DNA of 64,000 nt from Flammeovirgaceae bacterium BBD 1991-12 (GTDB lineage: Bacteria; Bacteroidota; Bacteroidia; Cytophagales; Cyclobacteriaceae): positions 1-64,000 of the forward strand of contig LYSV01000005.1 in assembly GCA_001657315.1 (NCBI GenBank), written 5' to 3'. The stretch's first letter is position 1, and each line of letters opens with the position of its first letter. This document shows positions 1 through 64,000 of the stretch, piece after piece. The notes beneath the pieces were generated by a model. That model ran no database searches, was not told the origin of the DNA, and saw only the letters and a list, made by a program, of their open reading frames with translations. The position numbers and the translations under genes are program-made.

Positions 1-2310
1 GGGATCCGGTGCTCCTGTTGAATACTTGAATGCATTGGATACAAGATTGGTAATGATATGAGTATAGATGTTCGGGTCGATCTGAACGTCCTGGGCAGCG
101 CCTTTTACGTCCAGTTTAATGGACCGGCCGTCCTGCTGATTTGAGAAAGACTGGTCGATCACACCCTGAATGAGCTCCTTTAAATTGGAGACAACAGGTT
201 TGAAAGGGATCTTACCGGACTCGATCTTGCCCATGAGCAGTATTTCATTCATCAGAATGGTCAACCTCTGCAGCTCGGAGCTTATACGCTCCAGGCTTTT
301 ATCTACCTTCTCTCTTGCTTTCAGTTCCTCGTTTTCCAGACGGAAGGAGAGCAGCTCGATATTCGTTTGTATTGTTGTCAGGGGGGTCCGGAATTCATGG
401 GAGGTCATCGCCACAAACTGGGATTTCATCTTATTGAGTTCCTTTTGCTTGTCCAGGGCCGTTTTCATGTCCTGCTCAGCCTTTTTTCGCTGAGTAATAT
501 CCCGCGCAAAGGCAGAAAAAAAGGTTTTACCCTCCACGGAAACCGGCTTGATGCTTATCTCTATAGGGAATTCCCTGCCGTCCTTGTGTAAACCGCTGAT
601 TTCTATACGTTTATTGGAAACACGGGTCTCACCTGTTTTCCTAAAACGTTTCATGCCCTCCGTATGACCCTGACGGTATTTTTCCGGGATGATGAGTGAC
701 GCCATATTCCTGCCCAGGACTTCTTCCTTTTTGAAGCCAAACAACATTTCGGCCTGTGGATTCCATTCTGTGATGTTGCCGGACAGATCGATCGTGATCA
801 CTGCATCCAGTGCAGAATCAATGATCAATCTCAGTTTGTTTTCGCTTTCGAAAAGGGCCCTTTCCGTCTGCCGGCGCTTTTCGCGGATAATGGCATTTCT
901 GATCTTGGTCGCCGCCAGATTGGAAACGGTCACGAAGGTTTCAAGGTGCTCATCCGTATAGTATCCTTTCTTAGGGTGCTCTGAATTCAATACACCCAGC
1001 ACCTCTCCCTCACTTATAATGGGAACGGCCATAACAGAACTACTTTTTTCTCCCCCCGGAGCGTATCTGGGGTCTTTATCAGTGTCATTAATGATCTCTG
1101 CCTTTCCATCCCTGGCCACTACTCCGATAATTCCCACACCCAGAGGTATTGAGACCTTCTCTTTTGTCTCACTTTTTTTGTGGATCCCTACGTAATTCGA
1201 GACCTCAATGAGATTGGTGCTGTCTTCATCCAGCAGAAACACGGAGCAGTCTGAAAATCCAAATTGATCGACAATATTGATCACAATTTCCTCAACAATA
1301 TTCTCAATTCCGTCACTGCCGATCAGCTTGACGGCAAAGTCATTAATACCTTTCAGGTAGCGCTGCTTCTCACTCAACTGCTGATTTTGTTCTGCCAGCT
1401 TGGCAAGGAGGCGGCGCTCCGATATCTCCTTTTCCTTTTTCTCCGTGATGTCAAGGTGTATTCCCATGGAGCCGGTTACCTTGCCCGTACCGTCTTTTAT
1501 GGGTGCCCCGCTAATGATGGCCCACTTTTCGTTACCGGCCTTATCTACAATGGGCAGCTCATAATAACTCGAATGTCCGTTTTGTCGTTTTTGATTTTCC
1601 TGCTCCAGGTGTTTGACTATCTCTTCATTTTCTGTTTTCACAAAAACACTGGCAGCCTTTTTACCGATGATCTCATCCATATTGTAGCCCATGAGCCGTA
1701 GAAAGGACTCGTTGGCATACAGGATGTTTTCGTTGTTGTCCACCTCCAGCAGTCCCAGGTCTATGTTATCGATGATCTTACGGTATTTTTCTTCACTGTT
1801 CAGATGGTCCTGCTCCGCGATCTTCCTCTGCTCGATCTCATTCTGAAGCCTCTCAAAGGCAAACCCGCTTTCAAGACTCATGGCCAATTGCCGCACTACA
1901 TTCAGAAAAGGATAGATAGCTTCCCGGTTCAGTTTTTCCGGATGGTTGGCTGAATAAAGCTCCAGCATACCGAGATCATTCAGCCTGAAGTAGGCAAAAT
2001 GCCCCTCCAGCTCTTTTCCGAAAAAGATGGACTCTGTAGTCAGCCCTATCTCTCCTTCACTAAAAAGATCGGTGATCTTCTGATGACTGACCATCAGCTT
2101 TTCGCGTAACATTGGGATGCTGAACAGGTTCCGGCAGGTGATCACATCATCTTCCTGCTCACCAAAAAGCCATATGGCTCCATAGTTCAGCGCCTTCCTG
2201 GACAGGAACTTTTTGATAAACTGCTTTGCATTGTCTTCAGGTCTTCTGTGCTTGAGGTTTGTCAGGCTTAATTCATAAAGCAGGGCTACCTGTGAGAAAC
2301 TGTCTTCCAT
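1..2310 (-). CDS. Multi-sensor histidine kinase (PAS, GAF, PAS, HisKA), cut by window start
   Basis: The frame is open from an ATG at 2310 to base 1, giving 770 residues with the C-terminus missing. In order I see an N-terminal GAF-like sensor (about 1-150), a PAS domain (about 172-290, starting EEKYRKIIDNIDLGLLEVDN), a GAF domain (about 320-460), a second PAS (about 488-610), and a HisKA dimerisation domain whose H-box reads SHEFRTPLTT with the phosphorylated His near residue 638. The ATPase N-box (NLVSNAFKYS) starts just before the cut. There is no membrane segment, so the kinase should be cytosolic and sense small ligands or redox state. It begins 12 bases after the FIST gene and is probably co-transcribed with it. 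Its response regulator is not in view. Confidence 0.9.
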   Translation of the reverse strand, partial: MEDSFSQVALLYELSLTNLKHRRPEDNAKQFIKKFLSRKALNYGAIWLFGEQEDDVITCRNLFSIPMLREKLMVSHQKITDLFSEGEIGLTTESIFFGKELEGHFAYFRLNDLGMLELYSANHPEKLNREAIYPFLNVVRQLAMSLESGFAFERLQNEIEQRKIAEQDHLNSEEKYRKIIDNIDLGLLEVDNNENILYANESFLRLMGYNMDEIIGKKAASVFVKTENEEIVKHLEQENQKRQNGHSSYYELPIVDKAGNEKWAIISGAPIKDGTGKVTGSMGIHLDITEKKEKEISERRLLAKLAEQNQQLSEKQRYLKGINDFAVKLIGSDGIENIVEEIVINIVDQFGFSDCSVFLLDEDSTNLIEVSNYVGIHKKSETKEKVSIPLGVGIIGVVARDGKAEIINDTDKDPRYAPGGEKSSSVMAVPIISEGEVLGVLNSEHPKKGYYTDEHLETFVTVSNLAATKIRNAIIREKRRQTERALFESENKLRLIIDSALDAVITIDLSGNITEWNPQAEMLFGFKKEEVLGRNMASLIIPEKYRQGHTEGMKRFRKTGETRVSNKRIEISGLHKDGREFPIEISIKPVSVEGKTFFSAFARDITQRKKAEQDMKTALDKQKELNKMKSQFVAMTSHEFRTPLTTIQTNIELLSFRLENEELKAREKVDKSLERISSELQRLTILMNEILLMGKIESGKIPFKPVVSNLKELIQGVIDQSFSNQQDGRSIKLDVKGAAQDVQIDPNIYTHIITNLVSNAFKYSTGAPDP

Positions 2311-2322
2311 TCCGGTTACTGA

Positions 2323-3405
2323 TTAGTAAAAAGTGGAGACTACCACCGTTTTGTTAAAAAACTCCAATAAGCCCTCTCCGTAGGAAGATATTTCTCCCAG
2401 AGATAATACTCCTTCCGGCACAAGCCTATTGTTCTTTTGTTTCACTGTATCATCAATAGCCTCTAGCTCCTGGTTAAAATCTTCCTGGAGAAACAAAACC
2501 CTTGATATGCAGTCAAATACCAGTACTGATTTGGGGTTGACACCCTCCGTGGCCAGTACTGCCGCCTCCCGGGCACATTCGATCAGTACCTCCGGTTCTC
2601 CTGAGAGGATATTTACAGAGCTGTTTGTATTGATCTCACCCACACATGTCATACTCGAACTGTCTTCCGTCAATATCGGATCCCGGACTACATCTTCGTA
2701 CCCCTCCCGGTACACTCCAAACGGAAAACCTTTTGCAACATCAAAAAAATTGACCTTATCCAACGTGGCACCACTGTAAGATTCAATAACCTCTTTATAT
2801 ACATCAAAAGCAGGTCGCCAATTGATCTCGTTAACAATATTTCCTCGTGAATTGTTTACAATATAAGGCCCCGCAATTTTCTTCCAGCCATGCTTAACTC
2901 CCGTTTGACAATGATCATTCACCATGATTACAAGGCCGGCATCCTGAAAGAAGCCTTCGTTTGAAAATATGCACGGTTTGGATTGCAATGAAAGCGATCC
3001 GCACCCACCACCGATGTAGTTCAGCCGGTTCCAGTATTTGGTATAGATGCTCTCAAGAAAAAGAGGAATGTTGTTGGTCAATCCATCGACGAGCACGATA
3101 GCTGACGTGGTGGAGGCACCAAGATGTGGCAGTTGTCTTTTGATGTCCTGTTCCTTCAGGCTTGTGCATACTGCTACATGGCTGTCACCATTGAGAATTT
3201 TAAGAATAATACCTTCCTCCAGATGCTCCTTTCCGCTAAGGAGCCCGGGAAAAATACCCCCGGCGATTCTTATGCCTTTATCATTTGCCTGCCTGATCAG
3301 CTCAGGAATATCTACCTCGCTGTTTTCAGCGATCATCAGCAGATTAAGATCTGTCGGGGAAAGATGCATTAGTATGTTTTCAATTTCCATCTGCACAATT
3401 ACCAT
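2323..3405 (-). CDS. FIST-domain sensory protein
   Basis: A 360-residue protein with the FIST N and FIST C layout, a predicted small-ligand sensing domain of signalling proteins. Family-like stretches include RIAGGIFPGLLSG near residue 47, LNYIGGGCGSLS near 128 and KGFPFGVYREGYEDVVRDP near 225. It has no signal peptide or membrane segment. The start may be the ATG at 3405 or the in-frame ATG five codons later (MEIENILMHL). It lies directly upstream of the PAS/GAF histidine kinase with a 12-base gap, so it probably feeds a signal to that kinase. FIST proteins are often encoded next to kinases or cyclases. The ligand is unknown; amino-acid-like ligands have been proposed for the family. Confidence 0.85.
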   Translation of the reverse strand: MVIVQMEIENILMHLSPTDLNLLMIAENSEVDIPELIRQANDKGIRIAGGIFPGLLSGKEHLEEGIILKILNGDSHVAVCTSLKEQDIKRQLPHLGASTTSAIVLVDGLTNNIPLFLESIYTKYWNRLNYIGGGCGSLSLQSKPCIFSNEGFFQDAGLVIMVNDHCQTGVKHGWKKIAGPYIVNNSRGNIVNEINWRPAFDVYKEVIESYSGATLDKVNFFDVAKGFPFGVYREGYEDVVRDPILTEDSSSMTCVGEINTNSSVNILSGEPEVLIECAREAAVLATEGVNPKSVLVFDCISRVLFLQEDFNQELEAIDDTVKQKNNRLVPEGVLSLGEISSYGEGLLEFFNKTVVVSTFY

Positions 3406-3827
3406 CTCTCTTACTCTTTAATTTAAAGTTCATTTATCTCCCAGATCCTGTTTTTCGATCAGTTGCAGCATTCGGAAGTTCAACTGAAACAACCTGTTCA
3501 CGAATGGAACTTGCCGCTGCACAGGAAGCATGGTCGAAGACCTTCTTCCCACGGGTGAAGTACACCCGGTTTAGAATGATCGATTGGGATTCTTAAGGAT
3601 ATTACAAATCTAAGGTGGATGATAAGGCTCTGGCAATCGGCCAATTATGGTAAATTTCCATAGGTTAACACACGGATGTTCTCTACGCATTATGGCCTAT
3701 GATTATCCTTGTATAGCATGGATAACAGAGAGTAGTACCAGATCAAGAGAACTGACTGAAAAAGAGAGGGCTGACGTACGGATAGCGGGCTGTTCTCGCT
3801 GTGAATTTGGCAATTTAGAGCGAATAA
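3406..3827. other. Intergenic region without a supported gene
   Basis: About 420 bases between the divergent FIST gene and a terminator. A 71-codon frame at 3647-3862 has no recognisable features and runs through the terminator hairpin, so it is not called. The promoter of the FIST-kinase operon should lie in the left part, but no clear TAnnTTTG element was found. Confidence 0.4.
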
Positions 3828-3855
3828 AAAAGCCTGTGCTTCAGCGCAGGCTTTT
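3828..3855. terminator. Bidirectional rho-independent terminator
   Basis: A 12-bp stem (AAAAGCCTGTGC against GCGCAGGCTTTT, one G-T pair) closes a TTCA loop. A-tracts on the left and T-tracts on the right let it work in both directions. It lies just past the 3' end of the minus-strand lipoprotein gene, which it probably terminates. Confidence 0.8.
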
Positions 3856-3922
3856 CTGTTAGTCAGAGAGTACTTCCTACAGGATGAAACTCCCCGGTAT
3901 ATATACGTAAAAAATAATGTGA

Positions 3923-4615
3923 CTATTGGATCGTAACTTCCAGATTACCTGCCCGGTAGTGGCCAAGCACTTCTCCACCGGCGCTTGTAGCTTGAGTCGG
4001 GTCTGAGGAAGAAAACCGGTCCATTACCAGCTCACCAGTAGAAGATTCAATTTCTTCCAGTCGGTTGGGTGTCAGAATGATGGAAGTAGCGCCATTATTG
4101 TCCTGTATGAACAGTTTTGATTCTGAAACAGCGTTGGGTACGATGCTTACCGTTACGGATTCGCCCTCTGCCAGTGCTGTACCATCCCATACGATTTCAT
4201 AAGACTGGCTTTTATCCACTGTGGTACTTTGGCCATCAGGAAAATCAGCCGTAGCGATGGACACAAAATTGGTAAAGGTATTGTCATCAAGGTCGTTATA
4301 CTCGAAAATGCCTGATTGCACCAGACCGGAAAATTCCCTCACGTAGTATGCCAGCGTGCGATCAAAGCTCAGCTCCTGACCATTAAAGGAAACTGAGGCG
4401 CCTTCAGACAATTCCAGCTTGGTGCCTGTAGGATTGCCAAAGAAAAAGGTGGTGCGTGCAAAGGTGACATCGCGGTTCACATCATAAAAAAGCTCATACA
4501 GGGCGTAGATCCGGTCCTGATTTACATTTTCCGAGTCTTCAGACTCGCAGCTCATCAAAAAGGACACTAAACCCACCAGACATAGACTAAAAAAAGACCT
4601 TAACATTGTTTTCAT
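3923..4615 (-). CDS. Hypothetical surface or periplasmic lipoprotein
   Basis: An unrecognised protein of 230 residues. I place the start at the ATG at 4615 because the sequence that follows (MKTMLRSFFSLCLVGLVSFL, then MSC) is a textbook lipoprotein signal with the Cys near residue 23. The longer frame adds 30 upstream residues that do not fit a signal peptide. The mature protein begins with acidic residues (ESEDSEN), a pattern linked to surface export of Bacteroidota lipoproteins. The rest looks like a beta-rich fold ending VLGHYRAGNLEVTIQ. It stands alone, with a terminator behind it and a divergent phosphatase gene ahead. No function can be assigned. Confidence 0.8.
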   Translation of the reverse strand: MKTMLRSFFSLCLVGLVSFLMSCESEDSENVNQDRIYALYELFYDVNRDVTFARTTFFFGNPTGTKLELSEGASVSFNGQELSFDRTLAYYVREFSGLVQSGIFEYNDLDDNTFTNFVSIATADFPDGQSTTVDKSQSYEIVWDGTALAEGESVTVSIVPNAVSESKLFIQDNNGATSIILTPNRLEEIESSTGELVMDRFSSSDPTQATSAGGEVLGHYRAGNLEVTIQ

Positions 4616-4969
4616 TTTAATTGGTTTCTGAATAGTTAGCTGAGAATTATTTCTCTCTTCAGCTAATACAAGGCCATATGGAATTACCCTACCTTTTGTA
4701 ACCAAAAAAATCAGAGACTATGGAATGGATAGTTAACCTAATGTTTAAATTTTCTATCCCTGGTAATATGCCAAAAACAGCATGAATATGACCTCTGGGT
4801 GAATTCATCTCCTGAAAAAATAACAATAAGCAAATTGTGCTTTACGACTTTATGTTTGGCAGGTGGTTGTGCATAAAATCACTTTTCCCTGAAGTATCTG
4901 TAATTTATCATTTGCGGGTAAGGTAAATCCTGGATATATTGGTCACCGCCCTGTTTGATCTTTTAACCT
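4616..4969. other. Divergent intergenic region
   Basis: About 350 A+T-rich bases between the lipoprotein gene (leftward) and the phosphatase gene (rightward). It should hold both promoters, but I found no convincing TTTG/TAnnTTTG pair and no repeat. Confidence 0.4.
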
Positions 4970-6772
4970 ATGAACCATTTTTTTCAACTTACAAGACCCA
5001 TTGTTATTGTTTTCCTTTTGTGTCCGTCAGCAGCATCTTTTGGCCAACAGAGTAAACTACAGGAACTCAGCAAACTTCTGGAGCAGGCAGTTCAGCAGAA
5101 CAATGACGGGAAGGCAGCCTTCTACAATTATGAAATAGCCAAACAGTACCTGGATCAGGATGAAACGGACAAGGCTTCCGAATACTTGTCACAAAGTGTG
5201 AAACTGGCTAGAAAGGCGGAAGACAACGCACTACTGTATCTGGCATACCGGCTTACCGGGGAGGTATTTGTGCAGGAACAGAGCTATAACAAGGCCCTGA
5301 ATAACTTTCAGCGGGCGCTGAGGGTAGCACGTGACATGGACAAGCAGGAGTTTATAAAGGAGGCACTGATGGAAGTGGGGGCAAGCTCTGCATCCCTCGG
5401 CCGTCAGAAAAGATCGGTTGAGCATTGGGAAGAGGCCCTGTCCATGGCTATTCAAACCAATGATGTTATCCTGCAACTGGAATGCTACCAGTTATTGGCA
5501 GAAGCTTACGGGAAAGAGGGAGGTGAAGCTAAACAAAAGGAATACCAGGCACTTTACAACAATATCATACAAAATCAGGAGAGCGAACAATTAAGTCAGC
5601 AACAGCGTGCCGAGCTTGAAGAGCTTGAGCAGCAACTGGAACAGGCCGGAGAAGAGAAGCAAAATGTAAGTACCATGTTGCAACGGCAGTCCAGCCGTCT
5701 GCGCCAGGCAGAGGACTCCCTGCTTGCCACCAAATATTCGCTGGATGAAACCGAGCGGTCACTGAAACTGGCCGAAGAGATATCGGAAAACCAGCGGCTG
5801 CAGATCGATCTGCTTAATAAGGACAAGGAACTCGCTGAAAGCCGCATTATGGAACAGAAAGTCCGTCTGGAAAATGAAGCCCTGATACGAAACTCGATCA
5901 TTATCGGCGCCCTGTTGGCAGGATCACTTGTTTTTGTAGTCGTGCTTGGGTATCGGCGCAAGATCGAAGCCAACAAGGAGATTGACCGCCAGAATAAGAG
6001 TATTCAAAGTAGCATCAACTATGCCAAGAGAATACAGGAAGCTATGCTTCATAACAGTAACCTCCAGGAACAACTGCTACCGGATTCCTTCGTGCTTTTT
6101 AAGCCCAGGGATGTGGTGAGCGGGGACTTCTACTGGATATCTGAGCTCAAGGGATGGTATGATCCCGATGTGGTCATAGCGGCCGTAGACTGTACCGGCC
6201 ATGGGATACCCGGTGCATTTATGTCCATGATAGGGATGAATTCACTCAATGCCATCATAAGCCGGGGAGTAGCAGAGTCCGATCAGATACTGGATGAGCT
6301 GGACAAGGAGATCCGTACCGCACTGCAGCAGGAAAAAACGGGCAACCAGGATGGTATGGACGTGGCGCTTGGCATCTACAGAAAGGAGAGGGGCGTCCTC
6401 GAATTTTCCGGAGCCAAAAACCCGCTTATCTATATACAGGATAACAAGGTGTTTAAGCTAAAGGGGGATCGCCGTGCCATAGGCGGTAAACAATACAAAA
6501 AGAAAGATATCGGCTTTAAAAAGCATTCCGTCAGCATCGATCAGCCTACCGTCATTTATCTGTTTTCTGATGGCTATCAGGATCAGTTTGGTGGTGAGCA
6601 GAACACCAAGTTCATGACCACAAGATTTGCTGACCTTTTGCTGGAGATCCATCAAAAACCCATGCAGGAGCAAAAGGAGATCCTTGATCGTACTATTATG
6701 GAATGGATGGAAGGACGCAAGCAAACTGATGATATCCTGGTCGTAGGCGTTCGGCTGGAGGCTGATGTTTAG
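4970..6772 (+). CDS. TPR-containing membrane-anchored PP2C/SpoIIE serine phosphatase
   Basis: A 600-residue signalling phosphatase. It has a signal peptide (1-25, ending ASFGQ), TPR repeats (about 30-200), a long coiled coil (about 205-305), one membrane helix (about 309-327, SIIIGALLAGSLVFVVVLGY), and a cytosolic PP2C/SpoIIE phosphatase domain (about 345-600). The metal-binding motifs are present: GDFYW with Asp386, DCTGHGIPG with Asp407, GMDVAL near 454, FSDGYQDQ near 532 and TDDILVVG near 588. This architecture (periplasmic TPR, helix, SpoIIE) is common in Bacteroidota. SpoIIE-type phosphatases usually control anti-sigma antagonists or two-component outputs. No partner-switching genes lie beside it, so its target is open. 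Confidence 0.9.
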   Translation: MNHFFQLTRPIVIVFLLCPSAASFGQQSKLQELSKLLEQAVQQNNDGKAAFYNYEIAKQYLDQDETDKASEYLSQSVKLARKAEDNALLYLAYRLTGEVFVQEQSYNKALNNFQRALRVARDMDKQEFIKEALMEVGASSASLGRQKRSVEHWEEALSMAIQTNDVILQLECYQLLAEAYGKEGGEAKQKEYQALYNNIIQNQESEQLSQQQRAELEELEQQLEQAGEEKQNVSTMLQRQSSRLRQAEDSLLATKYSLDETERSLKLAEEISENQRLQIDLLNKDKELAESRIMEQKVRLENEALIRNSIIIGALLAGSLVFVVVLGYRRKIEANKEIDRQNKSIQSSINYAKRIQEAMLHNSNLQEQLLPDSFVLFKPRDVVSGDFYWISELKGWYDPDVVIAAVDCTGHGIPGAFMSMIGMNSLNAIISRGVAESDQILDELDKEIRTALQQEKTGNQDGMDVALGIYRKERGVLEFSGAKNPLIYIQDNKVFKLKGDRRAIGGKQYKKKDIGFKKHSVSIDQPTVIYLFSDGYQDQFGGEQNTKFMTTRFADLLLEIHQKPMQEQKEILDRTIMEWMEGRKQTDDILVVGVRLEADV

Positions 6773-6792
6773 GGATTGGTTTGTTGTTCAAA

Positions 6793-6835
6793 GTTTCCTG
6801 TTTATGGTTTGAGAGTCAAACTGTAAACAGGAAAC
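6793..6835. repeat. Long near-perfect intergenic hairpin before first YCII gene
   Basis: GTTTCCTGTTTA and TAAACAGGAAAC form the outer arms. The inner TGGTTTGA and TCAAACTG extend the stem to about 20 bp around a GAG loop. No T-run follows, so it does not look like a standard terminator. It lies 75 bases before the YCII start and may affect mRNA stability or be a relic of a small palindromic repeat. Confidence 0.75.
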
Positions 6836-6909
6836 AAGAAACGAATGTCCCCAAACCAGGATCTCCTTTGTCTTTATCAGTAAAGGTTTTATCGAAAAAA
6901 AAAGAACGA

Positions 6910-7242
6910 ATGGAAGATTTTATGTTACTGGTAAAGGGTGACGGCTCTGATGCCTCACCTGAGCAAATGCAAAAAAAACTGGAAAGCTACCAGGTGTGGA
7001 TGGAAAAGTGGAAAGGGAGTGGAAACTATGTTGGCGGAGCCCCGTTCCAGACTGCGGGTCACTTTCTTGTGGATGTTGATACCATGGTTTCGGACGGCGA
7101 CTTTCTGGACCCTCAGGAAACCATTGGCGGATATATCCATATCATGGCCGATAGCCTGGATGCTGCTACGGAAATCGCCAGGGAATGTCCTCTTTTGGAC
7201 GGATGTGGTATTTATGTAAGACCGTTTCTAAAAATGAATTAA
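6910..7242 (+). CDS. YCII/DGPF-domain protein (first copy)
   Basis: A 110-residue protein of the YCII-related (DGPF) family. I choose the ATG at 6910, where the reading MEDFMLLVKGDG matches the usual family N-terminus; the open frame extends further back through a hairpin and is not coding there. Features are the central HFLVDVDTMVSDGDFLDPQE, equivalent to the family's DGPF-type segment, followed by GGYIHIMADSLDAATEIARE. It is the first gene of a YCII-YCII-ECF sigma-DinB run on the plus strand. In published surveys DGPF proteins are the standard neighbours of ECF42 sigma factors, either as accessory proteins or targets. Their catalytic role is not settled. Confidence 0.85.
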   Translation: MEDFMLLVKGDGSDASPEQMQKKLESYQVWMEKWKGSGNYVGGAPFQTAGHFLVDVDTMVSDGDFLDPQETIGGYIHIMADSLDAATEIARECPLLDGCGIYVRPFLKMN

Positions 7243-7295
7243 ACTACGCCAGGGCTGTTGATGAAAGATCAGAAATATGTCCGCTGGACTCCGTG

Positions 7296-7342
7296 AGAAA
7301 TCAGAAACCAGAAAATGAACTGGTCTGCATTTTCTGATTTCT
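7296..7342. repeat. Compound intergenic hairpin before second YCII gene
   Basis: AGAAATCAGAAA pairs with TTTCTGATTTCT (12 bp), and an inner ACCAG/CTGGT stem sits inside. Like the hairpin at 6793-6835 it lies in the gap just before a YCII gene and lacks a T-tract. Confidence 0.65.
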
Positions 7343-7379
7343 TGTTTTCTACCATGTGCTGTTCTGCTACTGTAATTTT

Positions 7380-7721
7380 ATGAAAAAGTTTATAATGCTC
7401 ATTAAAGAAGATCTGAAGGTGGAAGCCTCAGCGGCTGATCTCAAAGCCATGGAATCGGGATACAAAACCTGGATGGAAGGGTTGATCGTCTCAGGTAACT
7501 ATGTTCATGGTAGCCGGCTCAATCAAACAGGAGCGAAGCTGGAAGCACGTAGTGAGATTGTGTCCGATGGTCCGTTTGTGGAGCCGAAGGAAATGATCGG
7601 TGGCCTGGTCATTATTCAGGCCCGTGATCTGGAGGAGGCCATAGAGATCACCCGTTCCTGTCCCATGCATTCTCTTCATGATATTGAGGTAAGGGAGGTC
7701 AGTCATGACTTCCCGGCATGA
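7380..7721 (+). CDS. YCII/DGPF-domain protein (second copy)
   Basis: A 113-residue paralogue of the gene at 6910-7242. The start is set at the ATG at 7380 (MKKFIMLIKEDL), in line with the first copy; eight further upstream codons are open but unlikely to be used. It contains VSDGPFVEPKEMIGG, the true DGPF motif of the family, then VIIQARDLEEAIEITRSCP, the usual helix. Its last 17 bases overlap the start of the sigma factor gene, so the two are translationally coupled. This copy keeps the canonical DGPF sequence, while the first has DGDF, so the two may have diverged in role. Confidence 0.87.
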   Translation: MKKFIMLIKEDLKVEASAADLKAMESGYKTWMEGLIVSGNYVHGSRLNQTGAKLEARSEIVSDGPFVEPKEMIGGLVIIQARDLEEAIEITRSCPMHSLHDIEVREVSHDFPA

Positions 7722-8970
7722 AACAAAGGTAGGCAAACTGATCGACCATCTTTTCCGGCAGGAATATGGCCGGATCATTTCGTACCTTACCTCCGTCTTC
7801 GGCCTGGAGAAATGGGAATCTATGGAAGATATAGTCCAGGAAACCCTGCTGGATGCCTACAGGAACTGGAGCTATCACGGTATTCCTGATCAGCCCAAAA
7901 GATGGCTGTTCAAGGTAGCCAAAAACAAAGCCATCAATTTCTCCATGCGGGAGCAAAAAAGGGGTAGTATCTATGAAAAGTTCATCACGGACCATTCTGA
8001 TGAGGGTGAAGACGAGCTTTACCTCGACCGGGAGATAGAGGACAGCATGCTACGTATGATCTTTGCCTGCGCCGCCCCGGAGCTGTCGGATATCAACAAG
8101 ATACTGCTGGTACTCAATACACTATGTGGATTTACCTGCAGGGAGATCGCCGATGCACTGCTTATGGAAGAAGAGGCGATAAAGAAAAAGCTCTTCCGTG
8201 CCAAAAAGGAGATCAGAGAGAAAGGCATCAAACTTACAGTGCCTGCCGGACGGGCGTTGAAGGTACGTCTTCATTCTGTGCTGTCCTGTTTGTACCTGCT
8301 GTTCAATGAAGGGTACAACTCATCCCATGCGGATCAGGTGATCCGTAAGGATATTTGCCTGGAGGCCATCAGACTGACCAAACTACTGATCAATCACTTT
8401 CAGCGGGAGACCAGGCCCCGTGCATTGCTGTCACTGATGTGTTTTCATACAGCAAGGTTTGCCAGCAGGATAGATGACCGGGGTGCCATTATTCTGATCC
8501 GGGATCAGGACCGCTCTTCATGGGACAGGGAGCTGATCGGTCTTGGAATATATTACCTTTCAGAAGCCTCGGAGGGGCCGGAATTGTCGGCCTATCACCT
8601 TGAGGCGGCGATAGCAGCGGAACATTGTAAGGCAGAAAGCTTTGAAAATACCGACTGGCAGTACATTTATACGCTTTATGAAAAGCTGTTGGAAATAAAG
8701 CCATCACCAGTGATAGAAATGAATATGGCCATTGTAATGAGCCAGTTGGGAGATATAGCGGGTGCGATTCGGCAGTTGGTATCGCTTGAGACCCGCAGTA
8801 AGCAATTGGTACGTTATTATCTCTTTTTCGCCACGCTGGGAGAAATGTATTATCTCCATAACCGGCCCGAGCAGGCGCTGGCTTATTTTGAAAAGGCCAG
8901 GTCACTGACACGATCACAACAGGAAAAGGACCTTTTGTCTGAAAAAATAGAAAAGATCAAAAAAGCCTGA
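7705..8970 (+). CDS. ECF42-type sigma factor with C-terminal TPR region
   Basis: A 421-residue ECF sigma factor. Region 2 lies in residues 1-80 (MEDIVQETLLDAYRNW, then QPKRWLFKVAKNKAIN). Region 4 lies near 120-180 (LNTLCGFTCREIADALLMEE). A conserved linker with YLLFNEGYNSS near 200 and a helical TPR-like tail of about 200 residues (ending RPEQALAYFEKARSLTRSQQ) follow. This tail and the DGPF neighbours are the marks of the ECF42 group, which lacks a classical anti-sigma factor and is thought to be controlled through its own tail. It overlaps the second YCII gene by 17 bases. Likely targets are the YCII genes and the DinB gene downstream. Confidence 0.9.
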   Translation: MTSRHETKVGKLIDHLFRQEYGRIISYLTSVFGLEKWESMEDIVQETLLDAYRNWSYHGIPDQPKRWLFKVAKNKAINFSMREQKRGSIYEKFITDHSDEGEDELYLDREIEDSMLRMIFACAAPELSDINKILLVLNTLCGFTCREIADALLMEEEAIKKKLFRAKKEIREKGIKLTVPAGRALKVRLHSVLSCLYLLFNEGYNSSHADQVIRKDICLEAIRLTKLLINHFQRETRPRALLSLMCFHTARFASRIDDRGAIILIRDQDRSSWDRELIGLGIYYLSEASEGPELSAYHLEAAIAAEHCKAESFENTDWQYIYTLYEKLLEIKPSPVIEMNMAIVMSQLGDIAGAIRQLVSLETRSKQLVRYYLFFATLGEMYYLHNRPEQALAYFEKARSLTRSQQEKDLLSEKIEKIKKA

Positions 8971-9071
8971 CGCACATGTCCCCGGGCAGCGGTCCTGATT
9001 GTCTTTTTATAAAAGCTGTCCCGGTCCGGGGCAGTCAGGATCTTTATAATAGTAAAAACAAGCTTACGGAA

Positions 9072-9668
9072 ATGAAGAAAATGATTTTGATTGCAAAAGT
9101 GATCGTTCTGGGAATATTGCCCCATGGTCTGCAGGCCCAGTCGGGCAAGATATCTCCCGAAGAGAAAGAATTTTTAGTCAACTTTCTGAAAGTGACACAA
9201 GATGACCTGCTCACGACCATCTCAAAAGTGGATGCTCAGCAATGGACAGAACGCCCGGAAGATGGTGGCTGGTCAGTCGCGGACTGTATGGAGCATGTGA
9301 TCATGGCGGAGCAGGCGGTGTTTGGTCAGGTGAAGGAAGCCCTGGCCAGTACGGCAGATAACGAACAAAATACAAAACACCTTGATGCATGGCTCATAGG
9401 TAAGATTACTGACAGGGGAGTAAAAGTCCAAACCCCTCTTCCTCCTCAGGAAAACGGTAAAAGCAAACAGGAGATGATCGATGAGTTAAAGGCTTCAAGG
9501 GAAAACATCATCGCATTTGTGGAAGAAGATCATGAGATGAGAAATCATTTTGGACGCTCGCCCTATGGTCCTGCGGATGCCTATCAGTTGTTGCTGGTCA
9601 TTGCAGCCCACTCCATGCGACATACGGCACAAGTCACCGAAGTATTGAATGAGATCAGTGGACTTTAG
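9072..9668 (+). CDS. Secreted DinB-family protein
   Basis: A 198-residue DinB-superfamily protein. The start is placed at the ATG at 9072, since MKKMILIAKVIVLGILPHGL is a good signal peptide with cleavage after QA (about residue 22); the longer frame has an implausible N-terminus. The family's metal-binding triad is visible: His75 in DCMEHV, and His180 and His184 in AAHSMRHTAQ. Members are four-helix metal-binding proteins; several act as thiol-dependent transferases, but most have no known reaction. It follows the ECF42 sigma gene by about 100 bases and is a plausible regulon member. A periplasmic location is unusual for the superfamily but common among Bacteroidota copies. Confidence 0.85.
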   Translation: MKKMILIAKVIVLGILPHGLQAQSGKISPEEKEFLVNFLKVTQDDLLTTISKVDAQQWTERPEDGGWSVADCMEHVIMAEQAVFGQVKEALASTADNEQNTKHLDAWLIGKITDRGVKVQTPLPPQENGKSKQEMIDELKASRENIIAFVEEDHEMRNHFGRSPYGPADAYQLLLVIAAHSMRHTAQVTEVLNEISGL

Positions 9669-10228
9669 TTTGTTCAACGTTCAATGTTGAATGTCCAAAG
9701 TCACTCTTAACCCAACGGATGGGTCATGTGATCCACATGTGCCCATTCCATCCCACCAATCCACCAACCCTAACCCCCGATCTGTCAATTCCGTACGCAC
9801 CCTGAACACCATACCCCTTATGGAGAATAACCTGTGGAGCAGTCTCACACTTCCAGCTTCCAACTTCCGACTTCCGACTTCCAGCTTCCAACTCCTAACT
9901 CCCCCATTTTCCCACAACGTAAGATATCATCTTTTTAAGAGTTGAATCATTCAAAAATTATCACTAAATCATTATATTGTATATAGATTGTGTATAGTAG
10001 GAGAACGTCACCTCCGGGGCTTTATGAAAAGGGCGTACACCCTTTTGATCTATCAGGGAATTCATGCTAATCGATCATGTTTCAGATCATGTTATACTTT
10101 AACTCCTCCTGAACAGTCCTGCATACCGGAGTGCAGTTCTTAATGGTCTGATCTATTCCTCACAGCTTATCCCCTGATAGAACATTACACTTCCTGTAAA
10201 CATGTAACAAATCTAAACCAACCTTACT
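9669..10228. other. Long intergenic region before the first SusC gene
   Basis: About 560 bases. It holds a small inverted repeat, TTCAAC...GTTGAA (9673-9691), right after the DinB stop, a C-rich stretch, and the heptamer array at 9850-9898. The right half (9950-10228) should hold the promoter of the SusC/SusD operon, but no clear promoter element was recognised. Confidence 0.5.
9850..9898. repeat. Heptanucleotide tandem repeat, seven units
   Basis: Seven consecutive 7-bp units read CTTCCAG, CTTCCAA, CTTCCGA, CTTCCGA, CTTCCAG, CTTCCAA, CTCCTAA. The first six differ only at the last two positions. It lies between genes and in no credible frame. Confidence 0.9.
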
Positions 10229-13200
10229 ATGAAAAACCATCTACAAAAATCAGCCCTTGTGCCTGTGAGGGCGCTCATCATGAGCTTTATGATCACGGGC
10301 CTGTGCGTACAGTTTCCGTTGGCCCGGTCAGTGGCCGACGGCTATCTAAAAGCTCCTGCTATGGAGACAGAAGTCTCGGGCACCGTTGTTTCAGATGAAG
10401 GGGAGCAACTGCCCGGGGTAAACGTGCTGGTAAAAGGTACCAATACCGGTACAGTGACGGACATTAATGGCAGCTTTCGATTGAATGTACCTGATGAAAA
10501 TGCGATACTTGTGTTTTCCTTTATTGGCTATCAGACGCAGGAAATACCGGTCGGGGGCAGGTCAGTCATTGACGTTACCATGGCCTCCGATGTGCAGGCA
10601 CTGGAAGAGGTGGTGGTCGTGGGATACGGTACGGTGCGGAAAAGTGACCTGACGGGCTCCGTGGCCACTGTCAAAGCCGATGCCATCAAGGAATTTCCCA
10701 TCACCTCCATCGATCAGGCCCTTCAGTCTCGTGTGGCAGGTGTGAATGTTACCCAGACCTCTTCAGCACCGGGTGGAGGCCTCTCCGTGAGGATCAGGGG
10801 AGCTAACTCGATCAACAGTGGTAGTGAGCCTTTGTATGTGATCGATGGCTTTCCGGTCTATCCTGACAATGACGCCTCAGGGACCTCCGGCAACCGGACC
10901 TCCGGCAATGCTCTTGCATCACTGAATCCCAATGACATCGAGTCTATAGAAATACTGAAAGACGCTTCGGCTACCTCTATTTATGGTTCACGTGGTTCCA
11001 ATGGCGTGGTCCTGATCACCACAAAACGAGGGAAGGCCGGCCAGACCAGGATCGAGTATGACGGCTCCTACTCCATACAGCGGATCTCCAATAACATCGA
11101 CCGGCTAAATGCCCGGGAGTACGCCCAGTACCGGAACCTGATCGCTGATAGCAAGGGGGAGACAAGGCCCTTTTCCGAAGCCCAGATCAATCAACTGGGA
11201 GAGGGAACGGACTGGATGGATGAAGTGCTGCAGACAGGTGCCATTCACAATCATCAGTTGACCATATCCGGTGGTGGAGAGCAGTCGAGGTTTGCAGTTA
11301 TTGGTAATTACCATGAAAATGAAGGCATTATCCTGGGCAGTAACTTTGAGCGATACGGTGTACGGCTCAATCTTGACAATGACCTGCTGGATGATTTTAT
11401 CACCATCAGCTCAAGTCTGTCCTATAACAGAAGCATTACCGAAAGTCAAACCACTGACCGGCAGACACCTGGCGACGGAGGTATTGTCATCACAGCACTG
11501 GGCCTGGACCCAACAGTACCGGTAAGGGATGCCGAGGGGAACTTCAACCTGGTATCTTATGACGGACGCTTCGACATCAATCCGGTGCAGGAGGCGCTCA
11601 ATATTGATGACACAGATTTTGTCAACCGCTTTTTGGGCAATACCGGGGTCACGTTTAATCTCACCGAACATCTGAAATTCAAAACCAGCATAGGGGCGGA
11701 CATTCTGAATGCCAACAGGATCACCTTTTATGGGGCCAATACTTATCTGGGAAGGCAGCGCAGTGGCGATCTGCAGAACTTTTCGCGGTACTCTACCAAC
11801 CTGCTTAACGAGAATGTGCTTTCCTACAGCCGCCAGTTTTCACCCAATCATTTTCTGGATGTAGTGGCTGGCTATACCTACCAGCATATTGTCAATCGAT
11901 TTACCAGCGTATCCACCCGCAATGTGGCCGGTACATCTGCGGAAAATGTACGGCTGCAGGACGGTACCAATCCTCAGATACCCTCCTCCGGCAGGGCAGA
12001 GTCCGTGCTGAAATCCTTTCTGACAAGGGTCAACTACAAGTTTAAGGATCGGTACCTGGCCACCTTCACCATACGGCGTGATGGTGCATCCGTCTTTTCA
12101 GAAGATAACAAGTGGTCCAATTTCCCTTCCGTAGCCTTGGGATGGAGGGTGATCGATGAGCCCTTTTTGCAGGATAACAAGGTGCTGTCCAACCTCAAGC
12201 TCAGAGCAAGTTACGGCGTAACAGGAAACTCCAACGTGCCGGCGTTCAGTTCATTTCCGGCGCAGGCTACCAATAATTACGTCTTCGGTGAAACTCCGGC
12301 GCTGGTCACCGGTAAATCGGAGGACAGGCTGGGGAATGACGAGCTGAAATGGGAATCAACAAGGATGTTCAACGTGGGAATAGATGCAGGTTTTCTGGAT
12401 GAGAGACTTGTGCTGACGTTGGACTATTTCAGAACCACAACGGATGACCTTTTGCTGAATATAGCCTTGCCTCCAAGTCTAGGATTTGAATCCGTACTGA
12501 AGAACAGCGGCTCACTGGAAAACAATGGTCTGGAAGTGGGGCTGAGCTATATCGTCATTGACAACAGTGATCTGCGCTGGGACATTTCCGGTAACATCTC
12601 CTTCCTGAACAATGAGATCACCGATCTTGGCGATAGCGGTCCGTTCTTTGCGCCTATGCTGAATACGCACCTCGGAGTGAACGGCAGTTGGGTGGAACCC
12701 GGCCAGTCTATAGGAGTGTGGAGAGGGTACAGATTCACGGGCCTTTTCCAGGACCAGACCGAAATTGACAACAATGCCTCACTGCCCGGTGACAAGCCCG
12801 GATCTCCACGGTACTTGGACCGGGATGATGATGGTGATCTGGACTCAGATGATTGGGTGATCCTGGGGAATCCCAATCCCGATGTCACCTGGGGGTTCAA
12901 TACTTCAGTGAAGTACAAAAATTTTGATCTGGCCGTTTTCCTGAGGGGTGTTCATGGTAATGAGGTCAGAAACCTGCAGGCCTCTGAGCTGGCAGACGGC
13001 ACACAGATCATCAATCAGGTGGGTGATATGCTGTCAGACTCATGGACGCCGGAAAACCGTGGCGCCAGCCGTCCGATCATCGATGGTACGCGGGATTTCG
13101 CCGGTTTTTTCCGGGATTCAGATTATTTCATTGAAGATGGATCGTTTGTCAGAGTACAGAATATTGCAGTTGGATACACTCTGCCGGAGCTGAAATATAT

Positions 13201-13372
13201 TACCCGGCTTCGTGTGTATGTGAGCGCTCAGAACCCATGGGTCTTTACGGATTACAGCGGTTTTGATCCGGAGGTGAACAACCAGGGTCAGAATAACCTG
13301 AACAGAGCCGATGACTATGACGCCTATCCGAGATCCATGATCTTCACTTTTGGGGTCAACATGGGCCTTTGA
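10229..13372 (+). CDS. SusC/RagA-type TonB-dependent outer-membrane transporter
   Basis: A 1047-residue SusC-family protein. After a signal region it has a carboxypeptidase-D-like domain (about 48-125, GTVVSDEGEQLPGVNVLVKG), the TonB-box region LEEVVVVGYGTVRKSDLTGS, and a plug domain (about 130-245) with SVRIRGANSINSGSEPLYVI and DIESIEILKDASATSIYGSR. A beta-barrel of about 800 residues follows, ending MIFTFGVNMGL. SusC proteins form the pore of pedal-bin glycan or peptide importers with a SusD lid. The SusD gene follows after 25 bases. The signal peptide is longer than usual (about 35 residues). The substrate is probably an oligosaccharide, given the GH97 gene downstream. Confidence 0.95.
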   Translation: MKNHLQKSALVPVRALIMSFMITGLCVQFPLARSVADGYLKAPAMETEVSGTVVSDEGEQLPGVNVLVKGTNTGTVTDINGSFRLNVPDENAILVFSFIGYQTQEIPVGGRSVIDVTMASDVQALEEVVVVGYGTVRKSDLTGSVATVKADAIKEFPITSIDQALQSRVAGVNVTQTSSAPGGGLSVRIRGANSINSGSEPLYVIDGFPVYPDNDASGTSGNRTSGNALASLNPNDIESIEILKDASATSIYGSRGSNGVVLITTKRGKAGQTRIEYDGSYSIQRISNNIDRLNAREYAQYRNLIADSKGETRPFSEAQINQLGEGTDWMDEVLQTGAIHNHQLTISGGGEQSRFAVIGNYHENEGIILGSNFERYGVRLNLDNDLLDDFITISSSLSYNRSITESQTTDRQTPGDGGIVITALGLDPTVPVRDAEGNFNLVSYDGRFDINPVQEALNIDDTDFVNRFLGNTGVTFNLTEHLKFKTSIGADILNANRITFYGANTYLGRQRSGDLQNFSRYSTNLLNENVLSYSRQFSPNHFLDVVAGYTYQHIVNRFTSVSTRNVAGTSAENVRLQDGTNPQIPSSGRAESVLKSFLTRVNYKFKDRYLATFTIRRDGASVFSEDNKWSNFPSVALGWRVIDEPFLQDNKVLSNLKLRASYGVTGNSNVPAFSSFPAQATNNYVFGETPALVTGKSEDRLGNDELKWESTRMFNVGIDAGFLDERLVLTLDYFRTTTDDLLLNIALPPSLGFESVLKNSGSLENNGLEVGLSYIVIDNSDLRWDISGNISFLNNEITDLGDSGPFFAPMLNTHLGVNGSWVEPGQSIGVWRGYRFTGLFQDQTEIDNNASLPGDKPGSPRYLDRDDDGDLDSDDWVILGNPNPDVTWGFNTSVKYKNFDLAVFLRGVHGNEVRNLQASELADGTQIINQVGDMLSDSWTPENRGASRPIIDGTRDFAGFFRDSDYFIEDGSFVRVQNIAVGYTLPELKYITRLRVYVSAQNPWVFTDYSGFDPEVNNQGQNNLNRADDYDAYPRSMIFTFGVNMGL

Positions 13373-13397
13373 ATGAATTGTTAGCTAAACCAAAAAC

Positions 13398-14987
13398 ATG
13401 ATGAAAAAGATAAAATATACAGCCTTTTTGCTAACAGGTATCCTCTTTCTCTTCAATTCCTGTAAGGACCTGGAGGAAGAGCCTGACTTTACTACGGCAG
13501 AAAACTTTTTTACCAACCCGGAGCAGCTGGAGATTGGTGTGAACGGAGTGTATGATGTGCTGGGCTACGCCAATCAATGGTTTAACCATTTCTATAACCG
13601 CTATGTCTTCGAATGCTTGGTGGGATACCAGGTAGGCTGGGAAAAAGGGCCGCTGAATTTTCAAAACGGTATTGTGGACCCCAGTGACATCTACATAGAT
13701 GCCTACTGGAAGCAGTCTTACGACGCCATCAATAGTGCCAATACAGTCATCGAGTCAGCGGACAGACTCCTGGCCGAGGGATCTACAGATGATGACAAGG
13801 TCAGAAGGGTGCAGGCGGAAGCCAAATTTTTGCGGTCCTTCTTTTATTTCAACCTGATCCGGTATTTTGATGACGTGCCTTTTAGTGATAAGCGCGTGAC
13901 CAATGATCAGGTACGACCTACCAATGAGAATGGTAAGGCCAATGTGATCGCGATGATGAATACGGATCTGACAGCGATTGCCGATGTACTTCCCGATACC
14001 TACAGCGGGGGTGATGCCGGCCGGGTTACCCGATGGGCCGCGCTTACCCTTTTAATGAAGGGGCAGCTACTGGATGAGGACTGGACAGGTGCACTGGCCA
14101 CGGCTCAAAATATTGTAGACAACAGCGGACTGAGCCTGTTCGATGATTTCAGCCATAATTTTGAGTTGGAGTTCGAAAACACCGGAGAACGGATATTTGA
14201 GGCACAGGTGTCCTCTGCTGTAGCAGCCAGCGAAACCAACAATCACCACGCTCATTTTGTACCCGCGGATATGCCCACCGACCAGGGCGGTGTGGGATGG
14301 CACTGGCTGTACGGCACCAAGGACTTCCGTATGGAATATGACGATGACGATCAGCGCATACCGGGGACTTTCCTGGAATCGTACCCTACAAAAACGCTGG
14401 GCAGAAAATCCGATGGCTCGTGGCCATGGGTAACATGGGATCCGGATGCTGAATTTACCCTCACTACCGGTCTGGTGGGGATCATAGCAGGCAAAACGGC
14501 GGATGATTATACGGTTGGCGAACTCGTTTTTGGCCGGCCGCACAACAGAAAATGGTTTGAATTCGGCCCCAGTGAGTCGTGGGAAGATGAAGAGAAAAAC
14601 ATCGTCTACCTGCGTTACGCCGATGTGCTGCTCGGACACTCCGAAGCGGCCAACGAAAGCGGCACGGGTGATCCCTATTTCGGAATTAATCTTGTGCGTG
14701 AAAGGGCAGGCTTGCCCCAGTTGGGTGGCCTTTCCCAGCCTGAGCTGAGGGATGCCATCGTTAATGAGCGTGTGCTGGAGTTTGCCTTTGAGCAGGAGAC
14801 ATATCCTGAGCTGAAGAGAAAAAGTACTTTTGGCGGTGATCCGGATTACCTGGGCGACTACATTCAAAGGTTCATTGATACCTATGGCTTACAAAGACAG
14901 CTAAAGGCGAGGGATTATGTACTGCCCATTCCGCTGGCAGAATTGCTGAATAATCCGAATGCGGAGCAGCATGATGTGTGGAAGTGA
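13398..14987 (+). CDS. SusD/RagB-family substrate-binding lipoprotein
   Basis: A 529-residue SusD-family surface lipoprotein. The signal is MMKKIKYTAFLLTGILFLFN, ending in a lipobox with Cys near residue 22 (NSCKDLEEEP). The N-terminal SusD domain includes ENFFTNPEQLEIGVNGVYDV and AEAKFLRSFFYFNLIRYFDD. The C-terminal RagB/SusD domain includes IVYLRYADVLLGHSEAANES, LVRERAGLPQL and ERVLEFAFEQETYPELKR. It forms the lid of the SusC channel encoded 25 bases upstream. ATGATG gives two possible starts one codon apart. Confidence 0.95.
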   Translation: MMKKIKYTAFLLTGILFLFNSCKDLEEEPDFTTAENFFTNPEQLEIGVNGVYDVLGYANQWFNHFYNRYVFECLVGYQVGWEKGPLNFQNGIVDPSDIYIDAYWKQSYDAINSANTVIESADRLLAEGSTDDDKVRRVQAEAKFLRSFFYFNLIRYFDDVPFSDKRVTNDQVRPTNENGKANVIAMMNTDLTAIADVLPDTYSGGDAGRVTRWAALTLLMKGQLLDEDWTGALATAQNIVDNSGLSLFDDFSHNFELEFENTGERIFEAQVSSAVAASETNNHHAHFVPADMPTDQGGVGWHWLYGTKDFRMEYDDDDQRIPGTFLESYPTKTLGRKSDGSWPWVTWDPDAEFTLTTGLVGIIAGKTADDYTVGELVFGRPHNRKWFEFGPSESWEDEEKNIVYLRYADVLLGHSEAANESGTGDPYFGINLVRERAGLPQLGGLSQPELRDAIVNERVLEFAFEQETYPELKRKSTFGGDPDYLGDYIQRFIDTYGLQRQLKARDYVLPIPLAELLNNPNAEQHDVWK

Positions 14988-15112
14988 TTAACAAGGCCGT
15001 TTAAAACCTGTTTTTTAACACAGTCAACATTTTGAAATGTGGACAGGACTCATGAGATATTTTTCACGATATATTGATGATCAGAATGTAATTCATTACA
15101 GATTCCTTGTAT

Positions 15113-15206
15113 TCAACTCACCCCCATTCCGCTCTTCGGCGGAATATCCCCTCTCTAAGCTTAGAGAGGGAAATGTTCAAACGAAGTTTGAACGAGGGTG
15201 AGTTGA
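15113..15206. repeat. 94-bp palindromic element, copy 1
   Basis: The ends TCAACTCACCC and GGGTGAGTTGA are inverted repeats. Between them sit three hairpins: CATTCCGC...GCGGAAT, the palindrome CCCTCTCTAAGCTTAGAGAG, and GTTCAAACGAAGTTTGAAC. A second copy is at 36332-36428. The MITE-like layout has no coding capacity. Confidence 0.9.
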
Positions 15207-15310
15207 TATACGTCATGGGTATGAGTGAAGCACTGGCAAAGAAGCCCGTCCACAGGACTCGGTGAGCCTTCCATAGTCTTTTGTGAGACATACATTGACT
15301 TGACGAACCT

Positions 15311-15351
15311 GAAGGGACTGTACGATGAAGTATGTACAGCCCCTTCTTTTT
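15311..15351 (+). terminator. Rho-independent terminator
   Basis: GAAGGGACTGTAC pairs with GTACAGCCCCTTC (13 bp, one A-C mismatch) around a 10-base loop, followed by five T. It lies about 320 bases past the SusD stop and 45 bases before the FG-GAP gene. It could end the SusC/SusD transcript or attenuate read-through into the next two genes. Confidence 0.8.
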
Positions 15352-15395
15352 GATCATATATTCCCTTAATTTTCGCTTGCTAAAACCAACAACCT

Positions 15396-18300
15396 ATGTC
15401 AGGAAATGTGCGGTATCCTATATTCTGTATCTTCCTGTCATTGTTTTGTTGTGAAGCACCACAACAGGAAGCCACCCCTACGCTGTTTACCCTGCTTTCG
15501 GCAGAAAAGACCCAAATCGATTTTGAAAACACCATCGTTGAGAACGATACCTTCAATATGGTGGACTTTTTCTATGTATACAATGGTGGTGGAGTAGCCC
15601 TTGGTGACATCAATAACGACGGATTGGCGGATGCTTTTTTCACCGGTAACATGGTAGACGATCGCCTGTACCTGAATAAGGGGAATATGGTTTTTGAGGA
15701 TATCTCAAAAGGATCGGGGATCCAAAAATGGCCCGGATGGTCTACTGGAGTTACTATGGTAGATATTAATCACGACGGCTATCTGGATATTTACATTTGC
15801 CGCTCGGGAAATTACCCGGTGGACCGGAGAAAAAACCTGCTTTACATCAATAACGGCGATCTGACCTTTACGGAAAGCGCAGGATCATGGGGCATTGATG
15901 ACCCCAGTTATTCCACCCAGGCCGCATTTTTTGATTATGACAAGGATGGCGATGTAGACATGTATCTGCTGAACCATACCAATGACGTCCGTGATCCCAA
16001 CAATATAAAGCCTCTCATCTCCGACGGATCAGGTCCGGCCAATGATCGTCTGTACAGAAATAACGGTAATCAGACATTTACGGATGTAACACTGGAGGCG
16101 GGCATTCTTTTCGATGGTTTTGGCCTTGGCGTGGCCATTGGAGATGTCAACCAGGACGGGTGGGAGGATGTGTACGTGTCGAATGACTTTCTGGCTCAGG
16201 ATTATCTGTATATCAACAATAAAAACGGCACCTTTCGTGAAGGTGGTAGCCAAAGCATGAAACATTTCAGCCAGTTTGGCATGGGCGCTGATGCTGCTGA
16301 TTTTAACAATGACGGGCTGGTGGATATTGTGGTGGCTGACATGCTGCCTTCAGATAACCTCGGGAGGAAAAAGATGGCCGGCCCATTGAATTTCAATCTT
16401 TTCGGGCTGGCCCTTCAAACGGGCTACCATCCCCAATATATGCGCAATACCCTGCAGCTTAATCAGGGTGTGGATCATAACGGCACCGTGCTTTTCAGTG
16501 AGATAGGACAGCTTTCGGGCATTCACTCCACCGACTGGAGCTGGGCACCGCTGCTGGCTGACTTTGACAATGATGGCAGAAAAGACCTCTTCATCACCAA
16601 CGGTTACCTGAGGGATATTATAGATCTTGATTTTATCAATTATACCGCTGGCCTTTCAGCGCGCACCAGCCAGCAACAATTGAACGAGGTGCTAAGGAAA
16701 AAGGCCCGAGAAATGCCGGGCCTGCACACCAACAATGTGATCTTTAGCAATGCCGGAGACTACAGCTTCACAGACCAAACCGCAAGATGGGGAATGGATC
16801 AGTCGTCCTATTCTAACGGCGCCGCTTTTGGTGACCTGGACAATGACGGTGACCTGGACCTGGTGATCAATAATATCAACAGTCCGGCTTTTGTTTATGA
16901 AAACCGGGCAACGGATGTCACTGCGAACAACTCTATTCGGATTCAGCTAAAAGGAAGCTTGCAGAATCCTTTTGCGCTGGGCAGTGAGGTGAGGATCTGG
17001 CATGACCACAGGATGCAACTGCAACATCTGGCGGTGAGCCGGGGTTATCAATCATCAATGGACTACGGCCTGCATTTTGGTGTAGGAGCATCAAAGATGT
17101 TGGACAGCCTTGTGGTCCGGTGGCCGGATGGAAAGATCAGCAGACTTATCAATATTAAAGTCAATCAGGAGCTTACCATAGGCTACGACGCTGCGGAGGT
17201 GATCACAATATCAGCTCCGGAGAACAGCGCCCGCCTTTTTACCGATGTGACGGAAAAATACGGGCTTGCTGTTAAACATGAGGATAAATTTTACCAGGAC
17301 TTCACGCGTCAGTACCTGCTGCCCCACAAACATTCTCAGCAAGGACCGGGCCTGGCCGTGGCAGATATTAATGGCGACGGGTTGGAAGACTTCTTCATGG
17401 GGGCCGGATATGGAGCAGTGGGCCAGCTATTTCTGCAAATAGCCGGTGGAAAATTCATATCTGTACCGTTGTCCGACGGTCCGGGTTATGAGGAAGATCT
17501 TGGAGCGCTTTTTTTTGATGCAGATAACGATGGCGACAAAGACCTTTATGTAGCCAGTGGGAGCAACGAATTTTTTCCACAGGCAAAATACTATCAGGAC
17601 CGGCTGTACCTTAACAATGGTACCGGAGAATTCGCCAGAGACACCATGGCCTTGCCGGAAATACTGTCCAGCACTTCGTGCGTCAGAGGCTCCGACTTTG
17701 ATCAGGACGGTGATATGGACCTTTTTGTAGGAGGGAGGCTTTCACCGTTAAAATATCCTCACCCAGGAGAAAGCTACCTGCTTATCAATACCGGTGGCAG
17801 GTTCACGGATCAGACCGATGCACTGGCGCCGGGTTTAAAACACATCGGCATGGTGACCGATGCCTTGTGGACCGATCTTGACAATGACTTTGATACGGAT
17901 CTGATCGTGGTGGGAGAGTTTATGGCTATACAGATCTTTTTGAATGAGGAAGGTAAGCTGGTGAATGTCTCTCATGAAGCCGGTTTGCAAAACACTTCGG
18001 GCTGGTGGAATAGCATAGGAGCCGCTGATTTTGACAACGATGGCGATATTGACTATTTCGTAGGCAATCTGGGCCTGAACAGTCGTTACAAAGTATCTCC
18101 GGAAGAACCATTGACAGTCTATGCTGCTGATTATGACAACAATGGGTATGTCGACCCCATTCTTTCCTATTATCTGAACGGAACGGAGTACCCCACCCAT
18201 AGCCGCGATGACCTCATTGGACAGATCGCGGTAATGAAAAAGAAATACCCTGATTACCTGAGCTATGCCAGGGCGGATATGATGGACCTGCTGCCGGAGG

Positions 18301-18917
18301 AGAAAAGAAAAAAAGCCCTTACGCTGAGGGCTGATCTTCTCGAGACCATATACCTTGAAAACCTTGGCGATGCCCGATTCACGGTCCGGAAACTTCCTGT
18401 GGAGGCGCAACTGGCACCTGTTCACGGTATTATAACAGATGACTTCAACGAGGACGGATCCCATGATATACTGCTTACAGGCAACGCCTACGGCACGGAA
18501 GTAGGAACAGGGCAGTATGATGCCTCCGTAGGCCTGTTGCTGACCGGAGATGGCAACGGGAATTTCTCCCCCGTCAGGGCTATGGAGAGTGGATTGTTTG
18601 TAGACGGTGATGTTAAGGGTGCTGTCACTATCCATTTGGGAGATCAGCGTGTATATTTGTTCGCCAGAAACAGTGATCGTCTATCAGCGTGGGGAGTCCG
18701 AACTACAGGATACGATCTGATTGACATGGATGAAAGTATTTTAAAGGCCAAAGTCATTTATCCGGATGGAAATACCAAACTCCATGAATTCTACCATGGA
18801 TCATCCTATCTGTCGCAATCTTCACGCACCTTAAAGATCCATGGAGAAACTGAAGAGATTCTGCTCTATGATCACTCTGGTAATGAAAGAAGTATTTTAT
18901 ATTCAACAACCCAATAA
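15396..18917 (+). CDS. Giant FG-GAP/VCBS repeat lipoprotein with ASPIC/UnbV domain
   Basis: A 1173-residue protein. The lipoprotein signal is MSGNVRYPIFCIFLSLFCC with the Cys pair at 18-19. Many FG-GAP/VCBS repeats follow, recognised by calcium-binding loops of the type DxNNDGxxD (DINNDGLADAFF, DYDKDGDVDMYL, DLDNDGDLDLVI, DFDQDGDMDLFV, DFDNDGDIDYFV). An ASPIC/UnbV domain lies near 510-590 (SRGYQSSMDYGLHFGVGASK). A second propeller follows. The fold should be two beta-propellers on the cell surface. Proteins of this type are often encoded beside SusC/SusD pairs, where they probably bind or process the substrate. The stop is 6 bases before the GH97 start, so the two are co-transcribed. A paralogue lies at 59201-62521. 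Confidence 0.92.
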   Translation: MSGNVRYPIFCIFLSLFCCEAPQQEATPTLFTLLSAEKTQIDFENTIVENDTFNMVDFFYVYNGGGVALGDINNDGLADAFFTGNMVDDRLYLNKGNMVFEDISKGSGIQKWPGWSTGVTMVDINHDGYLDIYICRSGNYPVDRRKNLLYINNGDLTFTESAGSWGIDDPSYSTQAAFFDYDKDGDVDMYLLNHTNDVRDPNNIKPLISDGSGPANDRLYRNNGNQTFTDVTLEAGILFDGFGLGVAIGDVNQDGWEDVYVSNDFLAQDYLYINNKNGTFREGGSQSMKHFSQFGMGADAADFNNDGLVDIVVADMLPSDNLGRKKMAGPLNFNLFGLALQTGYHPQYMRNTLQLNQGVDHNGTVLFSEIGQLSGIHSTDWSWAPLLADFDNDGRKDLFITNGYLRDIIDLDFINYTAGLSARTSQQQLNEVLRKKAREMPGLHTNNVIFSNAGDYSFTDQTARWGMDQSSYSNGAAFGDLDNDGDLDLVINNINSPAFVYENRATDVTANNSIRIQLKGSLQNPFALGSEVRIWHDHRMQLQHLAVSRGYQSSMDYGLHFGVGASKMLDSLVVRWPDGKISRLINIKVNQELTIGYDAAEVITISAPENSARLFTDVTEKYGLAVKHEDKFYQDFTRQYLLPHKHSQQGPGLAVADINGDGLEDFFMGAGYGAVGQLFLQIAGGKFISVPLSDGPGYEEDLGALFFDADNDGDKDLYVASGSNEFFPQAKYYQDRLYLNNGTGEFARDTMALPEILSSTSCVRGSDFDQDGDMDLFVGGRLSPLKYPHPGESYLLINTGGRFTDQTDALAPGLKHIGMVTDALWTDLDNDFDTDLIVVGEFMAIQIFLNEEGKLVNVSHEAGLQNTSGWWNSIGAADFDNDGDIDYFVGNLGLNSRYKVSPEEPLTVYAADYDNNGYVDPILSYYLNGTEYPTHSRDDLIGQIAVMKKKYPDYLSYARADMMDLLPEEKRKKALTLRADLLETIYLENLGDARFTVRKLPVEAQLAPVHGIITDDFNEDGSHDILLTGNAYGTEVGTGQYDASVGLLLTGDGNGNFSPVRAMESGLFVDGDVKGAVTIHLGDQRVYLFARNSDRLSAWGVRTTGYDLIDMDESILKAKVIYPDGNTKLHEFYHGSSYLSQSSRTLKIHGETEEILLYDHSGNERSILYSTTQ

Positions 18918-18923
18918 ATAACC

Positions 18924-20873
18924 ATGTATCGAATTTCTCTCCTGATCCTGTCTATTTTCATGTCTACACCTTCCATAAGTCAGAAGTACACCCTCGAATC
19001 ACCCGGTAAAACCAACCGGATAGAGATTTCTGCTGGAGAACAGCTCACGTATGCTGTGTTCCACAATGACCAGACTGTGCTCAACCCATCGGCTATTTCC
19101 ATTACTATTAATGGCGAGAAGTACGGAGTAAAGCCGAGGGTAAGGAAGTCACAAACACGTTCTGCAAATGAGATCATCCGGCCGGCCCTAAAGGTGAAAA
19201 GGGCAGAAGTTACGGATCATTACAATGAGCTGGAGCTGCAGCTTGCCGGCAGGTACGGTGTCATCTTCAGAGCCTATGATGACGGAGTGGCCTACAGGGT
19301 CACCACGGATATGAAAGGTGAAATTACAGTGGACAATGAAGGGATCGAATACAATTTCAATGCAGATCATACCGCTTCCTTTCCAATAGCCGATGGATTT
19401 TTCACACATTATGAAAGGAACTATACCACACAAAAGATCAGCGCTCTTGGGGATGAGGAGATGAGTTGCCTGCCGTTGCTGGTACACCTTTCCAGGGGTA
19501 TCAAAGTGGCCATTACGGAATCCGACCTGTACGACTATCCCGGCTTCTACCTGCAGAAGGGTACAGCGCAGGGTGCTCTCACGGGTATACTGCCCCGGCA
19601 TCCCAGGACATACGAACAGCCGGATGACCGTGATGTACGACCAGTGGAACGGGAAGCCTACCTGGCAAAAACCAGCGGGAAACGTGAATTTCCATGGAGA
19701 CTGATGGTGATCTCTGACGAGGATAAGGAACTTGTGGAAAATGAACTGGTGTTAAAACTGTCCTCACCGCTGAAGCTGGAAGATACCTCGTGGATACGTC
19801 CCGGAAAAGTAGCATGGGACTGGTACAATGCCAACAACATCATAGGTGTGGATTTCGAATCGGGCATTAACACGGATACGTATAAGTATTACATTGACTT
19901 TGCCTCCGGTCATGGTCTGGAATACATCATTCTGGATGAAGGATGGTACGACATCAAAACCAACGACCTGATCCACCCTGTTCCTACCATTGATATGGAA
20001 GCACTGGTGCGGTATGGCGATGAGAAAAACGTAGGGCTTATCCTATGGGTCACCTGGAAGGCGCTGGAAGATATGCTCGATCCTGCACTGGAACAGTTTG
20101 AAAAGTGGGGTATACAGGGAATTAAGGTAGATTTCATGCAGCGTGACGACCAGTGGATGGTGAACTACTATGAAAAGATAGCCCGGTTGGCAGCAGAGCG
20201 TAAGCTTTTGGTGGACTTCCACGGCTCTTACAAGCCCGAAGGTCTGCGGCGGGCCTATCCCAACGTAATTACCCGTGAGGGTGTCAAGGGGCTGGAGCAG
20301 CACAAGTGGGACGGCCAGATGGCCAATCCGGAGTACGATGTTGAAATGCCCTTTATCCGTATGCTGGCCGGCCCGGTAGACTACACCCCCGGGGCGATGA
20401 GAAATGCTCAAAAGCAGAATTATTATGCCTCTTTCGAACGGCCCATGTCACTGGGCACCCGCTGCCACCAGCTCGCTATGTACGTGATCTATGAAAGCCC
20501 CCTGCAGATGCTCGCCGATAGCCCTTCCAATTACAGGAAAGAGCCGGAGTGTATGGAATTTCTGTCCGCAGTACCTACCGTATGGGACGATACGAAAGTA
20601 CTGGACGCCAAATTTGGCGATTACCTGCTCATAGCACGCCGGAGCGGCAACGAGTGGTACGTAGGAGCCCTCACGGACTGGACCGCCAGGGACCTGGAGG
20701 TAGATCTTTCATTTTTAGACGAAGGAGAGCACTCCATCGACATCTATCAGGACGGCATCAACGCCGAACGGCATGCAGAGGATTTTAAGCAGGTGAAAAG
20801 GAAAGTGACTAATAAGGATAAGCTGAAGATCCATCTGGCGTCTGGTGGAGGCTGGGCGGCGAGGATATATTGA
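18924..20873 (+). CDS. Glycoside hydrolase family 97 (retaining alpha-galactosidase-like)
   Basis: A 649-residue GH97 enzyme with a signal peptide (1-20, ending SISQ). It has the N-terminal beta-sandwich domain (about 22-290), a catalytic barrel (about 295-560; KVAWDWYNANN, GLEYIILDEGWYD, GIKVDFMQRDD) and a C-terminal beta domain. In GH97, inverting alpha-glucosidases such as SusB lack an Asp after the IKV strand, whereas retaining alpha-galactosidases use it as nucleophile. Asp403 in VDFMQ therefore points to the retaining group, with Glu452 or Glu458 (REGVKGLEQ) as likely acid/base or calcium ligand. It is probably periplasmic and acts on oligosaccharides imported by the upstream SusC/SusD. 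The substrate linkage is inferred. Confidence 0.93.
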   Translation: MYRISLLILSIFMSTPSISQKYTLESPGKTNRIEISAGEQLTYAVFHNDQTVLNPSAISITINGEKYGVKPRVRKSQTRSANEIIRPALKVKRAEVTDHYNELELQLAGRYGVIFRAYDDGVAYRVTTDMKGEITVDNEGIEYNFNADHTASFPIADGFFTHYERNYTTQKISALGDEEMSCLPLLVHLSRGIKVAITESDLYDYPGFYLQKGTAQGALTGILPRHPRTYEQPDDRDVRPVEREAYLAKTSGKREFPWRLMVISDEDKELVENELVLKLSSPLKLEDTSWIRPGKVAWDWYNANNIIGVDFESGINTDTYKYYIDFASGHGLEYIILDEGWYDIKTNDLIHPVPTIDMEALVRYGDEKNVGLILWVTWKALEDMLDPALEQFEKWGIQGIKVDFMQRDDQWMVNYYEKIARLAAERKLLVDFHGSYKPEGLRRAYPNVITREGVKGLEQHKWDGQMANPEYDVEMPFIRMLAGPVDYTPGAMRNAQKQNYYASFERPMSLGTRCHQLAMYVIYESPLQMLADSPSNYRKEPECMEFLSAVPTVWDDTKVLDAKFGDYLLIARRSGNEWYVGALTDWTARDLEVDLSFLDEGEHSIDIYQDGINAERHAEDFKQVKRKVTNKDKLKIHLASGGGWAARIY

Positions 20874-20946
20874 TCATATATCGTCATTTCCTTACGCCCT
20901 TCTACCTCATTTATCGTCATTCCGTGGCGCCCATCTACCTTTTTAC

Positions 20947-21125
20947 CGTCATTCCCGGCACAGCGGAGCGGAGACCGGGAATCTACTATCTCGCTGGACG
21001 AAAACCGCGGCACTCTTCAAAGTACACGATTAACGAGTCGGTAGATTCTCCGCAGGATCCGGTGGACTCACTGAGTCCGGTAGACAGATATTTTCTCCAC
21101 TCTGTTTCGAAAATTCCGAATGACG
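20947..21125. repeat. Dispersed CGTCATTCC palindromic repeat, copy A
   Basis: It starts CGTCATTCC and ends CCGAATGACG, with an inner pair GGAATCTACTATCTCGCTGG / CGAGTCGGTAGATTC. Just upstream (20881, 20914) are two further partial CGTCATT ends. It belongs to the same family as the copies at 25719, 26328, 31687 and 33838. Confidence 0.85.
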
Positions 21126-21328
21126 GCAGTTATATAGCCGAGCCACCTTCCTAACCCTCTGATACTAAGAAAGATCAACCTTCAAAAACACCTCTAAACT
21201 ACCCTTCTGCAGCATCCCAACCCCACCAGACGCATTTTCAAACTGTTGGTATATTCCTACTTTTTTATTTTTTAGTTATTCATAATTACTTAACATTAAG
21301 AAAATAATTAATTAAATCCCCATAATTT

Positions 21329-21823
21329 ATGGCAACAGAAAATGTAGTATCCATTAAGATCAGTAAAGAAGATCAGAACAAGGTCAGCAAAGCCATTAGC
21401 GACCTGAACAACATCCTCAAACCACTTTTAATCTCCCTGACCTCCACCCAGCGCAGGGAAATACCCAAGATGGGAGACGGCACCGAGCCCTTTGTGGAAA
21501 AGGTGCTGGACTATGCCCAAAGCAACCCCGAGTTTGCACCGGCGTACCTGGATATACCCGAAGCCTCTGTCGATTTCGAGGCTGTAAAGGCCCTCACCGG
21601 CTTTTACCGTCCCCTGCTGCAGCTTCAGCAGCAGCTTGATGACAGCATTATGCTGTCCGGCAGCGAGGCGTATGTGGCGGCGCTGGCGTATTACAACTCC
21701 GTGAAGATCGCTACGCGGATGAACGTGCCCGGTGCCAAAGCTATTTACGAAGACCTGCGCCAGCGCTTCTCCAGAGCCAATAGCCGCGACACGGACAATG
21801 GCAGCCCGGAAGTGGATAACTGA
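21329..21823 (+). CDS. Hypothetical protein, helical, 164 residues
   Basis: An unrecognised cytosolic protein. It begins MATENVVSIKISKEDQNKVS and is largely alpha-helical, with a Gln-rich helix (PLLQLQQQLDDS) and a polar tail (RANSRDTDNGSPEVDN). There is no signal peptide, membrane segment or catalytic motif. Codon use and the clear start after an A-rich leader support a real gene. It stands alone between a palindromic repeat and the 42-bp array. Confidence 0.75.
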   Translation: MATENVVSIKISKEDQNKVSKAISDLNNILKPLLISLTSTQRREIPKMGDGTEPFVEKVLDYAQSNPEFAPAYLDIPEASVDFEAVKALTGFYRPLLQLQQQLDDSIMLSGSEAYVAALAYYNSVKIATRMNVPGAKAIYEDLRQRFSRANSRDTDNGSPEVDN

Positions 21824-21846
21824 ACGCAGGGCATTTCTTAATACAA

Positions 21847-22392
21847 GCAGATAAGATTAAAAGGGTACCTCATGGGTGCCCTTTTGCTGTTGTATACTCC
21901 TTGGGGTACCTCAGAGGACCCTGTTTGAAGCTTTTTACTCCAAGCATCCTCTACCGGACCCCCTAAGGGGATCTTTTTACTCCCTTCAGATAGTCCGGTA
22001 CTCCCTGTTTGTACCTTTTTGCTCCGTGCGGCGAGCTCAGAGCTTCTCGCTTGAGGAAATTTGCTCGCTGTAGTGGGCTCGGAGGTGCGCGTTTGAGGAA
22101 ATTCACTCGCTACAGTGAGCTAAGAGGTGCAAGCGTGGGGCTTTTTGCTTCAAACGGCCGGCTCGGAGCCTCGGGTTTGGAGCTCTTTGCTTCATGCAGG
22201 GAGCGCTGAGGTGCCTGTTTGAGGTTTTTTGCTCGGCGTTGCTAGTATGGAGGTGCCCCTTTGCTGTTGTATGCCCCCTGAAGGTATCTCAGAGGATCCT
22301 GTTTAATGCTTTCTACCAACCACCCTCTAACCGGCTCCCTTGAAGGTACCTGTTTACCTCCTGTGGCTTATCAGTGTTTGTATCTTTTGCCC
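21847..22392. repeat. Degenerate tandem array with exact 42-bp period, 13 units
   Basis: Units start at 21847, 21889, 21931, 21973, 22015, 22057, 22099, 22141, 22183, 22225, 22267, 22309 and 22351, with no length change between neighbours. The common core is CTTTTTGCTC near the unit start and CTCGGAGGTGCCTGTTTGAGG near the unit end. Units differ by many substitutions but keep register; the units at 21889 and 22267 are especially alike (GTATACTCC/GTATGCCCC, TACCTCAGAGGA/TATCTCAGAGGA). Parts are open in one frame (14-residue period), but the frame is broken by stops in the outer units, so I treat the array as non-coding. Confidence 0.88.
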
Positions 22393-22484
22393 AGCTTGGT
22401 GGGTTTATTTGATGTGATATGAATAATCACCACCAACGAGATATAGTTATCTTTAAGTCATTGTCAATCTATAGATTATTCACT

Positions 22485-23408
22485 ATGGCTTTAAAAGATA
22501 TCTACAAAACCATCAAGGAAATCGTCGAATCGTCTAACGTTACCGTCAGAGAACGAATACGCAGTCCGTTCATTTTAACGTTCATAATTGTCTGGATATT
22601 CCGGAATCATGAGTTCATTCTCTGTGAATTGCTCTCAGGCAAGACGCTGGAGCAGAAGGCCGCCGCTACCCATGGCTATTTATCGGAGTATACCTATGCG
22701 GATTTTTTCACTGTATTGGGATTCTCAATTGTTGCTCTGATAGGCTTTTATGTGATCCAGTTTGTATCACATGGTTTGACTCTTGCATTGTCAATCAGAG
22801 CAAAGGGAATTGCTGGCAAGATGCTTCTAAGCCGTAGCTACATACCACACGCTGAATATGAGGAGGCGGAACGTAAAAATAACGCACTATCTGAGCAGAT
22901 AAGGACACTTAACAATGACCTGGAGGAGACTGATAATGAACTCAGAAGTACTCGGACCAACCTGGCCAATATGAGTGGAAAGTATAAGCAAGCCGAGGAT
23001 GAAAAGATTTCTCTTGAAAGAAAGGTCGAAAACCTTGAGGCTGACAAGAAGGTTGCAGAAGAAAATCTTAAAAGTCTTAATGATAAACTATCCCTATTGC
23101 CAGAAGGCCTATTGAGCAATCTTTATGATGATCCAAAGAATTTTACAGACGTTTTTGACTTAGGTGAATTAGTAGATGTTATCCAAAAGTGGTGGAGTAA
23201 GGGAACTTATAAAGGGAAGGTATTTTTTGGATTTGACAATCATCCAAAAAGAGGATTGCAATTATCGTTTTCCGAATCTTTTCCCAACGAGACGCTACGT
23301 TTAATTGATTCTCAAATACAAGGTGTTTTAAAAGCGAAAAATGTCACAAGCAATATCTCAATTGATAGTGGAAGGATTGGAATTGATGTCAAATGGGATG
23401 ATGAATAA
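22485..23408 (+). CDS. Unrecognised membrane protein with coiled coil
   Basis: A 307-residue protein starting at the ATG at 22485 (MALKDIYKTIKEIVESSNVT). Upstream codons of the longer frame run into the A+T-rich leader and are unlikely to be coding. Two hydrophobic segments are seen: about 27-47 (SPFILTFIIVWIF) and about 74-103 (FFTVLGFSIVALIGFYVIQF). A long charged coiled coil follows (about 124-210). The C-terminal 95 residues include WWSKGTYKGKVFFGFD and a terminal SGRIGIDVKWDDE. I do not know the family. The layout (two helices, coiled coil, soluble C-terminal domain) is seen in some membrane effectors and sensors, but this is only a resemblance. Confidence 0.75.
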   Translation: MALKDIYKTIKEIVESSNVTVRERIRSPFILTFIIVWIFRNHEFILCELLSGKTLEQKAAATHGYLSEYTYADFFTVLGFSIVALIGFYVIQFVSHGLTLALSIRAKGIAGKMLLSRSYIPHAEYEEAERKNNALSEQIRTLNNDLEETDNELRSTRTNLANMSGKYKQAEDEKISLERKVENLEADKKVAEENLKSLNDKLSLLPEGLLSNLYDDPKNFTDVFDLGELVDVIQKWWSKGTYKGKVFFGFDNHPKRGLQLSFSESFPNETLRLIDSQIQGVLKAKNVTSNISIDSGRIGIDVKWDDE

Positions 23409-23429
23409 GTTACTGACAAAAAGCGCTTA

Positions 23430-23638
23430 ATGACACTCTACACAACCACTATACAAGCCATCGACCCCAACACCGGTGAACTAAAGACCTGGCAGGGTCC
23501 ACACGTACCAGGAATCAGTTCAGGACAGCCGAGGAATATTGCCAGAATAACGGATTAGGGTATTGCAAGGTAGAGGGAATATTAATAGAAGAGATTGATT
23601 GGGACGGAGAGGTAACAAATTATGAGAACCTTAATTAG
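23430..23638 (+). pseudogene. Small gene broken by one frameshift
   Basis: Frame 1 starts at the ATG at 23430 and reads MTLYTTTIQAIDPNTGELKT, then WQGPHVPGI, before running to a stop at 23556. From about 23513 the -1 frame reads AEEYCQNNGLGYCKVEGILI, then EEIDWDGEVTNYENLN and a stop at 23636. Joined, the two halves give a coherent protein of about 68 residues. It resembles a small Bacteroidota family with a VPGI linker and a YCxxNGLGYCKV core (from memory, not searched). The break lies between 23511 and 23520. It could be a true pseudogene, a sequencing error or a programmed shift. Confidence 0.6.
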
Positions 23639-23735
23639 TAACAAGTATTGACGCCTTTTCATTACATGATATTATTTTATACATTTACTATACAATATTT
23701 GAATAAACACATATACACCCACCAACACTTTTAAA

Positions 23736-24716
23736 ATGGCAACTGTCAAAGGATTTATACGCGCATACGGTGCTGCCGTAAGACGTGTTGAGCGCGAACG
23801 ACAAAGAGAGGCCAGGGAAGCGGCAAAGAGATTCAAAGAGCAGCAAAAATTACAAGCTATTGAAGATGCCAAGATTGCAGTTTACAACTGGAACAGGTAT
23901 GTTCAGATGTTAATATCACTTCATAAAAACAGTTCTAACGCAATAGATTGGAACGCCCTCAAATCACAAACCAAGCCTGTTGAACCCGAAAACCAAAAGC
24001 AACGTGAAAAATCTGCAATAGCGAAACTAAAATCTTACAGGCCATCATGGTTTGATAGTCTTTTTAAACTCACTTCTAAAAAAGTAAGGCGACTGGAAAG
24101 TAAAATTCTTGAGGCAAGAAGCGCTGACAACGAAGAGTATAACCAGCAAAAAGCAGATTACGAAAATGAGCTGAACGAGTGGGAAAGTCTGCAAAAGTTG
24201 GCGAGTGGCGTTCAATCAAGGAATCCAGAGGTTTATAAAGAGGTTATGGTGTACTTCGATCCCTTCTCGGATATAAAGGAGCTGGCCACCTCGATCGACT
24301 TTTCATTTGATAGTGAATCGGCTGATGTAGATCTGCATATAAATGAAATTGATGTTATACCCAACGAAGAATTTAAACTAACATCTACAGGCAAACTTTC
24401 AAGGAAGGCTATGGCCAAGTCTAAGTTCTACGAACTTTATCAGGATCATGTTTGCAGTTGTGTCCTAAGGGTTGCCCTGGAATTATTTGCTTTGTTTCCA
24501 ATTAGCCATGTTCGAATCCACGCAATGACCAAACTGCTTAACCCCAAAACAGGGCATCTGGAAGTGAAGCCCATTTTATCCGTGCTTATACCTCCAGAAA
24601 CTATTAGATCACTGAATCTCGACAAGATTGATCCATCAGAGAGCATGCGAAACTTCAAACATAATATGAGCTTCAAAAAAACAATTGGATTCTCACAAGT
24701 AGAAAAAATTAACTGA
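23736..24716 (+). CDS. Unrecognised protein with basic helical N-terminus
   Basis: A 326-residue protein. Residues 1-40 are a very basic helix (AAVRRVERERQREAREAAKR). A Lys/Glu-rich region to about 170 may be coiled coil. The C-terminal domain (about 180-326) contains DFSFDSESADVDLHINEIDV, HVCSCVLRVALELFALFPIS and KTGHLEVKPILSVLIPPETI. I recall this C-terminal arrangement from unnamed proteins in other bacteria, but no function. There is no signal peptide or membrane segment. It follows the frameshifted gene and lies near an XRE regulator, in a stretch that looks acquired. Confidence 0.75.
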   Translation: MATVKGFIRAYGAAVRRVERERQREAREAAKRFKEQQKLQAIEDAKIAVYNWNRYVQMLISLHKNSSNAIDWNALKSQTKPVEPENQKQREKSAIAKLKSYRPSWFDSLFKLTSKKVRRLESKILEARSADNEEYNQQKADYENELNEWESLQKLASGVQSRNPEVYKEVMVYFDPFSDIKELATSIDFSFDSESADVDLHINEIDVIPNEEFKLTSTGKLSRKAMAKSKFYELYQDHVCSCVLRVALELFALFPISHVRIHAMTKLLNPKTGHLEVKPILSVLIPPETIRSLNLDKIDPSESMRNFKHNMSFKKTIGFSQVEKIN

Positions 24717-24854
24717 TAAATAAAACCTCAACGTATCTTTCAATCTGCAATGAACAGATACAAATTAATAAATAAAAGTTGCTGCCCCCATCAGCCTACT
24801 ACAGAGCCCCACCTTCCCATAAGGCAGGGACCCTGAAAAGAAAAACCAACCCCC

Positions 24855-25133
24855 TCACCCCTTCAGTACCTCCTCAATATCCTGCAGCGTTTGCCGCAAA
24901 TGCAGCCGCTCACGCCGCCTTTGCTTTCTATGAGCCCGAAAGAAGCACTCCCCCAGCTTGTGCAGTGCAAAACTGATGTCCTGGACGATATGTTGGGGGA
25001 TCATATCCTTTTCCAGGAAGTGCAGGTAATAAATGGCCTGATAAAGATCCAGGGTTATGCCGGCATAATCACCCACATAGGCGCTGTCAATATAATCGAG
25101 GAGCTCTTTGAGCTCTTTTTCTCTTGATTTCAT
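24855..25133 (-). CDS. Small hypothetical helical protein
   Basis: A protein of about 92 residues starting MKSREKELKELLDYIDSAYV at 25133. The frame can be extended 16 codons upstream (to 25181), but that part overlaps a hairpin and is less likely. The sequence is helical, with TLDLYQAIYYLHFLEKDMI and a basic tail (RAHRKQRRRERLHLRQ). It has no known motif. It is transcribed away from the XRE gene, with a 345-base divergent region between them. Confidence 0.65.
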   Translation of the reverse strand: MKSREKELKELLDYIDSAYVGDYAGITLDLYQAIYYLHFLEKDMIPQHIVQDISFALHKLGECFFRAHRKQRRRERLHLRQTLQDIEEVLKG

Positions 25134-25444
25134 TTTATCGTGATTTTGAGAGATAAAGAACCCTCGCTTAGGTTCTCTCAATGCTCACGAGTAAGCATTT
25201 GCAATCGTTTCCTCCTGCAAAAACCATACGAGGGTATGAGTTAATAATCATTACAGGTTTTAACTCGCGATTTTGAGAGTAAAGTTATTCAATTCAGTGT
25301 TTTTTTAAGGACTCCTGTTTTTATGATTCATTAGTCTATTTGTTTTTTTATGGATGTCTAAGAATCTTGTTAATACCAAATAGTGATACTAATATATCAT
25401 TAAACGGTACAATTTGAAAGTAATCGTATCATTTTTTGGTACAA
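25134..25444. other. Divergent intergenic region with short direct repeats
   Basis: It contains the direct repeat CGTGATTTTGAGAGATAAAG (25139-25158) and CGCGATTTTGAGAGTAAAG (25266-25284), and an inverted repeat GAACCCTCGCTTAGGTTCTC. The right end is very A+T-rich with two GGTACAAT motifs (25404 region and 25439 region), possible regulator sites. Confidence 0.45.
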
Positions 25445-25474
25445 TGAGTACATATTTCAACATTTGTGTACTCA
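25445..25474. promoter_or_regulatory. Candidate operator of the XRE regulator
   Basis: TGAGTACA and TGTACTCA form a perfect 8-bp inverted repeat with a 14-base spacer. It ends four bases before the start codon of the XRE gene. The position suits autorepression. Confidence 0.5.
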
Positions 25475-25478
25475 TAAC

Positions 25479-25709
25479 ATGGCTTCAATGACTAGATTTG
25501 GCGAATTCCTTGATAAGAGATCTGTGAATAAAGCAGAAATTGCCAGAAGAACAGGGATAAGAAAAAATCGCTTAAGCGAGCTTTCGTTACAGGAGAGTTC
25601 AAGACCCAGAGGAGATGAAATTTATCTGATTGCGTTAGCGATGGGGGTGGACCCTTGTGAGCTTTTTAGGTATGTATATGAGGGGCTGACCCTGAAAAAT
25701 GAAAATTGA
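25479..25709 (+). CDS. XRE-family helix-turn-helix regulator
   Basis: A 76-residue DNA-binding protein. The start is the ATG at 25479 (MASMTRFGEFLDKRSVNKAE), just after the inverted repeat; an ATG five codons upstream would place the operator inside the gene. The helix-turn-helix is KAEIARRTGIRKNRLSELSL, followed by EIYLIALAMGVDPCELF, typical of Cro/C1-type domains. With no partner gene directly downstream, it may regulate itself and the neighbouring accessory genes. Such small XRE proteins often belong to mobile or defence modules. Confidence 0.85.
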   Translation: MASMTRFGEFLDKRSVNKAEIARRTGIRKNRLSELSLQESSRPRGDEIYLIALAMGVDPCELFRYVYEGLTLKNEN

Positions 25710-25718
25710 GAATCTGAC

Positions 25719-25880
25719 CGTCATTCCTGACGCAACGTAGTGGAGATCAGCCCACCGGACCCTGCGGGGAATCTACTACCTCTCCAGACGAACCCCCTAG
25801 TGCTCTTCAAAATACACGTTTAACGAGTCAATAGATTCCGGATATTTTCTCCGCTCTGCTACGAAAATTCCGGAATGACG
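25719..25880. repeat. Dispersed CGTCATTCC palindromic repeat, copy B
   Basis: It starts CGTCATTCC, ends GGAATGACG, and has inner arms GGAATCTACTACCTC and GAGTCAATAGATTCC plus the conserved CGAA...CTCTTCAAAATACACG middle. It begins 10 bases after the XRE stop. Confidence 0.88.
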
Positions 25881-25896
25881 TTCGTTTTTTGTTTAT

Positions 25897-25977
25897 CGTC
25901 ATTCTGCAAGCCGTGAGAACCAAGAGTACGGAAAGGATATTTACTCCTTCATAAACTTCATAATTTCCGGGATGACG
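25897..25977. repeat. Dispersed palindromic repeat, short copy B2
   Basis: It starts CGTCATTC and ends CCGGGATGACG, 81 bp, with a middle that differs from the long copies. It ends 13 bases before the GIY-YIG start codon. Confidence 0.7.
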
Positions 25978-25990
25978 ATTACTTTGTTGA

Positions 25991-26293
25991 ATGATTGGAA
26001 AAGGAGGGTATATCTATTTTGTTTCCAATAAATCACGCAGTGTCTTGTATCTGGGGGTGACCAGTAACCTTTACACCAGAGCCTGGCAACATAAGAACAA
26101 TGAAGGGTCAGCCTTTACCAGGAAGTACCAGTGCTATGATCTGGTGTATTATGAATTTTTTGATTCCATAGAAGCGGCCATTGCAAGGGAAAAGCAGCTC
26201 AAGAAATGGAAGAGGGCATGGAAGGATGAGCTGATTAAGGAGTTCAACCCGACCTTGAAGGATCTGTTTTATGATATAGAGGAATATCAGTGA
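25991..26293 (+). CDS. GIY-YIG nuclease family protein
   Basis: A 100-residue stand-alone GIY-YIG domain. The first motif is GYIYFVSN (GIY position) and the second is LYLGVTSNLYTRAWQHK (YIG position with the catalytic Arg and following His). The metal-binding Glu is likely in YYEFFDSIEAAIAREKQLKK. Length and sequence match the small UvrC-like or YhbQ-like nucleases that occur in many copies in Bacteroidota. It starts 13 bases after one palindromic repeat (25897-25977) and ends 35 bases before another (26328-26484), so it is framed by members of the dispersed repeat family. Its role is unknown. Confidence 0.9.
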   Translation: MIGKGGYIYFVSNKSRSVLYLGVTSNLYTRAWQHKNNEGSAFTRKYQCYDLVYYEFFDSIEAAIAREKQLKKWKRAWKDELIKEFNPTLKDLFYDIEEYQ

Positions 26294-26327
26294 ATGATCT
26301 GCTTTTGGTTGTTCCCTTTACTTTTTT

Positions 26328-26484
26328 CGTCATTCCTGCCAGCTAAGTGTGGTGGGACGTGCGGGTGAGCAGGAATCTACCGACTCGCGGGATGAAAGCC
26401 CCGATGCTCTTCGAAGTATACCTTCAACGAGTCAGTAGATTCCGGATATTTTCTTCGCTCCACTACGAAAATTCCGGAATGACG
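26328..26484. repeat. Dispersed CGTCATTCC palindromic repeat, copy C
   Basis: It starts CGTCATTCC, ends GGAATGACG, with inner arms GGAATCTACCGACTCG and CGAGTCAGTAGATTCC. It lies 35 bases downstream of the GIY-YIG gene. Confidence 0.88.
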
Positions 26485-26551
26485 GCAGGTGTGGTTTATC
26501 TCTTCAAAATAAACGAAGAAGAAGGATGGGGCTCTATGAAAGGGAAAAGTA

Positions 26552-26845
26552 TTATAACTTCAGCTTGTCAGGATCCTGACGGGTATCCCAAAACGTGATC
26601 AGCACTATACGTTCTTCCAGAACCTGATAATAAAGGGTATTATGCTTGGTGACCACTGCTTCGTGGATACCCTTTTGCTTTGATCGTCGGTAAAGGTTTG
26701 GATTTTCTCTTATAAGCGTAAGGACTTTGTTTACCCTTTTAACAAAACCCTGAACTTCCTTTTCACTCCAGTTATTTTGCAGATAAAGAACAATGGCTTC
26801 AAACGTATTTTCGGCTTCTTCAGTCCAGGTGATCCTCAAAGCCAC
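26552..26845 (-). CDS. RelE/ParE-family toxin
   Basis: A 97-residue toxin of the RelE/ParE superfamily. It begins MALRITWTEEAENTFEAIVL, has the typical NPNLYRRSKQKGIHEAVVTK turn, and ends with ERIVLITFWDTRQDPDKL, the usual C-terminal signature. Members inhibit gyrase (ParE) or cleave mRNA on the ribosome (RelE); the WDTRQDP ending fits the ParE side better. It overlaps the upstream antitoxin gene by 10 bases, the normal arrangement for a type II pair. Confidence 0.88.
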   Translation of the reverse strand: MALRITWTEEAENTFEAIVLYLQNNWSEKEVQGFVKRVNKVLTLIRENPNLYRRSKQKGIHEAVVTKHNTLYYQVLEERIVLITFWDTRQDPDKLKL

Positions 26846-27063
26846 TGCTTGTACTTTTTCATCACCTCTTCATGGCTTTTTACCTGACCTTTGGCAGATT
26901 GGGATAGTCCTCGCTCTATAGAAGCCTGTAGGTTTGGATCGAGTTCCTCCCAAAAATCTACCTCCTCTTTTTCAAAGATGGCTTCTATCTGCTTTAAAAC
27001 CTGTTCTTTTTGGGTATTCAGCAGTAATTGCATCAGTTTCAGTTTGGTGGCTTGTATGTCCAT
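26836..27063 (-). CDS. Antitoxin partner of the RelE/ParE toxin
   Basis: A 75-residue protein starting MDIQATKLKLMQLLLNTQKE at 27063; the open frame extends 11 codons further but with a poor N-terminus. The middle (EEVDFWEELDPNLQASIERG) and the tail (KSHEEVMKKYKQWL) match the Bacteroidota antitoxins found with ParE-type toxins. It probably binds the toxin with its C-terminus and its own promoter with its N-terminus. The antitoxin comes first and overlaps the toxin. Confidence 0.82.
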   Translation of the reverse strand: MDIQATKLKLMQLLLNTQKEQVLKQIEAIFEKEEVDFWEELDPNLQASIERGLSQSAKGQVKSHEEVMKKYKQWL

Positions 27064-27190
27064 AGCGATTTGATCAGGCTTATGTAAAGATAACACTTTT
27101 CTAATGACACTGGCCTCAGTGCTGCAACAAGGGGTTAGGCGGTTTCAACCGTCAGACCCTTGGCTGGTCGTTCATAGCCGGTTACATAGC

Positions 27191-27649
27191 TCACCCCTTC
27201 AACGTAAACGAAGAAGTGATCCCCACTGAGAAGTTCCTGGGTAGATTATGAACGCCGAAGATCGCGCGGGTATGCTGTCCGGCTTCATCCAGAGCGTTGA
27301 CGAAAAGATCGGAAGCGCCGTTCACCACCTTAGGAGCTTCATCCCAATCAGGTGCTGATTGATAGTAAGCATCGATGTGATTCAGGCCCAGTATTTTGTC
27401 GAAACCTACCTTGACGTCTATCTGGGCCAGGATATTCAGCCCGCACAGTTGGGCGGCCTTGTAGCCCTCTTCGGTGGTGAGGTCCTGCCCCAGTCTCCCT
27501 AGATAGAGGTATTCTTCATTGAAAATGGGAAACTGAATAGCCACATAGGCGATATAGCCCCTGATGTTTACGGAAACATAAGAACCCCCGGGAGTACTTA
27601 CCTGCGGGAACTTGAGGCCGAGCGTTTCGAGTTTGGCGTGTAGGTCCAT
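27191..27649 (-). CDS. RidA/YjgF-family protein
   Basis: A 152-residue protein of the RidA superfamily, in the subgroup with the longer, chorismate-mutase-like layout. It begins MDLHAKLETLGLKFPQVSTP and contains GGSYVSVNIRGYIAYVAIQF, KAAQLCGLNILAQID and the C-terminal HTRAIFGVHNLPRNFSVGIT, typical of this group. RidA enzymes hydrolyse reactive enamine/imine intermediates; this subgroup lacks a proven reaction. It follows the unrecognised gene at 27753 on the same strand with a 103-base gap, so it may be the last gene of the lipid-type cluster. Confidence 0.82.
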   Translation of the reverse strand: MDLHAKLETLGLKFPQVSTPGGSYVSVNIRGYIAYVAIQFPIFNEEYLYLGRLGQDLTTEEGYKAAQLCGLNILAQIDVKVGFDKILGLNHIDAYYQSAPDWDEAPKVVNGASDLFVNALDEAGQHTRAIFGVHNLPRNFSVGITSSFTLKG

Positions 27650-27752
27650 AGTGCTGGGATGGGTTACTCCACTATAAACGGATGATCAGGCTGAAATGTC
27701 GACGGGATTAATGAATATTTTTTTCCGATATGCTCATCTTGAGCCCTGTCGT

Positions 27753-28655
27753 TCAGAGCCTTTGGCTCGGTGTCATGATCCCATCCTGTGATTCTCCCAG
27801 TTTTTTATTGACCAGGATCTTATGCAGCGTCTCAGCAGCTAAACCATGCAACACCAGGCGATACGCAGCAGTATAGGTAGAGCTGGGGATCATGGGGTGC
27901 TTGTTGTTCACCAGCCCCAGGTGCCCCGGCGTTCCCAGGATCTGTGAAGTATAGATGGCTATGGTCTCATCCAGTTGCAGGGAGTTGGAGGCCCTCAGGA
28001 AATCGTTGGCCGTAAGGAAAAACTGGTAGAAGGGTGTGAAAAGCTCTATGGCCGACTTCAGATCGAGGATATTGGTCCACTTTTTGGGAAAATCAATATG
28101 ATCGAACTGATCCTGGCTGATCATGCTGAGGTCCAGCGTATCCGGCGTTGTAATGATGACGTTCCTTTCCTGTAGCTGACTGTTCAGATTGATAATGAAA
28201 TTGTAAAGGTTAAGATCATGCTTAAGAAAGAGGTCGTCCTTCACATCTTCAAAATTCCCGGGTTTTAGCGGGCTCGTTTTCACTTCCACACCATTGATAT
28301 TGGCGGCAATGAATTGCAGGATCTCACTGCCCACATGAAAATGCCGGAATATCAGCAGGTTGGCATCCCTGCTTACGAATACCCTCAGCCCCCATGCCAG
28401 GATACGGTGCAGCGCCTTCGAGGAGTTGAAAAACCGCGGCAGGAAGAACTTGAAGGCATGAATAAAGAACATGGTCACCTTGGACCAGAACTTTATCAGC
28501 GGATAGAGATAGCGGGCTGACCGGGAGTTATTGTCCCGCATTAAGGCCTGCTTGGTCCGGTTGTTCATAGGGATACTGCTGTCCAGGTACAGGGCGAGCC
28601 ACGGATTAGGGTCCCGGCTGTCATGCTTGGATAGATCAAATAATTTCTCGGACAT
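27753..28655 (-). CDS. Unrecognised protein in the ketosynthase cluster
   Basis: A 300-residue protein with no function I can name. It begins MSEKLFDLSKHDSRDPNPWL and has a hydrophobic patch near 55-72 (FWSKVTMFFIHAFKFFLPRF) that could be a membrane-associated helix. A conserved-looking FRHFHVGSEILQFIAAN lies near 105-120, and a C-terminal helical part holds SQILGTPGHLGLVNNKHPMI. The His/Glu pattern FRHFHVGSE could bind a metal, but this is only a guess. It lies 158 bases after the ketosynthase fusion gene on the same strand and probably belongs to that cluster. Confidence 0.8.
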   Translation of the reverse strand: MSEKLFDLSKHDSRDPNPWLALYLDSSIPMNNRTKQALMRDNNSRSARYLYPLIKFWSKVTMFFIHAFKFFLPRFFNSSKALHRILAWGLRVFVSRDANLLIFRHFHVGSEILQFIAANINGVEVKTSPLKPGNFEDVKDDLFLKHDLNLYNFIINLNSQLQERNVIITTPDTLDLSMISQDQFDHIDFPKKWTNILDLKSAIELFTPFYQFFLTANDFLRASNSLQLDETIAIYTSQILGTPGHLGLVNNKHPMIPSSTYTAAYRLVLHGLAAETLHKILVNKKLGESQDGIMTPSQRL

Positions 28656-28813
28656 ACTCTGTTTTTATGTTAGTAGTTCAATACCATTAAGTTAAGGGTT
28701 TTATGTAATCCTGATGCTCACCTCTGGTCCCCTGAACGAGAAACTTAATGCGTGATGAGTTGCCCCTTCAGGGGTTAGGGGTGCGATGGACATGCTTAAC
28801 ATAATAACATGGG

Positions 28814-30691
28814 TTAATAATTACCTAATTCTTCCAACTGCAGATGATACAATCTGGCCGTGGTTTTTGCCGTCCTTACGATCCTTTCGGCAACGCCCCT
28901 GTTCATATCAGGATGATTCAGGGCCTGCTCCAGGCGATGGAAATGGTCCTCATCGGCCACCCCATGATAGGTAAAAAAAGACACCTGATCGTCTGTTAGC
29001 TGCAACTGCTCCTGGATCATTTCTCCCCAATGCCCGGCCAGCCGCTTTCCTATACCTTCGATGATGAACATCGCTCCCAGAAGATCCAGCGGGTTTGGCT
29101 TACCTGCCTGATGGAACATAAAGGAAGACAAGGCCATGCTGCCGATGTTCTTTTTTTCCGTCTGAATAGCTGAAGCGGGTTCACCGAGAGCTACAAAGTT
29201 CTTTTCCAGCAGCTGATAATCCTTATGCTCCGTGGCGGCATGCCGGATAAAGGCAGACCGTAGCTCAAACAACCCAATGTCAATGTTGGAGGCTGCCCGG
29301 GTGATCCATTGTGATCCGTCGATTACCTGCTGCCGGAGATCATGAAGCAGCAGTTTATAATCCTCCAGCCGGAGTGTGCCGTTGTGTATCCGGGCTACTA
29401 TGGGCACCTTCAGCAACTGGGTTTCAAACCCGATCCATACCGTGCTCAGCTGCCGGACCAGCCATTCGGAAACAGGACTTTTTTCCAGGTGCAGGTCGGG
29501 TGCTTCAATCTCACGGGTTGCCGAACGAAAGGTCCCGGGCTCCTCCGGCATTTCCACACTCAGCTTCATGAAGGACGTGATGAACCGGCCGCTTTCCGGC
29601 ACCATGCATACTATGGAATCACCGGCCTTTAGCCTGCCGGAGTACATCAGCTCTTCCAGCATAATGAAAATGGAGGCTGCCCCGGTATTTCCCCTGGAGG
29701 TAAGATTACTGAACCACTTTTCCTCAGGTACATCGGCGCCACCCTTAGCCATCAGATCTTGGATCGGTGTTTTGAAAAACTCTGAGGAATAATGACAGCA
29801 GAGCCAGTCAATTTTCCTGGGATCTATGGCGCCTTCATCGATCAGGGTGAAATAATGGGCTACTCCTTTCTTTACCACCTCATCGAGCAGCCTGATGTCC
29901 TGCTTCAGGTTCAGGGCGCCTGTTCCGGAGGCCGACTCATAGTCAGGATAGTCCAGCCAGGTCTTTTCGCTTTCATTTTTATTGTCCGTCTTGCCGGTAA
30001 ACATGCACAAGGGATGCTCATGGGCATGGGACCGGATATCGATCCAGTCGATTTTCAACGACGGCCCTGTTTTGCTCTTTTTATTCTCCAGTACCAATGC
30101 CCCGGCACCGTCGGACAGCATCCACCTGAGAAATTCCGTATCGAAGGGAACGGCATCCATCTGCTGGGCCTCAAACCGGGAGGCTTTGAACAGCCGGCTG
30201 GAAAACTCGCTGCCGGCACATACGGCATTTTGCTTTTCATTGCACCTGATCTGCGCCCAGGCGTTTTTCAGGGCCATCATGCTGCTGGCGCATACGCTCT
30301 GAAAGCTGGCAATTTCACAGGCAGGCAGGTCCAGCCGGGCGTGCACCATGCTGGCAAAGCCCGGCACGGGCAGGTCCCCCTGTGTGGTGCCTGTGGTGAG
30401 CAATTCTACTTCCCGGGCGGTAAGATCACTCTTTTCCAGTGCACTTTCTATAGCCAGCGCCGCCATCTGCGCATTGGAATGTGTGCTTTGCTGGTGTTTA
30501 TCCAACGCGTAATAGCGCTGTTTTATACCGTTTTGCTTCAGGATACGGCTTTTGGCCACACTGCCGTTACCGTTGATCCTGCCCAGGTACTCTTCCATTT
30601 CGTCATTGGAAACAGGTTGATTGGGCAGAAAAGCGCCCGCTCCGGTGATGTATACATCTTTCATTACAGGGTGGTCTTCATTGTGGGTCAT
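28814..30691 (-). CDS. Ketoacyl-ACP synthase III fused to a haem-oxygenase-like domain
   Basis: A 625-residue two-domain protein. Residues 10-380 are a FabH-type ketosynthase III with the thiolase-fold triad Cys134 (SVCASSMMALKNAW), His300 (LCCHYSSEFF) and Asn335 (SRGNTGAASIF). Residues about 400-625 form a helical haem-oxygenase-like domain with candidate metal ligands: His484 and His489 in FIRHAATEHKDY, Glu545 in FIIEGIGKR, His554, His576, Asp580, His583 and His585 in TYHGVADEDHFHRL. This second part resembles the diiron oxidases of the UndA/SznF/CADD class or TenA-like proteins. The start overlaps the hydroxylase stop by four bases (ATGA), which fixes it. A role in making and then oxidising a beta-keto or fatty product is inferred. 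Confidence 0.85.
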   Translation of the reverse strand: MTHNEDHPVMKDVYITGAGAFLPNQPVSNDEMEEYLGRINGNGSVAKSRILKQNGIKQRYYALDKHQQSTHSNAQMAALAIESALEKSDLTAREVELLTTGTTQGDLPVPGFASMVHARLDLPACEIASFQSVCASSMMALKNAWAQIRCNEKQNAVCAGSEFSSRLFKASRFEAQQMDAVPFDTEFLRWMLSDGAGALVLENKKSKTGPSLKIDWIDIRSHAHEHPLCMFTGKTDNKNESEKTWLDYPDYESASGTGALNLKQDIRLLDEVVKKGVAHYFTLIDEGAIDPRKIDWLCCHYSSEFFKTPIQDLMAKGGADVPEEKWFSNLTSRGNTGAASIFIMLEELMYSGRLKAGDSIVCMVPESGRFITSFMKLSVEMPEEPGTFRSATREIEAPDLHLEKSPVSEWLVRQLSTVWIGFETQLLKVPIVARIHNGTLRLEDYKLLLHDLRQQVIDGSQWITRAASNIDIGLFELRSAFIRHAATEHKDYQLLEKNFVALGEPASAIQTEKKNIGSMALSSFMFHQAGKPNPLDLLGAMFIIEGIGKRLAGHWGEMIQEQLQLTDDQVSFFTYHGVADEDHFHRLEQALNHPDMNRGVAERIVRTAKTTARLYHLQLEELGNY

Positions 30692-31416
30692 TGTTTTCTG
30701 CTTATTTTCTCATTAAGCTTGTCCAGCAGGTGCGAAGCAAAACCATAATTTCTTCTCCCTTTGGAATGATGCTGATGGTGATAAGTGCCAAATAATTTCC
30801 AGTCTGCTCCCTTTCCATGCCCAAAACGAAAGTTGCAATGCCCGGAGTAATTTAATAATACACTCACCAGAGGAAACAGGAAAATGGCCAGTGGTGCCAA
30901 CGGAACAAACGGGGCAAGGGTTACAGGAACGGTACTGAGCAGCAGCGCTTCAAACCAGTGGAAGCTGTAAACCGAATAAACCGTGGGTATTATGGACCGG
31001 TGATGGACAAAATGTACTCTTTTCATGAAAAAAGGCAGATGCATGATCCGGTGAACGATAAAAAAGTGGATCTCATTCCAGAGCGTGAGCAGGAGCAGGC
31101 CCGTGATAATATTTAAAGGACTATCAGCCAGCAGTGTTATCCGGTCCGTCCGTATCAGATAAATGATCGGTATCCCTGAAAATCCGAAGATAAAGACAGA
31201 AAGGAGCGAATGCCTGATCTCATAATAGATCTGACTTTTTGAAGGTTCTTTTTCAGTGATCCGGTGCAGTAGGCCTTTACGTGCCAGAAATTTACAGACT
31301 GAAAGGAAAAGTGGCGCCAGCACCAGGTAAAGAATAACAAAATATACCAGTACCAATACGAAGATCTGAGGGTAGGAGTACTCATACAAAATGGCATCTA
31401 CTTGCTTTTGTATCAT
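30688..31416 (-). CDS. Sterol desaturase/fatty acid hydroxylase family membrane protein
   Basis: A 242-residue integral membrane di-iron enzyme. All histidine motifs of the family are present: HFFIVHRIMH (His117, 122, 126), HFVHH (His135, 138, 139), His193 in SGHCNF, and TYHHQHHSK (His213, 214, 216, 217). About four membrane segments are seen (15-40, 68-90, 98-120, 155-190). Members hydroxylate or desaturate fatty acids, sterols or carotenoids with oxygen. Its stop overlaps the start of the ketosynthase fusion by four bases, so the two are translationally coupled and the substrate is probably the acyl chain built by that cluster. Confidence 0.9.
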   Translation of the reverse strand: MIQKQVDAILYEYSYPQIFVLVLVYFVILYLVLAPLFLSVCKFLARKGLLHRITEKEPSKSQIYYEIRHSLLSVFIFGFSGIPIIYLIRTDRITLLADSPLNIITGLLLLTLWNEIHFFIVHRIMHLPFFMKRVHFVHHRSIIPTVYSVYSFHWFEALLLSTVPVTLAPFVPLAPLAIFLFPLVSVLLNYSGHCNFRFGHGKGADWKLFGTYHHQHHSKGRRNYGFASHLLDKLNEKISRKQ

Positions 31417-31686
31417 CTGATCAGCTTTTTCATGCGATTATCCACCCAAAATAAGCATAATTCTATTGTGATATGTATAGGACACATGTCCTCAGCATCC
31501 CGTTGTAATTTTATTCATATCTAATACTAATGATATTTGTGCAAACCGTGTTCCTGCTCCCCGGCTGTTTATTCACACCTGTGTGTTGAAACTTAGGTGT
31601 ACAGGTATTATTATATTATTGGGTACTATTCAGCTATTAAATACATCCTCCACATTTCAACATATTCTGAAAATAAACAAAATGAA
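31417..31686. other. Divergent region before the lipid-type cluster
   Basis: A+T-rich, with no gene. It should contain the promoter of the hydroxylase-ketosynthase operon. No clear promoter element was recognised. Confidence 0.4.
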
Positions 31687-31862
31687 CGTCATTCCGTGCC
31701 GGTGGTTGTGGGTAGCTCCGATAATTATCGGAGGCGGGAGAGCCGGAATCTACCATCGCAGGGGACGAAAACCCCGGCGCTATTCAAAAAGTATGCGTTC
31801 AGCGAGGTAGTAGATTCCGGTTCTGCCCTCCCCAATGTACTCTATGGCAGACCGGAATGACG
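31687..31862. repeat. Dispersed CGTCATTCC palindromic repeat, copy D
   Basis: It starts CGTCATTCC, ends GGAATGACG, with inner arms GGAATCTACCATCGC and GTAGTAGATTCC. It carries an extra perfect palindrome, CTCCGATAATTATCGGAG, near its left end. Confidence 0.88.
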
Positions 31863-31874
31863 CCTTTTTTCTTG

Positions 31875-31975
31875 TTTACTGCCATTCATTACTCAGCGTA
31901 GCGGACATAAGCCCACTGGACTTTGCTACGCCGAATGACGAAAAAAGTAGAGGGACGCCCGGAATGACGTCGAAA
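31875..31975. repeat. Truncated palindromic repeat remnants after copy D
   Basis: GCCATTCATTACTCAGCGTA, a GCGTAGC...GCTACGC hairpin, CGAATGACG and then a second CCGGAATGACG end. These look like partial copies of the same family, related to the left part of copy B (ACGCAACGTAGTGGAGATCA). Confidence 0.6.
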
Positions 31976-32191
31976 AAGGTAGCTGAATAATACCACTATT
32001 TTCAAAGATCATTCTGCAAGGTGTCTTCATATCTGAAAAAATGTTACCTTCGCACGCTTAATTAAAGGAGCGTTCGAAAAACTGCACCTGATGCAAGCCA
32101 TACAACTTCCCTGATACATTTACATAGTAAACTTATTTCGACCTGGTTGAACTTTCTTCCAGTTTAAAAATTACCATTTGCACAGTATTTC
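31976..32191. other. Leader region of the SulP transporter gene
   Basis: No gene. TACCTTCG at 32045-32052 is one base off the Bacteroidota -7 element TAnnTTTG, but no TTTG lies at the right distance upstream, so the promoter call is weak. Confidence 0.35.
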
Positions 32192-33721
32192 ATGAAAAAG
32201 TATTTCAACCTTTTCGACCTGTCTCAAAAAGTAGACTATAAAAATGAGGTCCTGTCAGGGCTTACCGTAGCCCTGGCGCTGGTACCAGAGGCCATTGCCT
32301 TTGCCTTGATCGCTGGCCTTTCTCCTTTGACCGGGCTGTATGCAGCTTTTGTGCTGGGGCTGGTTACGGCAATTCTTGGCGGGCGGCCCGGTATGATTTC
32401 CGGGGCAACCGGCGCTGTAGCCGTAGTGATCGTTTCTTTGGTGCAGTCACATGGGGTTGAATATGTTTTTGCCACCGTAGTGCTGGCAGGAATTTTTCAG
32501 ATGTTAGCGGGTTTTTTGCGATTGGGTAAACTGATGCGGCTGGTACCACATCCGGTGATCTTTGGTTTTGTGAACGGCCTGGCGATCATCATTTTTATGT
32601 CCCAACTGGACCAGTTCAAAGATACTTCCGGAAACTGGCTGACCGGAACACCGCTTTATGTGCTTTTCGGACTGGTAGTGCTGACTATGTTCATCATTTG
32701 GGGATTGCCCAAACTAAGTAAGGCTATTCCGGCCTCTCTGGTGGCTATACTGGCCGTTTTCGGTTTGGTGGTTTATTTCAACATTGACACCAGGACCATC
32801 GGGGACATTGCTTCTATCCAGGGTGGTTTTCCACCGTTCCATATTCCCAACATTCCTTTTAATCTGGAGACACTGACCATTATATTTCCATATGCCGCTA
32901 TAGTGGCTGGAGTAGGTTTGATCGAAAGCCTGCTTACCCTTAACATTATTGATGAAATAACGGAAACAAGAGGAAGGGGAAACAAGGAAGCTGTGGCGCA
33001 AGGCACTGCCAACATTCTGTCCGGGCTATTCTCAGGTATGGGTGGATGTGCCATGCTGGGTCAAAGCCTGATCAATATTTCCAATGGCGCCAGAGCAAGG
33101 CTGTCAGGTATAGTAGCGGCCATAATGCTACTGGTGTTTATCATGTTTGGCGCCGATCTCATCGAAAAACTACCCATGGCAGCATTAACAGGTCTGATGA
33201 TCATGGTAGCCATTGGTACTTTTGAATGGGCCAGCCTCAGAACGTTCAATAGAATGCCCAAATCAGACATTTTTGTGATGGTCATGGTTACGCTGGTTAC
33301 GGTATTCCTTCATAACCTGGCGCTGGCCGTTGTTGTAGGCGTGATCATCTCAGCGCTGGTTTTTGCCTGGGATAATGCCAAACGTATCCGTGCAAGAAAA
33401 TATGTGGATGAAGATGGGGTGAAACATTACGAGATCTACGGACCATTGTTTTTCGGGTCGGTAACTGCATTTAATGAAAAGTTTGATGTGCTGAACGATC
33501 CCGAAGAGGTGATCATAGACTTTGAAGAGAGCCGTGTGGTGGATATGTCGGCCATAGAGGCATTAAATAAAATTACTGAGCGCTACCAAAAGGTAGGCAA
33601 AAAGATACACCTCAAGCACCTTAGCGCCGATTGTCGCCGGTTGCTCAAAAATGCAGAGGAGATCATTGAAGTGAATGTGCTGGAAGATCCGACGTATAAG
33701 GTAGCGGTGGATAATATCTAA
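32192..33721 (+). CDS. SulP-family anion transporter with STAS domain
   Basis: A 509-residue inner-membrane transporter. The membrane part (about 20-395) shows family motifs: GLTVALALVPEAIAFALIAG, SPLTGLYAAFVLGL, GRPGMISGATGAVAVVIVSL, FSGMGGCAMLGQSLINISNG. A short C-terminal STAS domain (about 410-509; VIIDFEESRVVDMSAIEALN) follows. SulP proteins move sulfate, bicarbonate or organic anions, often with Na+ or H+. The short STAS and the sequence style resemble the bicarbonate or sulfate transporters common in marine bacteria, but the substrate cannot be fixed. It stands alone, between two copies of the dispersed repeat. Confidence 0.92.
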   Translation: MKKYFNLFDLSQKVDYKNEVLSGLTVALALVPEAIAFALIAGLSPLTGLYAAFVLGLVTAILGGRPGMISGATGAVAVVIVSLVQSHGVEYVFATVVLAGIFQMLAGFLRLGKLMRLVPHPVIFGFVNGLAIIIFMSQLDQFKDTSGNWLTGTPLYVLFGLVVLTMFIIWGLPKLSKAIPASLVAILAVFGLVVYFNIDTRTIGDIASIQGGFPPFHIPNIPFNLETLTIIFPYAAIVAGVGLIESLLTLNIIDEITETRGRGNKEAVAQGTANILSGLFSGMGGCAMLGQSLINISNGARARLSGIVAAIMLLVFIMFGADLIEKLPMAALTGLMIMVAIGTFEWASLRTFNRMPKSDIFVMVMVTLVTVFLHNLALAVVVGVIISALVFAWDNAKRIRARKYVDEDGVKHYEIYGPLFFGSVTAFNEKFDVLNDPEEVIIDFEESRVVDMSAIEALNKITERYQKVGKKIHLKHLSADCRRLLKNAEEIIEVNVLEDPTYKVAVDNI

Positions 33722-34125
33722 ACCTGAGATCAGTATTGCCACATGTATATTAAGTCGGCAATCGGCAATTTTCAGTCGGCAAGATATGTTGGTCAATATT
33801 CAGTTGATCTCCATCAAAAGCGAAAAAACTCCTTTGACGTCATTCCTGCCCGCCTGTGTGAGAGGTAGCGCGTGAGCAGGAATCTGCTTTGTCGGGGAAC
33901 GAAAATGAGCACACTCTCCGGGTCATGTTCGGCAAAGTAGCAGATTCCCCGCAGAGTCCGGTGTGCTGGTCGCGCGCCGGTCCAACGCTGAGGCTGCCAG
34001 GAATGACGTTTATATTTGGAGTAGTCGGAATTATTCTATAGCTGAATAGTAACCAATATTGGCCTTATTACTATGACGAACTATTTGTTTTTTTCTGAAA
34101 AACAGTTATTCATTGCCATTATCAA
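33722..34125. other. Intergenic region around repeat copy E
   Basis: About 400 bases, of which 33838-34008 are repeat copy E. The left part has short direct copies of GTCGGCAA (33753-33782). No gene is seen. Confidence 0.5.
33838..34008. repeat. Dispersed CGTCATTCC palindromic repeat, copy E
   Basis: It starts CGTCATTCC, ends GGAATGACG; inner arms GGAATCTGCTTTG and CAAAGTAGCAGATTCC pair. It is more diverged in the middle than copies A-D and carries a CGTGAGCAGGAATCT block shared with copy C. Confidence 0.85.
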
Positions 34126-35094
34126 ATGGTAAACAAACTGACATCTTCCAAAGCTGTATTCCTTGCCCCGCCCGAAGTACATCTGCTCGATATAAGCGGT
34201 CCTGCCCACATATTTTATGAGGCGAGGGACTATGGCGCTCCTGTTACTTCTCACTTTATCACACTGAACCAAAACACCAGGCTTTCTACCAGCAGTGGGC
34301 TTGTTTTTGCTGATCTGCAGCCCTTTCAGAACGTAGCACTGTCGGAAGGAGATATGCTTTTTGTCCCCGGTCTGCAGGCGGAGCTTTTGCTGGACCCAAA
34401 ATTCATTGACTCTGCCCGGCCCTTTCTGGACTGGATGGTAGAGCAGCATAAACGAGGAGTCATCATATGTTCGGTGTGTACCGGCGCCTTTTTACTGGCG
34501 GAATCCGGGCTTCTGGACCAAAGGCAATGCACTACCCACTGGAAATATTTCGAGAGATTCAGAAAAAAATTCCCAAGGGTGGATTTGCTGGCCAACCGGC
34601 TGTTTGTGGAAAGCGGTCATATCTGCACCAGCGCTGGCGTAGCGTCAGGTATTGACCTGGCTTTGTACCTGTTGGAAAAGAAGTATGGTACCCGTTTCGC
34701 CTCGGATATCGCTCGTGAGGTGGTGGTCTATCTGCGAAGGGGAGAAGAGGACCCTCAGCTTAGCGTATTTCTGCAATACCGGAACCATCAGGAGGACCGT
34801 ATCCATGAGATCCAGAACTGGCTGTCCCATCATCTTTCTTCCGGTATTACACTTGAGGAACTGGCCTTTAAGGTGCATACCAGTGCCAGGAATCTGACGC
34901 GTCTGTTTAAAAATACCACAGGGATCACCATTGGTGAATATGTGGAAAAACTGAGGGTGGAAACCGCCATGCACCTGCTGAATGAAGGTGCCAAGGTAGA
35001 GGCGGTAACTATGGAGTGTGGCCTGAAAAGCACCAACCAGCTAAGGGAAATACTGAAAAGACATACGGGCCGGCTGCCCCATGACTTTCAATAA
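34126..35094 (+). CDS. GlxA-family regulator (DJ-1/PfpI plus AraC helix-turn-helix)
   Basis: A 322-residue transcription regulator. Residues 8-190 are a DJ-1/PfpI domain with the nucleophile-elbow motif ICSVCTGAFLLAESGLLDQR. Residues about 220-322 are an AraC-type DNA-binding domain with two helix-turn-helix units (GITLEELAFKVHTSARNLTR and AVTMECGLKSTNQLREILKR). GlxA-type proteins sense a small molecule, often an amine or osmolyte, and activate catabolic genes. A second DJ-1/PfpI gene lies 69 bases downstream and is a likely target or partner. Confidence 0.93.
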   Translation: MVNKLTSSKAVFLAPPEVHLLDISGPAHIFYEARDYGAPVTSHFITLNQNTRLSTSSGLVFADLQPFQNVALSEGDMLFVPGLQAELLLDPKFIDSARPFLDWMVEQHKRGVIICSVCTGAFLLAESGLLDQRQCTTHWKYFERFRKKFPRVDLLANRLFVESGHICTSAGVASGIDLALYLLEKKYGTRFASDIAREVVVYLRRGEEDPQLSVFLQYRNHQEDRIHEIQNWLSHHLSSGITLEELAFKVHTSARNLTRLFKNTTGITIGEYVEKLRVETAMHLLNEGAKVEAVTMECGLKSTNQLREILKRHTGRLPHDFQ

Positions 35095-35163
35095 TGTCCT
35101 GATCCTGCGCCTTTTTGTCCTGTACAGAGAATAGATCCTGTCCTATTTTTGAAAATAAAAAAT

Positions 35164-36270
35164 ATGCACAAGTCAATCCTGATCATTATTATGGTGATTT
35201 ACCAGGTCACTATAGCACAGTCCGTGATCGATGCCGGACCTTTGAACTATTACTGTCCACCCTGCGATCTTCCCTGTGACGATGAAACGTTCCATACGCC
35301 CGGGAAATGCGAATATTGTGGGATGGAGCTTACCGCTATGACCGCCAAACAAAGAGCAGAACAGATGAAAAAAATAAAGACCATTGCCTTCTATCTGCAG
35401 GACGGGGTGGAAATACTGGATTTTGCCGGCCCTATGGAAGTTTTTTCCTACGCCGGATATGAAGTATTTACCGTATCCAAAACCAAAGATCCTATTATTT
35501 CGCAGCGTATTCTGAAAATAATACCGGACTACAGCATAGCCGATGCTCCTGAAGCCGATGTTCTGGCGTTTTTCGGAGGGAATTCAAATGTGGCTTCTGA
35601 TGATCCTGAGGTGATCGCATGGGTAAAGTCCCGTTCCGATGTAGAATACCACTTTTCCGTGTGCACGGGAGCGTTCATACTGGCTGAATCCGGTATCCTG
35701 GATGGGAAAACGGTCACCACTTTCCATTATTCCATCGAAGGATTAAGAAACAGCTATCCAAAGGCCAAAGTACTGGACAACGTTCGGTTTGTGGACAATG
35801 GTCAGGTGATCACCACGGCCGGCATTTCAGCGGGTATTGACGGAGCCCTGCACCTTGTGGCTAAATTCAATGGTCTTCCGGCAGCCCGGAGAGCCGCCTA
35901 CATTATGGAATACGACAAATGGACCCCCGGCGAAGGGCTGATCCTTTCTGAGGACAATCCCTATGATTTTGAAAAACTGCCTCAGGAAGAGTTGAGTGCC
36001 TATGAAGGCACCTACGAATTTGAAGAAGGCAAAAAAGCTATGGTTATAGCCGGTAACGAAGGGAATACGCTCTATGCCGTAATAGAAGGCAGAGCTTTCC
36101 CTTTGTATTTTGAAGCAAAAGATAAATACGTGAATGTGGCCGGTCAGCAGGTGCTGTTTATCCGGGAAAATGATCGCATCACCGGATACAAAAGCAACGG
36201 TGAGGGACCATTTAAAAAACTCAGCAATGAAACCGGTAATGCCCGGGAGCAGGTAAATGCTTTGAATTGA
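35164..36270 (+). CDS. Exported DJ-1/PfpI protein with N-terminal heavy-metal-binding domain
   Basis: A 368-residue protein. I choose the ATG at 35164, which gives a signal peptide (MHKSILIIIMVIYQVTIAQS); the open frame can begin at a TTG five codons earlier. Residues 28-55 form a Cys-rich metal-binding motif with Cys31, 34, 38, 49 and 52 (CPPCDLPC and CEYCGMEL), as in heavy-metal-binding domains of efflux proteins. Residues about 75-275 are a DJ-1/PfpI domain with FSVCTGAFILAESGILDGKT. The C-terminal 85 residues are a small beta-domain. It is probably periplasmic. The GlxA-like gene upstream has the same DJ-1 type, so the two may share a ligand. Confidence 0.88.
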   Translation: MHKSILIIIMVIYQVTIAQSVIDAGPLNYYCPPCDLPCDDETFHTPGKCEYCGMELTAMTAKQRAEQMKKIKTIAFYLQDGVEILDFAGPMEVFSYAGYEVFTVSKTKDPIISQRILKIIPDYSIADAPEADVLAFFGGNSNVASDDPEVIAWVKSRSDVEYHFSVCTGAFILAESGILDGKTVTTFHYSIEGLRNSYPKAKVLDNVRFVDNGQVITTAGISAGIDGALHLVAKFNGLPAARRAAYIMEYDKWTPGEGLILSEDNPYDFEKLPQEELSAYEGTYEFEEGKKAMVIAGNEGNTLYAVIEGRAFPLYFEAKDKYVNVAGQQVLFIRENDRITGYKSNGEGPFKKLSNETGNAREQVNALN

Positions 36271-36331
36271 AGGTCCTGGCTTAAGACACTGACTAAGGTA
36301 CTTGTATAGGAAATGTCTGAACTAAACTATG

Positions 36332-36428
36332 TATCAACTCACCCTCATTCCACCTTTGGTGGAATATTCCCTCTCTAAGCTTAGAGAGGGATATGTTCAA
36401 ACGAAGTTTGGACCAGGGTGAGTTGATA
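36332..36428. repeat. 97-bp palindromic element, copy 2
   Basis: The ends TATCAACTCACCC and GGGTGAGTTGATA are perfect inverted repeats. Inside are ATTCCACCTTTGGTGGAAT, the palindrome CCCTCTCTAAGCTTAGAGAG, and GTTCAAACGAAGTTTGGAC. It is highly similar to 15113-15206, 21 kb away. Confidence 0.9.
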
Positions 36429-36440
36429 GTCCCAGCCGTT

Positions 36441-37118
36441 CTAACCACCCAGCATCTGCTTAATAGAAACCGTATGATAAAATATAGCACAAGGTAGCAG
36501 CGTACCCGCCAACAGCAGATAAGGCATCTGTATAAACCTGGCCATGTTTTCATTGACCGGACCTTCAAAATAGAAAGAGAAAATAAAGCTGTAGGCCGTG
36601 AGGGTCAGTATACAGAGTGAAGCAATGTTCCAGATCAGGAGTCCCCTGTTCGATATTTTATCCCTTTGATACAAAAAAGCTATAAATGGAGCGGTGATTC
36701 CCACTACAATGTCAAAATTGATGCCTTCGAAAGTGACCGCTTTCGGGAATACTCCATTAACAAAAGCTCCATAGATCAGGAGTTCCACCACGATCCTGAA
36801 GGACTGGATGTATACGGGAAATACCTTTGAGCCGGCATGGATGATCTTACGGGTTGCCGATCGGGTAACGAATAAGAAAATAAACCCTATGGCAGGCAGA
36901 ATAATGAATAAAGGAACTCTGGGAGGCAATCCAAAATCATTTAAAAGACCTTTCAGGGATAGAAAATTGAGGTATGCGACCCATGCTACTATCCACGCCA
37001 GAAATGTGAATGAGGTTTTGGTTTTAAGGGCAGTTTCTCCAACAGGTGCCTTTTGTATCATATAAAGTACACTACCGATCATGATGAGCGGCAGAAGATA
37101 AAATCCGGTTTGAACCAT
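36441..37118 (-). CDS. Hypothetical multi-pass membrane protein
   Basis: A 225-residue inner-membrane protein with about six or seven hydrophobic segments (near 3-20, 36-56, 68-86, 105-125, 134-150, 158-178 and 196-215). Recognisable patches are APVGETALKTKTSFTFLAWI, a polar FVTRSATRKIIHAGSKVFPV loop and the C-terminal FIQMPYLLLAGTLLPCAIFY. No transport or catalytic motif is visible. It starts 49 bases after the AraC-family gene on the same strand, so that regulator may control it. The family is not recognised. Confidence 0.8.
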   Translation of the reverse strand: MVQTGFYLLPLIMIGSVLYMIQKAPVGETALKTKTSFTFLAWIVAWVAYLNFLSLKGLLNDFGLPPRVPLFIILPAIGFIFLFVTRSATRKIIHAGSKVFPVYIQSFRIVVELLIYGAFVNGVFPKAVTFEGINFDIVVGITAPFIAFLYQRDKISNRGLLIWNIASLCILTLTAYSFIFSFYFEGPVNENMARFIQMPYLLLAGTLLPCAIFYHTVSIKQMLGG

Positions 37119-37167
37119 TGAATTTCCTTTTTTTACCTAAAGGTATATGCTCAGAGTGATCTCTGAC

Positions 37168-38136
37168 CTATCCAAAATTGCTAATTCTCTCCTTTCGGAA
37201 GGAAGTGGGCGATTTTTCTTGTCTCTGTGTGAAGAATCTGATAAATGAATTCACTTCGGCAAAACCCACTGCCAACGCTATGTCATTGACTGGCCAGGAG
37301 GTTTTTTCAAGCAATTCCTCCGCTTTTTGCAATCTTAGGGAACGCCAGTACTGGCCGGGGGTGCACCCAAAGGCCTCTTTGAATGTTCTGAGAAAATGGA
37401 ATTTTGAGAGGCAGCAGATTCGGCTGAGCTGGTCTATGGATACCTCATGGTGGTAGTTATCATGTATATAATCCACCGCCAGCAGAAGTCTCTTCATCAG
37501 TTCGTCCTGCGTAGACCTTTTCAGTGAGCGAATGTTTTTAAGCCCGGCCCTATCACGTTCACCCTGTCTGATCAGGTGGATTAAAAGCTCCGAAAGCAAT
37601 ATTTCCTCATCTTCACCCTGTTCTTCTCTTGGTTGTGGATATCTGTATAGATCCTTTAACCGCGTTATGATCCTGTTGAACTCCCTTCTTCGAAAGTGGG
37701 TTCTCGTAAAAAAATTTGGTCCTTCTTGATTATCATGACTGAAGTTATCCAGTTGGTATTGTTGTGTTGTCAGGACAGACTGAAGCGTTTCAAAATACAA
37801 CTGCTCTCCAAAATGAACATTAAATGTGGTAGCTGATGTATTTGCCGGTATGATCAGGTCATAATGCTGCCCAAAATTGGTGATGCCGAAAGTGTCCTCA
37901 TTCAAGGACATGATTTTACCCTCTGACTGGATCCTGCTGCTTCCCCTGATATTCAGAAAAAGACTGAACGGGCCTTTGATGTCTCCGCGTTCCGTAGGTC
38001 CTGACTCCGTATTCAGGATCACATTGGGCCAACCCTTTTCCAGCAAGGGAGTATTGTCCACCCCGCGTTGATCACTGAAATTGGCATTGGCCTGAGCCCT
38101 TAGCCAGTGGATATTTGGAAATTGGGTAAGCAGCAT
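37168..38136 (-). CDS. AraC-family transcriptional regulator
   Basis: A 322-residue regulator. The N-terminal 200 residues resemble a cupin-type sensor (ILNTESGPTERGDIKGPFSL, GITNFGQHYDLIIPANTSAT). The C-terminal 100 residues are a clear AraC DNA-binding domain (HHEVSIDQLSRICCLSKFHF, FKEAFGCTPGQYWRSLRLQK, WPVNDIALAVGFAEVNSFIR). It reads first in a two-gene unit with the membrane protein at 36441-37118. The inducer is unknown. Confidence 0.92.
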   Translation of the reverse strand: MLLTQFPNIHWLRAQANANFSDQRGVDNTPLLEKGWPNVILNTESGPTERGDIKGPFSLFLNIRGSSRIQSEGKIMSLNEDTFGITNFGQHYDLIIPANTSATTFNVHFGEQLYFETLQSVLTTQQYQLDNFSHDNQEGPNFFTRTHFRRREFNRIITRLKDLYRYPQPREEQGEDEEILLSELLIHLIRQGERDRAGLKNIRSLKRSTQDELMKRLLLAVDYIHDNYHHEVSIDQLSRICCLSKFHFLRTFKEAFGCTPGQYWRSLRLQKAEELLEKTSWPVNDIALAVGFAEVNSFIRFFTQRQEKSPTSFRKERISNFG

Positions 38137-38174
38137 TGCAGGTTACACATTTAAAAATGGTTGAGCAAACAGCT

Positions 38175-38465
38175 CTATTTAGGTTTTTTTCCGGGATTTT
38201 GTCTCACATCAAAAAAAGCAAGAATGATGATCTGTTCCCCTTTTATTCTATAAAAGATCCGGGTCTGTTTGGTTAATTGAAATCACCGGATTCCCTTTTT
38301 CGCTACTTCTACCGAACCCATTTCAGGAAAATCCTCCAGTAGATCCAAAAAGTCAATAGTCTTCTGTTCAAATGCCCTTACTACGCTATCTCCCCAACTT
38401 GCCTGTAAATAATCTATGATTGAACGATAGTTTTTCTCAGCACGCCTGGTAAGCGAGATTTTCAT
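38175..38465 (-). pseudogene. ParE-family toxin interrupted by an in-frame TGA
   Basis: The first 60 codons read as a RelE/ParE toxin (MKISLTRRAEKNYRSIIDYL to VAKKGIR), then TGA at 38283-38285. In the same frame translation continues FQLTKQTRIFYRIKGEQIII, then LAFFDVRQNPGKKPK and a TAG at 38175. The second part is the standard toxin C-terminus, so the gene is intact apart from one nonsense codon (a GGA to TGA change would explain it). The antitoxin overlaps it by four bases and is intact. The toxin is probably inactive or made only by read-through. Confidence 0.82.
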
Positions 38466-38695
38466 TTAGGCCGCTTAAATACTTCCTCTCTGTCGATCAG
38501 GTTAGCTTCATCTTCTGATTCCTCATAGGCCAGCAGGATCTCCTGTCTCTCTTCTTTGGTCAGAGCATCCCAAAGCTGCCCTGACTTACTTGTTGTCTTT
38601 ACTTTCAGGAAGTCGTACAATGTTCTTAAAAGTTGTTCATTTTGTATTTCATCGACAATCCTATGAATGTTTGATTTTAATTCTACCGTGGCCAT
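38462..38695 (-). CDS. Antitoxin partner of the interrupted ParE toxin
   Basis: A 77-residue antitoxin, MATVELKSNIHRIVDEIQNE and onward. The C-terminal half (ALTKEERQEILLAYEESEDE, ANLIDREEVFKRPK) is the typical toxin-wrapping tail of Bacteroidota addiction modules of this type. It precedes and overlaps the toxin by four bases (ATGA). With the toxin broken, the antitoxin may persist as an anti-addiction element or repressor. Confidence 0.82.
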   Translation of the reverse strand: MATVELKSNIHRIVDEIQNEQLLRTLYDFLKVKTTSKSGQLWDALTKEERQEILLAYEESEDEANLIDREEVFKRPK

Positions 38696-38816
38696 TTTTT
38701 CATTTTTGAGTTTCTCTAATTTACTGAATTTAATTCTAAAGGTTTCTTAGTGCTTTGACAGGTTAAATGTATTCAGAGTTGATAATCCCCACTTTTCCTG
38801 TGTCACCAGTTAAATG

Positions 38817-38903
38817 AACCGCAAAGGCGCCGGAGACGCAAAGTAGAATTTAATCAGGATATAAAATGGAAGTTCCCTTAGCACCTTAAGCGTCTCTGCG
38901 GTT
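38817..38903. repeat. Intergenic inverted repeat of the AACCGCAAAGGCGC type
   Basis: AACCGCA pairs with TGCGGTT and GAGACGC with GCGTCTC, giving two nested arms around about 50 bases. It occupies the middle of the gap between the antitoxin and the S10 peptidase gene; the rest of that gap (38696-39101) shows nothing else. Confidence 0.65.
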
Positions 38904-39101
38904 GGAATGATTTTTTATGTCTTTACAGCTCTGAACCTGCAAAAAGATTGCTCATACTGACTCAGAGAATCTCTAAGCACAAAGTCGGTCAAATTCAGAT
39001 CCGGGGTGTTAAACGATATATTTACCGGTCCGGTAAAGTTGGTTACTGTAATGTTCAAAAAATGTTAACATTGACCGGATTCCAAACTATCAGAACTAAT
39101 C

Positions 39102-40595
39102 ATGAAATTATCATTAGCGACTTTCCTGTTCTTCGTACTGTCAGTTCCGTATATCCTGGGGCAAAGCAGAACTCTGCCGGCAGATACCACAATAGAAACA
39201 CGCCATACTACCACTATTAACGGGGTAAAAGTAGCCTATGCAGCCGTTACCGGCACACAACCTGTGTGGGACGAAGATGACCAGCCGGTGGCCACACTTT
39301 TTTACACCTACTACAAACGCAATGATGTGGGGAACACTGTGGAGCGACCGCTTATCATTTCCTTCAATGGAGGCCCAGGCTCAGCTTCCGTATGGATGCA
39401 CATAGCTTACACCGGCCCGAAAATACTCAATATTGATGATGAAGGTTATCCAATACAACCCTATGGTGTGCGGGATAATCCCTACTCCATCCTTGACGTG
39501 GCGGATATCGTGTTTGTAAATCCGGTCAATACAGGTTATTCAAGAATGATCAGGGATAAGGAAGGTAAGCTACCGGACAGAGAGCAGTTTTTTGGTATCA
39601 ATGAAGACATTAAATACCTTGCCGGGTGGATCAATACCTTTGTTTCAAGGAACAACCGGTGGAGATCACCCAAATACATCATTGGAGAAAGCTATGGTGG
39701 TACCCGGGTAGCCGGATTGGCGCTGGAACTGCAGGAAAGCCAGTGGATGTACCTGAATGGAGTGATCCTGGTGTCGCCTGCTGATTATAAGATCTTTACT
39801 TCCGATGTGCCCGTCTCATCAGGGCTCTCTCTGCCCTATTTTACCGCGGCTGCCTGGTATCATAAAGCCCTGCCGGATGCCCTGCAGCAAAAAGACCTGC
39901 TGGAAATACTGCCGGAGTCGGAACAGTACACCCTGGATGTAGTGATGCCCGCACTGGCACGAGGCGGTTTCCTTCCGCAGGAGGAAAAAGAAAAAGTGGC
40001 GGAAAAGATGTCCTGGTACTCGGGCATTTCCAAAGAAGCTGTCCTCCGCAACAACCTCGATGTGCCCACCTCATTTTTCTGGACGGAACTACTGAGGGAC
40101 AAAACCGGACAGACCATAGGGCGGCTGGACTCTAGGTACCTGGGATTGAACAAGACCGAAGCAGGCGTCAGCCCGGACTACAGCGCCGAGCTCACTTCCT
40201 GGTTGCATTCCTTTACTCCGGCCATTAACTACTACATACGTGAGCACCTGCGGTTTGCTACTGACGTAAAGTACAATATGTTTGGTCCGGTCAGACCGTG
40301 GAACCGGGAAAACAACAATACCCGGGAAGAACTTCGTAAGGCGATGGCAGAGAACCCTTACCTGAAAGTGATGTTCCAGTCCGGATACTACGATGGAGCC
40401 ACTACCTATTTTCACGCCAAGTATACCATGTGGCAGATTGATCCCAGTGGTAAAATGAAAGACAGACTCAGCTTCAAGGGATACCGGAGCGGGCACATGA
40501 TGTATTTACGCCATGAAGACCTGAAGTCTGCCAATGATGACCTTAGGGCATTCATTAAAGGGAGTCTTGCCAGGGGGAAGTCGGCAAAGTATTAA
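39102..40595 (+). CDS. Secreted S10-family serine carboxypeptidase
   Basis: A 497-residue S10 peptidase with a signal peptide (1-20, ending YILG). The oxyanion motif SFNGGPGSAS (88-97) and the catalytic triad Ser197 in GESYGG, Asp431 in SGYYDGAT and His465 in RSGHMMY are all present. S10 enzymes remove single residues from peptide C-termini, usually at acidic pH. The protein is probably periplasmic or secreted and recovers amino acids from peptides. It stands alone. Confidence 0.95.
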   Translation: MKLSLATFLFFVLSVPYILGQSRTLPADTTIETRHTTTINGVKVAYAAVTGTQPVWDEDDQPVATLFYTYYKRNDVGNTVERPLIISFNGGPGSASVWMHIAYTGPKILNIDDEGYPIQPYGVRDNPYSILDVADIVFVNPVNTGYSRMIRDKEGKLPDREQFFGINEDIKYLAGWINTFVSRNNRWRSPKYIIGESYGGTRVAGLALELQESQWMYLNGVILVSPADYKIFTSDVPVSSGLSLPYFTAAAWYHKALPDALQQKDLLEILPESEQYTLDVVMPALARGGFLPQEEKEKVAEKMSWYSGISKEAVLRNNLDVPTSFFWTELLRDKTGQTIGRLDSRYLGLNKTEAGVSPDYSAELTSWLHSFTPAINYYIREHLRFATDVKYNMFGPVRPWNRENNNTREELRKAMAENPYLKVMFQSGYYDGATTYFHAKYTMWQIDPSGKMKDRLSFKGYRSGHMMYLRHEDLKSANDDLRAFIKGSLARGKSAKY

Positions 40596-40643
40596 TGTTA
40601 GCAGACAATCGTTCCCGTTTGCAAAGGGAATGATCGGGGATGG

Positions 40644-40766
40644 GCGTTTGTAACGCCCGGAAACGCTTGCTGGAACCGTTTGATATTTTTCAAAATAAAC
40701 GGTATTTCCCGTCTTAAGCGTTACAAACGCTTATCTCTTTTCGCCCTCGTTTTGCAAACAAGGGCG
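40644..40766. terminator. Nested palindromes between convergent genes
   Basis: GCGTTTGTAACGC (40644-40656) pairs perfectly with GCGTTACAAACGC (40718-40730); inside is ACCGTTTG...AAACGGT. A further stem, CGCCCTCGTTTTGCAAACAA / AGGGCG, follows at 40742-40766. The S10 gene ends at 40595 and thrC ends at 40780 from the other side, so this is probably a bidirectional terminator region. Confidence 0.55.
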
Positions 40767-40779
40767 ATGTTAATTGATG

Positions 40780-42057
40780 TTAACTCATCAGGTATTCTTT
40801 GAGATCTTCGAAATCATTACTCATGGGAATACTTACTTTCTGTTTCTCAAGGTAAGCTTTCAAACGCTCCGGGATCTCAATTTCACCGATCACTTCTGTG
40901 ACGGTGTCAATGAACTTGGCGGGATGGGCGGTCTCAAGAAAGACTCCGGTGGCCCGTGCTCTTTTAAGATGATCTTTGAGCCCAAGATAACCTACTGCTC
41001 CATGTGGGTCCAGCACATAACCATAAGTTTTATATACTTCTGCCATGGCTGCTCTGGTCTGTTCATCGGTAAAACTATACCCGGCTATATCTTCCGTTAT
41101 TTTCTTCCACGATTGTCCGTAAAGCTCGTACATTCTCCCGAAATTACTGGGATTACCCACGTCCATGGCGTTGGAAATGGTCTGCCGGGAAGGTTTGGGA
41201 TGAAAATCGCCTGAAGCCAGATATTTTGGTACAATATCGTTGATGTTTGAGGAGGCTACAAAGCCCCTGATATTCAACCCCATGGCCTTGGCCAGCAATC
41301 CGGCAGTGAGGTTGCCGTAGTTGCCGCTGGGCACAGAAAATATCACGCTTTCATGGTCTGCCAACCGGGCCATGGCCCAGAAGTAGTAAAACGACTGTGG
41401 GATCAGTCGGGCAATGTTGATGGAATTGGCCGAAGTGAGCTTCATGGCTTTGTTCAGTCCCTGATCCAAAAATGCCGCCTTGACCATACGCTGGCAATCA
41501 TCAAAGGTACCATCAATCTCCAGCGCTGTTATGTTCTGTCCAAGGGTGGTAAGCTGCTGCTCCTGCAGGTGACTTACCATGCCTTTGGGATACAGAATGA
41601 TCACATCTACATTAGGCACCCCCAAAAAGCCATTGGCTACAGCACTGCCGGTATCTCCCGAGGTAGCTACCAGCACTGTTACCTTTTCGTCTGAGAAGTG
41701 GCTAAGGCATCGGGCAAGGAACCGGGCGCCTACATCCTTGAAGGCGCAGGTAGGCCCGTGAAACAGCTCGAGGCTGTGGATGTTATCATGCACCCTCACT
41801 ACAGGTAACGGGAAATTCAGGGTTTCTTCGACAATGCTGAATAACCTGTCCTCTGGAATATCATGACCCACAAAGGGGTGCGCCACTTCATATCCAATTG
41901 CTGCTATGTCCTTTTTATCCAGATTTACCAGGAATTCCTGTGGCAATGAGGGTATGTTTTCCGGCACGTAAAGACCGTTATCCTTAGGAAGTCCCTTAAT
42001 CACGGCTTCCTGAAATGAAGCGGCCTCAACAGATCGGTTTGTGCTGTAAAATTTCAT
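40780..42057 (-). CDS. thrC: Threonine synthase
   Basis: A 425-residue PLP enzyme converting O-phosphohomoserine to threonine. I place the start at the ATG at 42057 (MKFYSTNRSVEAASFQEAVI); the open frame extends 61 codons upstream through a palindromic repeat and is not coding there. The PLP lysine is Lys107 in GPTCAFKDVGARF, and the phosphate-binding loop is VATSGDTGSAVANGF. SVPSGNYGNLTAGL follows. It is the last gene of the thrA-thrB-thrC set, separated from thrB by 231 bases that contain a palindromic repeat. Confidence 0.95.
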   Translation of the reverse strand: MKFYSTNRSVEAASFQEAVIKGLPKDNGLYVPENIPSLPQEFLVNLDKKDIAAIGYEVAHPFVGHDIPEDRLFSIVEETLNFPLPVVRVHDNIHSLELFHGPTCAFKDVGARFLARCLSHFSDEKVTVLVATSGDTGSAVANGFLGVPNVDVIILYPKGMVSHLQEQQLTTLGQNITALEIDGTFDDCQRMVKAAFLDQGLNKAMKLTSANSINIARLIPQSFYYFWAMARLADHESVIFSVPSGNYGNLTAGLLAKAMGLNIRGFVASSNINDIVPKYLASGDFHPKPSRQTISNAMDVGNPSNFGRMYELYGQSWKKITEDIAGYSFTDEQTRAAMAEVYKTYGYVLDPHGAVGYLGLKDHLKRARATGVFLETAHPAKFIDTVTEVIGEIEIPERLKAYLEKQKVSIPMSNDFEDLKEYLMS

Positions 42058-42142
42058 TCTAATTTCTGACCTTGTCTTTAGTAAAATTGGTGTAGCTCTA
42101 TGATCACAAGTATTTAATTGACACCATACCACTTCGTGATTT

Positions 42143-42242
42143 CTTTGTGGCTTCGAGCCTTTGTGGCATAAATGAACTGACTGCCTGACTACAAAGCCTG
42201 GAACCGGCCTGCCGACTGGCAAAGGCACTAAGTTGCACAAAG
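42143..42242. repeat. Palindromic repeat in the thrB-thrC gap
   Basis: CTTTGTGGCTTCGAGCCTTT (left arm, 42143-42167) pairs imperfectly with GGCAAAGGCACTAAGTTGCA (right arm, 42218-42242) over about 25 bp. It lies inside the thr operon, so it is transcribed as a hairpin between thrB and thrC. Confidence 0.65.
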
Positions 42243-42288
42243 CAAGATGCCAGGATCAGTTCATAGGTGTTTATAATCCGTATCATTT

Positions 42289-43212
42289 TTAAATTAAAAC
42301 CTTAGCCCCTTCCTCATTGATCTTCGATACATGGACATAATGCTCAATGTCCAGGTCCTGATAGATTTGTCTAAAAATGGAACCCACTTTATTTGCACTG
42401 ACCGGATCATTGCACAAAGCAAATACCGACGGCCCGGAGCCCGAAATACTGCACCCCAGTGCCCCTTTATCTGCAGCTGCCTGTTTGAGCTGATCGAAAC
42501 CCGGGATGAGCATGGAACGCACCGGCTCCACGATCACATCCTGTAGTGACCGTCCAATAAGCCCATAATCCGAGGTGGCAAGCCCGGAGATCAGACCGGC
42601 TACGTTGCCCCACTGGGCTATGGCTGTTTCCATTGAAATGTCTTTCTTCAGTATTTTTTTTGAATCCGATGTTTTTACCTCTATCTGGGGATGTACCACT
42701 ACCACCGTCAGATCTGAAGGGTAGGAGAGGTTTACCACATCCAGTGGTTCGTAACTTCTTACCAGCGTAAATCCACCCAGCAGCGATGGGGCTACATTAT
42801 CCGCATGTGCTTTTCCTGAAGAGGCAGCTTCTCCGGCCATAGCAAATTGCACCAGCTCCTGTTTTGAAAAAGGGCTGTTCAATAGCTCATTAGCAGCAAA
42901 TACCGCCCCGGCAGCGCTCGATGCGCTGGAGCCCAGGCCGCTACCCGGCAGTACCTTCTTGTAGATGATCATCCTGATACCCTGTGAGGAACCTAACTCG
43001 TCCAGCAATGCCTGAATGGCCACTCCGGCTACGTTGGCCTTTGGGTCAGTAGGCAGATTGGAACCCGGCATACGGATCTCTATACCTCCTGCATCGGAAA
43101 GCGACATTTCAATTTCATCGCCAATTCCTTCCAGGGCAAGCCCAAGGATGTCAAAACCCGGGCCCACATTGGCTACCGTAGCCGGGGCAAATACTTTAAT
43201 AGCGCTACTCAT
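42289..43212 (-). CDS. thrB: Homoserine kinase
   Basis: A 307-residue GHMP-family kinase that phosphorylates homoserine. The start is the ATG at 43212 (MSSAIKVFAPATVANVGPGF), eight bases inside the end of thrA; an upstream ATG would overlap thrA more and lacks support. The ATP-binding GHMP motif is VLPGSGLGSSASSAAG (88-102). The C-terminal GALGCSISGSGPSVFALC is the second GHMP motif. It is coupled to thrA by overlap and precedes thrC. Confidence 0.95.
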   Translation of the reverse strand: MSSAIKVFAPATVANVGPGFDILGLALEGIGDEIEMSLSDAGGIEIRMPGSNLPTDPKANVAGVAIQALLDELGSSQGIRMIIYKKVLPGSGLGSSASSAAGAVFAANELLNSPFSKQELVQFAMAGEAASSGKAHADNVAPSLLGGFTLVRSYEPLDVVNLSYPSDLTVVVVHPQIEVKTSDSKKILKKDISMETAIAQWGNVAGLISGLATSDYGLIGRSLQDVIVEPVRSMLIPGFDQLKQAAADKGALGCSISGSGPSVFALCNDPVSANKVGSIFRQIYQDLDIEHYVHVSKINEEGAKVLI

Positions 43213-45646
43213 TGGAAATACGCATAATGTCTGCAAAAATACCCATGGCTGTTACCTCAGCCCCGGCCCCTGCACCCTTGATGACCAGTGGCTGCTCGGG
43301 GTACCTTTTGGTAGTGAAAAGTACAATGTTGTCCTTACCTTCAAGGTTGTAAAAGGGGTGATCCGGGCTCACCAGCTTTAAGCCGGTTTCAGCCTTGCCC
43401 TTATTGAAAGTGGCCACATATTTCATTTTTTTGTTTTGATCATTGGCTTCCTGCAGCATTTTTTGAAAGGTGTCCTCCTTTTTGGCGAGTTCCTCAAAGA
43501 ATTTATCTATTGTTGGTGCCTTCATGCACACCTCTGGTATGAACTGCTGGCTGTTGATGTCTTCCAGCTCCATCTCAAATCCACTTTCACGGATCAGAAT
43601 GAGGATCTTACGCATCACATCCACTCCACTCAGGTCTATCCGGGGGTCCGGCTCCGTATAGCCTTCTACCTGGGCCTGTTTTACAATGTCCACAAATTTC
43701 ACGGAAGCGTTGAAGTTATTGAATATAAAATTCAGACTTCCCGATAGTACAGCCTCAACCTTCAATACTTCATCACCACTTTTGATCAGGTCATTCAGCG
43801 TGTTTATGACTGGTAAGCCGGCGCCCACGTTGGTCTCAAAAAGGTATTTTGACCGGTAGCGGAGTGCTGTTTGCTTCAGAGAAAGATACTTTTCCATACT
43901 TTGGGTGCAAGCGATCTTATTGGGGGTCACTACTGAAATACTTCGTGTCAGTACCTCCTCATAGATGGAAGCCACCTCTTCGTTGGCCGTGTTGTCAATA
44001 AAAATGCTGTTTCTGAGGTTGAAGTCAGTCATTTTTGTGACGAACTTCTCAAGACCCATCTTCTCACCCTCAGACTGAAGCATGTCCTTCCAGCCTTTGA
44101 GCTCGATCCCCTTCTCTTCGAAGTACATCTTTTTACTGTTGGCCAGGGCCACGATCCTCACATCTACATGATGGTGCCGGGCAAGGTAGGAGCGTTGTTT
44201 GGCGAGCTGCTCAATGAGCGTACCGCCCACATTGCCTACACCAATCATAAAAATGTTCAGTACTTTTCTTTCCGAAAGGAAGAAGCTCTCATGAAGACTG
44301 TTTAATGCTTTTTTTACCTCGGTGTCACGTATCACCACGGAGATATTCTTTTCCGAAGAACCCTGAGCAATAGCCTTGATGTTCACACCGTTCTGTCCCA
44401 GGATACTGAACATACGTCCGCTTACCCCTACCTGCTCTTTCATATTGGAACCCACCAGTGCCACAATCGCCAGGTTTTCTTCGATTTTCAGGGGATCGAT
44501 CTTACGTGTGGCCAGCTCATATTCAAACTCATTTTCAATGGCTTCCTTTGATGTGGCGGTGTCACCAGCGTCGATCCCTACGCAGATAGAGTGCTCAGAA
44601 GATGCCTGCGTGATGAGAATGACGTTCACCTGAGCGGATGACAAAGCTCGGAACAATCTGTGGGAGAAATTGGGTATTCCCACCATTCCGCTACCAGAAA
44701 GATTGAAAAGCGCAATGTTTTGTACACTGGATAATCCTCGGATGAGTTTACCATTCCCCTGAACCTTGCTGGATATCACCGTTCCTTCTTCTTCCTTTTT
44801 AAAGGTGTTTTTTATATGGATTGGGATGCTGGCTTCCAAAGCCGGTTGAATAGTGGGAGGATAGATCACCTTGGCACCGAAATGTGAGAGCTCCATGGCT
44901 TCCTCGTAGGAGATATCCCTTATGGCGTAGGAGGCTCTTACCAGCCGGGGGTCCGCGGTCATCATACCGCTCACGTCCGTCCATATTTCCAGTTTTTTGC
45001 TTTTCAGGCTGGAGGCCAGGATGGCAGCGGTGTAGTCGGAGCCACCTCTGCCCAGGGTGGTGGTTTCATTCTCTTCGTTGGAGGCGATAAATCCCGGGCA
45101 TATCCCTATGCCCTTGTTTTCCTTAAAATAGGCTCTTACGGCTTTGGCTGTGGCCTTAAAGTCTACATTTGCCCGCCCGAAGTGGCTATCCGTTTTGATG
45201 AACTGCCGTGGGTCTGCTACCTGGGATATCAGCCCCTGATCGTTCAGGTAATCATTGATAATGGTGGCTGACATTGACTCTCCGTAGCTGAGGATACGAT
45301 CCCTTGTTTTCAGGCTTAGCTCACGGATCAGGAAAACTCCCCGGCATATATCTTCCAGCTCATTCAGCAGTATCTTCACCTTGCTCAGGGTTTTGCCCTG
45401 GTTTTTAACGGAGATGAGCTCCTTAGTGGTTTTAAGGTGTTTTTGTTCGATCTCTGTAAAGATCCTGGTATATCGTTCGTCGCCCTGGGAGGCCATTTCA
45501 CTGCATTCAACCAATTGGTTGGTAATGCCACCCAATGCAGAAACCACCGTGATCAGGGGTCTTTCCTTTTCCTGAATGATCTCTTTTACCAGAGAAATGT
45601 TTTTAGCAGAGGCCACAGAAGTGCCTCCAAATTTTATTACCAGCAT
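43205..45646 (-). CDS. thrA: Bifunctional aspartate kinase/homoserine dehydrogenase
   Basis: An 813-residue fusion catalysing the first and third steps of threonine synthesis. The kinase domain is about 1-290 (MLVIKFGGTSVASAKN, TLGRGGSDYTAAILASSL). Tandem ACT domains lie near 310-465 (NVILITQASSEHSICVGI, GVNIKAIAQGSSEKNISVVI) and are the likely site of threonine feedback inhibition. The homoserine dehydrogenase domain is about 470-813 (FMIGVGNVGGTLIEQL, VTPNKIACTQSM, GTL-type loop replaced by LSGSLNFIFNNF). The stop overlaps thrB by eight bases. A Thr/Ile-rich leader peptide 80 bases upstream suggests transcription attenuation. Confidence 0.96.
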   Translation of the reverse strand: MLVIKFGGTSVASAKNISLVKEIIQEKERPLITVVSALGGITNQLVECSEMASQGDERYTRIFTEIEQKHLKTTKELISVKNQGKTLSKVKILLNELEDICRGVFLIRELSLKTRDRILSYGESMSATIINDYLNDQGLISQVADPRQFIKTDSHFGRANVDFKATAKAVRAYFKENKGIGICPGFIASNEENETTTLGRGGSDYTAAILASSLKSKKLEIWTDVSGMMTADPRLVRASYAIRDISYEEAMELSHFGAKVIYPPTIQPALEASIPIHIKNTFKKEEEGTVISSKVQGNGKLIRGLSSVQNIALFNLSGSGMVGIPNFSHRLFRALSSAQVNVILITQASSEHSICVGIDAGDTATSKEAIENEFEYELATRKIDPLKIEENLAIVALVGSNMKEQVGVSGRMFSILGQNGVNIKAIAQGSSEKNISVVIRDTEVKKALNSLHESFFLSERKVLNIFMIGVGNVGGTLIEQLAKQRSYLARHHHVDVRIVALANSKKMYFEEKGIELKGWKDMLQSEGEKMGLEKFVTKMTDFNLRNSIFIDNTANEEVASIYEEVLTRSISVVTPNKIACTQSMEKYLSLKQTALRYRSKYLFETNVGAGLPVINTLNDLIKSGDEVLKVEAVLSGSLNFIFNNFNASVKFVDIVKQAQVEGYTEPDPRIDLSGVDVMRKILILIRESGFEMELEDINSQQFIPEVCMKAPTIDKFFEELAKKEDTFQKMLQEANDQNKKMKYVATFNKGKAETGLKLVSPDHPFYNLEGKDNIVLFTTKRYPEQPLVIKGAGAGAEVTAMGIFADIMRISNE

Positions 45647-45725
45647 AACCGGAATGTGATTTAGAATAGTAAGCTTAATGATGAACTGTTAAAATTGGCC
45701 TGTGCCTGATGGCGATATGTAGTGA

Positions 45726-45779
45726 TCAACCCCGCGAGGGGGTAGTGATGATGGTAATAGTAGTGCAAGCGGTGATCAT
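45726..45779 (-). CDS. Thr/Ile-rich leader peptide of the thr operon (candidate attenuator)
   Basis: Too short for ordinary gene calling: ATG at 45779 to TGA at 45726, 17 codons, reading MITACTTITIITTPSRG. Six of 17 residues are Thr and four are Ile, the same composition logic as E. coli thrL, where ribosome stalling at Thr and Ile codons prevents termination. It ends 79 bases before the thrA start on the same strand. A GC-rich hairpin (ACCCC, CTCGC loop, GGGGT) overlaps the last codons. GGCGAT just before the ATG can pair with ATCGCC between leader and thrA. I could not find a clear terminator with a T-run, so the exact mechanism is open. Confidence 0.7.
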   Translation of the reverse strand: MITACTTITIITTPSRG

Positions 45780-45849
45780 GATCGCCGGAGATGTGGTATG
45801 ATATTTTGTTGTTTGATTCACTTGCAGAATATCCTTCTCTATGAAGTGG

Positions 45850-45880
45850 CGAAGCTAAATGATAATTTTAAAATGTCAAA
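45850..45880 (-). promoter_or_regulatory. Candidate thr operon promoter
   Basis: On the minus strand TTTG (45880-45877), exactly 19 bases, then TAGCTTCG (45857-45850), one base off the Bacteroidota TAnnTTTG element. Transcription would begin near 45845, about 65 bases before the leader peptide. Confidence 0.55.
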
Positions 45881-45904
45881 GGGTAAAGAATAAATTATAG
45901 CTCA

Positions 45905-45969
45905 GAATTTAGTTAATGAATTTAGTTAATGAATTTAGTTAATGAATTTAGTTAATGAATTTAGTTAAT
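45905..45969. repeat. Five exact copies of a 13-bp unit
   Basis: GAATTTAGTTAAT is repeated five times without a mismatch. It lies just upstream of the candidate thr promoter and about 78 bases before the plus-strand gene at 46047, in the divergent region. Confidence 0.97.
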
Positions 45970-46046
45970 GAAACTTTATTTGTCCAATGAAGTTTAATTA
46001 TATTGTACATACAAAATATTTGTATATATTTTCAACAGATTCAAGA

Positions 46047-46343
46047 ATGAAAACAAAAGAATCGGTCAGAGGCAAACGTATGGGAGAAAAAAGAGGCATG
46101 AATCTCCCTTTTGGACAAAGGGAAGAAGATTTTTTTGTATCGTACAGGCCATTCAAACAGGTTGCCAGAGTTATTGTTGACAACAGATCAAACCTTATAC
46201 CAGTAGGTTTTATCGAAGTTGAAACCAGATTACCTCACAGGGAAGTAAATGAAATACTTGACTTTTTTCAAGAAAAAAACTTTATAAATATCGACGGAGA
46301 TATGGTTAAAGTTAATCCTGATTTTGCAGGAACTGTTTTTTGA
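46047..46343 (+). CDS. Small hypothetical protein
   Basis: A 98-residue protein from the ATG at 46047 (MKTKESVRGKRMGEKRGMNL); an upstream in-frame ATG at 45987 would add 20 poorly fitting residues. The C-terminal half (NLIPVGFIEVETRLPHREVN, EILDFFQEKNFINIDG) looks like a winged-helix with a helix and wing, so a regulator is possible. Its last 32 bases overlap the convergent gene at 46312-46968. The function is unknown. Confidence 0.6.
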   Translation: MKTKESVRGKRMGEKRGMNLPFGQREEDFFVSYRPFKQVARVIVDNRSNLIPVGFIEVETRLPHREVNEILDFFQEKNFINIDGDMVKVNPDFAGTVF

Positions 46344-46968
46344 TCTTTCCTTTTTCTACCAGGGCAGAATCACCATATTCTTCATAGTAGATCATCAGTA
46401 TTGAATCATCATCTTCAGCTTTATTTATCTCTCCTTCATCGGAGACAGATAATAATGGGATGGTGTTTTTCAGGATGCGTCTAAGCTCTTCTACTGATGA
46501 ATATTCCAATTGACTCTTGATCCAGGCTATGTGCTCACGTTTTTTATTATAATGTTTTATCCTTAAATCCGATTCCAGCTTGCTTCTTACAATACCAAAG
46601 TCGATTCTTTTTTGGTCAGAGATAACATTTTTAGGGATTTCTATGTAGGTGATCTTTCGTGACAGAAGCCCGATCAGGATTGCTTCGAGAAAAATATCTT
46701 CATCCGCCTGAGGAAATGAAATGTCAATTTTTAGTATAATAATAGTTACATAAAATATAATTGAAGCGACGACACCTTCAAACAAAATAATCCCCCATGT
46801 TAGTTTAATCTTTTTTAAACAACGAAAGGTGTTATAATGGGAAATAAATTTGTAATAGAAGAGTTTATAAAAGCCACCTGTGAAAAATGCAACTAATATA
46901 GCATAATATTTATGGGGGACAGAGTTGAAAAAATCAATCAAACCAGATCCAAATGTAATTTCAATCAT
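46312..46968 (-). CDS. Hypothetical membrane protein after the VapB remnant
   Basis: A 218-residue protein with two membrane segments (about 22-40, YYAILVAFFTGGFYKLFYY; about 57-80, TWGIILFEGVVASIIFYVTI) and a charged C-terminal half of about 120 residues (IWKSQ-type helices, RRILKNTIPLL). Its start overlaps the stop of the VapB-like remnant (ATGA). The first 15 residues (MIEITFGSGLIDFFN) echo the N-terminus of VapC toxins, but no PIN-domain acidic residues follow, so it is not VapC. The function is unknown. Confidence 0.7.
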   Translation of the reverse strand: MIEITFGSGLIDFFNSVPHKYYAILVAFFTGGFYKLFYYKFISHYNTFRCLKKIKLTWGIILFEGVVASIIFYVTIIILKIDISFPQADEDIFLEAILIGLLSRKITYIEIPKNVISDQKRIDFGIVRSKLESDLRIKHYNKKREHIAWIKSQLEYSSVEELRRILKNTIPLLSVSDEGEINKAEDDDSILMIYYEEYGDSALVEKGKIKKQFLQNQD

Positions 46969-47164
46969 GAATCTAACCTTGAAATATCAAGATCGCCCTC
47001 CCCCCATTTTGCCATACCTTTTAACTCTGCTGTTCTTGATTGCTTTTTCCATTTTATGAGAAGTTTTAGCGCTTCTTCAACCACAGCTTTTTTGTTTTCA
47101 GTTCTGAGCTTTTTATTGCCTGCTCCATGAGCTGATTGTTGATCACGATGTTTATTGTCCTCAT
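46965..47164 (-). pseudogene. VapB-type antitoxin with a one-base frameshift in an A6 run
   Basis: From the ATG at 47164 the frame reads MRTINIVINNQLMEQAIKSS, then ELKTKK, and stops early after 32 codons. With one more A in the A6 run (47088-47093) it continues AVVEEALKLLIKWKKQ, SRTAELKGMAKWGEGDLDIS, RLDS and a TGA at 46965. The joined 66 residues match the VapB family (ribbon-helix start, TKKAVVEEALKLLI, GMAKWGEGDLD). The stop overlaps the next gene by ATGA. It is a pseudogene, a sequencing error or a transcriptional-slippage site. Confidence 0.72.
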
Positions 47165-47210
47165 TTATCTGAGCATATTTGATCAGGAAAATATAAAAAA
47201 ACTTTAATCA

Positions 47211-47240
47211 AAAAAAAGTCCGGGAAAATCATTCCCGGAC
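47211..47240 (-). terminator. Rho-independent terminator of nrdBA
   Basis: On the minus strand GTCCGGGAA, five-base loop, TTCCCGGAC (9 bp perfect stem), then seven T. It lies 33 bases past the nrdA stop. Confidence 0.9.
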
Positions 47241-47273
47241 CCTTATTAACTCAATAACTTGATAGTGAGTAAC

Positions 47274-49670
47274 TCAACTGCCACAGGCCTCGCATTCATC
47301 AGGATTATCCAATGAACAGGCCATATCTGCCTGCTTTTGGGCGATGGCAGCGGCTTCCCTTTCCGCAATGGTCTGGGTTGCCTTGGGTGCTTCCTGTTTG
47401 GTGGTTTTTTCTACAGTGAACTGAATAGCGCTCGTAGCCGCTTTGGATCTCAGGTAATACATACCGGTCTTCAGTCCCTTTTTCCATGCATAGAAATGCA
47501 TCGACGTTAGCTTACCGAAATTAGGATCCTGAATATGAACGTTCATACTCTGGCTTTGACAGATATAGGCGCCTCTGTCTGCAGCCATATCAATAATGGC
47601 CTTTTGAGAGATCTCCCATACGGTTTTGTAAATATCCTTGATATTTTGAGGGATCTCAGGGATGTTCTGTACAGAACCGTTCGCTTCGATCAGTCTGTTC
47701 TTCATGGATTCATCCCAAAGGCTCAGTGCTATAAGATCTTTCATCAGGTGTTTATTCACCACAATGAATTCACCGGACAGGGTCCTTCTCGTGTATATGT
47801 TTGATGTATAGGGCTCAAAACACTCATTGTTCCCAAGGATCTGAGAGGTAGAGGCCGTGGGCATGGGCGCGAGCAGCAGAGAGTTGCGGACACCATGCTT
47901 CCTCACATCTTTTTTCAAACTGTTCCAGTCCCATCTTCCTGAACCGGGTGTTACACCCCACATATCGAACTGGAAGATACCCTTGCTGACGGGCGAACCC
48001 TTAAAGGACTCATACGGACCGTCTTTTTTCGCCATTTCCATAGAGGCGGTCATGGCAGCAAAGTAGATGGTTTCATGGATATCCCTGTTCAAACCGGCGG
48101 CTTCCTCCGAGTCAAAAGGCATTTTCAGCATGATGAAAGTATCGGCCAGTCCCTGTACGCCAATACCAATAGGTCTGTGACGTAAATTGGAATTACGCGC
48201 CTCCGGTACAGGGTAGTAGTTGATATCAATCACCTTGTTCAGGTTTTTGGTAATCACTCTGGTGATCTCAAATAGTCTTTGATGATCGAATTTGCCCTCC
48301 TCGGTCACGAATTTTGGCAGTGCAATAGAGGCAAGGTTACATACTGCCACCTCATCAGGTGAAGTGTACTCAATGATCTCGGTACACAGGTTGCTGGACT
48401 TAATGGTGCCCAGGTTTTTTTGATTTGACTTCTTGTTGGCTGCATCCTTATACAACATGTAAGGCGTGCCGGTTTCTATTTGAGCTTCCAGCACCTCAAA
48501 CCAGAGATCCTGTGCCTTTACCTGCTTTCTGTAGCGTTGCTCTTTTTCGTATTTGGTGTAGAGCCTTTCAAATTCCTCTCCGTAACAGTTAGCCAGCCCG
48601 GGCGCTTCGTTGGGGCAGAACAATGACCACATTTCATTGTTTTCTACACGTTTCATAAAGAGATCGGAGATCCATAACGCATAGAACAGGTCACGGGCCC
48701 TTAACTCTTCCTTGCCATGGTTCTTTTTCAGATCGAGGAACTCAAAAATATCAGCGTGCCATGGCTCAAGATAAATGGCAAAGCTTCCCTTGCGCTTGCC
48801 TCCACCCTGGTCTACGTAGCGGGCTGTCATATCGAAGTTCCTTAGCATAGGCACAATACCGTTGGAGACCCCGCCGGTTCCCTTAATGTAGGAACCTGTG
48901 GCCCGGATGTTATGAATGCTTAGCCCTATACCCCCGGCAGATTGAGATATCTTGGCTGTTTGTTTCAGTGTATCATAAATACCGTCAATGCTGTCATCCT
49001 TCGTGGTCAGCAGGAAGCAGGATGAAAGCTGAGGTTTTGGTGTCCCTGCATTGAACAATGTAGGCGTCGCGTGTGTGAACCATTTTTCAGAGAGCAGATT
49101 GTAGGTCTCAATCGCAGCATCTATGTCATCCATGTGAATACCTACGGCCACACGCATAAGCATATGTTGTGGTCGCTCCACGATCTTGCCTTCAATCTTC
49201 ATCAGGTAAGAGCGCTCGAGAGTCTTAAACCCAAAGTAGTCATATCCAAAGTCACGATCATAGATGATCGATGAATCGAGGAGCGCAGCATTTTTCTTGA
49301 TCACCCCGTACACCTCTTTGGAAATGAGCGGTGCATTCTCTTCCGTTTTGGGATCTACATAGGTGTAAAGCCTCTTCATAGTATTGGAAAAGGACTTGCT
49401 GGTCACCTTGTGCAGGTTGGAGATAGCGATCCTTGCGGCCAGTTTGGCAAAATCAGGATGCTTTACCGTCATGGAAGCAGCCGTTTCCGCCGCCAGGTTA
49501 TCCAGCTCTACCGTGGTTACACCATCATAAATACCATTGATTACTTTTTTGGCAATGTCTACGGGCTCTACATAATTGGTGTCCAGCCCGTAACACAATT
49601 TTTCAATACGGGCCGTAACCTTGTCAAACTTGACAGACTCCCGTCTTCCATCTCTTTTTATTACTAGCAT
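47274..49670 (-). CDS. nrdA: Class Ia ribonucleotide reductase, alpha subunit
   Basis: A 798-residue catalytic subunit that reduces ribonucleoside diphosphates. It starts with an ATP-cone allosteric domain (1-95, [20 protein letters not shown]). The catalytic barrel carries LSSCFLL (active-site Cys), [20 protein letters not shown] (Cys and Glu) and [20 protein letters not shown] (phosphate site). The tail ends DECEACGS with the CxxC pair that regenerates the active site. The length and the motif style match the eukaryote-like subclass of NrdA. It follows nrdB after a 39-base gap and ends in a strong terminator. Confidence 0.97.
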
Positions 49671-49709
49671 TGTTCTTTAATGATTTGGGGTTGTAATAAG
49701 TTGAAAAAA

Positions 49710-50696
49710 TTAAAAATCCTCGTCCAGAGAGAATCTGGGGGCATCTTCGGCGCCTTTCATTACACCAGCTTTCTGATAGTCGCCCACTCTCTTTTCAAAG
49801 AAATTTGTTTTACCCTGCAGTGAGATCATTTCCATGAAATCAAAAGGATTGGTAGCACCATATACCTTAGTACCGATCAATTCATTCAGTAGCCTGTCAG
49901 CCACGAATTCAATGTACTGGCACATGAGCTCGGCATTCATACCGATCAGGTTTACCGGCAAGGCATCGGTAACAAATTCTTTTTCAATTTCAACCGCATC
50001 CTTTATTATACCTATAACGGTCTCTTTGGGTAATTTATTGACCACGTGATTGTTGTAAAGAAGGCAAGCAAAATCGCAATGCAGGCCTTCATCCCTGGAG
50101 ATCAATTCGTTTGAAAAGGTAAGCCCTGGCATCAGCCCTCTTTTCTTCAACCAGAAAATAGAGCAAAAGCTTCCGGAGAAAAATATCCCTTCTACGGCGG
50201 CAAAGGCGATCAGTCTTTCCTGGAAATTCCCCTCGTCGATCCAGCGCAATGCCCAGTCTGCCTTTTTCTTGACACAATCCATAGTCTCTATGGCATTGAA
50301 GAGCTTGTCCTTCTCTTCAGGGTCTTTCACATATGTGTCGATAAGCAGGGAATATGTCTCAGAATGAATGTTCTCTATGGCTATCTGAAATCCATAGAAG
50401 AACTTGGCTTCCGTGTATTGTACTTCAGCCACAAAGTGCTCAGCAAGGTTTTCGTTTACAATACCATCACTTGCAGCAAAAAACGCCAGAACATGAGAAA
50501 TGAAATGCCTTTCACCATCGTTAAGATTGGCCCAATCCCTGAGGTCATGACTCAGGTCAATTTCCTCGGCAGTCCAGAAACTGGCTTCTGCCTTTTTGTA
50601 GAATTCCCAGATATCATCATGCTGGATTGGAAATAGGACAAATCGGTTTTTATTTTCCCGTAAGATCAATTCTTGTTCGGCGGCTGTTTCACTCAT
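49710..50696 (-). CDS. nrdB: Class Ia ribonucleotide reductase, beta subunit
   Basis: A 328-residue radical-generating subunit. Diiron ligands are visible: Asp47 in [12 protein letters not shown], Glu108 and His111 in [13 protein letters not shown], and later Glu in [12 protein letters not shown] and Glu/His in [11 protein letters not shown]. The radical tyrosine is Tyr115. The C-terminus ([14 protein letters not shown]) is the tail that docks on NrdA. It is first in the nrdB-nrdA operon. A candidate promoter lies about 75 bases upstream. Confidence 0.97.
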
Positions 50697-50771
50697 CTTC
50701 TACGTCTGTTTTTAATCAAAATCAAATTAGGGAAGTTTCGCTTTGTGAAAAATATCGAAACTTCGTTACAT

Positions 50772-50802
50772 TAAAGATAAAAATCGCTCCAGAAAGTTAC
50801 AA
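50772..50802 (-). promoter_or_regulatory. Candidate nrdBA promoter
   Basis: Minus strand TTG (50802-50800), 20 bases, then TATCTTTA (50779-50772), close to TAnnTTTG. The position, 76-106 bases before nrdB, is suitable; one base of the -7 element deviates. Confidence 0.4.
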
Positions 50803-51015
50803 GGGAAACCAAGAGCTGCTACTGGGTCGATGTTGAGGCCAATAGGTCATACAAATATTGCCAAAGCACGTTAAAAATCAAAGTTGGCAAGTGAGGTAGC
50901 ACCATTCAGGGAGTCATAAATTTAACATGCTGTTTATCAATAAGTTAAGTCTATAAATACAATAAATACTTTTGCCAAAAAACGCTGTTTTCAGGGGTGA
51001 AAAAAAACAGAAAAG

Positions 51016-51059
51016 TTTTCCACAAAAGCAAGCGGTATTCACAGCCTGACTGTGGACAA
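51016..51059. promoter_or_regulatory. Cluster of three DnaA-box-like sites
   Basis: TTTTCCACA (51016-51024, plus), GTATTCACA (51035-51043, plus) and TTGTCCACA (51059-51051, minus) each differ by one base from TTATNCACA. They lie in 44 bases of the A+T-rich region between nrdB and the gene at 51096. The rest of that 400-base gap shows only the candidate nrd promoter. Confidence 0.45.
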
Positions 51060-51095
51060 ATAGAGTTCAATTTCGGTGAAAACCCTACATACCTT

Positions 51096-51599
51096 TTACC
51101 TTTTTAAAAGGCGGTCCTTCAGCTCTTCAGGAATAAAATCAATCTGTGGTTTACCATCAGAAAGGAACCAGTCTGTTGGGCCGTAGTAGGTATTTCCTGA
51201 GATGGGATCCCTGAATTTCAGGTATTTTTTGTTTTTCACCCAGTTGGACAGGGCGGCAGAAACCGAGCTGCGGACCTTACCCTTGTCGAGGTCGGGCTCA
51301 TGATTAAATATGTACTCCACTACCTCTGTGGCAGTAATCAGTTTCCCCTTAACTAATTCAAAATGAGCTATTTTCCTTGTCCATGACCACTCCCGCACAT
51401 ATTCGGAGTTCTGCCATGAGGAGAGGTCGAAGGCGGGACTGTCATTAAAAATGGGCAGGCTGGTCAGGTTACGTACGTGGTTATCAATTTCAACGATCTC
51501 CTTTTTAAATTCTTCAATCTTGAGTTCCAGGGCTTGCTTCCTTTCCGTCAGGGCCTTTAGGTACAGATCAGCATATTTTTCCGGGACATTGATTTTCAT
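51096..51599 (-). CDS. Hypothetical protein with coiled coil and winged-helix-like domain
   Basis: A 167-residue protein. The N-terminus (about 10-45) is a coiled coil (LTERKQALELKIEEFKKEIV). The middle and C-terminal parts (ITATEVVEYIFNHEPDLDKG, KVRSSVSAALSNWVKNKKYL, KFRDPISGNTYYGPTDWFLS) look like a winged-helix DNA-binding fold. It could be a small regulator. It is transcribed away from rplU. The family is not known. Confidence 0.78.
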   Translation of the reverse strand: MKINVPEKYADLYLKALTERKQALELKIEEFKKEIVEIDNHVRNLTSLPIFNDSPAFDLSSWQNSEYVREWSWTRKIAHFELVKGKLITATEVVEYIFNHEPDLDKGKVRSSVSAALSNWVKNKKYLKFRDPISGNTYYGPTDWFLSDGKPQIDFIPEELKDRLLKR

Positions 51600-51809
51600 A
51601 AAGTGCTTTAAAACAGCGTGTGAGCTATTTTAAGGATTATTGAAATAAAAAGCAAGCAAGTAAAGCGAATAAAGCAAGCTAAGCAAGCGAAAACGATTAT
51701 ATGCTTGGCTGATGGTAATCCTGTTCCCCGCACGAGGAACTCAGACTTTGCAACCACTCCCGCACTTTAATACTTTAGCATACAAGGCTTAAACACTTTT
51801 CAAACTATC

Positions 51810-51840
51810 TTTGATAATAATGACAAAAGAGTTACCTTTG
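51810..51840 (+). promoter_or_regulatory. rplU-rpmA promoter (Bacteroidota type)
   Basis: TTTG (51810-51813), 19 bases, then a perfect TACCTTTG (51833-51840). The start codon of rplU is 33 bases further on. This is the clearest promoter in the window and supports the phylum assignment. Confidence 0.8.
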
Positions 51841-51872
51841 CACTCCATTTTTACAAATGTAAAACTACAAAG

Positions 51873-52184
51873 ATGTACGCGATAGTTGATATAGCCGGAA
51901 AGCAGTTCAAGGTAACGCAAGACCAATTCGTATACGCTCCTAAATTGGAGGGCGAAGAAGGCGCTTCCGTAGAATTCGACAAAGTACTCCTGTTGGACAA
52001 CGAGGGTAAGGTCGAAGTAGGCGCACCTCTGGTGAAGGGCGCTAAAGTCTCAGGAAAAATACTGGGACATGTAAAAGGCGATAAGGTAGTGGTTTTCAAA
52101 AAGAAAAGAAGAAAGGGCTACAAAGTAAAGAATGGACATCGCCAGGAGTTCACCAAGGTTTTAATTGAAGGTATCTCAAAATAA
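51873..52184 (+). CDS. rplU: Ribosomal protein bL21
   Basis: A 103-residue large-subunit protein. It begins MYAIVDIAGKQFKVTQDQFV and has the family's VVFKKKRRKGYKVKNGHRQE motif near residue 70 for 23S rRNA binding. It is followed by rpmA after nine bases, the usual order. A strong promoter lies directly upstream. Confidence 0.98.
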   Translation: MYAIVDIAGKQFKVTQDQFVYAPKLEGEEGASVEFDKVLLLDNEGKVEVGAPLVKGAKVSGKILGHVKGDKVVVFKKKRRKGYKVKNGHRQEFTKVLIEGISK

Positions 52185-52193
52185 CGGAACAAC

Positions 52194-52457
52194 ATGGCAC
52201 ATAAAAAAGGAGCAGGTAGTTCAAGAAACGGAAGGGAGTCGGAAAGTAAACGACTCGGAGTAAAGATATATGGTGGTCAGAAGGCCATAGCAGGTAATAT
52301 AATCGTAAGACAAAGAGGCACAAAGCACCACCCAGGGAATAACGTAGGTATGGGCAAAGATCATACACTGTTTGCGTTGAAGGATGGTGTGGTGAATTTC
52401 AAAAGAGGTAGAAACAACCGGTCTTATGTTTCTGTTGAGTCTGCTCCTCAGGCTTAG
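52194..52457 (+). CDS. rpmA: Ribosomal protein bL27
   Basis: An 87-residue large-subunit protein. The N-terminus [20 protein letters not shown], which reaches towards the peptidyl transferase centre, needs no processing here. [20 protein letters not shown] is the family signature. It is co-transcribed with rplU and ends in a terminator. Confidence 0.98.
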
Positions 52458-52482
52458 CGAACCTACCCAAAAAGAAAACATA

Positions 52483-52522
52483 AAAAGAGGCGGCTTTTAG
52501 TAATAAAAGTCGCCTCTTTTTT
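52483..52522 (+). terminator. Rho-independent terminator after rpmA
   Basis: AAAAGAGGCGGCTTTTA pairs with TAAAAGTCGCCTCTTTT (17 bp, one G-T pair) with a four-base loop, followed by a T-tract. It lies 25 bases past the rpmA stop. Confidence 0.92.
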
Positions 52523-52860
52523 ACATCCTATTCTGGATTCTCTTCTCATTATAATTTGCCTGTCTAAAAACACCAGTCTGGTTTACTTTCCATAGCATTG
52601 AAGATGTAAAGACGATGCCCCTGAACAGGCAAAAAAGTTCGCCCAAATAATATTCTGTTCACAATCGGATTTTCAGGCTTTTCAGATGGACTTTTTTTGC
52701 ATTTCAACGGTTTGCATTGCATTTATTCAAATAGTCATAAAACCGCTTAAAAGGGTATTTGCTACTGGTTTATGCAAAAATCTCCCACGGAAATTTTACA
52801 GTTCAATTTATATGCCCTAAATTGGGGGGCATAATTATTCTATAACCTAACCAAAACTGT
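52523..52860. other. Leader region of the second SusC gene
   Basis: About 340 A+T-rich bases without a gene. A short AACGGTTTGCATTGCATTTA stretch near 52707 includes two GCATT copies. The SusC promoter should be here, but no clear element was found. Confidence 0.4.
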
Positions 52861-55800
52861 ATGAAAAAGTTTCTACAACTAACTTTTGTTGTAGTCCTGT
52901 TTGCTGTTGGGCAAACGTGGGCGCAAAACAGAACAGTAACCGGTAAAGTGACATCTATAGAAGATGGCTCAGCTTTACCCGGTGTGAATGTGGTCCTCCG
53001 GGGAACGACTGTTGGAACAGTTACAGACGTTGACGGTAATTTTACCATGAACGTTCCCACCGAAGGAGGTACTCTCATTTTCTCATTTATCGGTCTGGTC
53101 ACAGAGGAGATCGATATCGGAAACCGATCAGTCATTGACATCCAAATGTCGTCCGATGTGCAGCAACTCTCCGAAGTCGTGGTTACCGCCCAGGGTATTG
53201 AGCGTAAGAAAGAAGCGCTCGGTTTTGCCGTAAGTACCGTCGGTAAGGAAGCGGTTGCCGAAAAAACCGAAGGAGACTTTGTAAGATCATTGCGAAGCAA
53301 GGCATCCGGTGTGCAGATCACTCAGCAAAGTGGATTGTCCGGATCCGGTACCAACATCATCATCCGTGGTTACACTTCTTTTACCGGTGACAACCAACCT
53401 CTTTTTATTGTTGATGGCGTTCCGTTCAATACAAATACGAATTCCAATGATGGCCAGGCCAGTGGAGGTCGTGATTTTGCCGACGGCGCCAACAACGGAT
53501 CGTCCAGATTTCTGGACCTCGACCCCAACAATATTGAGGATATCAGCATACTGAAAGGTCTGGCGGCCTCTACACTGTACGGAACCCAGGGTAGGAATGG
53601 TGTGGTGCTGATCACTACCAAATCAGGAGCATCCGGAGGCACCAACAAGAAGATGGACATTTCCATCAGTCAGTCGGTTTTCGCAAACAAGATAGCCTCA
53701 TTACCTGACTATCAGGATTCATTCGGAAATGGTTTTGACCAGGTATTCGGATGGTTTTTCAGTAACTGGGGGCCCAGTTTCAATGAAACCGGGCTTGCTG
53801 GCTGGAGCACGGATACATCCATTGACGACAACGGTAATCTGCCTCATCCGTATTCACAGTTCTCCAATCCTGCACTAAGAGCGGCATTCCCGCAGTTCCA
53901 GGAAGGAGAGCCCTTACACGATTATGCCTGGAGGCCATATGATAATGTGGAGGATTTCTTCAGAACAGGTGTAGTGGCCAATACTTCCCTGAATGCACGT
54001 GGGGTAAGTGCGGATGGCAAAAGTTCCTATAATGTGAACTTCGGATATCTTACGGATGAAGGGTTCACCCCAGGCAATGAGCTGGAGAGGCTCTCTTTCA
54101 GTGTAGGGGGTAACGCGAAGCTGAACAACGGAGTCACTATTAACGGTACCATGAATTTGTCAAGGACCGATTTTACATCGCCGCCGGTATCGGCCAGTGA
54201 AGGTAATGGTTCATTCGATCCTGACGGAGGTAATCCGGTGTCTTCTTCTGTATTCGGGCACGTCTTTTTCACACCCAGGAGTATTGACCTGATGAATCTG
54301 CCGTTTGAAAATCCGCTGGACGGAAGCAGTGTATACTACCGGAATGGTAATGACATCCAGAATCCAAACTGGACCGTTAAGAATTCGTTCATCGGCCAGT
54401 TAACGAACAGGGTATTCGGTACGGTAGGGGCAAGCTACGATATTACTGAAAACCTGAATGTTGCCTACAGGCTTGGGTATGATATATACAATGAAAGGAA
54501 CGAGTCCGGCCAGCACAAGGGCGGAGTGGAAGGACCTCTTACCGGTCTGTACCGGACATTTGACAACCAGAGCACGATCTGGGATCATACGCTGACGATC
54601 AACGGAAATTACAGCCTCACGGATCTGCTGAGACTGAATTTTAACCTTGGAGCCACCAGCCGCCGATCTACACTGGACAGGCAGGGGGTAACCAGTACTA
54701 ACCAGCTTGTGTTTGGTACGTTCAGGCATTTCAATTTCACGGATCAGGCTCCTGTCCAGTTCACCACGGAGCAGAATATCGTAGGACTATTCGGCCAGGT
54801 GGAACTTGACTACAACGGCTATCTGTTCGTTACGCTGGCTGGTAGAAATGACGCGGTTTCCAACTTTTCGGAAGACAACCGGTCTCTGTTCTATCCCAGT
54901 GTGAGTACCTCGCTGATCCTTTCTGAGGTGCTTCCACAGATCACCAGCCCCAATACATTGAATTTATTGAAGATCAGGGCTGGTTTCGGTACATCGGCCG
55001 GCTTCAGATCCGGATTCCCGATCGCTTCTACGCTCGACGTATCTTCACGTGAATTCATTGATGAGAATGGGAACGTTGTTTCTGCCAACACCACCGGGGA
55101 GTTGCTGGGTAACCCAGACCTCAAGCCCGAGAGGCAGGAGGAATTTGAGATAGGTCTGGAAGCCAAGGCGCTGAACAACAGGGTAAGCTTGGATCTTTCA
55201 TGGTACAGAAGGGCCTCTACTGATCTTATTGTAGAACGTCCACTGGATCCTGCTACAGGATTCCTTTCTACGTTCACCAATATTGGAGAGGTGATCAATA
55301 AGGGACTAGAGATCGACCTTGGCGTTGATGTGATCAAAAACTCAGATTTGGTTTGGAATATACGGGGTAATTTCACCCGGGTGACTAGTGAGGTTACGGA
55401 TCTTGGTGCTGACACGGACCAGATAGCCATAGCCGGATTCACCAACCTGGGTAATTTTGCTGTAGAAGGTGAGCCACTGGGAGTAATGCTTGGGAACAGG
55501 ATCCTGCGCAATGATGATGGAGAGTTTGTGGTTAACAGTGTTGGCCGCTATGAAATAGAGCAGGGTACCTTCAAGATCGGTAATCCTCTGCCCGACTTCA
55601 CGCTGAATCTTAGCACTTCTGTAGGCTATAAGAACTTTACGCTTTCCGCGGTGATCAATCATGTTCAGGGAGGTGATATTTATTCCCGTACGGTTTCTAC
55701 CTTACTGGGCAGGGGTCTGACCACTGACACGGAAGACCGGTTACAAACCTTCATTCTGCCAGGCGTGAAGAATACTGGTACTTCCGAGAGCCCTGAATGG

Positions 55801-56139
55801 GTGGAAAATGATCTCCAGATTAACAACTCCAGTTTTTATTTCTCAAATGTACTCTTTGGACCGGACGAGCTGGGAGTATACGACGGGACTACCATCCGAC
55901 TGCAGGAATTGTCACTGAGCTATTCTTTGCCAAAGGCGGTTCTCGACAATACGCCATTCGGGTCGGTTACCCTGACAGCCTCTGGTTTCAACCTCTGGTA
56001 TGACGCCATCAATATGCCGGACGGAACTAATTTCGATCCCAACGTAGCCGGTTTGGGAGTAGGGAATGGTCAGGGTTTTGACTTCCTGAACGGCCCTAGC
56101 TCCAAAAGATATGGTGGAACATTAAAATTCACGTTTTAA
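52861..56139 (+). CDS. SusC/RagA-type TonB-dependent outer-membrane transporter (second)
   Basis: A 1092-residue SusC-family protein. It has a signal peptide (1-22, ending TWAQ), a carboxypeptidase-D-like domain (about 24-100, VTSIEDGSALPGVNVVLRGT), a TonB-box region (LSEVVVTAQGIERKKEALGF), a plug (about 110-245; IIIRGYTSFTGDNQPLFIVD, DISILKGLAASTLYGTQGRN) and a long barrel ending SSKRYGGTLKFTF. The SusD-like gene follows after 27 bases. No degradative enzyme is encoded nearby, so peptides or other oligomers are possible substrates as well as glycans. Confidence 0.95.
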   Translation: MKKFLQLTFVVVLFAVGQTWAQNRTVTGKVTSIEDGSALPGVNVVLRGTTVGTVTDVDGNFTMNVPTEGGTLIFSFIGLVTEEIDIGNRSVIDIQMSSDVQQLSEVVVTAQGIERKKEALGFAVSTVGKEAVAEKTEGDFVRSLRSKASGVQITQQSGLSGSGTNIIIRGYTSFTGDNQPLFIVDGVPFNTNTNSNDGQASGGRDFADGANNGSSRFLDLDPNNIEDISILKGLAASTLYGTQGRNGVVLITTKSGASGGTNKKMDISISQSVFANKIASLPDYQDSFGNGFDQVFGWFFSNWGPSFNETGLAGWSTDTSIDDNGNLPHPYSQFSNPALRAAFPQFQEGEPLHDYAWRPYDNVEDFFRTGVVANTSLNARGVSADGKSSYNVNFGYLTDEGFTPGNELERLSFSVGGNAKLNNGVTINGTMNLSRTDFTSPPVSASEGNGSFDPDGGNPVSSSVFGHVFFTPRSIDLMNLPFENPLDGSSVYYRNGNDIQNPNWTVKNSFIGQLTNRVFGTVGASYDITENLNVAYRLGYDIYNERNESGQHKGGVEGPLTGLYRTFDNQSTIWDHTLTINGNYSLTDLLRLNFNLGATSRRSTLDRQGVTSTNQLVFGTFRHFNFTDQAPVQFTTEQNIVGLFGQVELDYNGYLFVTLAGRNDAVSNFSEDNRSLFYPSVSTSLILSEVLPQITSPNTLNLLKIRAGFGTSAGFRSGFPIASTLDVSSREFIDENGNVVSANTTGELLGNPDLKPERQEEFEIGLEAKALNNRVSLDLSWYRRASTDLIVERPLDPATGFLSTFTNIGEVINKGLEIDLGVDVIKNSDLVWNIRGNFTRVTSEVTDLGADTDQIAIAGFTNLGNFAVEGEPLGVMLGNRILRNDDGEFVVNSVGRYEIEQGTFKIGNPLPDFTLNLSTSVGYKNFTLSAVINHVQGGDIYSRTVSTLLGRGLTTDTEDRLQTFILPGVKNTGTSESPEWVENDLQINNSSFYFSNVLFGPDELGVYDGTTIRLQELSLSYSLPKAVLDNTPFGSVTLTASGFNLWYDAINMPDGTNFDPNVAGLGVGNGQGFDFLNGPSSKRYGGTLKFTF

Positions 56140-56166
56140 GATTTTTAATACCTAAAGAGTATTCAA

Positions 56167-57837
56167 ATGCAAAAAATATTTAAGACTATAAAGGTGTCTT
56201 GTCTGGCAGTGATCTTCATGATTAGTGCCTGCGACTCGACAGAGCTGGATATAACACAGGATCCTAATGCACTGCCTCCTGATGCAGCCAGTACGGATTT
56301 TTTCATCAGCCAGGTGCAGGTGGATTTTGGTACGCTAATCGCCTCCCTGGAAGTAGAAGCCTCAGAAGCAGTAAGGATACTGAATATGGATGGCAGGAAC
56401 TATAACAATGCCTTTGAACCTACGCGGTTTGACCAGGAGTGGGAGCAGGCCTACCGGCAGATCCTGAATGACATCAAGACCATGAATCCTTTGGCAGAGG
56501 AAGCGGAACAGTACTATCATATAGCGATGGGACAGGTACTGGAGGCTTATGTACTTGTTACATTAGTGGACCTTTTCGGGGATGTACCCTACAGCCAGGC
56601 GTTGCTGGGAGGGGAGAATCTTAACCCTGATGTTGATCCCGGTGCAAATGTATACGCCGAAGCCGAACAACTACTCAGGGATGCGATCACCAATTTTGAG
56701 CGTGAGGATGTGCTTACCGAACCTCTACAGGACCTGTTCTATCAGGGAGATTGGGAAAACTGGATAAAAGCAGCCAACTCTATTCTGCTGAAGGTATACC
56801 TGACCACCAGGCTGATTGACACGGATGCAGATGATAAATTTCAGGCGATCATCGATGGGGGAGACTATATTACTTCTACCGATGAGGATTTTCAGTTTCC
56901 CTGGAATACTTCATTTAACAACCCTGATGCAAGACATCCTGAGTATGTAGATGCCTACACACCAGGGGGTACCAATACCTATATGTCCAACTGGCTGATG
57001 GACTATATGCTGAACTCAAAGGTGGGCAATGGAGTGGATGATTTTGAAACAGCCGATCCCCGGATGAAATACTATTTCTACCGTCAGACCAGTTCTGTAC
57101 CTCAGGATCAGCCTAATCTGATCAACTGTGTAGAAGAATCAGCTCCACCGCACTATACCGCGGGTACGGTATTCTGCAGCCTGGCTAACGGTTACTGGGG
57201 TCGTGATCACGGTGATGACGACGGTATCCCGCCTGACGGACAGCTTAGGACAGCCTATGGGGTATACCCTGTAGGTGGATTGTTTGATGATAACTCCTTC
57301 AGTGTTATTGCCAGTATCACGCAGGGCGCAGGGGGAGGTGGAATTACTCCCATAATGCTGGCGTCATGGGTTGATATTATGAGGGCAGAGATGGCCCTGG
57401 TGTCTGGCGATGCACCCGCAGCAAGGAACCTATTGCAAAGCGGAGTAGCCAAATCCTTTGCCAAAGTGAGGAGCTTTGGAGAACTTGATGCTACAGCTGA
57501 CCTGTCTACTGCACCGGATCCGTCGCTGGATGCCACTTATATCACAGAGCTGGGACAAATATTCGATGCCGCAACTTCTGAAGGAGAGAGAATGGATATC
57601 CTGGGTTCGGAATATTTTGTGGCACTGTTCGGTAATGGCCTGGACGGGTTCAATTTCTATAGAAGAACAGGCAGACCATCCACTCTGCAACCTAACCTTG
57701 AGCCGGCACCTGGATCATTTTTCAGATCTTTCTTTTATCCGCCGGTATTTGTGGAGCGGAATTCTTCTGAGAGTCAGAAGGCCGATGTTACCACTCCGGT
57801 ATTCTGGGATACAGGTACGCCTTTACTTGCCAACTAA
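56167..57837 (+). CDS. SusD-like lipoprotein (SusD-like_2 type)
   Basis: A 556-residue lipoprotein. The signal MQKIFKTIKVSCLAVIFMIS ends in a lipobox with Cys near 22 (SACDSTELDI). DITQDPNALPPDAAS near 29-43 and YYHIAMGQVLEAYVLVTLVD with LFGDVPYSQALLGG near 118-150 mark the SusD/RagB-like subgroup often paired with longer SusC proteins. A C-terminal GSEYFVALFGNGLDGFNFYR closes the helical fold. It forms the lid of the upstream SusC channel. Confidence 0.93.
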   Translation: MQKIFKTIKVSCLAVIFMISACDSTELDITQDPNALPPDAASTDFFISQVQVDFGTLIASLEVEASEAVRILNMDGRNYNNAFEPTRFDQEWEQAYRQILNDIKTMNPLAEEAEQYYHIAMGQVLEAYVLVTLVDLFGDVPYSQALLGGENLNPDVDPGANVYAEAEQLLRDAITNFEREDVLTEPLQDLFYQGDWENWIKAANSILLKVYLTTRLIDTDADDKFQAIIDGGDYITSTDEDFQFPWNTSFNNPDARHPEYVDAYTPGGTNTYMSNWLMDYMLNSKVGNGVDDFETADPRMKYYFYRQTSSVPQDQPNLINCVEESAPPHYTAGTVFCSLANGYWGRDHGDDDGIPPDGQLRTAYGVYPVGGLFDDNSFSVIASITQGAGGGGITPIMLASWVDIMRAEMALVSGDAPAARNLLQSGVAKSFAKVRSFGELDATADLSTAPDPSLDATYITELGQIFDAATSEGERMDILGSEYFVALFGNGLDGFNFYRRTGRPSTLQPNLEPAPGSFFRSFFYPPVFVERNSSESQKADVTTPVFWDTGTPLLAN

Positions 57838-57854
57838 AATCAAACTTGAACAGT

Positions 57855-59084
57855 ATGAAAAAAATATTAAATATACTTTGTGGAATGTTCATCATGCTTT
57901 TAGCGGTGTCCTGTTCCGAAGAATTACTTGTTGATGAAACCCTTGACAATGTGTCAAGCGGCGCTGTACTCAGAAATCTTGGCATTACAAACAATCTTGA
58001 CAGTGCTGATTTAAGCTCTACCTACAGTATAGTGCTGGAAGCCCAGGATGCCCAGGGGGGGCGATTGCTTTCTGAAGTAAGAGTGAATGTAGGTTTTAAT
58101 GATATCAATGATGAGGGTACCGATACGGTAGCTGTGTCATTGTTCTCTACTATTCTCGCATCTGCCTTCAATGAGACCAGTCCAACGACCAATGGACTAC
58201 CAGTGGCCACTTTCACTGTTACACTGGGTGAGCTGGTGACCCATGTTGGCACTTCCAGCGGTAATTATAGTGTAGGTGATGATTTTGTCATCGATTTTGA
58301 AATGGAGCTGACGGATGGACGTATATTTAACCTGTCCAATGCCACTCAGGATGTCACCCGAACAGGGGCATTCTCCTATTTCAATGCGCAATTCCGTTAT
58401 TCTGCTACGGTTAAGGACCCCAACAGGCTTACAGTTACGGACATAGACGTCAGTGGAGAAAGTAGTGGGCAGTTAAGACAAAACACGATAGACACTGTGT
58501 TTGTCACATTTGACCGAAGTGAAAGTGATATCATTACATTCCCTACTATTACCAGCGTGTCTGCTTTGGGGAATACCGATGACAATATTGGGGCGTTTAC
58601 CTTGTGGGATGACGAAGATAATGATGACGACCTGATCTATTTTTTCCTTTATACAGCAGGTGCGGCTGCCGCGGACACCATTGATTTTGTTATCCAGGAT
58701 GGTATATCTGTAGCTGGTTTTCCTTCATACACCAAAAGGCTCAAAAAGGCCTTTGTTATTGATAACGCCATAGCTGCTTCATTAATCAGTGAATCAACCA
58801 TTGAAGACGATGAGATCGCTTCCCTGGCCCTGACGTTTGACTTTGGTGAAGAGCTGGCAGGTGATTCTATTATGTTCAGTGTGGATGCCGGTGGACAGTT
58901 TGACAATTTCATGGTAAAACAAAAGGTGGAAGAAGGGGATGAAAGTTCCGTCCTGACCTTCACACCCCGTTTGGGAGACCTGCGGCTGGCCCTGCAAAAC
59001 CTGACCTTTGATGTGACACTGACAGGTGCTAAGGACGTCGCCGGAAATGAGGTGGATCAAACAATAAGCGTAGATATTCTCTAA
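57855..59084 (+). CDS. Lipoprotein of the second SusC/SusD locus
   Basis: A 409-residue lipoprotein. The start is the ATG at 57855 (MKKILNILCGMFIMLLAVSC), with the Cys at residue 20; a TTG three codons upstream is also open. The mature part begins SEELLVDETLD and is rich in beta-strands and Asp/Glu (LWDDEDNDDDLIYFF near 255). It looks like tandem immunoglobulin-like or cadherin-like domains ending VAGNEVDQTISVDIL. It lies 17 bases after the SusD-like gene and is followed by a terminator, so the operon is SusC-SusD-lipoprotein. It probably binds the substrate at the cell surface. Confidence 0.85.
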   Translation: MKKILNILCGMFIMLLAVSCSEELLVDETLDNVSSGAVLRNLGITNNLDSADLSSTYSIVLEAQDAQGGRLLSEVRVNVGFNDINDEGTDTVAVSLFSTILASAFNETSPTTNGLPVATFTVTLGELVTHVGTSSGNYSVGDDFVIDFEMELTDGRIFNLSNATQDVTRTGAFSYFNAQFRYSATVKDPNRLTVTDIDVSGESSGQLRQNTIDTVFVTFDRSESDIITFPTITSVSALGNTDDNIGAFTLWDDEDNDDDLIYFFLYTAGAAAADTIDFVIQDGISVAGFPSYTKRLKKAFVIDNAIAASLISESTIEDDEIASLALTFDFGEELAGDSIMFSVDAGGQFDNFMVKQKVEEGDESSVLTFTPRLGDLRLALQNLTFDVTLTGAKDVAGNEVDQTISVDIL

Positions 59085-59102
59085 TAACAAATTCATGATA
59101 AT

Positions 59103-59133
59103 AAAAAAACCGTTCAGTCTGAACGGTTTTTTT
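59103..59133 (+). terminator. Rho-independent terminator
   Basis: AAAAAAACCGTTCAG and CTGAACGGTTTTTTT form a perfect stem with a one-base gap at the centre (a tight loop), flanked by A- and T-tracts. It ends the second SusC operon. Confidence 0.93.
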
Positions 59134-59200
59134 ATTCTTAATAATTACCCGTAATTACTCTTTACCACCCCCTCGAACGTTGGTGAAAATGTGAAAAGGC

Positions 59201-62200
59201 ATGTTGTGCAGAGGTGGTATACCTGTAAAGGTATTATTGATTCTTTTCCTGGGCATTTTTTTCTGTTGCAGGAATGAAAAACGCATAGATAACAATGAAG
59301 GCTCTGAGCCTGTACCGGTATTTCAAAAGATGGATGATGCCCACACAGGGATTGATTTTGCAAATATCCTGCAAGAAGATGTAGGCACCCGGGAAAATAT
59401 TTTCGATTTCGACTATTTCTATAATGGCGCCGGAGTCGGCGTAGGGGATATTAATAATGATGGCCTGCCGGATGTATTCTTTTGTGGCAATCAGGTGGCT
59501 AACAAACTCTATCTGAACAAAGGTGACCTGATATTTGAGGATATTACAGAGCAGGCTGGTATCAATGCTGGAAAGGGATGGTCCAATGGGGTAACTTTTG
59601 CGGATATCAACGGAGATGGCTGGCTGGATATCTATGTGAGTCAGGGAGGACCGGGGGATATCTCAACCCGGGAGAACCTGCTCTTCATTAACCAGCAGGA
59701 CCTTACTTTTATCGAAGCGGCTTCCTCCACGGGATTAAATGACCATGCCATAAGTATGCAATCCGCCTTTTTCGACTATGATCAGGATCAGGATCTTGAT
59801 TGCATTGTAATGAATGAGAACCCGCTTTACGGGTTCGACCCTCTTTCTTTTCGGAGAAAACTATCCGGCAACAGGGAACTGCTTCACATCAGCAGTAGTC
59901 ATTTGTACCGGAATGATAATGGTGTATTCACCGATGTAACATCGGCGGCAGGTATTTTACGTCCTGCCTTCGGCCTTGGGTTGGTGGTCAGTGATATCAA
60001 TGAAGATGGTTTACCCGATATCTATATAGCCAATGACTACTATATTCCGGACGTCATGTACATTAATCGGGGCAACGGCACCTTTGAGGATCAGGCAAAA
60101 ATCAGGACACAGCACCTGTCATTTTTTGGTATGGGGGCCGATATTGCCGATATCAATAATGATAGTCACAAGGATATTTTCGTGCTGGACATGGCCGCGT
60201 CCGATCATTACCGCTCGAAAACGCTGATGGCCTCCATGGATACCAGAGGTTTTGATATTCTGGTAAATGAACTGAAGTATCATCATCAGTACATGTTCAA
60301 CGCTCTCCAGCTTGATAACGGGAACCACAGGTTCAGCAATATTGCCCATCTTACCGGCCTGGCCAAAACTGACTGGAGCTGGGCCGTGCTGATGGCGGAT
60401 TTTGACAATGATGCCGACAAAGATGTGTACATAACCAATGGGTACCGGAGGTATGCGCTGGATAATGACACGAGAATGCGGGTAGTACAGGCAAAGCGGA
60501 GCTATCAACAGGTGCCCATGGAGGTAAAAAAGCGGATCTATTATTCTATGCCTACTGAAAAGCTACCCAATATAATGTACAAAAATGATGGCAATCTGAG
60601 CTTTTCGAACATCACCAGATCCTGGGGGCTGAATGATCCTTCCTGGTCCAATGGCGCAGCATATTCAGATCTTGACAATGACGGAGACCTTGATATAGTG
60701 GTAAACAATATGGATGAGAAGGCTTTTGTATACCGCAATACCTCCGTTGAAAATAAAACGGGCGGCTTCCTGAAAGTGCTTGCCAGGGGAAAGTTGAGTG
60801 AATCTTTTCCGAAGATCACGATTTTGTATGATGGTGTAAAACAAACTATAGAGTGCAAGAGGGTACGGGGGTATCTGTCAGCGGTGGATCAGGCAGCTCA
60901 CTTTGGATTGGGAGACGTTGATATGGTGGATACCGTTAGAGTGAACTGGCCCTCGGGTAACAGGCAGGAAAAATATAATGTACCTGCCAATAGTGTCGTG
61001 GAATTTGATGAAAATGAGGCTGGGTTGCACCATCGACAGGTGGGAAAAGAAGGAACTTTTCTGGTGGAGCTGGCTTCCACCGGAACCGGACTGGACTTTG
61101 AGCACAGAGAAAATACCTATGATGACTTTAAGAGGGAAACGTTACTCCCTTACCGGCAGTCCACCTTTGGTCCGTATATGAGCCAGGCAGACGTGAATGG
61201 CGATGGTAAAACCGACCTATATATTGGAGGTGCCTCAGGGCAGCCCGGGCAGTTGTTCATTGATCGGGGAGAGCGGTATGAGGCAATGGTTGTGAAAGAT
61301 TTTAAAAATGATGCTGTCCATGAAGATATGGAGTCTGTTTTTTTTGATTATGATCAGGATGGTGATGCCGATCTTTATGTAATCAGTGGTGGGAACGAGT
61401 TTCAGGAAGGGTCTGAAATGTATACGGACCGTCTGTATACCAATGATGGGGCGGGAAATTTCAGGAGGTCCGAAAACCGATTGCCAGCAGACCTGACGGG
61501 TAGTGGTAAGGCAGTTTGCGTACTGGATTATGATCAGGACGGCGACCCCGATCTGGTAATAGGCAACAGGATCATACCCCATCATTACCCAAAGGCGTCT
61601 TCATCCTGCATACTGGAAAACAGAAAGGGCACATTTGTGAATGTAACGGATAGTGTTCTGCCTGATCTGCATTCCTTTGGGATCATTAATGCTGTTATTG
61701 CCAGTGACTTCGATCAGGACGGCTGGGGAGATCTGGTAGTGGCCGGAGAATGGACGAGAGTAGGTTTGTTTAAAAATGAAAAAGGCGTCTTTCGTGACAT
61801 GTCGAAGGACAACGACCTGTACCTGAACAAGGGATGGTGGTTTTCTTTAACAGAAACAGATGTGAACAGGGACGGACTACCTGATTTTATTATAGGCAAT
61901 GTAGGGCTGAATACGAAGTACAAGGCTTCCATGGACAAGCCACTTAAGGTCTTTGCAAGTGATTTTGACCAAAACGGAACGTTTGATATTGTTCTCAGCA
62001 CGAAATACAAGGACAGGTACGTTCCATTCAGAGGACGAGAATGCTCGTCGCAGCAGACGCCCTTTATTGCCAAAAAGTTTCCTACCTATAATGCGTTTGC
62101 CCGGGCTTCACTAATGGATGTATACGGAGATCAACTGAATGCCTCCTACCAGCAGGAAGCGACCACTTTTGGATCCATACTGCTGGTTAATCAGGGAAAT

Positions 62201-62521
62201 GCCCGGTTCGACGTTCAGGACCTTCCGGTTGAAGCACAGTTTTTCCCTGTAATGGATGCAGAGGCGTATGACTTCAATGGCGATGGCTTTGAAGATATTC
62301 TGCTGGTGGGTGGTATTTACAATACAGAAGTGGAGACCCCAAGATTCGATGCCGGGACAGGACTCATGTTGCTGGCTGATCGACAAGGTAGCTACCAGCC
62401 TGTTCCCCTCGGGCAGAGTGGGTTTTACTTTGAAGGAGCCTCCAAATCCGTGACTGTTTTAAACAATAAAGTACTTGTAGGGATCAATGACGGGCCTCTG
62501 GTCCAGTTCAGGATCCATTGA
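59201..62521 (+). CDS. Giant FG-GAP/VCBS repeat lipoprotein with ASPIC/UnbV domain (second)
   Basis: A 1106-residue paralogue of 15396-18917. The lipoprotein signal is VLLILFLGIFFCC with the Cys pair at 22-23. FG-GAP loops are frequent (DINNDGLPDVFF, DINGDGWLDIYV, DLDNDGDLDIVV, DYDQDGDPDLVI, DFDQDGWGDLVV). The ASPIC/UnbV domain is near 545-610 (RVRGYLSAVDQAAHFGLGDV). It has its own transcription unit after the terminator of the SusC operon, but lies within 120 bases of it. It is probably a surface protein of the same uptake system. Its last 14 bases overlap the convergent epimerase gene. Confidence 0.92.
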   Translation: MLCRGGIPVKVLLILFLGIFFCCRNEKRIDNNEGSEPVPVFQKMDDAHTGIDFANILQEDVGTRENIFDFDYFYNGAGVGVGDINNDGLPDVFFCGNQVANKLYLNKGDLIFEDITEQAGINAGKGWSNGVTFADINGDGWLDIYVSQGGPGDISTRENLLFINQQDLTFIEAASSTGLNDHAISMQSAFFDYDQDQDLDCIVMNENPLYGFDPLSFRRKLSGNRELLHISSSHLYRNDNGVFTDVTSAAGILRPAFGLGLVVSDINEDGLPDIYIANDYYIPDVMYINRGNGTFEDQAKIRTQHLSFFGMGADIADINNDSHKDIFVLDMAASDHYRSKTLMASMDTRGFDILVNELKYHHQYMFNALQLDNGNHRFSNIAHLTGLAKTDWSWAVLMADFDNDADKDVYITNGYRRYALDNDTRMRVVQAKRSYQQVPMEVKKRIYYSMPTEKLPNIMYKNDGNLSFSNITRSWGLNDPSWSNGAAYSDLDNDGDLDIVVNNMDEKAFVYRNTSVENKTGGFLKVLARGKLSESFPKITILYDGVKQTIECKRVRGYLSAVDQAAHFGLGDVDMVDTVRVNWPSGNRQEKYNVPANSVVEFDENEAGLHHRQVGKEGTFLVELASTGTGLDFEHRENTYDDFKRETLLPYRQSTFGPYMSQADVNGDGKTDLYIGGASGQPGQLFIDRGERYEAMVVKDFKNDAVHEDMESVFFDYDQDGDADLYVISGGNEFQEGSEMYTDRLYTNDGAGNFRRSENRLPADLTGSGKAVCVLDYDQDGDPDLVIGNRIIPHHYPKASSSCILENRKGTFVNVTDSVLPDLHSFGIINAVIASDFDQDGWGDLVVAGEWTRVGLFKNEKGVFRDMSKDNDLYLNKGWWFSLTETDVNRDGLPDFIIGNVGLNTKYKASMDKPLKVFASDFDQNGTFDIVLSTKYKDRYVPFRGRECSSQQTPFIAKKFPTYNAFARASLMDVYGDQLNASYQQEATTFGSILLVNQGNARFDVQDLPVEAQFFPVMDAEAYDFNGDGFEDILLVGGIYNTEVETPRFDAGTGLMLLADRQGSYQPVPLGQSGFYFEGASKSVTVLNNKVLVGINDGPLVQFRIH

Positions 62522-63593
62522 TTTTGGTTACCCCCAGTCCGCTCTTTTTTCCTATGCTCATCCACCCGTCCCTGATCTCAAAACCACCGCTGACGACGTC
62601 CTCCACAAGGTCCAGGCTTCCATCCAGGTCCAGGTATTTGGTATTTGTGAATCCCAGCGCTGTGTGTAATGCAGCGCTGATGCTGATGGCGCTTTCATCA
62701 TTACAACCCCACATCAGTTCGGTACGGGAGGCCTGCGCTATATCAGCGATCTGGCGGCCGGGATGAATACCCCCTGATTTCATCAGTTTAATATTGAATA
62801 TACCACTGGCTGACGGTGGGGCTGCAAGGTTGAATGCATCTGCCGGGGAGATAAGGCTTTCATCTGCGGCAACCACTTTTTTTATTTCTCCGGGAAGAGC
62901 CTTTAACTCTTCCACCGCCTTGGCGGGAACAGGCTGCTCGATCAGCTCCAGATCACAGCTTTTCGTGGACTCGAAGAACATTTTCAATGTTGTGCTATCA
63001 TAGCCCTGGTTGGCATCTATCCTGATCACCATCTTATTGCCATATAATTCCCGGAGCTTTTTCATCCGTTCAATATCCTCATCTACATCCTTTCCCGTCT
63101 TTACCTTCAATACCCGGAAACCCATATCATAATATTCCCTCGCCTCGTCGAGCGTTTCTTCCACGTTCTTTATCCCAATAGTAACGGAGGTAGGCAGTGA
63201 CCTGATCTTTTGGCCCAGAAAAACACCCAGGGGCACATCAATAAGCTGAGTAAATGCATCATGAACAGCAATATCCAGTGCAGCGCGGGCCGCAGGATTT
63301 TCAGGCAGTTGAGCCTGAATGTCGTCCAGAATGCCATACAACTCCCGAATGTCTCTCCCTATCATGAAATCAAGATCACCCCCATTCAACACCTCCAGTG
63401 TTGAATCAAGTGATTCACCCACCACGTATTCGCTGGGATTGCCGGATCCAAGACCGACGATGCCATTCTCCAATTCCAATTCTACAAAGGCGTTATTTAC
63501 TTCATCTACTGTTTTAAAGGCGATCGTATAGGGACGGGTATTGCCGAGGTCTTTTTTATAGACTCTTATGTTTTTAATTTTCATATTTTTCAA
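62508..63593 (-). CDS. Enolase-superfamily dipeptide epimerase or DgcA-like enzyme
   Basis: A 361-residue enolase-superfamily enzyme of the muconate-lactonising subgroup. The catalytic Lys pair is Lys163 and Lys165 (LKVKTG), and the opposite base is Lys269 (NIKLMKSGG). Metal ligands are Asp193 (RIDANQGY), Glu219 (LIEQP) and Asp244 (AADES). The C-terminal YLDLDGSLDL is the DxD motif of L-Ala-D/L-Glu epimerases, which recycle murein peptides. A DUF1611 gene lies 135 bases upstream. Such enolase/DUF1611 pairs are also known as DgcA/DgcN, the N-acetyl-D-glutamate route of D-glutamate breakdown, so either role fits. MKNMKIKN leaves two possible starts three codons apart. Confidence 0.9.
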   Translation of the reverse strand: MKNMKIKNIRVYKKDLGNTRPYTIAFKTVDEVNNAFVELELENGIVGLGSGNPSEYVVGESLDSTLEVLNGGDLDFMIGRDIRELYGILDDIQAQLPENPAARAALDIAVHDAFTQLIDVPLGVFLGQKIRSLPTSVTIGIKNVEETLDEAREYYDMGFRVLKVKTGKDVDEDIERMKKLRELYGNKMVIRIDANQGYDSTTLKMFFESTKSCDLELIEQPVPAKAVEELKALPGEIKKVVAADESLISPADAFNLAAPPSASGIFNIKLMKSGGIHPGRQIADIAQASRTELMWGCNDESAISISAALHTALGFTNTKYLDLDGSLDLVEDVVSGGFEIRDGWMSIGKKSGLGVTKINGS

Positions 63594-63728
63594 GTCATTT
63601 TGATGATTTTAAGGCTTTCTGACATGTTGATGACCGACTGTAGAGACACAGGCTATGGACACGGGTAACACAGGTAGCAAACTAAGTTGATGGCCATCCT
63701 GATGTGTACAAACTGTGACCTGATAGCG
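63594..63728. other. Gap between DUF1611 and epimerase genes
   Basis: 135 bases with no gene or hairpin. The two genes have the same direction, so they may form one transcript. Confidence 0.4.
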
Positions 63729-64000
63729 TTACAGATCATTCACCCTTACCTGCTTTACCATATTCCTGACTATGTCGGCGCATTGGGCTATACCTTCCTG
63801 CAGTGGCAGGACTACCGGCACGCTACAGTCATCTTCTATTCTCTTTTTAGCCTCTCTTGCTTCTTCAGGATTGAGATCTTCAGTATTTAAAGTAACACAG
63901 ATTGTAGGTGCACCCAGGAGTTCTATTAATGCTATTTCGTCCCGGACGGTGGGAATCGGTTTCCCGTAATCTTCCAACCCGTTGAAATATTTTCTGGCCG
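63729..64000 (-). CDS. DUF1611 family protein (DgcN-like), cut by window end
   Basis: Only the C-terminal 90 codons are in the window; the frame is open to base 64000. It reads ARKYFNGLEDYGKPIPTVRD, EIALIELLGAPTICVTLNTE and so on to KQVRVNDL. This is the usual C-terminus of DUF1611 proteins, which have a P-loop-type N-terminal part. Members include the D-glutamate N-acetyltransferase DgcN, encoded next to the enolase-family DgcA. The neighbour here is of exactly that type. The N-terminal part must be checked outside the window. Confidence 0.82.
   Translation of the reverse strand, partial: ARKYFNGLEDYGKPIPTVRDEIALIELLGAPTICVTLNTEDLNPEEAREAKKRIEDDCSVPVVLPLQEGIAQCADIVRNMVKQVRVNDL

Follow-up and report, generated by a model that had tools for sequence, protein, structure and literature searches.

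Leader-peptide attenuation is a textbook device that has been studied mostly in Proteobacteria. In E. coli, the Thr/Ile-rich peptide encoded by thrL precedes thrABC and forms part of an attenuator with a U-run terminator, and in the E. coli his leader a hairpin stabilizes a pause of RNA polymerase. Leader translation can also decide premature termination where there is no U-run terminator, as in toiL/topAI and tnaC, two Rho-linked leader-peptide systems of E. coli; these sense antibiotics or tryptophan, and a link to Rho in the thr leader described here is hypothetical. A 2004 attenuator survey by Vitreschak and co-workers reportedly named Bacteroidetes cases. Among the matches listed in our literature searches, in which subscription journals are thinly covered, we found no paper on a thr leader in Bacteroidota. 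Strong clues to leader-peptide attenuation before amino-acid operons have been described in a flavobacterium, where elements upstream of pheA and hisG are among those without Rfam matches and where threonine is absent from the main text of the paper (PMC9723704), and short ORFs reminiscent of leader peptides have been described in Bacteroides thetaiotaomicron (PMC7366714). Leader-peptide attenuation is a known kind of regulation; for the architecture that we describe below, a hairpin (P1) followed by an AUAU element, the loci tested gave no Rfam match, and we did not find it in the literature searched.

Like the thrL leader of gammaproteobacteria (Rfam Thr_leader, RF00506), the locus studied here has a Thr/Ile-rich peptide before thrABC, and the inferred signal would be the same. 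Unlike thrL, this locus and its relatives mostly have no strict U-run terminator, carry P1 on or beside the leader stop codon with the AUAU element after it, and use a Bacteroidota promoter and a GTG or TTG start codon.

Organization of the thr locus

We analyzed a stretch of 64,000 nucleotides (the window) from Flammeovirgaceae bacterium BBD 1991-12 (contig LYSV01000005.1, positions 1 to 64,000), the genome of which is Fulvivirga-like, with several Fulvivirga species among its nearest named relatives. On the minus strand the leader is followed by thrA, thrB and thrC (Table 1), and the assignment of these genes in a preliminary description of this DNA is borne out by profile matches above cut-off for all three. 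The same description had reported a frame of 17 codons, ten of them Thr or Ile, that stops 79 bases before thrA. We found this ATG frame at 45726-45779 (-), with six Thr and four Ile codons and with its stop 79 bases upstream of the thrA ATG at 45646, as the 3′ part of a frame of 31 codons. A scan of both strands of the 64 kb for short frames (ATG, GTG or TTG starts, 8-60 codons) identified the leader, in its 31- and 17-codon forms, as the sole frame with at least eight Thr/Ile in 12 codons. Profile searches found no family match for the leader peptide. As a separate observation on the operon, thrC as called starts at a TTG, probably too early; its profile match starts at residue 137, and the likely start is an ATG well downstream.

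Table 1. Features of the thr leader region and operon in the window, in the order in which they are read
Feature	Position	Strand	Description
Promoter TTTG-19-TAGCTTCG	45850..45880	-	Bacteroidota type, assigned by sequence and position
Leader ORF	45726..45821	-	GTG start 45819-45821, 31 codons, peptide MNQTTKYHTTSPAIMITACTTITIITTPSRG
Thr/Ile codon run	45741..45764	-	TTITIITT, putative sensor
P1 hairpin	45729..45743	-	ACCCC-CUCGC-GGGGU, adjoins UGA stop
Leader stop codon	45726-45728	-	UGA
AUAU element	45711..45720	-	ACAUAUCGCC motif, near-fixed spacing 3′ of P1
Hairpin, rival of P2	45703-45712	-	GCC-AUCA-GGC, preferred by local fold
P2 weak hairpin	45697..45706	-	GGC-ACAG-GCC, then AAUUUU
thrA	43205..45646	-	bifunctional aspartate kinase/homoserine dehydrogenase I; match to NF006959 above cut-off (1044 bits)
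thrB	42289..43236	-	homoserine kinase; TIGR00191, above cut-off
thrC	40780..42240	-	threonine synthase; TIGR00260, above cut-off

Conservation of the leader frame

The Thr/Ile-rich leader frame before thrA is real. Its conservation in close relatives, on which the preliminary description had made its proposal depend, was seen in the window and in 10 of 10 congeners whose sequence ahead of thrA could be read. We then applied a uniform test (at least 6 Thr/Ile in 10 codons, with a stop no more than 12 codons later) to 216 upstream regions, comprising 11 genus loci (window included), 77 related loci, two sets of 28 and 40 from the order and 60 from the phylum. A leader was identified in 105 of the 216, a few of these being duplicates and some probably false positives; the reverse strand gave 7 of 216, and shuffled sequence 240 of 4320. 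The other 111 regions have no such leader under this test. By set, a leader is present in 11 of 11 genus loci, 53 of 77 related loci, 5 of 28 and 15 of 40 loci from the order, and 21 of 60 from the phylum.

Detailed comparison was carried out on a Fulvivirga group of 12 loci (L082-L089, L091, L092, L002 and L004), with L003, L005 and L007 dropped as the same species as L085, L084 and L087, and L090 as a near-copy of L088; the thrA start is missing in L006, L008 and L093. Other groups are denoted by family number (f1, f23, f41, etc.) and, for g25, by genus number, and our guess is that f23 is Bacteroidaceae, f41 Balneolaceae and f13 g25 Hymenobacter. Group counts refer to loci where a leader was seen, i.e., for f41, 7 of the 11 fetched, with none in L219-L222; the f41 locus L217 enters only the recount on 109 leaders given below. 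In the 12 codons before the hairpin, the fraction of Thr plus Ile over the 12 Fulvivirga-group loci is 0.67 in the leader frame, compared with 0.01 and 0.02 for the two alternative frames, a bias that is partly built in, since this place was picked by its Thr/Ile content. The same 12 loci show exchange of Thr for Ile and the reverse at single positions and draw on each of the four Thr codons, neither of which is built in by this choice. The other groups have 57-68% Thr/Ile in frame. A rough scan before 13 ilvD matches, which trusted a fixed offset, saw no leader of the same kind.

Start codon and promoter

In the Fulvivirga group the leader starts with GTG in 10 of 12 loci and TTG in 2 of 12, with ATG in none, and this start lies 75-87 nt 5′ of P1 in all 12; GTG and TTG codons may arise by chance, and the position is nevertheless kept. 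The ATG that had been proposed as the start has no ATG counterpart at the same place in relatives, and it is the GTG/TTG start whose distance from the promoter is conserved, so we rejected the 17-codon frame as the whole peptide. The promoter that had been placed about 70 bases ahead of that ATG stands: when spacers of 17-21 nt were allowed, the top-scoring TTTG / TAnnTTTG site had exactly 19 nt between its boxes in 12 of 12 loci, and the leader start followed the end of the −7 box by 24-29 nt in every one, the window included. The mean promoter score is 8.6 vs 6.9 for shuffled sequence, and the chance of such a score at a single locus ranges from 0.005 to 0.27. The distance from promoter to start fits the median 5′ UTR of 24 nt given for Flavobacterium psychrophilum (PMC9723704). 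Further upstream, at 45905-45972 and separated from the −33 box by approximately 25 bp, we also observed a perfect tandem array of 13 bp × 5.2 (GAATTTAGTTAAT), the unit of which occurs in 1 of 13 Fulvivirga-group upstream regions, the window's own.

A hairpin and an AUAU element at the leader stop codon

Two pairings had been proposed as alternative RNA structures in the preliminary description. One of these, ACCCC/GGGGT, is the conserved hairpin P1; the other, GGCGAT (inside 45777-45788) with ATCGCC (inside 45705-45722, both on the minus strand), was rejected as a switch, since GGCGAT is present in 1 of 13 Fulvivirga-group loci, that of the window. Across the 20 aligned loci of alignment A2, 97% of the pair cells of P1 are kept, with no compensatory change among these close loci, and when clades were compared by script the letters of P1 differ on both sides (ACCCC:GGGGU, ACGGG:CCCGU and CCCGG:CCGGG). 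Alignment A3, in which P1 of family f1 is misaligned, was excluded from the counts. With a minimum of 4 pairs (3 G-C) as the threshold, and in clades other than Winogradskyella, a stem over the stop codon is present in f41 (6 of 6), f5 (2 of 2), f24/f25 (4 of 4), f1 (11 of 11), Lutibacter (8 of 8), other Flavobacteriaceae (12 of 17) and f13 g25 (5 of 6), and in none of 4 f23 loci. In the Fulvivirga group it is found in 5 of 12 loci, and the stop is directly 3′ of P1 in the other seven. The rate of stop-overlapping stems in shuffles is 2-25%.

The ACAUAU motif after P1 was absent from the first account of this DNA. Counted from P1 and without L126, AUAU is present 3′ of the hairpin in 10 of 12 Fulvivirga-group loci (9 of 12 by eye, since L092 has ACATAC, as do L087 and L091), and in f41 (6 of 6), f5 (2 of 2), f24/f25 (4 of 4), Lutibacter (14 of 14), other Flavobacteriaceae (25 of 25), Winogradskyella (9 of 9) and f1 (3 of 8), with none in f23 (0 of 4) or f13 g25 (0 of 6). 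The shuffled rate is 21%, and most offsets, measured from the 5′ base of P1, fall between 20 and 27 nt. A rougher count from the leader stop, as picked by script, gives 75 of 109 leaders; only 2 of 9 Winogradskyella leaders are positive in this count because their stop lies later.

Most relatives have some hairpin 3′ of the AUAU motif. P2 itself is statistically weak (mean z −0.74 in the Fulvivirga group, −0.7 in the window), with the mean z of this stretch negative in all eight groups (−0.09 to −2.53), and a GCC-loop-GGC hairpin that excludes P2 is favored by the fold in the window, L089, L002 and L004.

Specificity of the leader RNA model

A covariance model (R1) built from the 20 loci of alignment A2 returned one match in each of 11 of the 15 genomes of the genus, all at E<1e-7 and all before thrA, with the next best match at E=0.16; ten of these 11 matches are themselves training rows. 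Of the four other genomes, three have no match to a fused thrA and one has its thrA cut by a contig end. In the phylum, 19 of 198 Bacteroidota genomes contain one match each at E≤0.01, all located 37-142 nt before a thrA match and 12 of them outside the training set. No extra copies above noise were present in genus or phylum among the candidates scored (150 per genome in the genus and 23 per genome, with stricter filters, in the phylum), numbers and filters that could let weak copies elsewhere escape. R1 also misses relatives, e.g., in the phylum search, every f1 locus beyond the genus.

Terminators of thr and his leaders

The preliminary description had noted the lack of a clear T-run, and had suggested another kind of termination or translational control, a remark that is apt. 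Our analysis agrees on the T-run: there is no strict U-run terminator between the leader and thrA in the window, and none in 9 of 12 Fulvivirga-group loci. The three loci with such a terminator (3 of 13 on recount) are the close relatives L087, L091 and L092, which have a 5-bp stem plus GAUUUUUC. A strict terminator was found in 1 of 6 f41, 0 of 6 f5/f24/f25, 1 of 8 f1, 0 of 9 Lutibacter, 0 of 11 Flavobacterium and 0 of 8 Winogradskyella loci (7 of the latter being weak, with weak stems and U-rich tails). These counts cover 8 of the 12 f1 leaders, 9 of the 14 from Lutibacter, 8 of the 9 from Winogradskyella and 11 of the roughly 25 from other flavobacteria. In the recount, L016, L022, L215, L151 and L236 also pass the strict test. 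L016, from a Winogradskyella MAG, has a short T/I/M-rich leader and, unlike the weaker examples in the other Winogradskyella leaders that we read, a strong intrinsic terminator (CCTTCC..GGAAGG + T7).

In contrast, each of the 14 his leaders of the same genus that were long enough to read has a strict U-run terminator (L202 being too short). The regions upstream of hisG (L197-L211) encode His-rich leader peptides, several with C-termini like MHGRYMF, and this leader is, as predicted from its letters, a canonical his attenuator, which shares control by a leader peptide with the thr leader and differs in its His run and its U-run terminator. Over the 109 listed thr leaders, 72 have AUAU without a terminator, 11 a terminator without AUAU, 3 both and 23 neither, with shuffled terminator rates of 0-15% by group, so AUAU and U-run tend towards mutual exclusion, in loci that are related and with f13 g25 strict in 2 of 7 only.

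Proposed mechanism

We consider ribosome-mediated attenuation of thrABC, by a leader that would sense a shortage of Thr or Ile, to be the best explanation of this locus, with a probability of approximately 0.85. Since a strict U-run is mostly absent, the most likely form is a variant without a U-run terminator, and since this applies to 9 of 12 loci, transcription attenuation in the Fulvivirga group is putative. The comparison of loci bears out the promoter geometry, the frame and its codon identity, P1, the AUAU element, the position of these features ahead of thrA and the fact that most of the group has no U-run terminator, and the sensing half of the proposed mechanism is strongly supported.

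Transcription would start just 3′ of the promoter, and a ribosome would begin at the GTG at 45821 and translate 31 codons that end in the Thr/Ile run. With ample charged Thr- and Ile-tRNA, this ribosome would reach the stop codon beside P1 and leave, and thrABC expression would be low; with either tRNA short, we infer that it would stall in the Thr/Ile run and cover the 5′ arm of P1, so that thrABC is expressed. P1 and AUAU, the near-fixed spacing of which resembles the arrangement at the hairpin-stabilized polymerase pause of the E. coli his leader, might act as a pause site for RNA polymerase that keeps polymerase and ribosome in step, which is our guess at their role. The final stop of expression would be a termination event without a U-run, and Rho as its agent is likewise a guess.

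Alternative explanations

Ordinary thrL-type attenuation, with P2 as a weak intrinsic terminator and E. coli-like switching in which only the letters have degenerated, is possible, and we rate it as doubtful. P2 and the AAUUUU after it in the window are suggestive of such a terminator, as are the 5-bp stems of the closely related L087, L091 and L092, the weak stems and U-rich tails of Winogradskyella, and the five further loci that pass the strict test. In addition, a ribosome modeled at the stop codon raises P2 over naked RNA in the means of all five non-canonical groups, an effect that upstream blocking produces trivially. However, a strict terminator is missing from 9 of 12 Fulvivirga-group and 5 of 6 f41 loci and from all 9 Lutibacter and all 11 Flavobacterium loci sampled, while the his leaders of the same genus all have one, and the fold of the window prefers the hairpin that excludes P2. 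No one switch shared by every species emerged from folding with a modeled ribosome. When the 5′ arm is covered, the extent of downstream pairing by the P1 G strand varies between species from 0.06 to 0.93, and no common downstream partner was made out by eye. The view of the preliminary description that the locus follows the same logic as thrL can be kept, by inference, for the sensing half only; the terminator half is missing in most of the group, and RF00506 has no match up to E 10 in positions 45300-46300 of the window and none in the six P1-type loci among nine loci tested.

Rho-dependent attenuation is an equally tentative reading, and would account for the missing U-run. Here the C-rich, G-poor leader would be a Rho loading site that a stalled ribosome masks, and after release of the ribosome Rho would catch a polymerase paused at P1 and AUAU. 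The leader has a mean (C-G)/78 of 0.191 over 12 loci (24 C and 8 G in the 78 nt of the window), vs −0.029 (sd 0.081) in 1307 windows from the 40 longest ORFs of the window; a rho gene is present in this genome, and there is precedent for a rut site that overlaps a translated uORF in E. coli toiL/topAI (PMC12121999). However, a surplus of C over G is inherent in Thr and Ile codons, and C-richness is also seen in his leaders (0.110) and in the thr leaders of f23, which have U-run terminators (0.147), whereas f1 leaders lack it (0.014). We therefore rejected the excess of C over G as proof of Rho, since it is unspecific. A more specific proposal, which we put forward as speculation, is that several Bacteroidota families share a class of thr attenuators free of U-runs, in which P1 and AUAU would be a hairpin-stabilized polymerase pause, the Thr/Ile run would also be the Rho loading site, and the stalled ribosome would both sense starvation and block Rho in one footprint.

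Translational control, in which stalling in the leader would alter folding so that initiation at thrA rather than transcription is regulated, is improbable. The general lack of U-run terminators and the short interval of 67-101 nt from leader stop to thrA start in 12 loci are consistent with it; against this, R1 matches end at least 37 nt upstream of thrA, no conserved pairing with the thrA start region was seen by eye, and the intrinsic terminators of f23 and L016 in the same interval point to transcription. That the frame is a functionless product of chance in low-complexity sequence can be dismissed as highly improbable, for although its start is non-ATG and its peptide has no family match, its conservation, frame bias, Thr/Ile exchange, promoter geometry and place before thrA all argue for function.

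Variation of thr leaders among Bacteroidota

Under ribosome-mediated attenuation, the sensing half of the leader would be kept across several Bacteroidota families, and the terminator half seems to alternate between two types, a hairpin with a U-run and one with AUAU. In a phylum whose promoter type is its own, this makes natural pairs, i.e., thr vs his in one genus and f23 thr vs Fulvivirga thr, with which one can ask how expression stops when there is no U-run. The f23 thr leaders (L232-L235) share the Thr/Ile run and the downstream gene with the leader in the window, and differ in having a strict U-run terminator in 4 of 4 loci, with neither the stop-codon P1 nor AUAU. RF00506 matches all 3 f23 loci tested, but weakly, with E values between 2.8e-4 and 3.7e-3 and scores that do not reach the gathering threshold, and Phe_leader also weakly matches two of these three.

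The thr leaders of f13 g25 (L119, L123, L125, L126, L129, L134 and L139), which pass the strict terminator test in 2 of 6 loci (4 weak), or 2 of 7 on recount, end in ..R-stop. By eye, they contain repeats like the 1:2, 2:3 and 3:4 pairings and a U-run after a G+C hairpin, L123 being the one locus read closely, and their terminators look canonical, with long loops.
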